Below are positions 1 to 64,000 of a DNA stretch of 64,000 bases, one piece after another. The DNA is taken from the NCBI GenBank assembly GCA_000320605.2, contig KB445796.1, positions 960,926-1,024,925 of the forward strand, in the 5' to 3' direction. This DNA comes from Gelatoporia subvermispora B (lineage: Eukaryota > Basidiomycota > Agaricomycetes > Polyporales > Gelatoporiaceae). The position numbers were made by a program, and so were the translations under genes. Every line of letters begins with the position of its first letter. The stretch's first letter is position 1. Below the pieces are notes generated by a model. It had not been told where the DNA came from. It did not search any database and saw only the letters and a list, made by a program, of their open reading frames with translations.

Positions 1-1580
1 CGGGCTCGAGTGCGTCCAGGCGCGAGTGATGTGTGTGCGTGCGCCTTGTCCCGCCGCGTCAACCGTCTCGCCACACACCGTCGACGCGAGAGGGGGCAGC
101 GCGCAATTTGTGGCGGCCCCGCATCGTTCTCCCCGCCCCCGCCCTGGCAAAATTTACGGGGTGCCCCGCAGCGGGTCTTGCTTTCCCCGCGAGGCGGTCG
201 TCTCTGCCCTCGGCGTCAGGCGGTGGTTCCATAGCAAAACTTTGCTTTGTTTTCCGCTTCCGCTTCCGGCGACACGCACATCGCGAGCGCGCGCCGCGGG
301 AACGCAAATGGGGCGCGCAGCCCCGGGCACACAAACTGCATAGGGGCTCTGAGCCGGCGGCGGCACGCGCGGGGGATGGACACGGTCGACAGCGAAGGCG
401 GATTCTGTCGCGCGCGTGGGGGGCGGCCTGGGAGCGTGCAGGCCGCATGCGGGCGGGGGCGCTCAGGTGACCCGCTGGGTGCCCCGGCCGGGCGTCGCCA
501 CGCTCCATGGCGCGCGCGTTCCCTGATCGCAGCGAATGGCGCGTCCGCCATTCGCGGGCGCGCGCGAGCTGCACCACCAGTGACCACGCCGCCCCTCCAA
601 TCGGGCTCGCCCGGGCGGCCCTGGCAATGCGTTGCTTCGCCGACTCTCACAGGGCAGCGCGCCGAGCGCGAGCCGCGGGCTAGCGCCTAGATACGCTGCG
701 CGCGATGGCAGCGAAGTGCAGGGTTGCATACACGCCGCACGCGCGTATCATAGAATACACAGAACGGGGGTGATGTCAGACAAAGGTCGAGTGCGGGTGG
801 GGGATGAGGTCAGGCAGGGGATGACGGTCTACGAAGGACTGACGCAGCGCGGACCGACGTGCGTCGGCCGGGATGCTGTATGACGCGGGCGGGAGGGGCG
901 CCCGTGCTGGTATACGTTTTGGCGGGGAAATGGAACACCCGCCGGAACATGCGGGGTTGCGGGGGGCCCTCGCACAATGTGCGCAAGCGCCGGCCCGCAT
1001 TTGGGGCACAAACTGCGGCGGAGGCGTCGGTGTCGGCGCTGCGCGAGGCGGCGAGCGCGCGGGCGGAGGACGAAACGGGAAAGGGCGTCGGGCGGCGCGG
1101 CGAGCAGGTGGCGGGCAGTGGACGAACACCTGGGCGGGGAGAAACAGCGAGGATGATGCGGGCGAGCGAGGCTGCGGGGGCGGGGACTCGCTGGGTGGGT
1201 GGGGCGTGGAGAGGCGCCCGTGCGGGGTAGCGATCGTATCGGGAAGTGGCCCGCGCGTGCCGGGACCCTAAATGTTGCGCCGGCGCCATGGCTGCCTAAT
1301 CGGGCAGAGAAGCGTGGTGGGCGAGCTTGTGGAGCGGTCCTCGGCAAGTCCTGATGGTGTTGATGCACCGACCTCTTTCGCGGGGCCTTCGAAATGGCCG
1401 CAAGCTTCGCATATATAAGGACCGAACCCCACTTCCCCGCTTCTCGTTCCTGTCTTCCTCAGCGTCGTCCATTAGCTTGGACGTTCGTCACCGTCGCCAC
1501 TTGGCCTGAGGCTGCACATACTATCACCCCCCGTCCGTTCCTCTTACCGCGTCACGCCCCCATTACGACCCACGATATCC
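1..1580. other. GC-rich intergenic/promoter region
   Basis: No gene is supported here. Many overlapping open frames exist on both strands, but they are a consequence of very high GC; none has a recognisable domain, splice sites or frame preference. The right end is the promoter and 5' leader of the sugar transporter, with a TATA box near 1412 and a C/T-rich tract from about 1425 to 1475. Confidence 0.6.
1412..1419 (+). promoter_or_regulatory. TATA box of the sugar transporter gene
   Basis: TATATAAG lies about 168 bp before the ATG at 1587 and is followed by a pyrimidine-rich stretch (about 1425-1475) typical of highly expressed fungal promoters. The assignment rests on sequence and position only. 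Confidence 0.6.
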
Positions 1581-1586
1581 GCAGCC

Positions 1587-3803
1587 ATGTCCGTGCAACA
1601 AGAGAAATTTTACGAGAAGAAGAACGACTCGGCTTCCGATGAATTCGCCAAGGATTCCAAGGAGGTCCGGCACATCGACAATGTCGGCGAGAACATCAAC
1701 GCGAAGCTCGCCAACCCCCTCGCGCACATCCCCCACGACCAGCTCGTCGCCGACGCCGTCAAGTTCGCGCACTCGCACGGCCTCGGCCAGTACGAGGACG
1801 AGTTCAAGAAGGGCGCCGTCCTCGCCCAGGACCCCACCGCCTTCGAGACCCTCCCCCTCCTCACCGACGAGGACCGCAATGTCCTCCGCCGCGAGATCAC
1901 CCACAAGTGGGACCAGCCCAAGACCCTCTACTGGCTCGTCATCATGTGCTCGCTCGGTGCCGCCGTCCAGGGTGTATGTCGTCCCATTATTGTCCATCCG
2001 GCCCATCCTTACTGATCTCCGGTGCAGATGGACGAATCGGTTATCAACGGCGCCAACCTGTTCTTCGCGCCGCAATTCGGCATCACCCCGACCTCTTCGA
2101 GCAGCAACTCGTGGATTTTCGGTCTCGTCAACTCGGCGCCTTACGTGAGTCCCGCTGCCTCCGTGACTTGGCGCCCCTTGCTGACTCTGTCGATCCAGCT
2201 CTGCTGCGGTCTCCTGAGCTGCTGGCTCTCTGCGCCCCTCAATCAGTACTTTGGCCGCCGCGGGACAATCTTCATCTCCGCGACGATCTCGTTCCTCGCC
2301 TGTATCTGGCAAGGCCTCACGAACACCTGGTGGCACCTCTTCATCGCGCGCTTCTTCCTCGGGTTCGGAGTCGGCCCCAAGTCTGCGACCGTCCCCGTGT
2401 ACGCGGCGGAATGTGCCCCTCCCGCGATCCGCGGTGCGCTCGTCATGATGTGGCAGATGTGGACCGCGTTCGGCATCATGTTTGGTAACGTCTGCGATAT
2501 CGCGTTCTACCACGTCCCCGACAAGCCGGGCATCACCGGACTCAACTGGCGGCTCATGCTTGCGAGCGTGAGTGTTCCGCCCCGGGTGGTGACGACGACG
2601 ATAATGTGTGCTGACTGTATGCGCCACAGGCTGGTATTCCCGCCCTCGTCATCATGTCGCAAGTGTGGTTCTGCCCCGAATCGCCCCGTTGGCTCATGGG
2701 CAAGGGACGCTACGACAAGGCATTCGAGTCGCTCCTCCGTCTCCGCACCAGCCGCGTCCAGGCCGCGCGTGACCTGTACTGTGAGCCGCTTTTCACCTTG
2801 ATCCACTCCGCCGAAGCTGACTCGATACGCGATCAGACATCCACGTGCTCCTCGAGGCCGAGGCCGAGGTGATGAGCGGCCGCAACCGCTTCCTCGAGCT
2901 GTTCACGATCCCGCGCAACCGCCGCGCGACGCTCGCCTCGCTCATCGTCATGTTCATGCAGCAGTTCTGCGGCGTCAACGTCATCGCGTACTACTCGTCG
3001 AACATCTTCTCGCAGTCCGGCTTCAACAACCTTCAGTCGCTCATCGCGTCCTGGGGCTTCGGCATGCTCAACTGGGTCTTTGCGTTCCCCGCCGTCTATA
3101 CCATCGACACGTTCGGCCGCCGCAACCTGCTGCTCATCAGCTTCCCGCTCATGGCCATCTTCCTGCTCATGACCGGTTTTTCGTTCTTCATCCCCGACTC
3201 GGCGGAGAAGGCGCGTCTCGCGGTCGTCGCGCTCGGTATCTACCTCTACGCGATGGCGTACTCGCCCGGCGAGGGCCCCGTACCATTTACTGTAAGTCTC
3301 GCAGCCAGCTGTCCCTCTGCAGCTGCTCATCGTTATTCGCAGTACTCGGCGGAGGCGTTCCCGCTGTACGTCCGCGACGTGGGCATGGGCCTCGCGACGG
3401 CCGTGCTCTGGTTCTTCAACTTTGTCGTCGCGATCACGTTCCCGCCGCTGCTCGACGCGTTCACGGCGCAGGGCGCGTTCGGGTGGTACGCCGGCTGGAA
3501 CATCTTTGGGTTCATCATCATCCTGCTCTTCGTCCCTGAGACCAAGGCGCTCTCGCTCGAAGAGCTCGACCAAGGTGCGCCATTCCGCTGCGCACGCACG
3601 CACGCACGCGATGCTGACGGCGCCTTGTAGTGTTCTCGGTCCCGACGCATATACACGCGGCGTACCAGCTCCGCGCGCTCCCGCGCAACATCAAGAAGTA
3701 CATCTTCCGCATGAAGAACGTCGAGCCGATGCCCCCGCTGTATGAGCACGAGGGCGCGATCGGCGAAAAGACGTACGCGCCCGGCGGCACCGGGCACGCG
3801 TGA
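1587..3803 (+). CDS. MFS sugar/polyol transporter
   Basis: Seven exons join in frame: 1587-1973, 2028-2144, 2199-2567, 2630-2780, 2837-3291, 3343-3574 and 3631-3803, giving about 627 residues. This is a 12-helix plasma-membrane sugar porter of the major facilitator superfamily. Visible family motifs are FGRRGT after the second helix, [17 protein letters not shown] before the central loop, [14 protein letters not shown] in helix 7, FGRR after helix 8, and [12 protein letters not shown] at the end of helix 12. The N-terminal cytoplasmic region is long (about 110 residues before the first helix), as in fungal inositol/polyol-type carriers. Substrate cannot be read from the sequence. The intron before the last exon contains a short CGCA repeat. 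Alternative: a sensor rather than a transporter, unlikely because the C-terminal tail is short. Confidence 0.93.
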
Positions 3804-3954
3804 GCGCGCGAGCTGCGGGCGAGGGCGTTGTCCCCCGCTCCTGTGCCGGTGTGCTCCTGTTGTCTAGTCTAGAACGTGGAGCCCTAGACCCTAGACGTGT
3901 AATACTAGCTTCGCCGCGCGCGGCTGACAGCGCGCCCGGTGATGTCCCCCCATC

Positions 3955-5650
3955 GATGTTTGGTATACCTTGTTGTGGCTAGTAATTGTATCTGTACTCG
4001 CATATTTTATGGATGCGTCATGCCTTTTTTACGATCTTATTTTGTGTGCTTGGTGTGCGATGAGTGGATGGACGGGTTCGCGGGACCGGGCTGGTGAGCT
4101 TAGGGACGCACGCCGAGGGAAGGTAGAAGGTGGGCCGCACGTGGAGTATGTGTGCATATGATCCAATCCACCGTCGTGGCGACGTTCCGGTGGACCCGAC
4201 ATCCCGCAAGGGCGATCTTGCGGTGCCATGCTCGGCCTATCATAATTCGAGGCGTTCATAACTCGAGGCGTTCATCCGAAGCGTTCATGATTCGAAGCGT
4301 TCATAATTCGAAGCGTTCATAATTCGAAGCGTTCATGATTCGAAGCAGACTGCCGTCGGCGGACGCAGCATCGATAACGGCCGCCGACACGGACACCGGC
4401 GCCGTCTCGTGACGCGTCGTGTCCCGCCGAGAGTCGTCGTGCGGTGTACCTTGTGGACCTGTGGTGCGCCGTGGCTGTGTGTTGTGGGCGCGTCGTGCCC
4501 CGCTGTTTTCGCGATCTGACTGTGTGGTCTTTCTTTTTTGCGGGCTTGTTCTGTGGGCTTTGTGAGATGACGGGATGGGCGGGTGCGTGGAACGACGGCT
4601 GTGGGCTCGGGGCGCATGTGGGGGAGCTGGTCTGCACGGGGATGGGCGTGCCTCTAGTCTACCGTCGTGGCGTTCCGCTGAGCCTACATAAGATGAACAC
4701 CCTGCAAGGGCGATCTTTCAGTCCCACGCTCGGCCTGTCGTATTTCGAAGCAGATTGTGCCTTCGGCGAACACTCAGCACAGCATCCATAAGATCCGGCG
4801 ACATATGGACATCGGCGCCGTCTCGTGATGTCTTGTCGTTGTGTGGTATACCTTGTTGTGGCTAGTGATCGTGTCTGTACCTGCATGGTTTATGGACGCA
4901 TCATACCTCGCTGTTTTCGCGATCTTATTATGTGTGCATTTGAGGGGCGATGATGGGATGAACGGTTCCGCAGGGCGGTGCTGGTGCGCTGAGAGCTCGG
5001 GAACGCATGCTAAGGCCCGGGGGATTTGGTCTGCACGGGGAATGTGCGTGCCTCCAAGACGTTCCGTTGAGACTAACATCCCGCAAGGGCAATCTTTCGG
5101 TAGCATGCTCGGCCTATCGTATTTCGAAGCAGATTGTGCCTTCGGGAAATACAGCATCGATAGGATCTGTCGACGTATGGACATCGGTGCCGTCTCGGAG
5201 CCGTGGGTAGTGATTGTGTCTGGACCCGCATATTTGATGGCACTGTTTTCGCGGTCCACTGTTTTCGCGATCATTCTGTGTGGTCTTTATGCGAGATGAT
5301 GGGATGAACGGTCTCGCAGGACGATTGTTTGTGAGCCCAGGCACGCATGCCAGGGAAGCTGGTCTGCACGGGGAATGTGCGTTCCTCTAGTCTACCGTCG
5401 TGGCGTTCCGTTGAGCCTACATACCATCCTGCAAGGGCAATCTTTCAGTGCCACGCTCGGCCTATCATACTTCGAAGCACAGCATCCATAGGCTAGTGAG
5501 GTATCTGTACCCGCATAATTTATGAATACATCATGCCTTGCTTTTTTCCCGACCTCATTCTGTGTGGTCTTTGTATGAGATGGCAGATGATTGGGTGAAT
5601 AGCTTTGCAGGATGGTGTGAACTCGGGAACAGGTCCTTTCACCATCGCAA
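3955..5650. repeat. Array of decayed 0.3-0.5 kb tandem/dispersed repeats
   Basis: About five imperfect copies follow each other, starting near 3958, 4446, 4846, 5206 and 5493. Each copy runs through the same landmarks in order: TACCTTGTTGTGGCTAGT, a TTTATGGA(C/T)GC(A/G)TCAT block, CTGTTTTCGCGATCT, GAGATGATGGGATGAACGG, GGTCTGCACGGGGA, CCCGCAAGGGCGATCTT, TTCGAAGCAGA, GACATCGGCGCCGTCTCGT. Copies differ by substitutions and indels and hold no convincing coding region. A further copy lies at 9229-9478, so the unit is dispersed as well as tandem. Origin is unknown; no terminal repeats or transposase were seen. Confidence 0.75.
4241..4348. repeat. 16-bp minisatellite
   Basis: About seven head-to-tail copies of a 16-bp unit, consensus CATAATTCGAAGCGTT, with single-base variants and one shortened copy. 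It sits inside the first unit of the larger repeat array, exactly where the other units have a single CATA.TTCGAAGCAG element, so it looks like a local expansion of that element. Confidence 0.85.
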
Positions 5651-6575
5651 AGTAGCCCTTGCGTCTCGTGGATCGTAGCTTAGTCGAGAACGTTCCGTAA
5701 ATTCGACGGGTCTTGCTTGACTGCAACGAGTCAAGGCGACTCGACTTGCATTCACCGTCTCTGGCGCGACGTCGTTCCCAGCCCCGGTACCGACACGAGC
5801 ACGCGAAAATGCCGGGTTGTGCTCCTGGATACGTCTAATCGACCAACTCAGTTCATATTCTGGGAATTTCCAATTGAAGGTCGACGTATCCCGCGCCAAA
5901 CCTAAGACGTTGAGTATGATAGAGTCTGGACGTCGAGACAACACTGGCACCACAATTCACCGCGTTCAGGGACGCCCTCGCGCGTCGCTTCCTCCGAGCC
6001 CGGCCATAACGCAGCCTCCTCCGGGCAGGTGGCACAGAGTTTCACACACACGGTCCTGAGCACCTAACACATCGAAGGAATGACGTGTGAGCCTGCATAA
6101 CGCACGGACGTGCGACTCGTCCCTGGCACACGAGCCTTTTGATTCCACGCCCCGGCCCCACGTGACCTCGAGTCTGTCGAATCAAAATCATCATCCTCCT
6201 CTGAAGTCAAAGCGCTCACAGGCCAAATTCAGTCGCTTTCCATCCAACCGCCTCAGAACCCGACGGCCTCAGGTATGATCTGCCCGCGGCTTCCTGAAGA
6301 TGAGAAAGAGAAGTCGACACGACTTCCGATCGGCCGTGTATGCAAACCTTGTAATTTCTACCGTGGCACTGTGAACACAACCAGTACCTGAGCGATTCGG
6401 ATGCTTGGACTGACTGGCGATATCTCATGCGCCCGCAGTCAGTAGGTTCGCAATACAAAAATATGTTCGATGGCTATTACGAGGCGGCCATTCTGGTGAC
6501 ACCTGTGTACCATACAAGCACTTGACGGACTGCCCAGTTCCTTGCTTAGCATACCTCGATAGTCCGTTGCAAAAC
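5650..6575. other. Intergenic region
   Basis: No gene is recognised. The part from about 6200 onward is similar to the region upstream of the second, decayed hydrolase copy (about 8130-8500), so the duplication includes the upstream sequence. A short frame with RVCKPCNFYRGT (about 6340) matches VCTCSNCQLYRDT (about 8260) in the other copy and might be a remnant of another coding sequence. Confidence 0.4.
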
Positions 6576-7836
6576 ATGCCCCTTGGACCCGCAGACGACA
6601 AGGGCACAGTGCTCTACTATGAGGACACTGGTGTGCCCGAAGGGGCCAGAGCATACACAACCCTGATCTTGGTGCATGGAACTATGTTCAACGGAGGTAG
6701 GTGACTCCTAGCCAAGTGCCAAAGAGCAACTGGTCACTCTGCACAGCTATTTTTCGACGCATGTACCCGTACGCTGCGTCAAACAACCTGCGTATTGTAT
6801 CGGTCAATAAGCGCGATTACGTTGGTTCAACGCCATATACGACCGAGGAGCTGAGCGCGGTTCAAGGCACTGCGGAAGAACAGAAAGCTATCATTGACGC
6901 GGACGGAGTTCGGCTCGCGCACTTCATCGCCTGGTTCATCGAAACAGAGAAGATACCGCCCATTTTGGAAGCAAAAGATGGAACGCGCATCGGCGGTTTC
7001 GCGCTAGCAGGTTGGTCGTCAGGCAACGTGGTCACTATTTCGCTCTTGGGGAATGCAAACAAGCTCCCCGAGACAACCCGTGAGTTTCTCGGGTCTTACT
7101 TTCGCACCCTAGTTGTCTACGGTGTGTATGCAAGTACATTAATTGCGCACGCTACGGTGACATTTCACCGCATTTTGTCCGTAGATTTGGCAGCGCGTAC
7201 CGGAGGCGAACTTATAGACACTGGTCTTCGTCCTGCGTGGCCCGACCCGAATGTCTCGCCGGACGAGCGAGTGGTTGGATTCCAGGAATTCGTTTCCGCG
7301 TATTTCCCATCACTCACGGAGCTCCCCACGGATCTCGCAATTATTACAGCCCGTAGGGCCGTCACGGAGGAGGGGACTTCTCGGCTCGTCACCAGTGTAG
7401 GCTGGATGACTCCGGAAGAAGTGTCCTCTGTCATCGATGCACAGGCCTTTCTACGTTCGCAAATATTCATAACCACTGCGGATCCCAGTATCATGCAGCA
7501 GAACGTGCGACGCGCAATTCTCGATTGTAGGTTCGGCTCGGAAAACGGAGATGAGAAAGTGATTTGGTCAGAATTGCGTGTCCGAAGTATCTGGTGCGAC
7601 AAGACCATCAACGACGTCCTAGTGTGGAATTGGAGGGTGGCGGAGCTGTTCAATGCAGAACGTAAGCTTGGTCACAATGGGTTACGGCCACTAGAGCTAC
7701 TCAAATTCGAGAATGCGAACCATTTCGTACGTCAAATAGCTAAGCCTTTGGTCACTGGCGGGAGATATTAACCCATGTACAGGCTCACTGGGACGATGCA
7801 GAACGCTTCACCAAGTTTATTGGGGGAAATATCTGA
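6576..7836 (+). CDS. Alpha/beta hydrolase-fold protein
   Basis: Four exons join in frame: 6576-6696, 6747-7121, 7185-7726 and 7783-7836, giving about 363 residues. The fold is shown by LILVHGTMFNG (oxyanion strand-turn near residue 35), the nucleophile elbow AGWSSGN (near residue 130) and a C-terminal FENANHF|AHWDD block that would supply the catalytic histidine; the last intron splits this block. The start is the ATG of MPLGPADDKG. A very similar start is kept in the decayed neighbour copy. Cytosolic esterase/epoxide-hydrolase-like activity is possible, but substrate is unknown. This group is common in Agaricomycetes as unnamed alpha/beta hydrolases. All splice sites are canonical and no lesion was seen. 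Confidence 0.85.
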
Positions 7837-8500
7837 TGGAGAGTCAGATGGAGGGGTGGAGCAATCGTGACACCCTGGAGTGGGATTTTGGAATGATGAT
7901 GTACTAGTCAATGAGAGGGCGTGGGGACAAATATTCCGACGTTCAGTCCTGCATCACGCTACATCGCTGTTCTGATACGACGCGTATCCCCCATTATCAT
8001 ATGTCTTCTGCCTTGCACAGCATCTCTGCCGTGATAGGACGCCGCTCCCTAAAGTCTAGACACAGGGAAAGCTCGTCCCGGCCCGCCCGGGAGATTTAAG
8101 GGCACATGCCACTCACACACCACGCGATCCCCCCAAACGTTTGCAAGAGGCCCGAGTTCCCGCTTTCTAAGTTTCTATCCACCCGTCTTGAAACGCGCAA
8201 GCATCACTGGATGACTCGCTCGCATCTTCTAGAAGAGAATATGCCGCAACGTCCGATCGTCTGCACATGCAGTAATTGCCAACTTTATCGCGACACTTTG
8301 ACTCTACTAACCATAGAACCAACGTAGCGATCCGGATGCTTTGGCTGACTACGCGGTGCCTCATGACTCACGACCACTAGATTGGTTTCCCAGAGTCTGC
8401 TCGGTTTATGTTGTGGAACTGCTCTGAAGACACCTGCGTATCGTACAATGGCCCGCCCAGACTGCCTTGCTTAGTGGATCCTGATAGCCTATCGTAACGC
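7837..8500. other. Intergenic region between hydrolase copies
   Basis: No gene supported. The right part (about 8130-8500) is the duplicated upstream region of the hydrolase, still alignable to about 6200-6575, for example the shared ...TGCCCAG.TCCTTGCTTAG stretch just before each start codon. Confidence 0.5.
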
Positions 8501-9225
8501 ATGCCTCTCGGACCTGCAGACGACAAGGGCGCAGTGCTCTGCTATGAGGACAATGGTGTACTCGAAGGTGCAACAACATACACGGCCCTGATAATTGTTG
8601 AAGGGGCCATATTCCACAGAGGTATGTAACCAGTCATCTGCTCTAGCGCAATTACCTATTTCCCATAGCTGTTCTCCGAGAAATGCATCCGTATGCTGCC
8701 GCCAAAAATCTGCGCATCGTATCTGTCAACAAACGCGACTACGTTGGCTCGACTCTATTTACGACCGAAGAGCTGTATGCTCTTCGAGGCACCACGGAAA
8801 AACAGAGGATATTTTCTGAGATTGGCGGTATACAGCTAAGGCACTTCATCGCCTGGTTCATCGAGGTAGAGATGATATCTACGATCTCGTGAATAGGTGG
8901 CGCGGTACGCACGGGCAGCTTTCTGTTAGCGGGGTGGTCTGCGGGAATATCGTAACGATCTCGTTTGTAGGGAATGCCCGTAAGCTCCCTGAGGCGACGC
9001 GCGAGCTCTTCGACTCCCATTTTCGTACTATCGTCATGCACGGTACGTGTCTCGGCTCTTCAGATTCATCTGCGAGCACTCGTTAAGAGCAGTCTGTTAT
9101 CTTCCATCACCACAGATGTGTCAATGCGTACCTCGCGAGTCGCTTTTGGAAGAGGGCTAACTCGCGCTATCAACATGGAAAGCCGGATGAGGCCGGAGGA
9201 ACTTTCTGCTATGCTTAGCAAGGTG
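8501..9225 (+). pseudogene. Decayed second copy of the alpha/beta hydrolase
   Basis: The sequence starts with MPLGPADDKGAVLCYED, matching the intact gene at 6576, and keeps the first intron position and the block NLRIVSVNKRDYVGST. It then carries an in-frame stop after EVEMISTIS (near 8890) and a one-base shift inside the nucleophile elbow region (GWSAGN near 8930). The homology continues to FRTIVMH and to a displaced RMRPEELSAMLSK piece near 9190. Everything after that, including the catalytic histidine block, is missing, and the sequence passes into a dispersed repeat. The oxyanion block has also drifted (IIVEGAIFHRG). Non-functional as an enzyme. Confidence 0.85.
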
Positions 9226-9228
9226 ACA

Positions 9229-9478
9229 ACTGTGAGCTCAGGAACGCACGCCAAGGGAAGCTGATCTGCACATGAAGTATGCGTGCCCCCAACGTCCACC
9301 GTCGCGGCAACCTTCTGTTGAGCCTAACACTTCGCCCGAAAAGGCTCTCAGATCTCAGGCCCGTACTCACTGCAACCCATCACCACTGCAACCCATCATA
9401 ATTCGGAGCAGATCGTGCTCTCGGAAAACACAAATCCATAAGATACGTCGGCAGACGGACACCGGTAACGTCTCGTCC
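9229..9478 (+). repeat. Dispersed copy of the 3955-5650 repeat unit
   Basis: This stretch follows the order of landmarks in the array: GAGCTC(A/G)GGAACGCA(C/T)GC, CTG.TCTGCAC, GCGTGCC.CCAA, GTCCACCGTCG.GGC, GTTGAGCCTAACA, TTCGGAGCAGATCGTG, GACACCGGTAACGTCTCGT. It begins where the hydrolase pseudogene breaks off and ends about 10 bp before the stop codon of the esterase fragment. Confidence 0.75.
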
Positions 9479-9488
9479 GAACAGAGTT

Positions 9489-10587
9489 CTACGCAGGTGT
9501 CGCCCACGCCGACAGAGGGTGCAGCCCCCAGTTCTCGAGCCACTCCTGGAACAGCCCCGCAATTTTGATATGCCCGTCGACCGTCGGGTGCATATTGCTA
9601 TACGTTCAATGTACGATAAGTGCCGATACCACCCCGAAGGAGACATATATAAGGACGCACCCGGGGAAGACGTCCTCGAGCGTGACCCAGCCAGTCGTGT
9701 TCACGAGGAAAGTGTTGCGGTCGCCGAGCGCGTGCCTGCGGGGCGCCCAAGGACTTTAGCTTCGCACGAAGATGTGGGGCAAGAGACGTACCGGGTGGCG
9801 ACGATGGTCTCATATTGGCCTGGATAATAGTAGCTGATCGACCCGTCGGGCTGCGGCCAGCCCCACTGCACGTAACGGGTCGTCCGTCAATGAATCGATG
9901 AATTGAGGGAGACGCGGAAGGAACGAAATGACATACAGGCGTGAAGATGAAGAAGGGCTGCGTGTGGTAGAGTGTGCGCAGGCGGCTCAGGAATTCAAGG
10001 TACGTCTGTGGGCGCGTTAGAGATGGCTTGATTCAGAGTAGCCAGCGGATCGTGCCTGAGTGAATGCTTCGGCGGTCACGTTGTTTCCGCTGTCATTGGC
10101 CCTGTGCACGATGCATCAGAGGTTGCCTCGGTTTCGGGGTATGGAGCGTACCCAATGTGGATGACGACATGGGTCGCCGGGGGTTGGTCACGCGCAAAGT
10201 TCCAAGGAGTCGTGTAGTTGTGGTAATCCGTATAGTAATACTGCGTGTCTTCGGTCTGCGATCGCAATTTCAGTTGCAATTCCCTTTCTTATGAACCATA
10301 TTACGTACCACGAAATACTGATAAGACATCCCGTGGACATTGCCATAAGCGTCTATGTCCTGTCGGATTGTGAGTAAGTGCAGGCATATGAATGTCGAAA
10401 AAGCGAGATACGTACGCTAAGAGCAATCCCTGGTTGCGCGTTGATCAAGTGTTCTGCTTTGAAATTTTCGGGAGTGAGGAATGTCCACGCTTGGTCCACG
10501 ATCTGGGGTAGGTATTGCCCCTGAGGTACATTGTATTCGCATTAGCCGTGACCAATGTTCGACACATCATGGTACTTACGGCAGACA
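9489..10587 (-). pseudogene. GDSL/SGNH esterase, C-terminal part (gene split by the KDZ element)
   Basis: Reading leftward, this holds the end of exon 3 and exons 4-11 of an esterase whose first part is at 24301-24912. Exons 10416-10520, 10309-10359, 10152-10255, 10056-10101, 9937-10005, 9792-9865, 9661-9735 and 9489-9597 join in frame. Recognisable blocks are GQYLPQIVDQAW directly after the GDSL strand, THVVIHIGANDSGNN (SGNH block III), WGWPQPDGSISYYYPGQYE, GDRNTFLVNTTGWV and HPTVDGHIKIAGL with the catalytic Asp/His. The first base pairs are the target-site duplication and the restored splice donor. One intron (after 10056) has a GC rather than GT donor. No stop or frameshift was found, so the gene was intact before the insertion. 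Without its promoter this half is not expected to be expressed as an enzyme. Confidence 0.9.
10581..10587. repeat. Left target-site duplication (GCAGACA)
   Basis: GCAGACA immediately precedes the left end of the element and is repeated at 24301-24307 just after the right end. Extending to 8 bp gives GGCAGACA versus CGCAGACA, so the true length is 7 or 8 with one later mutation. Confidence 0.85.
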
Positions 10588-10629
10588 CGAGGGACTTCAC
10601 TTGGGCGGATGCATCCCCGTTGTCTAATG
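10588..10629 (+). repeat. Left terminal inverted repeat
   Basis: Begins CGAGGGACTTCACTTGGG and contains GGATGCATCC at 10607-10616. Aligned with the reverse complement of the right end (GTAAGGACTCAGTTGAG, then GGATGCATCC), about three quarters of positions agree over roughly 40 bp, with one single-base gap; both continue with GTCTAA after the palindrome. Confidence 0.85.
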
Positions 10630-11039
10630 GTGTCCCACAGATGCATCTGACTACAGGCCATTGCAAAGGGGTGTTTGTCAGATACATCCATGTTGGGCTG
10701 GATGCATCCGTACCAGACCGCCATAGAGGTAGATACATCCAGATCGCACCGCTTGCAAAGGTGCATCCGTCGGATGTATCCATAGATGTATCTACGTAGC
10801 AGCACAGATGTATCCGCTCCGTCAAGACAAAAAAGTCCCTTTATCACATTGCGCACACCAGGCTCGAACAACGTTCTACAGGTGCCAGTACAGCTACTCC
10901 GACATAAGCTTGAACGCGACTACTCTTACACGACTGTGGACAATGATTCATTTTGCTCTGGTTCTTCATTCGTCCCTGCACAGTGCTCTAAATGATACAG
11001 ATACATCTGAGCCATCAATTCTATGCCACAGATACATCT
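10607..11039. repeat. Left subterminal array of RGATRYATCY palindromes
   Basis: Ten copies: 10607-10616, 10639-10648, 10680-10689, 10700-10709, 10731-10740, 10772-10781, 10784-10793, 10806-10815, 10999-11008 and 11030-11039, plus a partial one near 10761. Variants are GATGCATC, GATACATC and GATGTATC, always within the same 10-bp palindrome. Spacing is irregular but often 20-40 bp. Such arrays near transposon ends commonly bind the transposase; that role is inferred. Confidence 0.8.
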
Positions 11040-11135
11040 GACATCATATCCTCTACGCACTCCGGCACGTCCCACCCCTTCCCGCCTTCGAATCCATTGG
11101 GCCTGTTACGCCCGTCGCATACTTCGATTTTGCCG

Positions 11136-14100
11136 TTAAAACGTGTATTCGCATCGCCAAGCAGTCGTTCATATCGGAATGACTGTCTGCGTCCAAGCTT
11201 CTGAATGTGTCGTCTCCGCCAAACGACTCGAGGTACTCACTTTCGTGCATATGCTGCCTGACCCCTATGTCCCGCTGCATCCTCCGTGGCGCCCTGCTTG
11301 GTCCAGCGGTCCTGCCAGTACTGGAAGAACCGCACCGTCCTACGCATCTCTTCCTCCAAGAGCAGCTTCTCTTCCGACCACCGTGCTGCCAGTGCACTAC
11401 GCCGGAACCAATGCACTCGTAATGCTGCAGTTAACACATCAGCCAGATTGACGCTCTCGGTAATCACTTGGGTCTCACCATCGTTCATGAAGTCCTTCAC
11501 TGCACCATCCTCGGTCACGTCCAACCACGAGCAGTCTTCCCAGATCCAAGATGACGGTTTCCTGCTATCGCCCAAAGCTCGGTCCTCATCACGCAACGTA
11601 AACGCGACCAAGTCTTCCGGCAGTAATTCCCGTAAATTGCAGTCTTCGGGTTTTGTCGCCAAGGTTATTACCGCTCGTCGTGCTCGCCGATACACGTCTG
11701 CTGCGTGCTGGACAGCTTCCCCCTTTCGCTTGAGGTTTTGCCGTGCCCGAGTAATCACTGCCTGGCTTGCAGGTTCTTTTCTCTTCTTCTGGTTCAATGA
11801 ATACTTCGTGATGAGATGGACACGTACTTCGGCGAGGGCGTCATGTGCTTGACCTTGTCGCAACAGCCGCTCGATGTCAACAGTCGTCTTCAAGTGTTCT
11901 GACTGTAGAACACTCTTCTCAAGATCTGACGGCAGCTCGATGACGATGCCATCTAGCATCTCTCGTTCCTCGGACAATGTCTCACCGACTTGTCCTCCTT
12001 CTCCGTCCTGCATTTCTGTGGCATTATACGCCGGGTCCTTACTCCCATCGGCTCCCCGATCCGACCATGCAGCTGCAATATGCGGACGGAGGAACACGTT
12101 CTGCAGATCACGCCAGACATCTAGGCGGCTATAGAACCGCTCCAGTTTGACCTTGAGTTCGTCGCTTGCTCCGTTCTTGTCGTCGCTCGCATCCAGTTCA
12201 CGGTGCAGGTACAGCCTAGTCCCCTCGCATAAGATGCATATGAAGTGAGTGGCGAATGGCGTACTTTAATTCCTGAAGCTCGATTCCCTCTTGCAATGCT
12301 CCTATCAGGCCATGCCGTTCGCTTTGTTTGCCACTTTTGGCCGCCTGCTGGCTTAGCGTCGCGAGAGCCTGCTTCTGGGATAATACTCGCACGGACTCAG
12401 TATCAATCCCTATATCTCAAACACACTATCTTACCTGTGTCCTTGCGCGGTTCATATGGATTCTTTAATTGAGTGTGCGTGCTGAGGTCCACCACGTTTA
12501 GCAAATACTCCTGCTCGTCCTTCTTCCATTCCTTGATAGTCTCCGGCGCAACCTGCCCCTCCAACTTGACAACTTCGTCTTGAACAGCCTCGCACTCTCG
12601 CGCTGCTTCGTGGTGCCGTACGACGAGTTGCCGTGCTAGCCATCCAGTCAACCATGATCTCTGCACGACACGAGGCATCAAGTCCACTCACCCATCGTGG
12701 TTATCCGTCTTGTGTTCATGTCCGAATGGTGGTCGTTAATGATATCGTGGCGATGTCCAGCAGCCATTTCACGTGTTCGAGCGGACAAGGCGTTCAGAAT
12801 GGCCCAGATGCGTTCCGGTGCTTCCCCGTCTGTCATACCTGCCCCCGGCATCCAGTAGTACGAAAATTTGTAGCGGCACCCGGCGTTGTGGGCGGGGAGG
12901 TGGAACTTTCCGACAACCGACAACGTCTTGGGGAAGCTGACATTCCTGATTGACCGCAGGCTCAAATGGTTCTCTTGGAACCATTTCATGCGCTTCGCGA
13001 AGTTTTTCCGATATTGACAGTTGATGTCATATCCGGAGACATGCAGAAGAAGCGGCATCCATCGCTGGAGCCCCGAGACCATGGCGAAGTCCACATTTGC
13101 AAATCTAAGCATTCGCCCATTAGTGCACTTCATGACCTATGAATGACATATACCTTTCGCCTTTCTGAAGGTCTACGCCTCCACCGGGCAGCACAAACAT
13201 GTGCCGCGCGCAGCTCAGCCCTACCGTCCCCGACACCCGCCCTCCGTATCCACCATATCCCATTGCACCGAATTTATGACAGGTACTCGCCTAGACAATA
13301 TATATACATTATCGGTATGGCAAGCGAGCAGCATAGCACTAACCTCTTTTCCGAGCGGACCCAATTGCTTCTGAAATAATCCGAAGTCTCGCACGTCCGC
13401 AAAGTATCCGGCACCCTCAGTCAGGGCAAAATCATTTGGGTCAGACGGCTTCTCTCGTTGGTTTTGATGAAAATTCCCGTCGACCGTGTGATAGAATGCA
13501 TCTAGATATCTATGCAAGATGTTAATATTGACCGTGGTCTCGCACTCTCACACACCTCAAGTGAGGTGGTCGCGACAACCACGCCGGGTCCATGTTCATA
13601 TTCGGCTGGGGACATGCCGGACATAGAACTGCCAGCGAGCCGGACGGTAGGCTGCGAGCTGGTTCGAGCCCTGCTCGCTTGACCGCGCGCAGCCAAATAA
13701 ATTGCTGCATCGACCGCAGCAATTCGCGGTAACGATCCTATCACAATTTCTTAGCGTACACTGCTACATCACAATGGATGACTGACCATGACAAGGTCAG
13801 GCTGCACGTTGTCCGTCCGACGCTGCAGATAGCGGCAGAAATCCTGCGCACTCATCTGCGACTGCAGTGAGAGCAAGTGGAAATCTTTCAGTACCTCGAT
13901 CGTGAATCCCGTCATGGGTTTATCCCACGACGCGGGCCATATACCGTGTGCAATCAACTGCAGTGCGTCCGGCATTGCCTCCAGTTCATCGTCCAAACAT
14001 GCACAGAAATGTACTCCCATCTCGGTCAGACCATGCCCATGGACAATGGTCATGTTGCGCGCCTTCGATGACGCCACCGGACACATGTGACCACCATGCC

Positions 14101-14780
14101 CTAACTTCAAGGTGACTCCGAGCGCACCAAGTGACTCCCGATGCCAAAAGCCACGACCCACATCCCAGACATCCACACGATGGAGGGGATTATGCTCGTG
14201 TGCGTCCCGCAGGCAGCTTTGGCATAATAAGGGCGCGACGAAGCAATCCACGCAGCGGTATGCGGGCTCATTTTCTAAACCTTGTTCATCTTCTTGTCGA
14301 CCTACAATGGCTGTGCCGCACTGCTGACACTCATCAAGAGGGGGAGGTTCCTCGATGGCCAACCAGGTCGCCAGGGCACGTCGAGCCCAACGTGCCACGA
14401 ACTGGGCCAGGTGTACTGAACGTGGCTGTAAATGCATTCAGTAACTGTACGCTCAAGCTGATGAAACTCACTGTGTTCTGCCCGACCTGTGCTCCGTTGT
14501 TCTTCTGTCTTGTGCTGGCTGCTGGGTCGGCTTGGGATGATATTCCGTGCTGCGCGGCTTCCATGAGCACAGAGTGTAGGGCCGTTGGCACGAACCTTTC
14601 TGCTTCGTTCTCCCCACCCGCCTCATCACTCGTACTAGTAGACTTCTTCAACCCACCCCATACATCGTAACGCGCGAAGGATGGTGTGGATAGTGTTGAT
14701 CTTTTGCGAGGGGATCGGGCGACCTGCTGGAACGTGCTGTTGAGGCGTCCGGTCTTGCGTCGCGACTGTGGAGTACGCAT
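11136..14780 (-). CDS. KDZ transposase with CxC2 cysteine cluster
   Basis: Ten exons join in frame: 14472-14780, 13787-14425, 13556-13737, 13344-13509, 13154-13290, 12692-13104, 12435-12635, 12265-12385, 11241-12215 and 11136-11187, giving about 1064 residues. An N-terminal basic region is followed by a CxC2-type zinc cluster (CQQCG near residue 137, then YRCVDCF...LLCQSCLRDAHEHNPLHRV to about 195 and GHGGHMCP). The transposase core shows the first acidic block TVDGNF (about 387), YDINCQY (about 500), KFHLPAHN (about 533) and DGEAPERIW (about 560), the acidic and histidine blocks diagnostic of KDZ enzymes of the RNase H fold. The remainder is a long alpha-helical C-terminal region. Every donor and acceptor is plausible and there is no lesion, so the enzyme is probably functional. 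It is read toward the left terminus; its start is the ATG at 14780. Confidence 0.93.
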
Positions 14781-15765
14781 CTAGGCAAAGTCTGCACTAC
14801 GCGCCTATGTTGGCGCCCTAGCATGGCGCTTCAGTCTCATGTGGCTGAACTGTCAAACACACCATTGTCCCTCTCACTACTCCTAGCAAGCGGTTTTCGG
14901 CCTGGAAATGACACCTAAATACTTGGAAGGGATGCCCGATCTAGTGCATGCACAGTTTGTGTGCCAGCAAAAGTGCTGCACATAGCTCCGGTCACCTAAT
15001 TTGTGTGCGCCCATGATCAGGTCTTGAACGAAGTCCAATCCTCATTGCGAAACCTACCCCGTATGTCCGCCCATTTTGTGCACCCACAATGCGCATCACC
15101 ACTTCCCACCAATCTCGGCTTTGCTCGCGAGTTCAATGTATGCTCGTCTCGGTACTGTGTTGGTCTCCCTGTTTCGTATGTGCCCATTATGAAGTATTGC
15201 TTGAACCATGTACATTCTCTAGCAATGCGGGCCACCGCTTCTCGATCTCGGCTCTGACACCTCGCTAATTTGTGGTACCAACAACCATAGTACTAAGAGC
15301 CCGCAGCATCTGCGCATTTGCCTTCCTCTGCGCGATAGCCTTCCTCTGCGTGATCGCTACGCTATATTACCAAGACCACGCAGCGTCTCCGCGTTCGCCT
15401 TCCTCTTCGCCATCGACATAGTACTAAGAGCGCGGAGGGCAAGGGACAAAAACACCAGTGTGCGCGTGTGACTTGCGACAGTCACAGACAGCGACAGCAA
15501 CGGTCGGGTTTTCAAGATGCACACAGTAACGATGAGCCGCACAGCGAGAGAAATGACCAATTATTTATTATGTACCTGCCGGTTACTCCCTACAGCGTCC
15601 GTCTCTCCTGACTGCAATACCGCAAGCATGAGTCTAGCAATGCCTCATACAGTCCCCCAACAGCCCGGGGCAACGCACACGCTCAAGCCTGGTTCTGTAG
15701 ACCATGTGAAACAAGCTAGATCCTTGTGAGATAAGTCAAAACTGAGAGATCATTGCTTCGCTCAC
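14781..15765. other. Spacer within the element
   Basis: No gene supported. Around 15290-15440 there is a short degenerate repeat: TAGTACTAAGAGC and GCCTTCCTCT(G/T)CG each occur twice. The right side may hold the 3' end of the small gene at 15766-16191. Confidence 0.4.
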
Positions 15766-16191
15766 CTAGGTATATTGCGAGGTTGGACGGCTTGGGGTAA
15801 TTGACCGCTTCAATGAGATGGCAATTGATGCTTCAGCCATTGATAAATCCTCTGTCCCTACTTGTGAGAATGAGACAGAGAGAGATTTGGCTGCAGGTAC
15901 CTCGGGCGTTGAGAACAGGCGTATATCACGTTCCTCGCCGGTCTCCGGGCCCTTGCGCATGAGGTTTGCGCGCTCCACAGGATCGACAATGCAAGCTTGA
16001 CGTTCAGCGAAGTCTTCGTCCGATTCTGTGGGTTGGGCTTCGCCGAAATGGTCCAAATATTGTATCATGAGGACGCGGGTTACATGACGATGGAAACCCC
16101 GTTCAGCGCTGTGGATGATATCGACCACTTCTTGAGAGTGGTACGCCTCTGAGACAACTTGGAGTTCCTTGGATCGCCACATGTTAGCCAT
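15766..16191 (-). CDS. Small cargo protein, unrecognised
   Basis: A single uninterrupted frame of 141 residues starting MANMWRSKELQVV. I do not recognise the family. The middle is acidic (ESDEDFAERQ) and helical in appearance, with HSAERGFHRHVTRVLMIQYL before it and a Ser/Pro-rich tail. A TATA-like TTTATAG lies about 50 bp upstream of the ATG (near 16236). It lies between the transposase and two more leftward genes inside the KDZ element and is therefore treated as cargo. It could instead be the last exon of the gene at 16542-17301, but a stop precedes it and its own promoter-like box favours a separate gene. Confidence 0.45.
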   Translation of the reverse strand: MANMWRSKELQVVSEAYHSQEVVDIIHSAERGFHRHVTRVLMIQYLDHFGEAQPTESDEDFAERQACIVDPVERANLMRKGPETGEERDIRLFSTPEVPAAKSLSVSFSQVGTEDLSMAEASIAISLKRSITPSRPTSQYT

Positions 16192-16541
16192 TGTCGTTGA
16201 GGTTGGGATGATGCCGCGCAAATTGTGCTGCGCGGCTATAAAGTATCTCCATCCTCACTTTCCCACACTTTGAAACCTTTGAAACCGTCTGAATGCGAGC
16301 ATCTGGGCACCAGAGCCGTATTAGGGCGGGCATGGAAGGGGATTCGCGACCATGGGCTGGTAGGGTCGAGTCAGGCAATATACTCTATCCTAGTATCGAC
16401 ACATACAGTAGGCGAGGGGAGTAAACAAAAGCAACGCTGTGCAGCCAGCCTAGAATCGGAACTTCTGACGAAAAAACCGCAAATTTACACTAAGGGAATG
16501 CTAAGTGAATTAGCTGACAGAAAGAACCTGAGTTGAGATGC

Positions 16542-17301
16542 CTACCATCGACCCTGTGAGATCAGGGCATGGTCGAGGTTAGCGGCATGAACCATGAGCT
16601 GTCCTTGAGCTAGCAGCTCTACAAATTGATAGAAAACGGCGAGTCGTCGCCTCTGAGCGTGGACCTCCAGTTCGACACCTCCGGAGTTGACATAGGAGCG
16701 GCATTCTGTGGCATGGTCTTCCATTTCGTGGTGGAGGTCCTCAAGCCATTTGCTACGCCAGTCTCCTTCGGGTTCTTTACGTGTCCGCATTTCCGTACAT
16801 AGATCCTCCCAGAGACGCGTCTCATGTCGTTTCATAGACGAATTCCACAGGTCATCCACAGCAGGTTCTTTGCGAACCATGCTGTTTGTATAAGCCCTGT
16901 TCAACTGGGTGAGCACGACACATTGATAGTTACCAATGAGCGACTCACTTGGCTTGGGTATCTAGCTCCCATTCCCGCTCTTTATGTAGAGCTTCCCGCG
17001 CAGCCTTGCTAAGTTTGCGTCGTCCCACACGGTGGATGGCATTGTACCGTCGTTGATACTCTTTACGAGCCTCGGCATGCCTTGTGAGGTGTGACAACAC
17101 CTGGTCATTTACGAATGAAATTCTCGGCAAGTGCACTCACTTTGCATACAAGCCCATCTTGGTCGGCCAGGTATGTGAGAGTGGATGTGGCCGGAGGAGT
17201 GGAGTATGAGGCAACGCAGTATCGCAACCCAGGGTGATGGCGGAAGGTGGGTAGGTGCTGCGAGTAGAAGTCGCTCGCATTAGGGCTTCTATGGTGTCCA
17301 T
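16542..17301 (-). CDS. Basic cargo protein, unrecognised; 5' end uncertain
   Basis: Three coding blocks agree in phase: about 17141-17290, 16949-17100 and 16542-16896, ending with a stop at 16542. Residues seen include ASDFYSQHLPTFRHHPGL, PPATSTLTYLADQDGLVCK, a strongly basic stretch KEYQRRYNAIHRVGRRKLSK, and a helical C-terminal half with many Trp, Glu and Arg (EDLCTEMRTRKEPEGDWRSK). The frame that fits the splice phases has no ATG in the first block, so a further upstream exon is likely; the ATG at 17301 is in another frame and I do not use it. Family unknown; the basic and coiled character would fit a nucleic-acid-binding or structural partner, which is only inference. Confidence 0.45.
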
Positions 17302-17720
17302 ATCGGTTGCTCAGGCTACGATATCCACATCAAGGGTGCATCTCTCATTCTGTTTGTTGGGCTTGTACCGGGCATGTCCCAAGTATATTCCCCCAAATTT
17401 CTGAGCCTATTTGTGCGTCCATGCCTCTTAAATAAATTGCACAAGATGTTTGACGAGCAGCGATGAACAAGCGCCCGTGTTAAGTCTGCGCCCAGTTCCT
17501 GCGACTGTCTAGGTGATTGATGCATATTCCGACCAGAACAATCCCCAACATCTCCGTCAACAAATGAATTCTGGGTATAGAAGCACCGGAAGTGAAGGTT
17601 ATAGAAGCACCGGAAGCAAAGGTTGGAAATGTGGGACATCGACGAGCTACGAGCTGTCATCATTTAGAGAGCATTCACATCATGTATCGTACACAGCAGT
17701 CGTTTGTAATCATACAGTAA

Positions 17721-18323
17721 CTAATGCTGCGGGTACTGATCTGTGGTCGCCCTGCGTAAAGGGAACCAAGGTCTCACTGCCGGCCAGCCGTGGCGGTTGA
17801 CAGCTTCCTCCTCCAAATCGTTACAGTGATGCAGGACCTGATAACACATGTCTCGCCATTCTTTCACCAGTACATCCATTCCCTCGATGATAACGCGAAG
17901 ATGGGCATTTTCGGCTACTGTGGCAATCCCAGCGGTGCCTTTAACGGCCACGACTGCCTCCCGGACAGAGGCCTGCAGATCTTCCAGGGCACGGACCTTA
18001 TGGCCCAGCAGAGCCGCTAGAAATGAGATAGTTTGTGTCAGCGCATACACTTGTGGGTCCCAGTGCACCAACGACGCTTACCCGCGGCGGCTTCACCTTT
18101 CACAGGCTGCGTAGAGGTTGCGTCGGCTGTACTAACCGGCGCATCGGCGATCGTGGAGGTGATGATACCCGAACGACTCGTCGCTGTTGGCGCACGAGTT
18201 CAGAGATCCAGAGACTTAGATCGATGTGAGAAACGACGAACCTGGTCCATCAGGGGCTGGCGATTTAGTTGTAGCAATGGCCAACCAACCAGCTCCAATG
18301 CAATCGGCGCTTGATGCAACCAT
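17721..18323 (-). CDS. Coiled-coil cargo protein, unrecognised
   Basis: Three exons join in frame: 18242-18323, 18082-18183 and 17721-18016, giving 159 residues. The N-terminal third is Ser/Thr/Ala-rich and probably disordered. From about residue 63 (ALLGHKVRALEDLQASVREA) to residue 140 the sequence has the heptad character of a coiled coil, ending in a Trp/Arg-rich tail. The first donor (GTTCGT) is weak. The gene is the last of the leftward set and faces the rightward gene starting at 18945 across a roughly 620-bp divergent promoter region. Confidence 0.5.
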
Positions 18324-18944
18324 GGTGAACGTCAAGTGCAGTTCGGACTTGTGTAAATGCTCACCAACTACATTTACAAGAGCATCTGGGAGGCACATCA
18401 TTCGTCATGGTAGGGATCTCCAGTATTATCCAACCTCGAAAGAACAGTTGTCGAGGAAACAGTTAGCTGCTTATCGGACTACCACGCCTCATGGAAACCA
18501 GGTGACTAACGTGATGGTTTTCTCACACTCCCGAGTTGGTTGACGGCAGGTTTAATGCATCCGACCCACCACTGAACAACACAACTGTGTAAGTTGGCAC
18601 CACATAGCTGGGCAAACGAAAATCGTACTCACTGACAGACGGCAACCAACCGCACCACACTCCGAGCCCCAATAAGCAATAAAGGCACGGGTACTTGAGG
18701 TGGACGGGTTATAGAGCACAGCGATGAAGGCGTCAGGCTATCCCAAGATATACGAGAGTCACTTTATGTATAAACTGGCTGCGGTGGTAGTTGGTGTCTA
18801 TGTTAGCTATGATTAAGTAAACCGTCCACGATGGGTTGCCATATCGAGACTCGCCGCGGCGGAGATCCGCAACATTTGCCTCAATTTTCCAAAGTCCCCC
18901 CCCTTCTCTCCGCGTCTGCAGATCCCTGCACAAACAAGTCCCAA
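18324..18944. other. Divergent promoter region in the middle of the element
   Basis: No gene supported. It separates the leftward and rightward halves of the element. No clear TATA box and no RGATRYATCY palindrome were seen in it. Confidence 0.45.
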
Positions 18945-20889
18945 ATGGGGAAGACTACTTGGCTTCCAAAGGAGCTCGCTCTGTTAGAAGAGCAATATGC
19001 CAGCGACAAAATCCGCACCTTGCTTCGGCCCCCCAGAGCAACGGGTGCGCTCAGCAAAGCTCGCACCGTTATATTGCAAGCGTACAAGGCGAAGTTCAGT
19101 GACCCTTTTGAAGCAGAGACAGAGGCCGAGGTTGCGGCGCGCAAGGCGATGAAAAAATCATCTGCCGGTCAAGCCAACGTCGTGGCGAGAGTTGCTGAAA
19201 CTCCAGAGGATTGTAAGGCGCGCTTGGCCAAAGCAGGGGAGGTGAGTCGTCCAAACCATCAGTCGTGCCAGTCACTGAACGTGGAGAATGCCAGCGCATA
19301 TATTCGTGGGTGAAAGGTCAGAGCGACGGTCAGATGACCCGCCCGCCCGCTGTTGCCCGGATGGATGGAGACCAGCAGCAAGTACGCCGTCTCACAGGAT
19401 GGGATGTATTCAAACGAGAACAAGGGACCAGCAAGACAGAAGATGGGGCAATCATAAAGGATATAGGGAAAAGGACGACCGAATTGCGCGAGCAGTATGA
19501 ACTGCTTGAGGCTGAGGTGAAGGCAAAATTTGAGGAGAAGGCGAATGAGGAGCAGAAAGAGCGGGATCGTGAAGCAGCAGATGCACAAGGCCTAGAGCTG
19601 ACCGAGGAGGAGAAGCGCGTCCTAGAGAAGCTTCGCCTCAAGTAAGTAGAATGCCAGTATTGTTCATTTTCGGCAACTTACCACATGACGACAGGCACGT
19701 CCGCCATATTGACGCAATTATTCAAGGCGCAGCGGACTCATGGCTCAAAAATATCGGCGTGGTTTCAATCACACTGTACGGTGTCATCGACGAATGGGGG
19801 GACTTACAGGCCAATATGTAGGTGACACGAGCCCTGACTCACAGCATGAAGCTGACATTGTAGCAGGAGATGTTCAGGGACAGACGCCGAAGGGAACACT
19901 TTTGAGGACCGTCTGTTCAAGATACCGGAGCTTTTCCGCGAACGGTTGTGCAATCACTTCGAATTATTCTTGTTAGATTGCTTTCAGCGTGAGTTATGGG
20001 TCGAGGATCGTGAACTAGAACAATCACTCACATGTATCACAGGCAGACCGGTCAAATGGGCCAGGAACTTAGCTCCTACTTCAGCAGTACGGGAGGACGT
20101 GCCAGCCGGCTCTACAAAGGTCAAACTCCGGGAGGGCGTGCCGGCTGAATCTGCAAAGGTCGAAGTCCGGGCCACCACAGTACCTATTGCGCCGACTCCT
20201 GAAGCCCTGACTGCTGAACCCACGAAGACTTCTGTGAAGACTAGTCCACTGGCGATCGCAATGACGGACCAACCCATCGCTGCGACTGCCGATATCACGT
20301 CACCTCCAATGCCTTCTGCTCCTGTGAGCGCAACACCGACCGGGCCCACGACTACGCCTGCGTCCACGCCCCCGTCTACAGAGGTCACGAAGTCGATTGC
20401 GCTCACGGAAGAGAAGGAGAGCGGCACGGGGGCTGGCCAAGAACAGACGTACACAGAGGACACGCACCCACCTGTTCTCACTGGTGCTACGGAGGAGAAG
20501 GAGAGTGGCATTGCAGAACAGACTGGAGACGCACAGGAGACGCGGGAGCACAAGGGGCGGGGGCGCAAGAAGTCCTCGAACGAGATGAATACGCAAACTT
20601 CGTGCAGGCAAACACGGGCAAGCTCAAGCAAGACAATGGCTATGGTAGCCACACGATCGCAGCGCGTGCGTACAGCGAGCGCGCGGGCAAGACAAGAGGA
20701 TCTGTGAGTGCCATGATATCCATGTCACGTTGTAGCTGAGTAGAGTGTTGACTAGATTGTCCGCGGAAGTCGAACGAGGTAGCAGGGGAGATCCGTGAGT
20801 CGAATGAGATCTATGTTCCGCTGTAGCTGACTAGAATTTTCACCAGATTGGATGCGCGAGTCGCGCGAGTCGGACGAGGCAAGAGATAA
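18945..20889 (+). CDS. Large cargo protein with N-terminal helical domain and low-complexity tail
   Basis: Exons 18945-19241, 19295-19641, 19695-19817, 19867-19988, 20043-20703, 20756-20794 and 20847-20889 join in frame, about 543 residues. It starts MGKTTWLPKELALLEEQYAS, a pattern (aromatic-rich start, then a long helix and a residue stretch spacing Lys/Arg) often seen in proteins carried beside basidiomycete transposons. The central part has GWDVFKREQ and a Glu/Lys helix; then a folded segment WLKNIGVVSITLYGVIDEWG. The C-terminal half is Thr/Pro/Ala-rich and ends in basic stretches (RGRKKSSNE, RARQE). The last two exons are near copies produced by a 91-bp duplication; without them the protein would stop at 20707 (517 residues). 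Function unknown; nuclear, DNA-binding activity is possible. Confidence 0.6.
20704..20885 (+). repeat. 91-bp tandem duplication making two intron-exon units
   Basis: Two units with identical layout: donor at 20704 and 20795, next exon starting at 20756 and 20847, both spacings 91 bp. Shared text includes GTGAGT, ATGA.ATC, GTAGCTGA.TAGA, then ATTG, CG.GTCG, CGAGG. Both introns keep GT...AG and the frame, so the gene gained an intron and exon by simple tandem duplication. Confidence 0.7.
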
Positions 20890-21036
20890 GTAATGGTAAT
20901 GCAACGTAGAATACATTGCACATAGTACTAGCAGAGCGTTCTCATTTTTGTTCCCGCGACATTGACGCGCATGCAGAGGGCCATACTAGCGCCCATATGT
21001 GGCCTTGCTAGGCGCCTGACATCAAGCTCCATATTG

Positions 21037-21060
21037 CAGATGCATCCATGGATGCATCTG
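21037..21060. promoter_or_regulatory. Perfect 24-bp palindrome upstream of the zinc-ribbon gene
   Basis: Two inverted RGATGCATC motifs joined by CCATGG form one uninterrupted dyad (CAGATGCATC and its exact complement). It lies about 160 bp before the ATG at 21196 and about 30 bp before an ATATATAA box (near 21091). The same motif fills both ends of the element, so this looks like an operator-like site where a protein that binds the ends could also control a cargo promoter; that role is inferred. Confidence 0.7.
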
Positions 21061-21195
21061 TGAATCCGCGAATAAACGGATCGTTTAGCCAAATATATAA
21101 CCCCAATGACAAAGCTACCCCAACAAAATTTTCCGCGCCGCCGGTCTCACACACAACATCTTTGAACTCTGCATCCTCCTCGCGAGCCGCCGCGA

Positions 21196-22950
21196 ATGCT
21201 CATGGTTGCCATCAAGTCTCCTTCAACTAAACAACGGGATGCGAACGCCGCCAAGCGGGAGGCACGATACTCTACAGAACTTCGCGAGGTCGCTGAGAGA
21301 GGGTCGCAGGCGCGTAAGCCGACAACGCCGTGTTTTTGTCGCATCTGTGGACGTCAGACACTCGACGTGAGACTTGCATTTACTCGATGGAATGCAGGCA
21401 AGTGGGTGGGCCCGGTACGTACCCATATCATGTTTGTATTCAGATGACTGACCTGTAGTTAGTGCCCCTCGTGCAAGAGAGTGACTGTGCCGAAGCAGCG
21501 AAGTCCATCGCCGGCACAGCAGGCCCAGATCGAGGCCATCCGCGCATCGGATATGATAGAAAAGGCCAAGAAGAAGGCTGTTAGAGCTCAAGTGGCAGGG
21601 GATGCTCGGATGGTGAGTTGGAAACCGTGGTGGGCTTGCAAAGCTGACTGAGGTATGCAGGCCAAAGGGATCGCCCAGGCTGAGAAGGCAGAAGCACGTC
21701 GAGTCAGTGATGCCAGATCATGCAGAAGTAATCAGATACTTACAATCAATTGCTAGTCGAAGATGCCGCGGACACCTAGTACACCGCGCACGTCTCGCAA
21801 GACCCAACCGCGATCGCCTCATATGCCTCGCACACCGCAAACACCGCGGACACCACACACGCCGCGGACGCCTGCAGCGTCGCGAACGGCGAGTGCCCGA
21901 TCTGCAGGATCTGCCGCGGAGGTGAGCTATTGGATGCGAGTGCATTGCTATATACTAACCTATGGTATCATAGAGTCGGGGTGATCGTGCAACTTCACCA
22001 ATCGAGGTGTCATCCTCGGATGAGGTCGAGAGGTCCTTGGCATCCCTGGTGAGTACTCTTCAAGCTGGTACAATCTATTTGACTCACAAGGACTGGGGCT
22101 CGAGGGGTGGACTCACAAGGACATTCAGTCTGTCGACTTCGAATTTACAGATGCGGAAGACGAGCACGGCGTCAAAAGGACCCTGGTGAAGGATGTGGCT
22201 GGAGGTCGCACCTACATACTACCACTGCAGACCTCCAGTAGTACGCAGGCGGCCAACGGCGACATCACCTCGGACAGCAATGAGGCGTCCGACGCGTCTG
22301 ACGGGGACATTGCGTCGGACAGTAGCGACGCGTTCGTCATCACACCTGGAGCAAAGCGTAAGCGAAGAGTTCGCAAGCTCCATGTGTACGCGCCAGTCGA
22401 CGCGAAGAAAAGTCGCAAGACGATTGACGTCTCGTCGGGCAGCGACACTGAGAATGAGGATGGTCCTCGTTTTATCAAATCCAGCGAGAAGCGGAAAATA
22501 GTGTTGCGGGTCGCGGTATGGAGCTCGGTGTGTGTTTCGCGTGGGTATTAGTCCATGATGACTGACTGCCAACAGGACCAGGAAGCTGCGAATGTCGATT
22601 GGCAGTTCTTGCCGCTCGGAGCAACCACTGTAGGGGAGATATTGCACGACAAGTTTGGGCTTGATGACGATGCTGTGATCGCGCTGTGGGACAAGACGGC
22701 AGGCTGCTGGGAGGGCGAGTACAACAAGGATGCGATTTTCCAGGTCGCTTATGAGAATCGACGGGTGTTGGCACGAGTAATAGGGAGCGGTGAGCTCGGG
22801 AGCGACTTCGGGTGGGAGTTGAAGATGTTGCAGAGAGTGGAGGGGATTACTGCGCCATTCGACTGGGTCCTCGAAGGTAAGAATAAACCAGAGCCGGTGG
22901 AGAACGGCTCACCGGTGGGGAGGAAAGGGAAGGGTAAGGAGCGGGCGTAA
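21196..22950 (+). CDS. Cargo zinc-ribbon protein with (P)RTP repeats
   Basis: Seven exons join in frame: 21196-21414, 21463-21612, 21661-21702, 21757-21921, 21974-22048, 22129-22515 and 22576-22950, about 470 residues; all six introns are phase 0. Near the N-terminus two Cys pairs, CRICGRQ and CPSCKR, about 33 residues apart, look like a zinc ribbon. A helix rich in Ala/Lys follows. Then comes a run of about seven RTP/PRTP repeats (PRTPSTPRTS ... PRTPAASRT), an acidic Ser/Asp stretch, and a basic segment GAKRKRRVRKL that would serve as a nuclear signal. The C-terminal 120 residues (GEILHDKFGLDDDAVIALWD...) look folded and end in KGKGKERA. I do not recognise the family. The zinc ribbon and basic stretches suggest a nuclear DNA-binding protein. 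Second ATG at 21202 is an alternative start. Confidence 0.65.
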
Positions 22951-23158
22951 TTCAAGTAGTAGAGCTGTTATTGCAAAACAAAGCTACGAGTTCAAGTTCT
23001 AGATATTAATGCTTGAATTGCGAGATATAAGAGCAAAGGTACTTATCGTGTTTATACTGGAAGAATGGTGTTGCCGCATTGTGGCGGGCGCGGCGAAGAC
23101 CCGACTTCTGCCGAGGAAAACGAGGTTGACCTGCAACCTCCTGCTTCTTGACTCAAAA

Positions 23159-23865
23159 ATGGCAGCCGACACAAGAATGGGGGAATTCCCATGGATGACG
23201 ATCGTTGTGAGAGAGTATGTACAACCGCTAAATGATGAAAGAAGTGACTCACGAGTGATGCACAGACTGGTCGAGCAACTGTCAGCGTTGTCGTGGCCGG
23301 AGGCCTGCACGTATGCGCCAACACGTGTGCCTCCGGGCTCAGGGTTGCGTCTGGCGGACGAATTGCCTGCCATGCCTACAGGGGCGACAATGGGGATGCA
23401 GGTGTTGTCTGCGCGCGGCCAGGTTCTGATCGTGTTGGTGGTGGCGGCGCTGACAGAAGATTTCAACGGGCAATGGTTGGACCTCCAGTTGCGTACGGCA
23501 GCGGACAGAGAGGCAATGCGAGGGCTTGGTTTCGAGACTCGGCCGAATGGCACATGTGAGTAGCTTTTGAATGAAGGACAGTCCAGTGCGCTGATTCGGA
23601 AGCGCCAGTTGCCGTGCCATGGAGTGAATGGTCCGAAGTGCATGATTACTCGGGCCAGTTGAACAGTGAGAACGCTACGGAGTGGTGGACCGAGGGAGAC
23701 AGAAGCCTGCTCAAGAAGAAAACAATTGTAGGCTGTGAGCTCACTCTAGTGGGTGGTTTGCCAGAAGACGTGCGAGAAGGTAGATCGTTTGCCCAGGGGT
23801 TGAGGCCTGTCCTCCATCGCGTCATGTATTTGTTCGACGCAGACCTAGGGGACGACGAGGAATGA
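23159..23865 (+). CDS. Small cargo protein, unrecognised
   Basis: Three exons join in frame: 23159-23214, 23266-23555 and 23609-23865, giving 200 residues starting MAADTRMGEFPWMTIVVRE. Compact and apparently globular: WPEACTYAPTRVPPGSGLRL, then a hydrophobic strand GQVLIVLVVAALTEDFNGQW, then WSEWSEVHDYSGQL and an acidic end DADLGDDEE. No catalytic motif is obvious. It is the outermost gene on the right side of the element. An opposite-strand frame of similar length covers the same region but has no splice logic, so I prefer this strand. Confidence 0.55.
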
Positions 23866-23936
23866 ATAGTGCATGGCGAGCAGTCAGCGCGGGGGCGAGC
23901 AGTCAGTGCAGGAGATTGCATAGCGGACAGACAGAA

Positions 23937-24011
23937 GTAGATGTATCCATTCTGTAGCCAAGGCGCAGCCGACGGAAGCAGATGTATCCATTCTGTGGCC
24001 AAGGTGCAGCC
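23937..24011. repeat. Two 34-bp direct repeats near the right end
   Basis: 23937-23970 and 23978-24011 are near-identical (period 41): each is an RGATGTATCC palindrome followed by ATTCTGT.GCCAAGG.GCAGCC. They form part of the right subterminal array. Confidence 0.75.
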
Positions 24012-24282
24012 AAAGTACATCCGTAGTTCCGAGGTACAAAGATGTTATCTCAATGTAGCCAGTAATTAGCAGGAACACAAAGCTCTTATGGTGGAGTGGA
24101 ATTAGCATTGTCTTACGGGCTAAATTCTCCGAGTAGCGGGTTCAATTCTTGCAGGTGACGCTTTTCGTGACTTTTGCTCAGGAGGCGCGCTTCACTTATG
24201 GATGCATCTGCTTATCTATTTAGACATCGACCGTTTGACTGGCTGCATCCGTTTGACGTGTTTAGACGTCGCGGATGCATCC
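23939..24282. repeat. Right subterminal RGATRYATCY palindromes
   Basis: Copies at 23939-23948, 23980-23989, 24200-24209 and 24273-24282, with degenerate versions near 24014 and 24242. The outermost copy lies 18 bp from the right end, against 19 bp at the left end, a symmetrical placement. Confidence 0.75.
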
Positions 24283-24300
24283 ACTCAACTGAGTCCTTAC
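24259..24300 (-). repeat. Right terminal inverted repeat
   Basis: Read from the right end inward it begins GTAAGGACTCAGTTGAG and contains GGATGCATCC at 24273-24282; it pairs with 10588-10629. Note that its first six bases, GTAAGG, imitate a splice donor at the junction with the esterase exon, but the phase does not fit exon 4, whereas the genuine donor at 10579 does. Confidence 0.85.
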
Positions 24301-24307
24301 GCAGACA
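24301..24307. repeat. Right target-site duplication (GCAGACA)
   Basis: Second copy of the 7-bp target site, identical to 10581-10587. Confidence 0.85.
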
Positions 24308-24912
24308 GCGAATCTCCGATGAACTGGAAATGAATGTCAGACGGCGTATATGGCAGCAGTTTCGCGCCCTTCGACATCCAATCAATCTTTGCCTAGTGGC
24401 TACTGATGCGATCAAGGACTCACGGGGTTGAGCACAATGTTCTCCAGCTCAAGGCGGTTGTCCTGCCAGCCTGGCACATTGATCCGCACGACACTGGTCG
24501 CCGGCAGCTTGGCGTCATCAGTCTCGTCAGAAGAGACGATCAAGGGGATCTCGTTAGTGCCGGCGGAAACATTCACAGTGTTGAAGGGGCCGTAGTTGAC
24601 GGAGACGCCGAGCTGTACTGTGGGTGACGTTGTATGGTTCCCGAGGTTTAGCGTCAAAGATGAAAGGTCCTGCACATGCAGTTTGAATCCGGTACTTCCC
24701 CTGTGGAGACATTGTTAACTGAGCAGTCGAGAGCCGGCGATCTTTGATAATGTTACATACCACCAGGTTTCAGGTGCTGGATCCCATCGGCCATGAAAGT
24801 GAATGAGAGGGTCGTTATTTTGAACAGAAACCGAGCGCGCGACGGTGTCAGGTGCAGGAGTAGCAGCAACAGCGAGTACCGCTCCCATGACAGCGAGTGC
24901 GGATGCAAGCAT
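24301..24912 (-). pseudogene. GDSL/SGNH esterase, N-terminal part (gene split by the KDZ element)
   Basis: Exons 24761-24912, 24424-24700 and 24301-24386 (truncated) join in frame. The protein begins with a secretion signal (MLASALAVMGAVLAVAATPA), then an N-terminal beta-sandwich-like domain (HFHGRWDPAPETWW, LTLNLGNHTTSPTVQLGVSV, RINVPGWQDNRLELENIVLN) found in secreted fungal SGNH carbohydrate esterases, then KGAKLLPYTPSDIHFQFIGDSLSA, where GDS supplies the nucleophile serine. The element begins one base before the natural splice donor. With the other half (9489-10587) the original protein would have been about 382 residues, probably a secreted deacetylase of plant polysaccharides. If transcribed now it would read into the element and stop. 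Confidence 0.9.
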
Positions 24913-24950
24913 GTTGACTCGATACGTTGATGATCACGCACATCAACTCA

Positions 24951-24957
24951 TTTTATA
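24951..24957 (-). promoter_or_regulatory. TATA box of the esterase gene
   Basis: TATAAAA on the minus strand, about 40 bp before the ATG at 24912. Confidence 0.5.
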
Positions 24958-25494
24958 TGTACGCCAATTATACTCAGCACGCTGGCACCAATATCAGCCA
25001 ACATCGCAATCATCACGAAGCTCGACGAAAGTCGTTCGTTCGGCATTTGACCTGGGCACATGCACTGTCCGACATTCATCCGGCGTTTCGCTTCGCGCCA
25101 ATGAGATCCTCGTGGCTTTACGCGACCTTGCCATGACCGGTCCCCGTGATCAACAGGAGGTGCAGGCGGTGCGGATGCGGCATTAAGTCCAGGCTCACGG
25201 GACGTGCGGACAGATGAGGAAGATACCGACGCATGTGACCAAGAATTTAGCCACGTGGGTCTGCAAAGAATGCCCAGCGACCTTCTCGCAGATCTTGCGT
25301 CGATCACGATCTGTTGGTGGGAAGCTGCGAGCAGACTTGACAAAGGTCACGTGCCGTGTTCATTAATTTGCATGCGTGATGACATAGACCATATAACAGT
25401 ACCATAACGCTATTTTATGATAGATGCCAACCCGACGTTTTTATTCGTTAGGTAAGGAATTACTACTTCCCCGGTGCTCGGCTGCATGGCTACA
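24958..25494. other. Intergenic region
   Basis: Upstream region of the esterase and 3' flank of the P450. No gene recognised. Confidence 0.5.
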
Positions 25495-27516
25495 TCATCC
25501 CATACAATCGATCGACGTGTCAGAACGCGGTTTGATAACGCATTGGAAGGCTTCAGGATGTCTGCAAGTAGAGCGGCGTGAGCGAATGTCCCATTAATGT
25601 CTCGAAATAGAGCTAACGAAAATGTTCCGGTTGTCATCTTCGGTTCGATCTTGACTGGCTGGCCTTGACTTTCGACCGGCGGTGTTATGTTAAACACTTG
25701 AAGTATACTGGCCACAGTCATGAAGAGAGACATATCGCTGAAGTACCTCCCTGGGCAGATTCTGATAATATGCGATCCGATATAGAATACATAAGCGATA
25801 CAAAGGAATGTGCACACCGTCGACCTGCGCCAAACGCAGCAACTGCGGGATCTCGCACAGATAAGTCCAATTCGCCATTTTTGAGGAACCGTTCAGGTCG
25901 AAATTCCTCCGGATCAGGATACGCCTTGGGATCGTGTAAGATTGCCCTTTGTGATAATTGATAGGATGAAGGAGATTGACATCATATATTAAGCTTTGAC
26001 ATACCAGAGATTTTGGAGCAGAACCGAGCCTGCGGGTATATGGAATCCTCTGTATTCATCATCGGAAATACTCCTGTGAGCTACGCCTAGCGGTAGAACA
26101 GGCTGCCACCGTAGACACTCTTTGCAGAGCGCATTGATATAGTGGAGATAGGGTCGATCCTCGAAGCGTGGTAGTCGTTCGACTCCCACAACGCGCGCGA
26201 GTTCTTCTTGGGCACGCATTTGGACTTGTGGATACAAGACCATTGCAAGGAAGAAGCAGTGCACGACCGTCACTGTCTGTAGATGTCTGAGCATATCACA
26301 CGCTACCGTATGGAATGTTGCTTACAGTATCTATTCCGCCTGGCACGAAAACTGTTGGATAAGAGTGTTAATCGGTCCAGGAGCCAACATACCGGCATAT
26401 ACGGCTGCAGACAAATTCTTTGCAATTTCTTCTTCTTGTGCGTATGCTTCCCCTTCTAGACAGGAGACACGTTCCAGTAGCATGACTGCGAGAGGTTTTA
26501 TATGTGATTTAACATTCTGTCGTACCCATCAATGGTTGAGTACACGATAAAATGTGGTATCGTTACTGATATTTTCTGCCATGGAGCATCCGTCATGGTA
26601 GCTACATCAAGCTTACATGAATTTGCTTTTATCTTGAATCCTCCACCGGGAAACCAGGACGGGATGTACTTGAGGAACGGTAGGAAGTTGACCGGAAATG
26701 CTTAGATGACGAAGACCTCCGAACCAGCTGCCAGGGCGCGCTCAGCTGAAGCGGTCAGCGGGTCGTCCTTCTCTGCCACTTGAATTCCATACGCTACTTC
26801 AAGGCTAGTGGCACCGAAAACACTGCAATATGAAAATAATCAGTATATTTTGAGACCCCGGAAACATGCCACGGAGCGGACTCACTACCGAAGATGGCGT
26901 GCAAATTCGGTCGGCTCGTGGTATAGCAGCCTCAGCAGCCTTCGCGCAGCCTCGTAGTGATATGGTTCGTATTTTGCGACGGCATTTTGGTTCATTAACT
27001 GATGAAAGCTTCTCCGGTGCCTTCTCCACCTCGTTCCATACCTCATCAAACCGGGATTCCAACCCCATCCACTTCTGCAGGTTACTTGTAGTCGGGATTC
27101 CGGATCCACATGTGACAGCACTCACAGTTCGATCATCTCAACAGTGAGTCTATCCGAGTTATTGCTGGAGCGCCTCTCAAGGAGGTCATCGACAGCTTCC
27201 AGAGAGTTTAGGATGACGATAGGTTGGCTGAACGCCCGCAGGAAGATGACATCCCCTAATTGAGTCAAGACGCAGATATGAGCACCCATAGTCAAATTCA
27301 GAGTGCAACACCGTATTCCTTAGACCACTGAGCATATTCCCTCCACGGTAGAAGCTTAGGCAGATGAAGGGCATTTCCGACAAACGGGAGAGATCTGGGT
27401 CCAGGAGGCAGCGGAAGTTTCCGGTACGGGCTGGAGGTGAAGCGATTGATGCGTCCCCATAGTAGTAGGAGAACGAGAGCACCCAAGAGAGCGATGGCGA
27501 ACATAGCAGCTTGCAT
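25495..27516 (-). pseudogene. Cytochrome P450 with one nonsense codon
   Basis: A multi-exon P450 starting MQAAMFAIALLGALVLLLLW (membrane anchor) and KLPLPPGPRSLPFVGN (proline hinge). Further blocks are DVIFLRAFSQPIVILNS, MRYGTRWRRHRRSFHQLM (helix C), PGGIDTTVTVVHCFFLAM (helix I, split by introns), KECLRWQPVLPLG (helix K, ExxR), EFRPERFL, and FGAGRR|ICPGRYF with the haem Cys, an intron falling before ICPG. The end SHPEAFQCVIKPRS is reached through a last intron with a GTTAGC donor, stop at 25495. In helix F/G, the frame reads SEVFVI-stop-AFPVNFLPFLKYIP: the TAA at 26702-26704 sits in an otherwise uninterrupted conserved block and one G-to-T change from GAA would explain it. So it is either a very young pseudogene or an assembly error. 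It resembles the fungal O-methylsterigmatocystin-oxidoreductase-type P450s. Confidence 0.85.
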
Positions 27517-28589
27517 GCAGTACCCAACCCCAAGTCTCGAGGCTATATACGCACAACATGGCAGCTTTCGAGTCTGTGCCTGAGGGGTTGGATCGTGGGG
27601 CCGTGGGAGATAGTGTCTATTTTCGAGTTGGCCTCCGATTGCATGCAAGTAATTTGACAGATCATGTGAGATATGCAGTACCACCCAGCACGGGTGACGT
27701 TCTGGTTGTTCTAAGTTTAGCGCAATAGGGCTGCTTTTCGAGATAGTTTAGTGTCTTCTCGCGTCTGCCGCGCGGGGATAGCGCGGAACTTACTTCGGTA
27801 GGCCGCGAAGTCGAAACTATGCTATCTTTCTGTGCGAATATCACACCGTATTGTGTTTCATGGCGTATAGCAAATTCTCGCAGCTAGGTTCATCGAACAC
27901 AAGTCAACTCATGCGCCACAACGCATGCCCGCACCAAGCCGCAAGTTGCATTATGACATGAACGAATTGCGAGATTGTGTGGATCTGGCACGGAGAAGGT
28001 TCCATCCGGGAACAATCACAAGGGCGCGTTACGATATGATAGGCATGGGGACAGCCTACGATTTGTTCAGGAGCGCGCACATGGTGCAGTCAGCATTGAC
28101 CTACCAACGATGGCCGGGCCGTGGTCGGGCGGCATTGGACTGTGGGCTGCCGTGCGGGCAGCTTACCCTGGCCGCCCTAAGCATGTGCTTTACACTGAAG
28201 ATCATAAGTGATGTACAAGCTTCGTTAATATTTCGGTAGAACGCACGAGAATATGCTAGACCTACTTTGGGAAAAAAGATCAAGTTGGGCTGACTGCGTG
28301 GAAGTGCTATGACAATCGCATTGTGCTAGCCTAAGGATACTCTATGGTACAATAAGTATACCCTGATACCAAAGCGAAACTGAGGCACGACGAGACACAG
28401 ACAATTAATCTTCTTAAGGAAGTGGAGAACGTATATACATATATTCATGCAGTGCAGATCCACAAACACATTAATATATACTGAGCGCGTTGGTAAGAAA
28501 TCCTGAAAAGAGTAGTGAAGATCGACGGCTCCAATACTATGATAATTCAGAGACCTGGATGTCCAATTATTTCGAAAAATTAAGATGGT
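27517..28589. other. Intergenic region
   Basis: No gene supported. A frame near 27925-28239 contains GIGLWAAVRAAYPGRPKHVL in a neighbouring frame, which could be a decayed exon, but I cannot name it. Confidence 0.4.
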
Positions 28590-30377
28590 TTACACATCCC
28601 CTGCTGCAGCTTTTTTGACCGGCAGATCCTTGGTTGGGGAAAACTTCGAGCGATTGCGTAGCATCGGCCCGTATTTAAACAAAACGAATGGAATTGGCGC
28701 CATCAGGAGTGCAAGGAACCCCAGCAGTGAGGACGCCCAACGAGGGTTGAGCTTGTCGTACATTTGTGTCGCAAACAGAGGGAAACTCGCGCCGAAGATG
28801 GATCGAGCGACAGTCGTCGCCGACAAAGCGGATGCCGCGGCGAAAAGGTAAGTGTCTATGATGTAGTTGAATAGCGCAAGGAATATCCCTTCGATCGCTA
28901 TACCCATAGGGAAGATGGCGATGAGTGGCGCCCAGTATGAGACGGTGGGGAATGACGTCCACGCGAACCAGAAGTACGATATCGCGTATATGGGCCCCGC
29001 CCACATAGCAATGTCGAGGCGCGCCTCTGGTGGTACCGGGTTGGGTGCCATGAGCGCAAGCTTGCGTTCGTAGATGGGATTGAAAATGAGGAGATACAGG
29101 ATGACACCGGCAGCTCCACCCAAAAAGATGGGCAGGAACATGAGACCGGAAATGCCCGCATTGAAGCCATATGCTTCTGTGAAGACAATCGGAAATGCTT
29201 CGAACAAGAGGTATAAGCAGCCATATACAAACTACAGATGCATCAGAGATCAACCCACGTCTGAGAAAAGGCTGCCACTCACGCTCATGTATATGGTAAT
29301 CGCTATCAGCATTGGCTCTTGGAAGAGAACCAGGAAGGGCCGAGCGAGGACTCGTTTCGCATGCTGCACGAAGGCGAGCTTCTGGTTCTCCATCGGTGCC
29401 CACCATCGATCGTCGCCTGTTTCCTTGCGTCTTCTCTGCGCCTTTTTCACCAACAAGACGGGTCTACGAAGACACCAGTAAGACATCTCTTGATTTGTAC
29501 CGTTCTGTGAACTCACAAGTAGGTCTCCGGAACAGTCAAGACGATGACGGCCAGGCATAGTCCCGCAAACATCGTCAAAACCCAGAATAGCCAGCGCCAG
29601 GAGACACCTGCGACACCCATGAAGCCGCTGACAATAGGTCCGAGAGAAGGTCCGGCGAACGGCGCTAAGGTAAATACCGCCAGCGCTTTGCCTCGTGTGT
29701 TTGCATCCCATATATCGGAAATCAATGCCCTGCTGAATGTTAAAAACGTCATCGGGTGCCAGATGGATCACACCATACCCACTATTCGAGAGCGGTGCAG
29801 CTGCAAATGTACCACCGAGGAACCGGAAGATAAGTATCGAACCGGTATTGGGTGACAACGCGCATCCGACTTGAAACGCGGTATAACAGGTGAAGGTGAG
29901 AATGAAGATAGGTCGGCGTCCAAATTGCTCTGACAGAGGTCCCCAGAGTAGAGGTCCGACGCAGTAACCCCCGACAAAGAGTGAGATTGTCAGCGTTCCC
30001 ACTTCCTGGCTAAATGTGAAGTGCTCTATCAACTCGGGCAGAACTCCACTAGGAGCTGAACTGGCGAATGTCCTGAACATGGAATAAGTTAGACAGATAT
30101 CCACAGCTGTATTCGTGGCCTACCCATTAAGAACAAGCAGCCCTGCGACGGCCGTAATGTACCACCTGTACACCCGCGACCAACTTTGTGGGTGGTCAGG
30201 ATCATCGAGCGCTATCTTGATCTCGAAATCTTCTATACTCTTTTCGCCGGGCTGGGGCCCATATTCTTCCGGATGCGCTTCTGCATTCACGCCTTCGAGA
30301 CGGGTCTGGGATCCTGGTCCCATGATGGTCGATGAGGCCGTACATGTCTCCGACCGTAGGTCAGGAATCGAAGGCAT
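28590..30377 (-). CDS. MFS drug/H+ antiporter (DHA1 type)
   Basis: Starts MPSIPDLRSETC at 30377 and joins in frame through introns near 30073-30123, 29713-29757, 29467-29519 and 29232-29284 to a stop at 28590. Twelve-helix exporter: the cytoplasmic start contains DDPDHPQSWSRVYRWY, the typical entry to helix 1; ELIEHFTFSQEVGTLTISLFVGGYCVGPLLWGPLSEQFGRR is helices 2-3 with the family signature; FAGPSLGPIVSGF is the antiporter motif C of helix 5; VPETY ends helix 6; FNPIYERKL and a second set of six helices follow. Related to yeast Tpo1/Flr1 exporters of polyamines and drugs. It lies next to the P450 in the same direction, a pairing seen in detoxification and secondary-metabolite loci, though no biosynthetic core gene is nearby. 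Confidence 0.9.
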
Positions 30378-32400
30378 AGTGGACAAAACGGCGACAAGAT
30401 GGAAAGTTGGAGAAGCAGAGCGTGCAGCGTCTATTGTGCGAGGTAGCCTACGAGGAACACAAAGTTCTAGGCATCGAGATCTTTTTATATATAACATCGC
30501 TAATTGCCTATCCTTCGGGGTCGGATATAACTCAAGTAAGCAGGCACACAAATGCGGAGCGACCCTGTGTCCTGAGCGTTAGAAAATGCTATCAGTGCGA
30601 ATCTGACTAGTACCAATGACGAAGCCGCGCTTCCGAGCTGAGCCTGAGGTAGGGCTCTAGGAGCCGTTTAGCGGCAGATATCGATCGCAAGTGCCGCGGG
30701 AGGTAGCAATGTGACCCGCGCACAGTTACATAGCCGAATGAGTACATGTCCCAGCAGTACCATGGAATCTGCTTTGAGATCTGTTAGCTCCATTCTATGC
30801 TGGTGCACTCCGATCCGAAGAGCTCACCATCACACTTCCCCGGCCATCAATCCCCAAGCTTCAAGTCTCGTACTCAGACCTGGGCTCCGTAAATCCAGTC
30901 TCAACCGCCGAAGAAGTAGTTATAGAGGAAGTATTAACCCAGTATCAGATACATGGACAAAGACCCGCCAGTGCGCCACGCTTGTGCCAACGTTGCCCAA
31001 TGCCGCCGAAAATGACACGGGCGTCATTCATGCTGCACAGAGGCGTTACGATCAGGACGGACAAGCGTTTGCGTGGCGTTGGATTTGAGACAGTATATGA
31101 CTATAAAGTATGAGTTTTCCGACCGCGACGGCTGGGGCCTTCGCGCAGCGATGCTCTGAGCACAGCTAACATGTCATGGAGCGAACAGAACAGATCGTAA
31201 CTGCGGTAACCACAGTTTGCTAGACTGTTATGAGCAGAGAGTTGACGTCGCATTGTCATCCTATGTGACTTTTCTGAGAAGTAACAGCGTAAAGTTGAGA
31301 TCCCCAGGTTTTCAAGGTCACAATCTGAGCGCAACAGACCGCAGGACTAACCAAATACATCATGGTCAGGGCGAGGTGCTGGCGACGACTAGTAGACTCA
31401 AGCGCCTCAGTGACACGGTTACGTAACTAAAGGAATGAAGACCGCGGCGCAGCCACCTCGCCAATGGATCAAATGAATCTTTATCGGAACGCTCACTACG
31501 ACTGAGCGTGTCCGGGGCCACCAGATATGCCTGAACCTGCGGCTCCACATCGACATGTCATTTCGAAGATACCAGCTTCGATAATTCGCGCTGCGTGCAC
31601 AGGTTAGCCTCAAGGTGCCCGAGTCACAAATAGTCGGACCTCAGACTAAGCCTCAGTCCCGGATGAGGCTCAGCCTGTGTGAGGGAAGCGCCTGTCAATG
31701 ACTTGACCCGCGATGTGTTATTTTCCCTGTCACATCGATGACAGATACCATGACACACAACACCCACATTGCAATTTGCGCAAGTTCCACATGTGCTAAG
31801 TACGTGCTACGAGTATGTCGTGAGTGAATCAGCTACACAGGAGTATATGTGGTAAATGTACCTGCTGACATCCGTATCGATCAATATAGGCAGTACCCCA
31901 GGACGGTCCAATTTTTGGCGTATATATTAACCAATTTGACCTCTAGCTGCGAGGCTTGCGCAAGCTGCGGCATTACAATGCGCTGGAGCTGGTCCTCTCA
32001 AGCCTCTCACAGCTGCTCAGCTACTCTCGCAGATTAGTCAGCGGTTGTTGCTGCCAGATCTTCGAGCACAGAAATTCCACCAGAGCTCCTGTTATCGATA
32101 TCGAAACAGCTAGCTTGAATGATTGGTGCCTACATGGCTTTTCGAGATTCTGAGTCATCCTGCACCTCTGAAATACAAGCCTCGTCATTCGCATCTTATG
32201 TGCACAAGCAGCCGATCCAATAGGTAATCTAAGAGACGAAGACCCTTCCCAGCCTCCTTCCAACATGTTTCGACGCTCTTCGCTGAGCTTCAACAGAGCT
32301 CGAATAATTCTGCGTGTTTGATCATAACTGCTCCAGCCTAACACACAGCGCTCAGCACACGGAATGTTACCTTAAGTCAAAGCCCTCTAATGCCACGCAT
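30378..32400. other. Long intergenic region
   Basis: About 2 kb without a recognisable gene, RNA or repeat on either strand. Only short open frames without motifs are present. Confidence 0.5.
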
Positions 32401-33194
32401 CTACCAAATATACGGGAACATCTTGTACGGAGTTTGCTTCGCATACGCCTCCCACTCCTCCGGGAGCGATCGCTTGAGCGCCTCGTCCTCCACCTTCGCC
32501 CTCTTGAACAGCAACGAAAGCACCGTCAGTGCTGCCCCTGCCCACGCACAATATAATGTCTTCCCTCCAAAAGTGTCCAGCACTCCCGTCTCACGCGCCC
32601 ATGAGCCCGAACCGATCGCGCACGTGACCAGCCCCGCGACGAGCGGGTATCCCGCAGAGTAACTCGGGTGCCGCACGACGGAGTACGGTCCTGACGTGAC
32701 GAGCGAGTGGCCATCGCGAACGGAGAGGTGGAAGGTGAAGTGTCGGCCTAGGACGCGGTAGCACGTGCCGCGGATGGCGGCACCCGCGACGAGCGCGAGC
32801 CAGCCGAAAAGGTACGCCCGTGTGAGACGGATGTTGGACGCGCTTCGCGGGAGGAGCGCGATGCGCAGGAGGATTTCGCGCGAGAAGGGGAGGAGCTGCT
32901 TCGCGGCGAGGATCGCGGCTATTTCGAGCGCGGTCGATGTGAGGAACACACCCTGTGGGGACTAGTTAGACCGACGCTATTGTATGTGAGGTGAGGGCAC
33001 ACCTTGATGCCGGTGAGGAAGCCCCATTGGACCATCCTGGTGACAATCTCTGGTCTGTCGCTCACCCTCTTCTGCTCCTCTGCCTGCGGCGGGGGCGAGG
33101 GCGAGGTGAGCGCGACGGTCGCGCCGTAGCCCGCAGCGACGAGGAAGGGGATCTTCAGGAGAGGGCTTTGTGAGTCTAGCCAGGCAGTCGACAT
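32401..33194 (-). CDS. Isoprenylcysteine carboxyl methyltransferase-like membrane protein
   Basis: Two exons, 33003-33194 and 32401-32952, in frame, 247 residues. Four or so membrane segments, then the family signature for the S-adenosylmethionine and substrate site: RGTCYRVLGRHFTFHLSVRD, HSLVTSGPYSVVRHPSYSAG, and the terminal E-rich block LKRSLPEEWEAYAKQTPYKMFPYIW. ICMT enzymes methylate the prenylated C-terminal cysteine of Ras-like proteins and mating pheromones in the endoplasmic reticulum. Basidiomycetes have many diverged copies, so the substrate may differ. Members of the phospholipid methyltransferase group share the same fold and are the main alternative. Confidence 0.85.
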
Positions 33195-34395
33195 TTTGCG
33201 AGTTGATTTGCCAGCTCGCAGCGGTTGCGTCCATCCTTTTATCGTCGGGGTGCAGCGGAGACGGTCTACATCAGGACCCTCCCACGTTCGCCTGCTTGCC
33301 GACAAGAAGAGCGGAACTTGTTCAGTCCAGACAACATGCACTTATGGTATGGATCATCACCTCTTCTGCTGGAAGCCTCGCTAAGGCTACGCCGAGAAGC
33401 GACCGCCGCTTTTGAGCAACGTGCAGACCCCGCAGTAGTGATCAGTTAGGTTGGTCACCCACGAGGTCCTTAGTGACCGTACTAGCAACGACATGCAGTT
33501 CGTAAATGTTCCAGCTACCCCAAAAATAGTGAGAACAGGATACCGTAACTGGCACCTAGCCTCACCTCGCTGGTACGGCCAGACTCGGACATCAAGACAT
33601 CGCATGGAAAAAGGATTCGTAGCAGGTTAGCGGCCTGCCGGGGCCATCTGATCCCAGCTTTTGATTCTCAAGGGCCACTCTCGCGATGCTCTCATCACGA
33701 AGCTGGTGAGAGCCGGAGCCGACCTTGCGCCTCCTTATGCATCGTCGTACCCTTTCCGTGAAGCTCTGATGCATATTCGTGATCGGCACAAGCCCAGAAC
33801 GTGCGTCTGATCCAATAATGATTTGGTAACTGCTTCAGACGCCGGAGGTCGTCAGAGGATTTACAAAGAGCTTCCGGCGACTCACAAGGGTTCGGACTTT
33901 ATGGGGGGAATATTCTGAGGCATGCGCCGCTATCCTGGGATTATCTGGTTCGGAGTTCAATGCTACAAGCGATGCGTGTAAATCCAGATCTACTGCGCAA
34001 CGATACCCACCAGCGGAGTGAAATATTCAGCGTCGTCACAATTTGACAGTTCTCCAGCAGGAGTGACTTATAGCCTTTCAGCTGGTGCCTGATTTTCTCA
34101 ACCAAGCGGGACCTAAGAAACGATTGAATGAAGGAAGGGTGACAGTGGAGAGTTTAGCGCCGAAGTGTCATCGAGCTGGATCTAAGATCGAGCCCGGGAC
34201 CACTCAGTACGATTACTCGTGGTGGCAACTCAATCACCGCCATCCTCATAACCATTCGAACCGTCCATCTCGACGACGATCCCATCCTAGACTATAAGAT
34301 CATCTTGTCCAAGTCAACGGCGTGTCCGACGAACGCGACTGAACAGGTCTGATCAGTGCCTCCACCGTCGTCAACTACTATCTGCAGGGGACGAG
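33195..34395. other. Intergenic region
   Basis: No gene recognised; short frames only. The last 100 bp or so are the leader of the WD40 gene. Confidence 0.5.
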
Positions 34396-35830
34396 ATGAC
34401 CCAGCCGACGATGCTTCAGTACGAGGCACCATGTGAGTGCTTCTCCACCTCCATGCACGTCGCGATCCAAGCCATCAACGACCGCAGGGCCCGTGTATGC
34501 CATCGACTGGTGCAAGACGACCGCGCCGGGGCAGCAGGTGCGGCCACGCTCCGCGTTCCGCTTCGCGATCGCGTCGAACACAGAGGACTTCCGCAATCGC
34601 ATCGCAATCGTGGGCCTGCAGGACGAGCGCGTGCTCGTCGAGGACGACTACACGGAGTACCCAGACTTTGTGACACTTGTTGAGACGCAGCACGGGTACC
34701 CTGCGACGTGCCTGCAGTGGCAGCCGAGCGCAGCCGCGAACCATGCGTGGAGCTCGAAAGGGACAGCGTCGGAGCTGCTCGCGACGACGGGGGACTCGCT
34801 GAGGGTGTGGGAGTACACGAGCGATGGGCAAGCGATGGCCGCATCGTATGTGGGCAGGCAGCCTAGTGGAGGGGGACACCGGTTGTCTCTCAAGACATCG
34901 TTAGCTGGGGTACGTCACTACGTGTTCTTCCTCTCTGTAGACTCCTCACGCGTATATAGCAAAGTAAAGTACAGGGCCAAGGAACAGGAGCACCGATCAC
35001 AAGTTTCTCATGGAACGAGAAAGCACCTAACCTCATCGTTACATCGTCCATCGACACAACATGCACCGTTTGGAACATCGACACACAATCCGCCATTACT
35101 CAGCTCATCGCACACGATCGCGAGGTGTACGACGTCGCATGGCTACCTGGGTCGACTGACATCTTCGTGTCCGTCGGAGCAGACGGCAGCTTGCGCGCGT
35201 TCGACCTGCGGAGTCTCGAGCACTCTACTATCCTTTACGAGACCCCCGTTCCAAAGAACATACCCCCGCCTTCTGCATCACCATCGAGTTCGGCTCGCCC
35301 GCCCACTTCCCCCCTCCTCCGGATAGCGTTTAACCCAGCGGACTCTAACTACATGTCGACATTTCACATGGACGGTACCGATGTCCAGATCTTGGACATG
35401 CGGAGTCCGGGACAGCCCGTCATGGAACTCAAGGGCCATCGGGCGCAAGTGAATGCACTAGGATGGGGGTCAACAGAGAATCCGCTCTTGGCCACAGCAG
35501 GTAGGCATGCAGCATGAATGAGTTGATGTAACTTGCTGACGGCGTGCAGGCGACGACTGCCAGTTGCTACTCTGGGATTTGGCTGGCTACGGTCGCGTCC
35601 CGTCCGCCTCCCCAAGAAATGCAAGCTCAGGGCTCAGCTCGCCGCGCCCTGACGCCAAGAAACGAGTAATCACCGAACCGGTCATGGCGTACACAGGGCA
35701 GAGCGAGATAGTGAACCTCGCGTGGTCACCGCCGATGCCGGGCATGACGCTGAGCAGTGGGCACACCACTGCTCCGGGCGAGTGGATCGCCGTCGCTATG
35801 GGCAAGTCTATCAAGGCGTTGAAGGTGTAG
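34396..35830 (+). CDS. WD40 repeat protein, DCAF7/HAN11 type
   Basis: Four exons, 34396-34432, 34488-34909, 34975-35500 and 35550-35830, join in frame, 421 residues. A seven-bladed propeller: VYAIDWCK, RIAIVGLQD, TCLQWQPS...LLATTGDSLRVWEY, GAPITSFSWNEKAPNLIVTS, SIDTTCTVWNIDTQ, AHDREVYDVAWLPGSTDIFV, GADGSLRAFDLRSLEHSTIL, MDGTDVQILDMRSPGQPVME, HRAQVNALGWGS and DDCQLLLWDLAGYG. The FSWNE and DREVYDVAW blocks are characteristic of the DCAF7 (WDR68)/TTG1 family, adaptors that bind DYRK kinases and Cullin4 ligase. An insertion of about 60 residues before the last blade (Ser/Pro-rich) is usual for fungal members. No lesion seen. Confidence 0.93.
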
Positions 35831-36618
35831 TAATTGGCTTGTGCTGGTTGCGCTAGGGTGCGCTTCGCTCGAGTGGTGTGCACGGAGCGGGAGCCGAAAG
35901 AGGGCTGTGTTGATAAGGCGGGCGCGACAGAGTCTCATGGACGTTCAGGAACAGTCATGCAGGTTGTGCGCTCATATCATGTTGGCGTTTGGCAGGAGCT
36001 GCTGATGGGCGAGGTCATGCACGCCCGCCTGGTTCAAACCTGGTCATGCTCGAATTTCTTGCTGTTTCGGGAGGACGATAACGTCGGCACGTGTAATGTA
36101 GCGATATTTTTGGAAACATATTCTTATTCTGATTAGCCTTTTGCGGATAAGCACGTGGCGCCGAGCTCGGCACGCGCGCTGAACCACCGCGACTTGTTTT
36201 CCCGATCGTTTTTTTCGCGGAGGATGAAGTTGACTTGGCACATCCGCACTCTACACTTGTTGATGGCATCTTGCTGCTCGCGAATAATCAGAGACAGACA
36301 CTGGGGCACATGGCTTGTAGGATGCAAATGATCTGTCAATGCGTTACGAAATGAGAATCATGGAGTACTTATCGAGAGCGTTATCGCAGGAGTCGGTGCC
36401 ACACGCCTCCGGTGGATCTGGTGCAAAGTGGCTGGCGAAAAAGTTTTGATGTGTCCGCATGGTCCGGAGACGACCAACCAGAGCATGGATAAATCCCAGC
36501 CGAGGCCATCCAAAGGCTCTTTGCCCGAGCACTCGTCGTGTGCCTCTGCCCCCGTCCTCGACGGTCCCTGCGTCTCCGCCCTGCGTACGACCTCTCCACG
36601 AACTCGAACTCGAGCATA
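35831..36618. other. Intergenic region
   Basis: 3' flank of the WD40 gene and promoter of the nucleoside transporter. Nothing else recognised. Confidence 0.5.
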
Positions 36619-38971
<2,353 letters not shown>

Positions 38972-39409
38972 TCGGGTATGACCATTATGCATTTACGGGG
39001 TCACGAGGGGGGTATGAGACTGACGTCCGGTAAGAAGAAGTTAAGTTGTACGAGGTGATGCTACGTCGTCTCTGTCTGCGGTAGTACTAGTCTGATAATA
39101 TAATATTCTACTACACACCTTCCACGTATCGTTGGTATTGTACACGCCCAGTGAGGCGGGCAGCCTCCAAGTCCAGAGCTTTCGCTGCTGACTTCAGGTG
39201 CCTCCCTTCGCAAATCCCCTCACTCAACCAGAATCTCTAGAGGTATCAACCCTGGGCTCTTGTGCATGTCTGGGGCGTTGCTGAGACTTGGACCATCCTT
39301 GGGATAGACCATGAGATGTTGTCACGTCGGTCTAGATGAGGACGAGTGCGAGTGCGAGGTGCCGGGGTCGAGTATTCGGTACTTCTAAGGCACACGATGA
39401 ACAAGTCTG
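38972..39409. other. Intergenic region
   Basis: Converging 3' ends of the nucleoside transporter and the J-domain gene; nothing recognised. Confidence 0.5.
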
Positions 39410-40158
39410 CTATCTCTTAGCTTGCGGTACTTCAGGTTCCGGCGCTGCAAGACGGGCTTCGTCGGATATAGTTTGCAAGTCGTCTCGGGGAGTACGGCGT
39501 CGGGGGATCGGGTACTGGTATACGCCTGTTCCCATTTGTTCCATTGCTTGCCGGCGAGCGGACCATGTCTGCCAGACGAACGTGCCAATAGTCTGCACAG
39601 CACCTCAACTCCTGTAAGACTGCGAGGCATATAGGAGCACTGCTTACCAGGATGACCGCGATGATCATGAAGCGCTCCTTCCACCTGTCGTCGAATCCAA
39701 AGTCCAGCTCGGCCCTTCGCCGCTGTCGTTCTCGCCACATCGCGCGGCTGATATCATGGAGGGTGGATGATGCAGGTTTGCTGAAGGCTTCGCCAGGTTC
39801 TCCGGCGGGCTTCTTGCCTACAAGGACAGCGTATGCTTCGCTAATGGCCTGGAACCTCGCGTGTGCTTTCTCTGGCGACAACGCACGAGAAACTGGTGAA
39901 TCGGGGTGGTATATCCGCACGAGGTCATAATCTGGGTGGAAAGAATCAGTATAGGCTAAGTATAGGAGAAGCAACAGGCCCTGACGCACATCGCGCTTTC
40001 ACCTGAGCTCGCGACGCGCCGCGCGGGAGATGGAAAATCTGATGCGGCGTAGGGTTTGCATTGTTTGGGAAAGGGTACGGATTCGAGCTGGATGAGACTC
40101 TGCGGAAGGAGGAGGAGAAGGCTGGTCGGAGAGGATGTCGGAGGTGGTGAAGCAACAT
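39410..40158 (-). CDS. J-domain (DnaJ-like) membrane protein, probably mitochondrial
   Basis: Three exons, 39990-40158, 39648-39931 and 39410-39592, join in frame, 211 residues. An N-terminal Arg/Ser/His-rich start (MLLHHLRHPLRPAFSSSFRR) looks like a mitochondrial targeting signal. The J domain follows at about 35-95: TPHQIFHLPRGASRAQVKARYYDLVRIYHPDSP, with the HPD tripeptide that stimulates Hsp70. A transmembrane segment (MIIAVILTIGTFVWQTW) lies near residue 150, then a basic tail. Such small J proteins act with mitochondrial Hsp70 at the inner membrane. Its start faces the HAD gene across 176 bp. Confidence 0.85.
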
Positions 40159-40334
40159 GGTGGGCGGCTATGAGGGAGGCTCGGAGAAGGTTCGGACTCT
40201 CAGCACCTCTACATCCTACTCAGCTCGACTTGTGCTTGCTCTGCACAGCTCGCGCGGATTTCTGTGCTGGTACCTTGTTGAAGCTCAAGGATCTGTATTC
40301 GAGGAAGACTTGTTGTTACTGAACAGACTGCAGG
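40159..40334. promoter_or_regulatory. Shared divergent promoter
   Basis: Only 176 bp separate the start codons of the J-domain gene (leftward) and the HAD gene (rightward). Both products have likely mitochondrial signals, so a shared control region is plausible. No sharp element was identified. Confidence 0.5.
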
Positions 40335-42158
40335 ATGCAATCGGCGACCGCTTGGCGTTCTTTCGGACTGGCTGCCAGGCGTACGCACGGAGTTCATGGA
40401 CACTTGCCTATCGTGACCTACACTCGACGCCTCGGTCGACGCACTATACAACGTGAGACTTTCTGCTTTACACCCACGATCGTGAACACGTCTATATGAA
40501 TCTTCAGACAGCGCTAGCGAGCCTTCTAATCAGCCACCGCTCGCGTTCGTATTCGATATCGTATGTTTTCATTCTATGTTGTTGGTCATGACGTGAGGTC
40601 TTATGTGACATGTAGGATGGCGTTCTAATTCGCGGCCCAAAGCCGCTAGACGCTGCCAAACGTGCTCTGGCGATGCTAGAAGGTGCTAACCCCATGGGAA
40701 TGTATGTAAGATCGCTGTAACGCGCACTCACTCGATATTGACTTGACGCCTGCAAGAAAGATACCATATGTTCTGGTGAGTTTATACGAAGTGGATTCAC
40801 ATAACTCACGCTGATCATATCCTTATGGCAAGCTTACGAATGGCGGAGGAGTAGGCGAAGAGATCCGGCGTAAGAGGCTAACCAAACAGCTTGGATACGA
40901 AGTATGAGCGTACTTCACCTCTGTCATGTTGCCAGCTCATTGAACCACCCCTTTCAAGCTATCTGCGAACCAGTATATCCAGTGCCACACGGTCCTCAGG
41001 TCAGTTGTAGACAAATACGCTGACAAGCCGGTCATGGTCTTGGGCGGAAAGTTTGCGGATTGTCGCTATGTGGCTGAGAGGTATCAGGATCATCCATCCC
41101 ACGTCCTTGGTATCTCATATACTGTTTCAGCTACGGTTTCAAGAAGGCATATACGTCATTGGATGTGCATGCATGGAATCCAGCGTATGTGGTGACTCCT
41201 TCGGACAAGTGCTGGTCTTCACGCAGTGTAACAGAGTATGGCCTTTCCACGAGCTCGGTCCCATGGAGCGCGAATCCACAAAAGTATGTACATCGATCAT
41301 AAGTCAGACTTGTCAGCCAAACCTCACCATTAATCAGGCAGTGGACTTCTCCCAAACACCTATCTCTGCCATCTTCGTCTTCCATGATCCTAGGAATTGG
41401 GCCCTTGATATCCAGATTATGTGCGATATTATTCAAGGCGGCGGGATCATCGGAGGGGCAGCTGGCAACGATCGCAAATTTCACGATGCAGTCGAACAGA
41501 AGCCCGTGGAACTAATCTTCTGTAATCCGGATCTCATATGGCGTTCAGATTTCGAGCGTCCGAGGCTTGGTCAGGGAGCATTCCGGGAGGCGTTCCAGGC
41601 TGTTTTCAAGGTTGCGGCCTGAGCTCCAATTACAAGACTGAACCGCTGATTCATTGTCATAGGCACTGACTGGCGCCGAATACCCGTATACACAGTATGG
41701 AAAGCCGACCCAGGCGACGTATAAGTTCGCGGAGCAGATGCTTCGAGACCATTTACGCGAGATGTACGGCCCATCTAAGGCGCTGCCGCAGATGTACGTG
41801 GCCTCCTGTCGACTGCCAGTGGATTGACTGACATCAGTGGTCCTGTCAGATACATGGTTGGAGGTAAGCGTGGAATTGATCACGCATATGGCTATATGTC
41901 TCATCTGTTTTTTTCCAGATAACCCTGAATCCGGTACGTTGGTAATCCGAATGCTCTAACGGTCGACTTATACGTCTACGATCAGATATCGCTGGCGCTA
42001 ACGCTGCAGGCTGGGAGTCTATCCTGGTACACACCGGCGTGTACGATCCGCGGCAAGGTCCCCCGACACATCAGCCTACACAAGAAGCGGTGGATGTAGA
42101 GGTAGCTGTACGCTGGGCAATCGACCGCGAGCTCAAACGACGAGCGACAATCGCGTAG
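40335..42158 (+). CDS. HAD-superfamily protein of the CECR5/HDHD5 type
   Basis: Begins MQSATAWRSFGLAARRTHGV, a likely mitochondrial signal. Exons 40335-40452, 40508-40560, 40616-40701, a 19-nt exon 40757-40775 and 40833 onward join in frame and continue through several more to a stop at 42158. HAD motif I is FDIDGVL (split by an intron), motif II YVLLTNGGG, then the cap domain with VWPFHELGPMERE and DFSQTPISAIFVFHDPRNWALDIQIM, and motif III/IV MVGDNPESDIAGANAAGWES. The order and the VFHDPRNWALDIQ block match the CECR5 subfamily (HAD class IIA), phosphatase-like proteins of mitochondria whose substrate is not established. Intact. Confidence 0.9.
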
Positions 42159-42439
42159 CTGTGTTGTGGGAGCTGATAGTCTATATGATTTACGGCCCAA
42201 CTGCTTGAATGACCGTCCCAATCTCGAATTGGCGTTCTCAATGAAGAGGCACAAATACATTAGATCTGCCACAGATGCATAAACTCAGATTCCGTTTACC
42301 CTACCCAATAGCTCGCCGTCCACAAGGTAGGCGTAATCGTATTTGTTGCGATTTCGAGGCTTGTTCTTGTCTGTCACTGCTGTGTAGGGAGCAACATCGG
42401 GTGAGTCCACGCCTCGTCCCACCGATCAACTGCGTGGAC
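42159..42439. other. Intergenic region
   Basis: Converging 3' ends; nothing recognised. Confidence 0.5.
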
Positions 42440-44101
42440 CTATGTCCGCATGAATATCGCTCTGGAGAGCCACCGCCGTTCCTGTGCTCGCACGGGACCT
42501 AGAATCTGCAGCAGTCGCGATACTTCATCCCACTTGACCTTGTAGAACGACCGTGCCTCGGTTTCCACCTTCCTGAGTTCCGGGAAGATGTCTGACAGGA
42601 AGGCTGCGACGGCGACGGGATCGTCGATGTTTGAATAATCGAGATCGAGTTTCCGAAGATTGTTACAGGAATGTCCCGCACCAGGCCTTTCCGAGGGTAT
42701 TGTGGTGAAGACACGAGCATCCAATTTGATATGGAGCGACTGTAAGTAACGGCAGTATCTCGCGAATGAGATGAGGCATCTGAGCGTCATTTCGCCCTCA
42801 GGTGAAGGTAGCAGAAACCCGTGTCCGCGGAATGGAGACAGCCTAAGTTTCAGGCTCTGTAAGCGCGGCCAAGCCTTTGCATACTCTTCGAGTTTCTCAT
42901 CGCCGACTTTGATGGGAACCTCGAAGTGCAATGAGAGGTGCTCCAAGTGCTGGAAAGCGAGCAATGGCTTCATGACCTCGAATGGCAACGGAGTTCTGTC
43001 CGCCGGTTCCGACGGCAAGGAGGGGCAACGGACGTTGAGAAGTTGTATGGATGGGGAACAGGCAAATGCAGCCGCTTTCATAAATGCCTCGACATCGTTC
43101 GCGGTAGCGTAAGTGTCGCCGAACTCGGAGACTGCGGTTAGATGAACGAGTGAGGAATCATTCAAGCCGTTGAGGATAGCGGTTGCTTTGGGAAGGGCGT
43201 CGGTGGCAATTCCGAGCGTGCGAAGCTGCGTGAACCCAACTACGGTGCCAAACGCCTCGCTAATAATATGCACGGGAAGCGATACGTCTCCTAAGCAGAG
43301 CGTGGTGAGTTTGGGCAGGGATGACAGCCAAGCAACCATTGCATTAGCTGCCAGACGATCACATGGGAGGTGGACAACCACGTTTTGCAGTTCGCGGAGG
43401 TTAGCGAGAAGGAAAGGTGTCATTGGTGGCCGTGAGTCATGTTTAGTGATATTGATTGTCAGGGATGTGAGGTCATGCGCCATGCGTGCAATGTCGCCGA
43501 GCAGATTTGACATGGTGCCCAGACTGAGATCTGCGTAACGGGATTCGATGTAAATTTCTCGCAGGCCTTGAGTCAGGATGGTGTTCAGGATACCCGCATG
43601 TTGCTCGCTGAGGTCAATGAGGTGCAATTTGCGTAGCGAAGGTAACAGCGTTGCGGACATGCGGTATTGACTAAGTGCCTCCAGGGTGGTCGGAGGCGGC
43701 CATACGTGATCTTGATTCCTTCCGCAGTCTTTGAGAGTGAGATTTCTAATCCGGAGCGCATAATACATGAACCTCTCCCAGTCGTTCATGGTAAGAGGCC
43801 TTGTAATAGACTGATGACATCAGTGCTAGCAGCAGAAGTAGGTAATCACGGGTCTCACCAATAACTTCGCCGGTTGCTTCCCTGCAGGTCGGTATACTTC
43901 CCAGGAATCTGCCGGAAGGCACATGATTAAGTTCACAAGATCTGTCTGATTCCTCCACAGTATGTCTAAAGCAGTCTCGCTGAGAACGCGACATGTCTGG
44001 GAAACCGAGAGTAACGCTGAGCCATCCTCCCTTCCGTCTTCGTGCGTTACGCCGTCCAAAATGAACTCGCGAATTTCTGGTATCAGGAAACAGCGATGCA
44101 T
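42440..44101 (-). CDS. F-box/LRR-like protein, paralogue 1
   Basis: Two exons, 43859-44101 and 42440-43810, in frame, about 537 residues. The N-terminus is F-box-like: MHRCFLIPEIREFILDGV ... SQTCRVLSETALDILWRNQ, the segment that would contact Skp1. After SITRPLTMNDWERFMYYALR come many leucine-rich strands (LLPSLRKLHLIDLS, LTSLTINITK, LPKLTTLCLGDVSLP, LEHLSLHFEVP, LQSLKLRLSP, LRKLDLDYSN). Agaricomycetes have hundreds of such genes, presumably substrate adaptors of SCF ubiquitin ligases; the target is unknown. First of three tandem paralogues in the same direction. Confidence 0.85.
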
Positions 44102-44586
44102 CGTCGGGGGGCTGGATGCGGTTCTGTCGCACCGGAGTTTCTTGCAGTACCCACAGAGATGGTTTCAAATGTTCTCCTGCGCGTCGAAGAGTGAGAGTAC
44201 AAGTTCAATCAAGATAACATGCACGGCTGTGATAGCTATCATGCAGATCAGGTGACCGCGTCTCAGCCGAAATAACGAACCGAACGTCTAACAATCCGTC
44301 GTTCTCTCCTTTTACCTCCGATTGGTTCGGAGCATTCATGCAGCGTCCACTAAGCTTGTAGCACAATCAAAGGGCTTTACCCGATAGAGGCTATATGATC
44401 TCACAGAGGTTCCCGACGTATGCAGTGAGACTTTCAGGCTCTACTCGATCCCAACAGATAGCGATCGTTCAAGCCATTGCGTAGTACGTATCTCCTAATA
44501 TTTGTTTAGTCTTTGGCGTGAGCGTTGCAAGGAAGAACGTACTTTCACGACTACCGCATATTTCAACTTGAGCATCTTCACCACGC
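44102..44586. other. Intergenic region
   Basis: Promoter of F-box paralogue 1 and 3' flank of paralogue 2; nothing else recognised. Confidence 0.5.
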
Positions 44587-46203
44587 CTATCGGCGGACGG
44601 TGCCAAGAACGTTCAACCGTTGCGATACATCCTCCCATTTCTCCTTGTTTTCCGGTCCGTCATATGCACTTACACCCCTCAGTCTTGGGAATATGCTATA
44701 GAAGAAAGCTGCTGCTGCTCCAGGCTCGGAAATGAACGAAAAGCAAACGTCGAGTGCGAGGAGACTTTCGCAGCAACGTACTGCGCCGGGTCCTTCGGAT
44801 GGTAATGTGGGAAGGGCACGTGTGTTGAGATGGATCTGCAATTTCTCCAAGGAACGGCAATGGCGAGAAAATGAGGGTAAGCAACCGATAGTAAGCCTCG
44901 GAGAGACCCCTTTGAACGCGGAAGGCAAGCCGAGATACACGTTCTTCCAGCGCGGCCAGGCCTTTGCGAGCTCTTCTACCTGTTCATCATCGATCATAGG
45001 GGGTGGCTTGAAGCATAGGTAGACTCGCTCCAGAAGTCGAAATGTAAGCAGTGGCTTAATGATATCAAAGGAAAGCGATTCCTTCTCGGGATGGCGGTCG
45101 AGGTTATACCCAGGGCTAATGAGACACTCTCCTGCGTGCATTGATGCAGAGCACGCGTATAGTATGGCTTTGATAACTGCCCGGATGTGTCCGACAGTTG
45201 CAATTTTGCATCCATAGACCACAGCCACGAGTAGGTTGTCTATGCTCGCAGGATTCAGCCCATTTAACACCGCAGTTGCTCCTGTGAGAGACCTGAGCTC
45301 GATCTCGAGTCTGCACAATTGCTTGAACTTGTCCGTAAGACCGAATACTTCGGCGATGCTTGTTGCAGGGAGTGTTACATTTTGTAATGATAATCGTATG
45401 AGTTTCGGCAGAAGCGCCAACCACGTATCCCAGACCCTAGCTGATGACTGTTCAGAGTGTCACGGACACAACTCGCAAATCTCGGATGTGTCCCAGGATG
45501 TGAGGTAACGCAAGTGACCACGGTTGGTCCTGAGGAAGATTGAGCGTTAAGGATGTGATTTGGGGCGATAGACGTGCGACATCAGAGAGAAGGGACGGTA
45601 TCATTTCCGGAGGTGGTGACGATTTTAAATATTCTACGCGGAGTTCGCGCAAGTTGGAAGATATGAAGCTATTTAAGATGACCATGTATCCGACCTCGGT
45701 TTCGGCCAGGTGCAATTCACGCAAGGACGGCAACAGCGCTCCAGATATGTAATAACGGCTGAATGCACGTAAAGCTGCTGGGGTTGGCCAGATCCATTCG
45801 TCATTTTTTCCGGAAAATCGAAGAGTGAGATGTTGACCCGGGGTGAGTACACCTGGACCCGCCGGGCCCAATCCTCCGGTACAAGAGTTCTCGTGATGGA
45901 CTGTCTTCACATTGAGCTCTAGAAGCATCAAACACAGGGAAAATCTCACCAGCTCGTATCCACCATCATCTTCATTAGTATCATCGTTGAATTGGGCCAA
46001 GTCCCAAGAATCCTTCGGGAGACACATCATTAAGTTGGAGAGACTTGTCTGGTGACTGCACATGATGTCCAAAGCAGTCTCGCTGAGAGTCCAACATGTT
46101 TGAGGAGTTGATAGTAGGGAAGAGCCGTCGAGCTCGTCATATTTTTTGTCAACTCGCCAAGAATGTGCTCGCGAATCTCTGGGATGAGGAAACAGCGATG
46201 CAT
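44587..46203 (-). pseudogene. F-box/LRR-like paralogue 2, decayed
   Basis: The whole length aligns with paralogues 1 and 3: MHRCFLIPEIREHIL, then ETALDIMCSHQTSLSNLMMC, SITRTLVPEDWA, LLPSLRELHLAET, LLPKLIRLSLQNVTLPA, and the C-terminal EKWEDVSQRLNVLGTVRR. The frame is broken at least three times: after REHILGELTK (near 46150), after VQVYSPRV (near 45840), and after RVVSVTL, where TGA is reached (near 45450). Each break is repaired by one or two bases and the paralogues read straight through, so these are decay mutations rather than introns. Confidence 0.85.
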
Positions 46204-47156
46204 GATCGAAGTACACGCGTGATTTTAGGACATAGTGGATTTCGGCCCGTTATCAAGTGGGCGTTGACTCAAATAAAATTTTGGTAGGATTCGGATGAGT
46301 TATTGAGAGCGTTTCCGCGGTTCTGCACTCAGATCGTTGAAGTCGTTCGACGGGCGTGTTGCAAAGAGGCAACCGAGAACGTAGCGATCGACGTCACGCG
46401 ACTCTCACGTGACCGCGTTTGACAACATCTGCACACGACGCGAACGCGTCATTGTCAGCGTCATGCTCTGTCTTTGCTGTCGCCGACTCGACCAGCGGAT
46501 TTCGCTTCTGTCTCGGAACCTTTTCTCAGTCTCTTCATGAGCCCGAAGAAGTCGAGCCCCTCATGCCCAGGCTTGATTCAATCTGCAAAGCACATGCATC
46601 ACGCGCAAGTACTCGTGTTCATCGATGTCCATCGCAAATGTTCATTGACGAGGCCCGTTGATGCTCTGCCAACGGTACGCCGGACGTTGGAACCTAGACG
46701 ATCAGCTCCTTACTTTATTATACGCGACCTCGAAGCAGACAGTACACCGAGCGAAGGACCAGGACCAGGATATAGTCCACCATTCAGTCGGCTATCGGTT
46801 ATCTAGCAGCGGGGGGAACTCGGAGGGAGGCGACAAGTGCTGGCTCACCGCGCTGCTTGTTATCAATGAAGTGGTGCTATGGCTCAAGCCCAGGCCCGGG
46901 ATTGCGGCGAGTGTGCGCCTATGTGCGCAGATCAGCGCAAAACTTGCGGAGTCTGGGCAGTGCAGCCTGGAGTGCATCCAAAGGAGCGTGCGGGGCCTAT
47001 GTCGTCGTGAGGTGCTTTCTCTTATAAGTACCTGAGCGAGTGCAAGAGCCCCTACCTCACTCTACTCTTCTCTTTACCACAGCTTTCACCCGCGACGAGT
47101 TGCTCTTTAATATTTTATCTTCGAAAGACGAGACAAAGATTGAACCTACCTTGAAG
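46204..47156. other. Intergenic region
   Basis: Promoter side of the F-box pseudogene and of the CFEM gene. TTATAAGT near 47017 is a likely TATA box of the latter. No gene recognised. Confidence 0.5.
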
Positions 47157-47950
47157 ATGATGTACACGAGTATCCTCCTGACAGCACTCCTCGCCGGCGC
47201 CGCGCACGCGCAAAGCGACAGTGCGTCCGCCAGCGCGGCCCTCCCTTCCGGCGTCGACTCATGCATTACCACCTGCATCTCCCAGGCCGCTGCCTCCTCG
47301 GAGTGCGGCTCCTTGTGCGTCCCTTCTTCTTTGAACCCTGCCCACAGTGCTGACTTTCCCGCGTTGGATTCGCAGCACGAACATCACATGCGTGTGCACA
47401 TCGTCGACGTTTGAGACCGCCGCGATCGCCTGCCTCACTACGAACTGCACCACCTCGGACCTGACCGTGGCACAGGCGCTGCAGTCTTCCGAGTGCGCTG
47501 CTGGTGCGTACCTATTTTTTTTCTACATTCACCCTTCCTCTCCCCCCATCCTCCTGAGTATTCTTATATACTACGTACGCACACCTGCTCACTCCCTTTC
47601 TCCTTGCAGTGAGCGCATCATCAAGCGTCTCCCCGTCCTCACTCTCCTCGATACTCTCCCACGCATCCGCCAGCGCGTCCTCTGCCGCCTCCAGCCTCGC
47701 GTCGGGTGCGTCCGCTGGCGCATCGTCCCTCTCCTCCGTGCTCGCCTCCCATGCGTCCTCTGCTTCGTCCGTTGCCTCCCATGCCTCGTCCGCGGCATCC
47801 TCGGCGGCGTCCAGCATAAGTGCGGGCGCGAGCGTGACGACAACGGGCGGCGGGGCCTCGACGACGTCTAATGCGGCTATGGGACAGAGGTTCGGAGGAG
47901 CAGTGGGTGTGATGGGCGCGCTTGCGGCAGCCGTTGCTGCGCTGTTGTGA
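47157..47950 (+). CDS. CFEM-domain GPI-anchored cell-surface protein
   Basis: Three exons, 47157-47314, 47376-47503 and 47610-47950, in frame, 208 residues. Signal peptide MMYTSILLTALLAGAAHAQS. A CFEM domain at about 30-95 has the eight cysteines in order: SCITTCISQ, SSECGS, CVCTS, IACL, TNCT, SECA. Then a long Ser/Ala-rich stalk with SHASSA repeats (about 100-180), and a C-terminal hydrophobic segment GVMGALAAAVAALL preceded by small residues, fitting a GPI signal. CFEM proteins sit in the fungal wall or membrane and in some species bind haem; here the Asp that coordinates haem iron in yeast homologues is not obvious. Intact. Confidence 0.92.
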
Positions 47951-48387
47951 GCTCTCGATGCTGGGTAGAGCGTGCGCTGTGGGTGTCTCGAAACGTGGAA
48001 AGATTATCGCGAAGATACGTGCGACTTTCCTAGTCATGGCGCGCCTAAAGATCGATAGACAGTGATCAGGGCTGGTTAGGCTCTATGGGGTGCTCGAGTT
48101 GCTGACACTTCTTCGAGCTCAGACTTTGTTGTTTGTTCGTAAAATTTGCATTGTGTTCTAGACCGCTGTTGTTGCAATACACGTTCGCAAGTAGATATAC
48201 ATACATGCACGCATGCGTACATCTACATCGGTACCCTATGCTGCACAATGTACACGTGTGTCCGTTAACCGTGTGATAAGCAGCTCTCGAGTGCGGCGAG
48301 CACACAAGATCTCAAGCTCTGTCGCACCACTTGACCACACAGCTTATGATGAAACTGCGAACACCTAATTGTGCCCAACTATGTGCC
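47951..48387. other. Intergenic region
   Basis: Converging 3' ends; nothing recognised. Confidence 0.5.
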
Positions 48388-50022
48388 CTAGTTCGGAAGC
48401 TGTCTTTGCTCCTGTACCCGTACTGAGCCGACTCCTTTCAGCAGTCGTGATACCTCCTCCCATTCTTCTGTGTACTCCAACTTTTCCTCCACCTCCACTC
48501 CTTCCAGTTTTGGAAATATATCGGAGAGGAACGTCGCTATAACGCCAGGCGCAGAAATAGGGGAGAGGCCGACGTCAATCTTGCGCAGCGTCTTGCAGCA
48601 GAGACCCGTGTCAGATCTCTCCGAAGGTATTTCAGTAACAGCGCGAGCATCGACATAGATGTGTAGGTCCTCCAAGTTGCCACAGTGACGGCAAAGTGAG
48701 GCCAGGCAATTGATCGTGAGGGTTGGTGGGAGCCCTTCGAAAGAAGAAGAGATACCGAAATCCAGTGTCCGTAGGTGCGGCCAGGCTTTCGCCAATTCTT
48801 CCAGTTCTTCATCCTTGATCATTAGAGGAGGATTAAACCATAGACAGAGGGACTCTAAATGCCGAAAGGAAAGCAGAGGTTTGATGTCATCAAAGGAGGG
48901 CGGCGCCTGCGGGGGAAAGTGAAGCACAAAATCTTCGGGCAAGATGAGGCTCTCGAGAAGACGCATGGAAGGAGAACATGCGTATAAGATGGCTTTGATG
49001 TACGCCTGAATATCGTCTGTGGTCGCAAATTCACCTTCAGAGTCAACGACCACGGATAAGCTATCAACGCAAGAAGGTTTGAGCTCGTTCAGTATCGCTA
49101 TGATCCTTGGAAGGGATTTTGCCTCTATTGTGGTCTTGCGTAATTGTTCGAATCTGCCCGCGACACCGAACATCTCGCTCAGCTGCGGCGCAGGGAGTGT
49201 CACGTTATGCAATGATAACGCCGTGAGGTTCGGAAGAAGCGTCAACCACCCAACAAGTGCACGGGCCGACGAAAGCTCCCCGGGTAGTTGAATGAACACG
49301 TTCTGTAGATCTCGCACCCGTCCCAGAAGGTAGGGTAATGTCAAGGGCCATTCCCCATCCTGAACGAGGTTGAGTGTTAAGGACGTGAGGTGGGGTGACA
49401 TGCGCGCAACATCAGAGAGCAGGAATGATATCATATTTGAAAGAAGTGTCGTGGACGAACTCGATATGTGTAATGCGCGCAAGCCGTAACATAAGAAGTT
49501 GTTTAGAATGCACACGTATCGCTCCTCGGCGTCGAGGCTACATAACGACGGCAAAAGGAATGCAGAAATGCGATAACGGCTGAATTGGTCTATGGCTGAT
49601 GGAAGTGCCCGCACACGTTGGTCGTATTTTCCGGGAGTGCGAAGGACAAGATGTTTTATCCGATGGGAGTACACTTGGACTCGAGCCCAGTCCTCTGGAA
49701 CAAGAGGTCTAATGATAGACTACTTTTGCAATGAGTATCACCATCATGAGGTGGGTGGGGATATTACCAGCTCGTAGCCTCCGTTGGTCTCAATGTCACC
49801 CTCGTCAGATTTGACTATAGCCCAGGACTTTGACGGAAGGCACATCATCAAGTTGGCGAGGCCGCACTGATGTTTCCACATGATGTCTATGGCAGTCTCG
49901 TTGAGGACACTGCATGTTTGGGCGACTCGCAGGAGAGAAGAGCCGTCGATGTCTTCGCCTCCCCTCGTCAAGCTGTGGAGAATATGCTCGCGAAGTTCTG
50001 GAATTAGGAAACAACGATGCAT
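48388..50022 (-). CDS. F-box/LRR-like protein, paralogue 3
   Basis: Two exons, 49768-50022 and 48388-49719, in frame, about 528 residues. N-terminal F-box-like MHRCFLIPELREHILHSL ... AQTCSVLNETAIDIMWKHQ, then SIIRPLVPEDWARVQVYSHR after the intron (same intron position as in paralogue 1), then leucine-rich strands (LLPSLCSLDAEE, LTSLTLNLVQDGEW, LLPNLTALSLHNVTLPA, LESLCLWFNPP, LRKIDVGLSP). An upstream in-frame ATG (MSNSTYPEITHISQ) is an alternative start. Same inferred role as paralogue 1; this copy shows no lesion. Confidence 0.85.
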
Positions 50023-50345
50023 TATCTGGGATATATGCGTGATTTCTGGGTACGTTGAGTTCGACAAAAATTCGAGTTTCAGTCGTCTTGGTTCAAGACA
50101 GGGGATTTGGTCAGAGTATACTGGGCAATTGGTGGGGTCGTCTTGGTTCTGCTGACGAGTTCAGTCTCACAGGCCTAAGGCATCGTGAAAGCTCATCACG
50201 TGAAATGCACGTGACCGCGTCTGAGGATCTTATTCCTGCTGTGCGGGGCAAAACCGGAGTCATGATAGCTGTCGCTTGTTCGCGGGGACCCTTTGGGTCA
50301 TGACCTTCTTCAGAGGCCACCATCGTCTTGCCAACCGCATTGAGA

Positions 50346-52179
50346 ATGAGTGAGCAAGTAGTCAATGTGGCCCCGATCCCTACGGAGAGTTTGAACGAGT
50401 CCGAGCCGGAGACGGCGCCATCGCTGGATAGGAAAGCTTTATCGCTGCTTCTAGTTCAGCACTTCTCAAAGTAAGTCGTGCTCAGATGATACAACAGTAT
50501 TTGTGTGTTACGACACTGCTTTACAGCTCATGGGGTATACGAACGGCTGAATTCGCAATCTACTTGCTTCTTGTGACCTTGTTTCCTGACACACTGTTAC
50601 CAGCATCTCTCTATGGGCTCTTCACAACTGGGTTCGCCATTTTTCTCTCTGGCTGGGCGGGTCGCCAAGTCGACATACGAAACAACCTGCGGATAGTCCA
50701 AGCGTGCATCGTTATCATCAAGCTGGCAGATTGCGGGGCGTACGGCGCAACTCTCGTTTTGCTGACTGATCATAGTCGCAAGCCTTCAAATGCTTGGGGG
50801 TCTACACTATCTCGCGGCATGTTCAGCCTTATCATCATCGCTGGGTGCGCCCACAATCTTGTGAACGTGGCAATATCTGTGTCTATCGAGAGGGACTGGG
50901 TCACGGTGATTGCTGGTGGCTCCTCCGATAACTTCACCAAGCTCAATACGTACATGAGACGTATTGACCTACTTTGCAAACTCCTGGCACCCTTGTTTGT
51001 CTCATTACTCACGACGGCCGGATCATACACGTTCGCGGCCTACTTCCTCTGTGCGATCGAGGGTGGTACTATGCTGTTCGAGCTGATCTGTGAGTTCTAT
51101 TTGTGCGTTGGGTGGTTGGCTTATGTGTCAAGTGCCTGTTCCTCAGGGATCACTATTGTGTACCGCCGCTTTCCAGTGCTCAGGGGTGCTCAAGTAGCCC
51201 GAGACGCCCTCCAACAAGAAAGAATCCACGACCCGCATCGTCATCGATTACTTCGGATTCACACCAGTCTTAAAAACCATTTACTGGATTGGAACGAGTT
51301 CATTCACCATCCGGTCTTCCTATCTTCCTTATCAATATCATGTCTCTATTTCACCGTGCTCAGCTTTGACGGGACGATGTTGAGCTACCTGAAAGCCGTG
51401 GACTATAGCGATCCATTCTTGGCTGGGATGCGTGGCCTCAATGTCGTAGCTGGGCTTGCAGGAACTCTTGCAATGCCTATCCTGGAACGTAAGTTGGGGC
51501 TTGTGCGCGCGGGGAATTGGAGTATATGGTACGCCTCATAGACTGGTGTTTGTAGTAATACGCTGATAGAAGCTTAGGTCAGAGGTGCTGTGTTTGATAC
51601 CAGCCGTAGTATCGTTCTTCGTTGGTGCTCCATCTGTTGGTGGCGATGCTCCAGCTTGGAACTCAGCTCTACTGTTTGGAGGTATGGTCCGCCCATGCAT
51701 GTGTGAGCCAGTGTCCTTTGAATAGTCTAACATGAGTACCTGCAGGCATGATGTTATCTAGGATAGGGCTGTGGGCGTTTGACCTATGCCAACTCAAGGA
51801 GCTGCAGACAGCCCTAGAGTCGCATCCGCGCCGCAATACCATGTATGCCACGTTCTGGTGCGCGTGTGAGGCGTCAGTGTTGACACAACCAACAGTACAG
51901 CACTACAATTCTCATTACAAAATATGGCGGATATGCTCAAAGTACGTGTTCAGGCTGTTCACCTCGAGGACACTGCCTGTTAACACTATAATGCAGTACG
52001 TCTTAACTGCTATCCTGTCCCGCCCATCCCAATTCAAGTGGGCGGCACTGGCATCGTATGTCAGCGTCGTAATAGGGGCATTGACATACCTGCTATATGT
52101 CAGGAAGGAACGTGGACACATCTTCCACATCGAAATCAGTGAACGGGTCCCATTGCTCATGGCATGGAGGGCGCGATAA
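50346..52179 (+). CDS. Ferroportin (SLC40/FPN1 family) metal exporter
   Basis: Starts MSEQVVNVAPIPTESLNESE; exon joins 50346-50470/50527 and the later ones near 51090-51148, 51528-51577, 51681-51746, 51842-51895 and 51953-51994 all keep frame; stop at 52179. About 12 membrane segments. Family blocks: SWGIRTAEFAIYLLLVTLFPDTLLPASLYGL (helix 1 with the metal-site region), SGWAGRQVDI, VNVAISVSIERDWVTVIAG, LNTYMRRIDLLCKLLAPLFV (Asn and Arg of the conserved helix 4 stretch), FDGTMLSYLKAVDYSDPFLAGMRGLNVVAGL, ALLFGGMMLSRIGLWAFDLCQLKELQ and TALQFSLQNMADMLKY. Ferroportins export Fe2+ across the plasma membrane in animals and plants; fungal members are less studied. Intact. Confidence 0.9.
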
Positions 52180-52680
52180 GAGACGTTAGATTCAGGAGAA
52201 AGCCGAGAAGCGTGACTCATATTCATACGAAGGCCTTGGGCTCCCCGACTCAAGGCTATGAATAGTGTTTCATCGATGAGATACCCCATTGACATATCTG
52301 TTGAAGCGGATCCAACCTGACATGCAAAGTTTGACTCTTATCTTCCCTCTGCCTCGGAAGTCCTGCAATGTTCCGTATATCTAGGATAGAATGTACCTGG
52401 GTCTTCCATCAAGATATATACTTCAAGCACGGGAGCTCCACGCACTGTCACGTTTCATCGGTTTAGTGGTCCTGTGTGATCTTCTACAGTGCCAACCAGT
52501 GCATCCACATCTCACAATACACTTGCTGTGCCGCTGTGCTACCTATCGCCCGGATTCGAACACAATGGAGGGTATAGAAGCCGCTGACCGATAAGGCGAT
52601 GTTACGTGTAAGGCGCTGTGCACAGCCCAGCCGGCTCCAGAAGATATAAAGACTAATGATATCTGACAGACAGCGTTACA
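52180..52680. other. Intergenic region with a TATA box
   Basis: No gene recognised. GATATAAAG at about 52643-52651 stands about 35 bp before the ATG of the next gene. Confidence 0.5.
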
Positions 52681-53414
52681 ATGGCGACTCACGAGGAGAC
52701 CAAAGAGTACCTCGAACTACAACATGCCGAGGAAATCCGACCGGCGGACGCATACTGCGTATGGAGTTGGGCCTCACTTTCTTGGAACTGTCTCACTTTC
52801 CTGCTGTATGGAACACCATCTAGTACTTGTCGCCGTCATTAACACTAACTGGTATCCTCTGCCCTCCAGATCTGCTCCTCTCGTCTGCCGCACCCTAGGC
52901 ATTGATGGAAACTTGTTGCCCGTCGTGCTTGCCCTTGCAGCATCTGCCTCTTGTGCTGTTGGCTTTATATGTGGTGTCGTCACATGTGTAATCTATGCGG
53001 TCAATCTCAAGAGACGTCGCAATGTAGGTCTTCCCCTCTACGTATTTGAGTTGGTAGTTTCACGATTTTCCTTCTAGAATCTACAAAATGATGTGCCAAT
53101 TTCCAGTGCTGTCCGTGCTATCCCGATCGCATGTTTGTTGTGGTAAGATGTTCTCTAACAATGCTTGCAAGTTGCTAACTTTCTACTGCAGCAGTTGCTC
53201 CTTGATGTTAGTATGTATCGCTGTCGGCATTCTGGACGGACCGCTTGTTAGACCCAGCGCTGGGTCGCCTTCATACCTTCCATCTTTCATGATCTCCCCA
53301 CCATTCATATACATTCCGTGCATCCTTGCAGTGATGCATCTTGTCTTCATGTTTTCCTGCCGCCACACTCGTCCTACGACCCTCATAGATCTTTTACGAT
53401 GCAGTTCTGACTAG
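52681..53414 (+). CDS. Small multi-pass membrane protein, unrecognised
   Basis: Four exons, 52681-52805, 52870-53023, 53078-53142 and 53192-53414, join in frame, 188 residues; introns have good branch sites (CTAAC). Starts MATHEETKEYLELQHAEEIR, a soluble acidic start, then about four hydrophobic segments: LSWNCLTFLL, LLPVVLALAASASCAVGFICGVVTCVIYAV, CSCSLMLVCIAVGILDG, and FIYIPCILAVMHLVFMFSC, with a basic stretch LKRRRN between the second and third. I do not recognise the family. A TATA box close to the start supports a real gene. Confidence 0.6.
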
Positions 53415-53819
53415 TGCGGAAGATAACATGGGTCAGTGCGCCCAAGTTATCTCACCTTTTGGACGTCCCCTCGTAGGTATCTACTATGCGATAATATCTA
53501 CCCTCCCAGAGTATGTAGGTCGACGATCACATCAGCGGTCCCGCAGCCGCACATGTATTCCAATTCTTGACGTAGTAGGTACTCAGCTACAGAGTGATAT
53601 CCGTACTATGCCCGGGGTGCGCACAAACTCCGATGGGTGCAACAATGTGGTCGACCGCGTAGCCAATGGAACGAGAGTAAGACTCAGACGAAGTCGACAG
53701 CTATGATACGACGCCTCGTGTTCGTGTCGATGCACGAAACGCCACCGGCTCGGTTCCCACAGTGAGCCATACCCTCGCAGTTGCGAGCGTGACGGCAGTT
53801 TCGTCGCCTTCATGCTTTC

Positions 53820-55053
53820 ATGCTTCCGCTGCCAGTCTCTCTTGCGGTCCGGAAGCAGTTCTCGGGAGGCCGGACACGCAGGACCAAAGACATCCTCCTC
53901 ACCCGCTCGCGCGTCACCAACCTCGGCGTCCTCCTGCTAGCATCCTTTGCCGTGCTCTCTTTACTCCTCAATTTTGGATACTATATCACCTCGTTGGATG
54001 AACCACAGGTAGAGATCCCTGTGGTCAAATCACTCTTGTATACCCCGCCAACAAACGTACTCGACACGATACAGCGCGATGAGACACTCCCGGCCCTCAC
54101 ACACCTCATTGTAGTGGCAGGACATGCTATCTGGAAGGGAAACGATGCTTCTGAAATATTGGATGAGGAACAGTGGATTTTGGAGGCATACCAGCGCGGA
54201 GGAGGACGCGTGAACGCCTTTGTGCAGCATATCATGACCGGGTAAGTCATGGACTCTGTCTAATAACCTACATCTCTCATCGTGCACCCTCCAGGACGCA
54301 GCTGGCTGCAGAAGACCCACGCTCCCTTCTTGTGTTCAGCGGGTGAGGCATTCCCGTCGCGTTGTGTCGCAAATCACTCAATTCTAGACGTTCATTCAGC
54401 GGTCAGACGCGTCCGTCCTCAACAACGACCGAAGCCGAGTCTTACATGCGAATCGCTACCTTGTCCGACGCTTTACCACTCTCACAGCCCGTCACAGGAC
54501 TCGACATGATCGTGCGGGCAACAACCGAGGACTTCGCGCTGGACTCCTTCCAGAACCTCCTGTATGCGATCGCTCGGTTTCACGAATACACAGGACGATA
54601 CCCGGAGGACATCACCGTCGTCGGATACGAGATGAAGAGACGGAGGTTCACGGAGTTGCACCGTGCCGCCTTGCGCTGGCCCGAGTCACGCTTCCACTAC
54701 CTCGGCGTCGATGTCGAAGGCGACGAAGCTGTCAGGGCGAAGGACGGCGAGGTGAGCATACTACACCTACGTGAAGCAAAGCGGCCGCTGATCTGGCGCA
54801 TTTCAAGATCATGAACGGATACCTCCCGTACACGCTCGACCTCTACGGCTGCCACGGGATCTTGCTCTCGAAACGCCGCGCGCGCAACCCCTTCCACCGC
54901 TTCCATTCGTACTACACCTCCTCGCCCGAGCTCGCCGGGCTCATGAATTGGTGCCCGGGCCCCTCAGAGGCCCGTGGTCAGACCAGGGTCTACGATGGTC
55001 CTCTCCCATGGGACGGTCTAGCCAACACCGAGTCTGCGTCGGGCACATCATGA
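53820..55053 (+). CDS. DUF218 (YdcF-like) membrane-anchored protein
   Basis: Four exons, with introns at about 54241-54294, 54349-54401 and 54752-54812, in frame. An N-terminal basic stretch is followed by one membrane segment (LGVLLLASFAVLSLLLNFGYYI, residues about 33-54). The DUF218 domain follows: LTHLIVVAGHAIWKGND, SLLVFSGGQTRPSSTTTEAESYMRIA (the SGG.T...E.. block), TEDFALDSFQNLLYAIARF, DITVVGYEMKRRRFTELH and FHYLGVDVEG. Bacterial relatives (YdcF, SanA, ElyC) act at the cell envelope; fungal members are predicted Golgi/ER proteins of unknown activity. Start at the ATG of MLPLPVSLAV; the first intron donor is GTAAGT. Confidence 0.88.
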
Positions 55054-56166
55054 TAAGCTATCCTCTTAGGATGGGCGCACACCCCTCGCATGAGATTCAG
55101 CTAGTGCTCGAAAAGCGCGATGGCGCTGAGACAAGTCATGGAGGGACGGAAGGTAGACAACTCTGGTTGCAACTTGAAGCCATTCGCACCTCTCGATCCA
55201 CGACGCACGTACAACCTGCGAGGATTCTAAGCAGTGGTGGAAGTCGAGTGCTGGTGCCCGAGGGTGGACTTCTTGCACTGTAATGGGAGGCGCAGAGCAA
55301 TCGAGCTTTTCGACTGCTCCTCCATCTGACATCTAGCCGGGTATGGACGTATTTTGGTTACATGTACGATCAACCCCTGGACGCAACGACCATGATATTG
55401 GGTACAGATCAAAGTGGGCCGTGCCATTCGAGCGTCTGCTTTGGGCTGTGGGGATACACTAATTGTCAAGAGCGTCGTATCTCTCAGAAATTGGTGATTC
55501 TGCCTTGCCCGGTCGAATGTCGCAATCAACTATGGTGATTGAACAAGTAATTTCGAGTCTTCGCGTGGTATACCGTACACGCAAGCTGAGTAACCAGCCA
55601 TTTTGTTTCTTTACTCATCGATTTCATGAAGGATCGACTGGATCAAAGATCAAAGTCATATCCATGATATTCCTGGTTACGAAGTGGACCGACCACTGTA
55701 CTCCTTTGCGCTAGAGTGCAAAGTGATTATCGAAACGTTACCGTGGGAGTGTAGTGACAAAGCCTTCTCCTATGCGTGGGAGTAAATACCAACTGCCAGA
55801 CGAACAAACTCCCTCTCTCCCTCCTCGATCGGTGTCCATGCTCGCGGCCGCTGCCCTGCCAGACCGTTACAGTACTTGCCCACGCGTCGCACTGCCAACG
55901 GTGGCTCACGCGCGGAGAGCAACATTATGACCGCGTACGGCAGCGTTCATGATATAAATGAAGATGAAATGACCGAAAGACGGAGGGGCGAGACACTTCC
56001 TGACCAGGTCCATCCGGGTTGGGTCAACCTAACCTAAACTTCATCAATTAACGTCTTGACACTCTCCATCTACCTCCGGACGTGATTTACAAACTTGAGA
56101 CTTTCGCCTGTCGCCGAGGCCTGAGGACCGACATTTGTGACTATTTGATACCGCGAAACCGCCGCC
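55054..56166. other. Intergenic region
   Basis: About 1.1 kb with no recognisable gene; the right end is the leader of the porphobilinogen deaminase gene. Confidence 0.5.
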
Positions 56167-57324
56167 ATGCCCTCGACATCTGCACCGTCCTCCGCGCGTA
56201 CCTTTGTGCTTGCCTCCCGTGCTTCACAGCTCGCACAAGTCCAGACTAACACCGTCCGCGATGCACTCGCCGCCGCACACCCCACTGTCCCATTCTCCAC
56301 GTCTTTCATGACAACCGGCGGTGACCACAACCAGTCTCAGGCGTTGTACCTACTTGGAGGCAAGGAACTGTGGACCAAAGAGCTCGAAGTAGCACTGCGT
56401 GAGCGCGCAGTGGACATGCTCGTACACTGCTACAAGGACGTTCCAACTGCGCTGCCAGAAGGATGTGCGATTGCTGCGGTGCTGCCCAGGGAAGACCCGG
56501 TGGACTCGCTAGTGGTACGCAAAGGCCTGCAGTACACGAGCCTGGAGGAGATGCCGGACGGGAGTGTAATCGGGACGAGCAGTGTGCGGCGGGTCGCGCA
56601 GCTCAAGAGGCGGTTCCCGAAGCTAGTCTTCAAGGACGTCGTACGTGGTCGTTCTCATCACACCAGTTCACACATGTTCATTACGCATCCCACAGCGCGG
56701 TAACTTGTCAGTACCCTGCCACTTCGCCCCGCTTCTCTCTCTGACCTCGCACGTTCCCGCAGGAACACCCGCATGACGAAGCTTGATGCTCCCGACGGCC
56801 CCTACACCGCGCTCATCCTCGCCAAGGCCGGGATGGTCCGTCTCGGATGGAGCGCGCGCATCACCGCCGACCTCGGACCTCCCACGCTCTTCTACGCCGT
56901 CTCGCAGGGGGCGCTCGCGATCGAGATCCGCGCGAACGACTCCGAGACCGCCGCGCTCCTCAGCGCGGTGTCACACTGGCCGACCGCGTGGGCGTGCACG
57001 GCGGAGCGTGCATGTCTGCGCGTGCTCGAGGGCGGATGCAGCATCCCGGTCGGCGTGCACACTGCGTTCGAGGCGCACAAGGACGGCGCGGGTGGCGGCC
57101 GGATGGATCTCACCGGGTGCGTCACGTCCCTGGACGGCACGCGACATGGAGAACACCGGCTCGTGGAGGAGATTGCCTCGGAGGAGGACGCGGAGGCGTT
57201 AGGCATGAAGCTGGCGAAGGTGCTGATTGAGACGGGCGCGCGCGAGATCTTGGACCAGATCACACAGGATCGGGAGCGCAAGATTGACGAGGCGCAGGAG
57301 GAGGCTACTGCGGCTGTGGCATAG
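56167..57324 (+). CDS. HEM3: Porphobilinogen deaminase (hydroxymethylbilane synthase)
   Basis: Exons 56167-56640, an 11-nt micro-exon 56696-56706 and 56763-57324 join in frame, 348 residues, the normal length. Condenses four porphobilinogen molecules into hydroxymethylbilane in haem synthesis, in the cytosol. Motifs: LASRASQLAQVQTN at the start, TTGGDHNQ, KELWTKELEVALRE, HCYKDVPTALPEGC (the usual HSLKD is HCYKD here; the catalytic Asp-neighbouring Lys and Asp are kept), VIGTSSVRRVAQL, FKDV|RGNLNTRMTKLD (the intron-flanked micro-exon encodes RGNL), and GGCSIPVG with the Cys that holds the dipyrromethane cofactor. The start MPSTSAPSSART follows a GCCGCC context. Confidence 0.95.
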
Positions 57325-58927
57325 ATGGACGGCACTGGTGTGCTCTGCTGCCATGGGATACGAAGAGCATTGAAGGTCTTGAATTACTCTTCAATCTTTC
57401 TAAGGAGCTGGGTACGGACGTACAGCGTTTTGGTAATTCGTTCAATTACTCCCTAGAACGAAACGATAATGATACTGATCACAGATCGAACCGGCCCCTG
57501 CCATCTGAATGGCCTGCTTTAGACCCTGGAAGTATATTAATGGTCGTTTCCGCGAATACATTAGATTTGGTAAGCCTGAATCGAGTCGGCATACAATACA
57601 AAAGGTCAGATCCGACTTGACAATCATAAGCTCAGCCTTCCCGCGGTGAACCAGTGCTCCCTGGAGGTGTTCGATGACTATCGTCATACTAGGACGATCC
57701 TTCCGCTTTGCTTCTGGTATGTCTCCATTAGCCACCAGTCATCCTCGCCGCTTAGACGGCCTGAATTAAGCTACCTGTTCTGGACATCGCGGTCCCCCAT
57801 CGTGTAGTTATCGTGACATGACCCGAGCGTCTTCCTTTGGCTCAGCTGGTAAAACGTGGAGAACTTCGATGGAACGCGACACTTGCATCCTGGTATCAGA
57901 CTTCATCGCTCATAGGACCACTGACAACACTTTAAATGAATTGCGAGGTTACTTCGGCCTATCGTATGCCATATTGTTCAGGATCAATGAGCTCAAGTGA
58001 CATTCGACGTACAGATCCAATTATCAGATCCAGAGCCACCGCTGCGTACCTAGAAATGCTGACCTTTGAGCTGCTCAGACCAAGTAGTGGCGCTTGTTTT
58101 GCAGCTTCTTGGTCGTTAAGATCATCATGGACACGATGGGTACTATGGGTCCTTTACCTTACAAGGTCACATCCATTTGCAAAAATCGATAGTAGCTCCA
58201 AGTCTTTTAGGACTCAAGTATTCAGTCTCGGATTGCAAACGTAGACATATTGGTGCATGGTCGTCAATGTCTGCTACTCCATCTTCTCCTAGACTAATGT
58301 GAGAAGGGTATGGACACGAATTGCCGAATTTCGTGAAGTAATGAACTCTGGTATTGATGCACATTGTCAAATATGCGATGCGCCGTAGGGCCGACAAGGA
58401 GACGCGTGAGGCGGCGGATTATACCAATGACTTCGGGGGCCCATCATTGGGAAAAGATGAATAAGAGTAAATATGTCCAGGCTAGTTCGTATGCGTCCGG
58501 TCGAGTTTCGGTTCACTTTTACAGGATAATCAGCCGCGTCAGACATCACGTAGGATCTACAGGCCTTCGTACAAGTCTACATAATATCTTAGACAGGCGG
58601 GGACAATAAGCCATGGAAAACAAGGAGTGTAGCAGCTTGTTGACAAAGCGCAAGATATAGTCAACGAAGTAGTGGAGTGATTCGCTACATCCTAGGCGAA
58701 TGTAGTAGTCGCGATATCGAGCCTGCCACAGGGAGTCGGGCTCGGGTGCCCGGCGCATGTGAGAGGTTGTTGCTTCTCTGCATGATGGCTGATACTCGGG
58801 GAAGTAATCGTGTCGTGGCGGAGAATGCGTGATAGCTGCGGTGACCGGGTACTAATAGGCACGTTGTCCGATGTCTCTGCCGCCACGGGCTTGGGGGCGA
58901 ATGTGGCCATCAATGCGTCGCAGGGAC
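57325..58927. other. Long intergenic region
   Basis: About 1.6 kb without recognisable gene or RNA on either strand. Confidence 0.5.
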
Positions 58928-60149
58928 CTATTGGGACTCATGGGTTTGATCTGATTTGCATGAGCGTTCTGGCTGGCACTTGGCTCCTGGAGACGCCCCG
59001 CCCACACTCTCCTGACGACGTCGCCGTTGAGTGCTCTGCCCAAGCACGGACTGCTCTGGCTGCGCAACATCGGCGTGTCTTCCCGCCTGAACCTGGAGGG
59101 TGTCATGTTGCCTAGAGGACTCGCGAGACGGCTCGTTAGAGCGGACCCGAGTTTTTATGCGCTCAAGCCTCTCCTGCCCCATCATTCGTTCCTCATCCCG
59201 ACCCATATGCGGACACACTTCCGATGTGCGAGAGCCTGGGCGCTCAGCTGCACGTTGCGCTGAGTCATGTGACCCACGTCGCGTCGCGTACTGCTGGAGG
59301 TGTGCCGAGTTACCGTGTGGGTGGACTTGGGGACGTTCGCGTTTGGCATTTGGCGGTAGACTGCGCCTCTCGTCGCAGCGCAGGACTCGGTTGCGATCGG
59401 CGGGTGCCTGTGGAGGGCTGACAGGCTTCGCAGGTCTGTACCAGCACTGCGAAACCTTCGGCGCTGCGAGGGGTTCAGGTTCGGTGCGTGTTGGATTTTC
59501 GGAGACGCGAAGCACCTGGACTCGCAGGCGCGGGACCAAGGGATCGGTGGGAGCCGAACGATGGAGGGGTGGTGGTGGTGGCTGAGCGGAAATTTGGGCA
59601 ACAGTGCGTGTACTGCCGCATCCACGAGGTGCCTCAGAGGCAGCAAGAGCAGCGGCTGGTGCGCGGTTCCGCTTAGAACGCGAAAAAAGGGAAGGGGCGG
59701 GGGCACGGAGAATGTTGTCGGTGCTTATACTGCGTTTGTGGGCGGAAACGTTCAGCAGACACGTCTGGGAGGACGAGCGAAAGAGCATAACAGGCGTATC
59801 GGGGCGTGGGCGGGCCGCTCGCTCGAACGAAGAAGGCTTCTTCACAGCGGACAGCTCCTTTTCGCAAGCCTGACTCTCGACGCACTGAGTACAGCCGTCC
59901 TTGACACGACCAGCCTCCACAAGGACGATGCCCGCCTTGGAGATGCTACCTGCCCTTACGCGAGTGCCGCAAGTGCGGAAGGAGTCCGAATTTTTGCGAG
60001 ATAGTAGATGGGAGTCTTTCTCCGTCCAGTTGAACAAATTGATGCTCCCCGGGCTATATCAGAGGCACGTAAGTTCTTACCACAAGAAGGTGAGAGGCCA
60101 GTATCACTTACGACTTGGCTGCTTCTGAGTGTTTCCGCGGTCTTGACAT
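58928..60149 (-). CDS. Unrecognised Arg/Ser/Pro-rich protein
   Basis: Two exons, 60112-60149 and 58928-60053, in frame, 387 residues, beginning MSRPRKHSEAAKSPGSINLF. Canonical donor GTAAGT and acceptor TAG and strong G/C preference at third positions support coding. The first 75 residues hold four cysteines (RTCGTRV, DGCTQCVESQACEK); the rest is low in complexity, rich in Arg, Ser, Pro and Ala (QISAQPPPPPLHRSAP) and looks disordered. I do not recognise a family; it may be a nuclear or scaffold protein. A long G-run at about 60176-60191 lies in its promoter. Confidence 0.5.
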
Positions 60150-60175
60150 GGCTGTAGTGGTGGTAAAGAGCAGGG

Positions 60176-60191
60176 GAGGGGGGGGGGGGGA
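60176..60191. repeat. Poly-G tract
   Basis: An almost pure run of about 15 G (G-rich from 60173) in the promoter of the gene ending at 58928. Such runs are unstable and can form four-stranded structures. Confidence 0.7.
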
Positions 60192-60297
60192 GTAGAGAGT
60201 AAAAGGACAATACGTGGCTCGAGCCACGGGATGAATTGACTGGAAGTAAATCAGCGATAAAGATCTGCGTTTGGGGGGGTAGAATGCGCTTGGACCA

Positions 60298-60480
60298 TGA
60301 ACCCTACTTATATACCTGGACTGGACTACGCTGCTAACCCGTCATACTATAGATGGGAATGGGCTACACTGCCTGCCGCTTCTGCTGTGCTTGTTCCCCT
60401 CGACGGTATTCAGGACTGGACTGGACTGAACAGCCAACCCGTCTTGGACGGGAGTGGACTGCGCTGCCTGCCGCCCCTAC
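60298..60480. repeat. Imperfect tandem duplication (~108 bp)
   Basis: Two units starting CTGGACTGGACT (near 60316 and 60417) share AACCCGTC.T, ATGGGA/GACGGGA.TGG and CTGCCTGCCGC. An open frame of 145 residues across it on the plus strand is not convincing as a gene. Confidence 0.5.
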
Positions 60481-60734
60481 CATCGCTCCGGCCTTGGTGC
60501 TGCCTGCGCCCGTCATGGCGCGTGTATTGTACGACCGGGACTGCTCCTCTTGGCTCGATCTGTTCCGACTCCTCCACTCGGAGCGACATGCATTTGTACT
60601 GGAAGTGCTGGGACACAGCATTCGCAGCGTCGTGGCGGCCATGGGATGCAGTCCATCGATGCTGCGCAGTCTGTCAGCTATGCTTCACATCGCATGCTAG
60701 TACCTCGTCTACAGGAAGAGATAGTCAATATTAA

Positions 60735-61603
60735 TATCACACAGCTTCCGACTATGATAGCAGAGAGGCTCTGTACTCCAGAAAATGACTGAGCGCCGCC
60801 TGCGATCCTTTTTATAGTTGCGTCAAGACGCCCTAATACAGCCCGCATCTGGAGATAAGGCAAGACATGCGACGAATCTGCTATTCACCTAGAGAGGAAC
60901 AAGGATGTGGGCTCCTGTCCGAGCATTCTTATCTGATTTGTCTTGTTTTCTGATCCCGAGAAAATCTTGGTTCCAGGTACTGATGTCGTCAAGGAGGTCC
61001 ACACGTGTGTTTTCAATGCATGCATCGCCAGCCTGTGCATCGATTTCTGCGCCTTGTATGTGATGGGCTTGGAAAGGAGAGCTACTACGCGAGGTAAGCC
61101 CTTTGAAAGAATCATAAAAGTCGGTGTTACATACCATCGATGGCGATATTCTTTAGTCTTCGCTCAGTATGAAGATTGCACTCCAACTAGGTCCATGAAT
61201 CAGTTCATGGAATGGATTTGGAACTGATGAGAACCTACTTGGAAGTTCTCAAGTAACATCATGAGCTTCTCGAAAGCATCCCTAATTTCTTATACGGCCC
61301 TTCGCTACCTCGATCGCACGGTCAATTACTGCTCGGTTCAATTTGCTTCTGATCGCATCGCGGATAGAGTCGCGGTGTCTAAGGCGTTCGAACGAGAGGG
61401 CCCAGCGCAGTATCATTGAACCTACACCTGCCGGCTGTCGATGCCCGGAGGTAAGCAGAGGCCAAACTTGGTCGCAGCCCCGTGCATAGCCGCTCGTTCA
61501 ACGCAGTCTCGGGTCACGCGGGAGACTGGCAGGATCAGTTTCCTTCTTAGTCGGGTTTTGCTGTTCAATACATCATAGTGTTCACAGCAAGACATTGTCA
61601 CAT
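60735..61603. other. Intergenic region
   Basis: No gene recognised. Confidence 0.45.
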
Positions 61604-61702
61604 GGCGCTGTGGCCGAGCGGTTAAGGCGACAGATTAGAATCGTTACTGAGTCTAATATCTGTTTCCCTATGGGAGCGTGAGTTCAAATCTCACCGGCGT
61701 CG
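61604..61702 (+). tRNA. tRNA-Ser (anticodon AGA), intron-containing
   Basis: Acceptor GGCGCTG pairs with CGGCGTC (61695-61701) and the discriminator is G, as in serine tRNAs. The D-arm region TGGCCGAGCGGTTAAGGC contains the A box. Anticodon stem ACAGA/TCTGT, loop TTAGAA with AGA at the anticodon, followed by an intron of about 15-17 nt after position 37. A long variable arm (TTTCCCTATGGGAG) and the T-arm GTGAGTTCAAATCTCAC complete a class II tRNA. A T-run follows within 10 bp (ATTTTTC). Confidence 0.9.
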
Positions 61703-62174
61703 AACATTTTTCTGTAGCTTGCCGTGTTGTTTGTGTCGCATGGTTGCCTGGAGAGATACATAGTGCCTTCATGTTGGAGCTATCATCGATAAAGCCCTTC
61801 TTCGAAGCTTTTTTGTGATGACTTTCATAATACGGTGTTTCTCGAAGTGCATGTACTTACGTCAGTTTCTCCTCTTCAAGGTCCATCAATGAAGCCTAAT
61901 GTACACCAATATCGAATACATTGAATGAGAAGCTCACGGATGGCTCGCACCCGTGGCTAATAATAACAATAAGCCCGACGTCAATCATCGAGTAGTGCAC
62001 CTGTGTACTACCCGAGTACCTCACAGCAAATAAAGATAGTCGTAACCGTCATAACGAAGCTCCCAGTATTAGCGTCTGGAGCAACTTATCGTAACACTGA
62101 ACCCAATGTGAACCCTAGAAACCTAAACCCAGAGACCAAATAGCACTGCCCCGCTCCAGCCCCGCCCATCATGA
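61703..62174. other. Intergenic region
   Basis: Nothing recognised between the tRNA and the GPCR gene. Confidence 0.5.
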
Positions 62175-64000
62175 TCAGATCCAGTTACCATGTGGCGGTG
62201 GCACTGCTGCTGGACGAGCTGTCACGGGTAAGGGGACGGTTGCTGGGTTTGCCAGGCCGACCAGACCTGGTGGACTGGACGTGGGGTACATGCTGCGATC
62301 TGGGCTGGCGAAAGTACGTGCGGCGGAGAGGATGCTATCGCTGTACTTGCTTAGGTCGTCTGTCTCGAAGGACGCTGTCTCGGACGCATCTGAGGCATCC
62401 GCAGATCCTCGATTCTCCCGCTGCCAGCCCCTCTGGTCCTGCGGTGGGGCGCGCTCCTCGGTACGGTTGAGGTCGAGGACCATTCGCGAGAAGCGGAAGG
62501 CCGCGGAGGGCTGGACGGAGACACGTGGTGGCGTGCGGGGAAGGCTGACTGGGACCGGCACACGGGCAGGTGATGGGCGCGCACCCACGGTGATAGAGGC
62601 GGAGAGTGGCAGCGGCGCAGGCTTCGGCTTGATCCCGATCTCATGCTTGATACCCTCGAGGTCGGTCGTGAACATGTCGCTGGGCGGCTCGTGGCGGCGA
62701 CCGAATAGGCAGGCGACGGACTTCGGGATGACGCTGTGCGGGGGGAGGAGGCGGCGCGTGATGGCGAAGAGGAAGACGTTCGCGATGCCCGAGGTGAGAT
62801 AGACCGAGTCGCTGAAAACCGTCGCGGTGAAGGGAACCTCGTGCCCGCTCCATTCGAGGAAGCGGCACACGCCAATCGGAAGGATCATGATCATGTAGGT
62901 GAACTAGGCCGGTTTAGCTGAGAGATAACGTGTTACGCATGGAGAACATACCGGGTACCTGAACAAAACAAGCCCGTCAGTGTATCTAGTGTGCAAGGCG
63001 GGAAGAGTTACTCACAACAGCATCTGCCTGGCAACTTTCATGGCATGATCGTCCACTCCTCTCGAGGCAGCACGTTCTGCATCGCGGGGAAAACGGAAGT
63101 AGACACGCCAGCCGTTAACCCAGATGTTGCCACGCAGGTTCAAGAAAATTAGCAGATACAAAACAAAGGTCGACACCGCGGACGAGAACATCTGCAGACG
63201 AGTTGAGTATATGCTAGACCTTGCGCGTACAAGCAGTTACTCACGAACATGTAGTCCAGTCTAAATCATCGTTGTGGATATAATGAATCAAAAGTCCATG
63301 TCGGATTAATTTCAGCTACTTACGTGATATGCGCCACTTCATAGGAGTTCGAGATCCAGCACCAGTAGCCAGAAATACCATCTATCATCGTGTCAACGTG
63401 TCAATGAAAGGTGCGGAAAGCGAATAGTTGTACGTACAGAAGGGGCCCTCACTGTAGCTCTGAACTGCCGCAGGCCCGACCATGATGAGCACACCAATCG
63501 CAGCCCATCCACCAATGAGCACGGCATATATGACGTAGTTCCGCACCTCCCAGCGGAGAAAGAGGATCCAGAACGCGTTCATGGCAATCGTCTGCAGAAC
63601 AGGCAGTCAGTTTTCAAGATAGATGCGACAAAATGTGTCGACTGACTGTATTCCTGTATCAGGTTGCAGGGTCAGCACATCGCCATACAGAAAGTAGAAT
63701 TAGACGTACCAATACGCTGTCCCCACGTCCGCGACCTGCTTCAGTGCTCCTGATATCGTGAGCCTGGATCAATGCTAGCGCAAGTAGGTGCATACAGTCA
63801 CTCACCTTGTGCCGTGCAAAAAGGCTCGTAGGACACCGCCTGATTCGCGTACCATCTCGCGTTCATGAGCGAGCCGATACCTAGAGCAAAGTGAAATGAG
63901 CTATGTTCAATGATAATTAAGGGGATCGCATAGCATGCCTTGGCAGAGATTACACAGCAAAAGGGATATAAAGTAGGCAGCGACACGACTTCGAATGAAC
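62175..64000 (-). CDS. Seven-helix receptor (fungal cAMP-receptor-like GPCR), 5' end outside the window
   Basis: The gene is read leftward and its first exon(s) lie beyond 64000. Seen in order: IGSLMNARWYANQAVSYEPF with CTAQGALKQVADVGTAY (helix 2-3 region, a motif set typical of basidiomycete GPCRs), NAFWILFLRWEVRNYVIYAV, IGGWAAIGVLIMVGPAAV (helix 4), YGISGYWCWISNSYEVAHIT (the WCWI block of cAMP-receptor-like proteins), STFVLYLLIFLNLRGNIW (helix 5), YMIMILPIGVCRFLEWSGHE (helix 6) and DSVYLTSGIANVFLFAITRR (helix 7). A cytoplasmic tail of about 170 residues, rich in Pro and Ser, ends at 62175. It would signal through heterotrimeric G proteins; the ligand is unknown. Introns are many and short. 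Confidence 0.85.

Follow-up and report, generated by a model that had tools for sequence, protein, structure and literature searches.

Inside an esterase gene of the wood-rotting fungus Gelatoporia subvermispora B lies a 13.7-kb element that carries a transposase gene and four further genes (g2-g5). We studied this locus in one assembly, within a 64-kb window of contig KB445796.1 that contains no N. We call the element C6; C8a, C8b, C10, C13, C16 and C21 denote related elements in the same genome. Gene models are the output of a splice predictor and are predicted only. For the transposase and the esterase we joined the exons by hand, and the end of esterase exon 11 was placed by hand count from the reading frame. 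The features, in window coordinates, are these:

9489..10580, minus strand: 3' half of the interrupted host gene (SGNH/GDSL esterase), comprising the final base of exon 3 plus exons 4-11
10581..10587, no strand: left target site duplication GCAGACA, 7 bp
10588..24300, no strand: KDZ element, 13,713 bp as first drawn; 13,712 bp (10589-24300) when its limits follow the alignment to related ends
10589..10616, plus strand: transposase-side terminus GAGGGACTTCACTTGGGCGGATGCATCC
10608..11038, no strand: subterminal array in which GATRYATC occurs 10 times (expectation 0.05 per 500 bp)
11241..14780, minus strand: transposase gene, modelled with 9 exons; stop-free over 1046 aa, with CxC2 and KDZ domains
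15766..17301, minus strand: g2, low-confidence model, about 380 aa
18831..20707, plus strand: g3, 4 exons, about 573 aa
21039..21058, no strand: GATGCATC pair in the interior, just 5' of g4
21196..22950, plus strand: g4, modelled with 6 exons and about 484 aa; the N-terminus reads as a cysteine cluster, and there is no Pfam domain
23009..23865, plus strand: g5, 2 exons, about 267 aa, no Pfam domain
23940..24281, no strand: subterminal array in which GATRYATC occurs 4 times (expectation 0.05 per 500 bp)
24273..24300, minus strand: far terminus, GTAAGGACTCAGTTGAGTGGATGCATCC in the inward direction, which lines up with the GTA... termini of related elements
24301..24307, no strand: right target site duplication GCAGACA, 7 bp
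24301..24912, minus strand: 5' half of the same host esterase gene, with exons 1-3

The esterase has 11 exons on the minus strand. Exons 1-3 occupy 24912-24301 plus the single base 10580, and exons 4-11 run from 10520 to 9489, so that the element sits in the last codon of exon 3. The first-pass annotation held that the two halves fit together only when the element is removed and that the eight downstream exons are unbroken. Both statements stand: the joined reading is open throughout and agrees with intact orthologs. The predicted empty site reads GGCAGACAGCG. The best database match is CERSUDRAFT_49893 from the same strain, and the Obba rivulosa ortholog is uninterrupted (79% identity over 100%). 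Across the insertion point, GDSLSA-GQ(Y/F)LP is continuous in five of seven aligned database proteins; the exceptions are P0001, the strain's own deposited model, with one extra G, and P0044, with a few extra residues. The Pfam Lipase_GDSL profile scores below its cut-off (21.1 against 23.6 bits). Membership in the SGNH/GDSL group is given by a full-length match to annotated SGNH hydrolases and by a GDSL block that is intact across the insertion point.

Two details of the splicing deserve mention. The length of 87 bases first given for exon 3 is probably too great. Six residues, IDWMSK, are missing from all seven aligned database proteins, and exon 3 is therefore more likely about 69 bases long, with an intron 2 of 55 nt. 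After exon 7, six of the seven proteins have eight residues like VTADAFTQ, which here would need a GC donor rather than GT.

What defines the ends of the element? The GCAGACA duplication reported earlier is confirmed at 10581-10587 and 24301-24307. The two copies are identical and exactly 7 bp long: an eighth base would mismatch, and the bases differ on either side of the repeat. By arithmetic, a perfect 7-bp match at one fixed place would arise by chance with a probability of 6e-5. Six related elements with both ends readable, 8.0-14.0 kb in length, lie elsewhere in the genome:

C16: 563417-571412, 7,996 bp, target duplication CTCATTG, inside an ankyrin-repeat gene
C8b: 741866-755900, 14,035 bp, target duplication ACGTGGA
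C21: 557990-569913, 11,924 bp, target duplication CATTGGG
C8a: 549979-562023, 12,045 bp, target duplication ATTGGGG
C10: 710340-721547, 11,208 bp, target duplication CCCTCCT
C13: 444716-456333, 11,618 bp, target duplication AAAGTGG

All seven elements with ends read have an exact 7-bp duplication, and by eye no clear consensus emerges from their seven target sites. The terminus GAGGGACTTCACTTGGGCGGATGCATCC has similar counterparts in C16, C8b, C10 and C13 and weaker ones in C21 and C8a. Over 28 bp the ten ends from five elements can be aligned, and the sole gap is one extra C at C6. That C is position 10588. Placed against the ends of four relatives, C6 begins at 10589, and the extent first drawn is right except for this one base. 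C10 and C13 share 95.5% identity across 1,376 bp; their similarity stops exactly at the far terminus, beyond which the flanks differ.

The ends of C6 are inverted (arms 10597-10645 and 24244-24292, 73% complementary), and part of this signal comes from GATRYATC palindromes. The imperfect terminal inverted repeat of roughly 40 bp proposed earlier is real as an inversion and is better described as an imperfect repeat of about 28 bp plus palindromes. The GATRYATC sites in the two subterminal arrays are putative binding sites for the transposase, and the GATGCATC pair upstream of g4 is a possible promoter or regulatory site.

The transposase matches Pfam KDZ (PF18758) with E 7.4e-45 and 153.7 bits (cut-off 26.6) and CxC2 with E 1.4e-28 and 99.6 bits (cut-off 27). 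CxC2 is its best-scoring cysteine cluster, and CxC1 also passes its own cut-off. With both core and associated cysteine cluster above threshold, the KDZ identity first proposed is secure and the element belongs to the KDZ superfamily. Its defined ends, inverted repeats and target duplication of constant length are those of a cut-and-paste DNA transposon. The putative DDE triad of the C6 transposase is D387, D504 and E572. Among 57 aligned transposases E578 is present in all, and D393/N395 and D510 in at least 90%. A predicted structure model places D393 within a strand, D510 just past a strand and E578 just ahead of a helix. Foldseek with the structure of a related transposase gave no significant match, and a sequence search against solved structures gave no credible one. 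A further set of structural matches (the VIA rows) falls mostly on long helices, and we drew no conclusion from it.

The C6 transposase is 56% identical to Gelatoporia CERSUDRAFT_118810 and 48-62% to four Obba rivulosa proteins, which fall together in a 9-row clade with support 100. Another Obba protein, P0149, is 43% identical and lies outside this clade. The tree is a quick one of 114 rows, with several long branches, built from database hits and own-genome models only, and at least one exon is doubtful in each of the transposase models from C8a and C8b.

KDZ sequences occupy about 35 places in the genome (merged by eye from 59 matches), with ends read for seven elements. C6 itself appears to be low in copy number. 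The annotation had suggested searching with the element ends for copies of identical length. No near-identical second copy is among the DNA matches listed, and the relatives range from 7,996 to 14,035 bp. The listed matches, drawn from six scored candidates out of seven and without C6 itself among them, comprise relatives at only 67-73% and one decayed fragment of 771 bp at C8:1209638, which differs by 58 transitions and 5 transversions. The first 400 bases of C6 match only themselves. Exact matches to the terminus pattern occur only in C6, C8b and C16; with up to two mismatches there are 7 forward and 8 reverse matches, against 1 and 8 for a reversed-pattern control. The left end combined with the target repeat gives 17 forward and 14 reverse matches against 22 and 13 for the control, which is chance level apart from C6.

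Taking these observations together, we are confident that C6 is a KDZ transposon of the cut-and-paste type, structurally complete and low in copy number, which belongs to a Gelatoporia/Obba family and has broken exon 3 of an SGNH esterase. Its ends, target duplication, KDZ identity and donor gene are confirmed, and the six related elements give independent support to the interpretation first offered.

Several other accounts of the locus have to be weighed against this one. Could the esterase still function, with the entire element removed as a 13.7-kb intron? The public model CERSUDRAFT_49893 implies as much: it spans the site as a single protein of 368 aa and appears to bridge the transposon as an intron, and the far terminus begins, right after the duplication, with GTAAGG, a near-consensus donor. 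Splicing from this GTAAGG to the exon 4 acceptor, however, loses one base and by our reading shifts the frame; the other esterase introns are all under 100 nt, and the bridging is the choice of a gene predictor. We regard such an intron as very improbable. Still closer to negligible is an assembly artefact that joined esterase halves from different loci. We rejected misassembly on the exact duplication, the colinearity of both halves with one ortholog and the absence of N; the same type of junction recurs in six relatives.

A more serious alternative is a dead copy, left by an old insertion, whose transposase no longer functions. No second copy is among the genome matches listed, the gene models are purely predicted, and the esterase may already have a weakened splice site (GC for GT after exon 7). 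Against this, the two copies of the target duplication are still identical, and the transposase model runs for 1046 aa without interruption and retains D, D and E. CpG observed/expected is 0.96 in the element and 1.07 in the rest of the window; C6 has therefore undergone little deamination, in contrast to the relic at C8:1209638. We consider a dead copy unlikely, while giving it appreciable weight, and favor the reading of C6 as a structurally complete transposon.

The companion genes and the terminal palindrome arrays were absent from the first-pass annotation, and we judge them more interesting than its content. Of the five elements read from end to end, four have the order transposase-g2-g3-g4-g5, and C16, the remaining one, lacks g4 and g5. 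g2 is present at C6, C16, C8a, C8b and C21, and is on the same strand as the transposase at C6, not so in the other four. g3 occurs at all five of these transposase-bearing loci and nowhere else among the genome matches listed. g4 is found at four of them and in one decayed fragment, and g5 at the same four and also at C10, C13 and C14; g5 could be the 3' part of g4. None of g2-g5 of C6 scores above cut-off against Pfam, nor do five homologs (g2 and g3 of C16; g3, g4 and g5 of C8b). An HMG-box-like match in g3 is sub-threshold (E 0.02 for one exon, 0.08 for the model) and absent from the g3 relatives scanned. g4 has no protein database match at E 1e-3 among the best 7,995 candidates, a result that leaves room for distant relatives.

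Are these genes helpers or passengers? A helper role seems to us the most likely, more so than random cargo, since the gene order is found again in lineages whose transposases differ at about half of their residues; possibly they are part of the machinery of transposition or of anti-silencing. Passive cargo with no such role is a conceivable alternative that we hold short of probable. C16 has clean ends and a target duplication without g4 and g5, no Pfam domain reaches its cut-off in these proteins or the scanned homologs, and giant transposons often bear additional genes (PMC12477816). Yet four elements with such divergent transposases share one set of genes in one order, and g3 is confined to family elements among the places listed. 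We put forward only tentatively a fuller version of the helper reading, in which g2-g5 would be dedicated machinery acting with the transposase on the GATRYATC arrays. The family would then consist of many ancient lineages, with one or two complete copies per genome, that predate the split of Gelatoporia and Obba.

A mechanism of this kind can be sketched. The transposase, a presumed RNase H-like DDE nuclease, would bind the GATRYATC arrays, probably via its cysteine cluster or aided by the g2-g5 proteins. It would then pair the ends and excise the element. Insertion would take place at a 7-bp staggered cut, whose repair by the host would leave the 7-bp target duplication. The products of g2-g5 may help in transposition or in escape from silencing.

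KDZ elements are common in mushroom-forming fungi, and, as we judge from the literature consulted, the recognition of their ends and the roles of their extra genes are little understood. With both ends of seven elements fixed in a single genome, a candidate binding motif and a target-duplication length are at hand, and g2-g5 are four conserved companion genes without a Pfam domain whose role is testable by removal.

How does the C6 family compare with known KDZ systems? We rely here on excerpts of the cited papers. The first-pass view that large, intact KDZ copies whose ends are defined have seldom been described is outdated: such elements, some even mobile, are already known (PMC12810828, PMC12730594, PMC12477816). 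KDZ elements of Ectocarpus reach 30 kb, and a mobile KDZ element of 31.7 kb is known from Chlamydomonas (PMC12477816). Like C6 these are large, and many giant families bear additional genes; unlike C6 they come from algae, reach about 30 kb and in many cases contain nested insertions, and the excerpts give no link to g2-g5. KDZ1-KDZ3 of Cryptococcus neoformans are mobile elements of 9.2-11 kb with terminal inverted repeats and target duplications (PMC12810828). They resemble C6 in their KDZ transposase with a cysteine cluster, inverted repeats and insertion into genes. They differ in the cluster named (CxC1, against CxC2 as the best here), in inverted repeats of 139-241 bp, and in duplications of 8 bp (KDZ1) or 4-8 bp (KDZ2, KDZ3) against 7 bp. 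In Pleurotus ostreatus, intact KDZ genes have CxC2 ahead, as at C6 (PMC7641404), and in Marasmius oreades the inverted-repeat motifs of KDZ elements have been characterised (PMC8290104); in the excerpts of these two papers we found no description of companion genes or target duplications.

The subfamily signatures defined in PMC12730594 allow a closer comparison. TET-bearing Kyakuja and Dileera families have been published with target duplications, and Kyakuja is the only KDZ group with TET reported in Polyporales (TET-bearing families of Agaricomycetes). Pfam Tet_JBP gave no match in the modelled C6 proteins or the genome, in a search whose control was silent; PE-type TETs are very divergent. 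Kyakuja elements have 7-bp target duplications, 5'-CA..TG-3' termini and no terminal inverted repeats (Kojima 2025, PMC12730594). The C6 family shares with them the KDZ superfamily and the 7-bp duplication; its ends, by contrast, read GAG..../....TAC and carry an imperfect inverted repeat with palindrome arrays. Zisupton and Dileera have 8-bp duplications, Zisupton with terminal inverted repeats (PMC12730594). The C6 family belongs to the same superfamily and has inverted ends as Zisupton does, but its duplication is exactly 7 bp in seven of seven elements.

On the sequence, the insertion of the KDZ element in an SGNH/GDSL esterase gene is confirmed. GCAGACA, a direct repeat of exactly 7 bp, stands at 10581-10587 and 24301-24307, as the first-pass annotation had claimed for the target site duplication (TSD). 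The two exact copies enclose 13,713 bases (the window is C6:960926-1024925 in a genome of 37.7 Mb and 52 contigs). The genes needed to follow the argument are these:

24912-24301, minus strand, host esterase exons 1-3
10520 down to 9489, minus strand, host esterase exons 4-11 (end of exon 11 counted by hand)
11241-14780, minus strand, transposase gene, stop-free model of 1046 residues

Base 10580 is the single base of exon 3 on the other side of the element. Joined without the element, the esterase exons give an open frame of 374 residues. In a database search this product resembled SGNH hydrolases from many Agaricomycetes (Obba rivulosa, 79% over 100%). The two halves thus fit as proposed, with orthologs colinear over GDSLSA-GQ(Y/F)LP. 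The motif is unbroken in five of seven aligned database proteins; one of these seven, P0044, has a few additional residues at the junction, and the deposited model of the same strain has one additional glycine.

Two exon boundaries are revised. Exon 3 had been put at 87 bases, but the six residues that open this version are missing from all seven aligned proteins, so a length of 69 bases is more likely, with a preceding intron of 55 nt, not 37. Eight residues like VTADAFTQ follow exon 7 in six of the seven; here they require a GC donor. These corrections leave the insertion finding untouched. The public model CERSUDRAFT_49893 is a single continuous protein and so apparently treats the element as an intron. 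At the far terminus (24300-24290, minus strand), GTAAGG, a near-consensus splice donor, follows the TSD immediately, one base ahead of the original exon 3 donor. GTA starts all seven far ends read. A cytochrome P450 gene adjoins the esterase (25410-26321, minus strand; Pfam p450 E 4e-21 for 25989-26321).

The transposase carries KDZ and CxC2 domains far over the Pfam cut-offs, and the element is a KDZ member, as first described. Among 57 homologs, the columns matching its putative catalytic residues D387 and D504 are each conserved in at least 90%, and the column matching E572 in all. A structure was predicted for the relative on contig C21, not for the window transposase (57-row alignment, mean pLDDT 83.4, pTM 0.80). 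It places the first Asp within a strand, the second right after a strand and the Glu right before a helix. Such placing is typical of RNase H-like transposases, and on this model the three residues are candidates for the same arrangement. A Foldseek comparison with a related transposase as query gave no significant match.

What defines the ends? Imperfect inverted repeats of roughly 40 bp had been reported, which prove to be a mixture. The inverted likeness is real in the outer 28 bp, where the two ends resemble each other in the inner part; further in, each end has copies of the palindrome GATRYATC. The first 500 bases hold 10 and the last 500 four, with 0.05 expected per 500 bases (from five in the other 50,273 bases of the window), and the 12.7-kb interior holds two. 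Related elements, named by contig, carry 10 + 2 (C16), 7 + 5 (C8b), 5 + 1 (C8a) and 1 + 1 (C21, far end of 412 bases) per 500-base end. We infer that these palindromes are the leading candidate sites for transposase binding. The 28-bp ends of five elements align gap-free, bar an extra C at 10588, which makes 10589-24300 the probable extent of the element; of the original bounds, 10588-24300, the right one stands and the left probably moves by one base.

The genome holds 59 KDZ matches, about 35 places after merging by eye. Four transposase relatives can be aligned at the DNA level (67-73%), and two further elements (C10, C13) were reached through companion gene g5 and the ends, giving six relatives with both ends readable.

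Related elements with both ends read (contig coordinates)
C16, 563417-571412, 7,996 bp, TSD CTCATTG, within an ankyrin-repeat gene
C8b, 741866-755900, 14,035 bp, TSD ACGTGGA
C21, 557990-569913, 11,924 bp, TSD CATTGGG
C8a, 549979-562023, 12,045 bp, TSD ATTGGGG
C10, 710340-721547, 11,208 bp, TSD CCCTCCT
C13, 444716-456333, 11,618 bp, TSD AAAGTGG

With the window element, exact 7-bp duplications flank seven of seven. Those of C8b, C10 and C13 count as nearly independent tests. In C8b, likeness to the window element first fixed the transposase-side end, and the same 7-mer was then met beside a far end that matched; in C10 and C13, the far-end 7-mers were known before the opposite ends were retrieved. 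Ends and repeat were settled jointly for C16, C21 and C8a. C10 matches C13 at 95.5% identity across the 1,376 bp compared, and the likeness stops exactly at the predicted far terminus. By these far parts they are the youngest pair seen; parts of their interiors are N in the sequence used. Within C8b, 753438-754862 and 754962-755659 are each flanked by exact inverted repeats of at least 18 bases and could be nested insertions.

The order transposase, g2, g3, g4, g5 is common to C6 (the window element), C8a, C8b and C21; C16 lacks g4 and g5. g2 is found in all five. In the four relatives it points away from the transposase, along with g3, whereas the window g2 (15766-17301, minus strand) is opposite, so an inner segment of the window element may have been inverted. 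Among the matches listed, g3 occurs only at these five loci. g4 is at all but C16, with a 771-bp fragment at C8:1209638 and a short weak match at C13. g5 is at C6, C21, C8b, C10, C13 and C14, and at C8a, silent in the first search, it was recovered with the C8b protein as query (E 1e-20). At C14:218701-220700, next to a KDZ match (C14:221937), lie a relative of g5 and a stretch resembling g2; the companion genes may therefore extend to further KDZ elements. No Pfam domain exceeded the cut-off in g2-g5 among the proteins scanned, and in a search limited to 7,995 candidates g4 had no match in the protein database at E 1e-3. Short direct repeats around CATAGTACTAAGAGC lie at 15285-15437, between transposase and g2, and at 20920-20938, after g3.

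In the tree, the family and four Obba rivulosa proteins form one clade (9 rows, support 100), inside which the Gelatoporia elements do not form a single group. Several lineages would thus predate the divergence of Gelatoporia from Obba, barring transfer between them. CpG observed/expected is 0.96 in the window element against 1.07 elsewhere in the window, little CpG loss. The C8 fragment (1209638-1210408) is 89% identical to window 21228-21971, in g4. It differs by 58 transitions (43 C-to-T or G-to-A, 29 of them at CpG, and 15 reverse) and five transversions, as expected for methylated, decaying DNA, and appears to be what methylation-driven decay has left of a related element. No second copy of the window element was found among the DNA-level matches listed in the genome; this, the clean duplications and the open transposase fit an element that may move with little multiplication.

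Large intact KDZ copies with defined ends had been called rarely described. Such elements, mobile ones included, are already in print (PMC12730594, PMC12810828, PMC12477816), and for KDZ elements of Marasmius the TIR motifs have been published (PMC8290104). As far as the accessible text of these papers describes them, Kyakuja shares the 7-bp duplication, but its CA..TG ends without TIRs do not fit (PMC12730594). Zisupton and Dileera make 8-bp duplications, in contrast to 7 bp here (PMC12730594), and KDZ1-3 of Cryptococcus are described with CxC1, long TIRs and duplications of 8 or 4-8 bp (PMC12810828). In the window transposase CxC2 scores best, and CxC1 also passes its cut-off. The signatures compared do not fit the window family, which would be a variant within the known KDZ superfamily.
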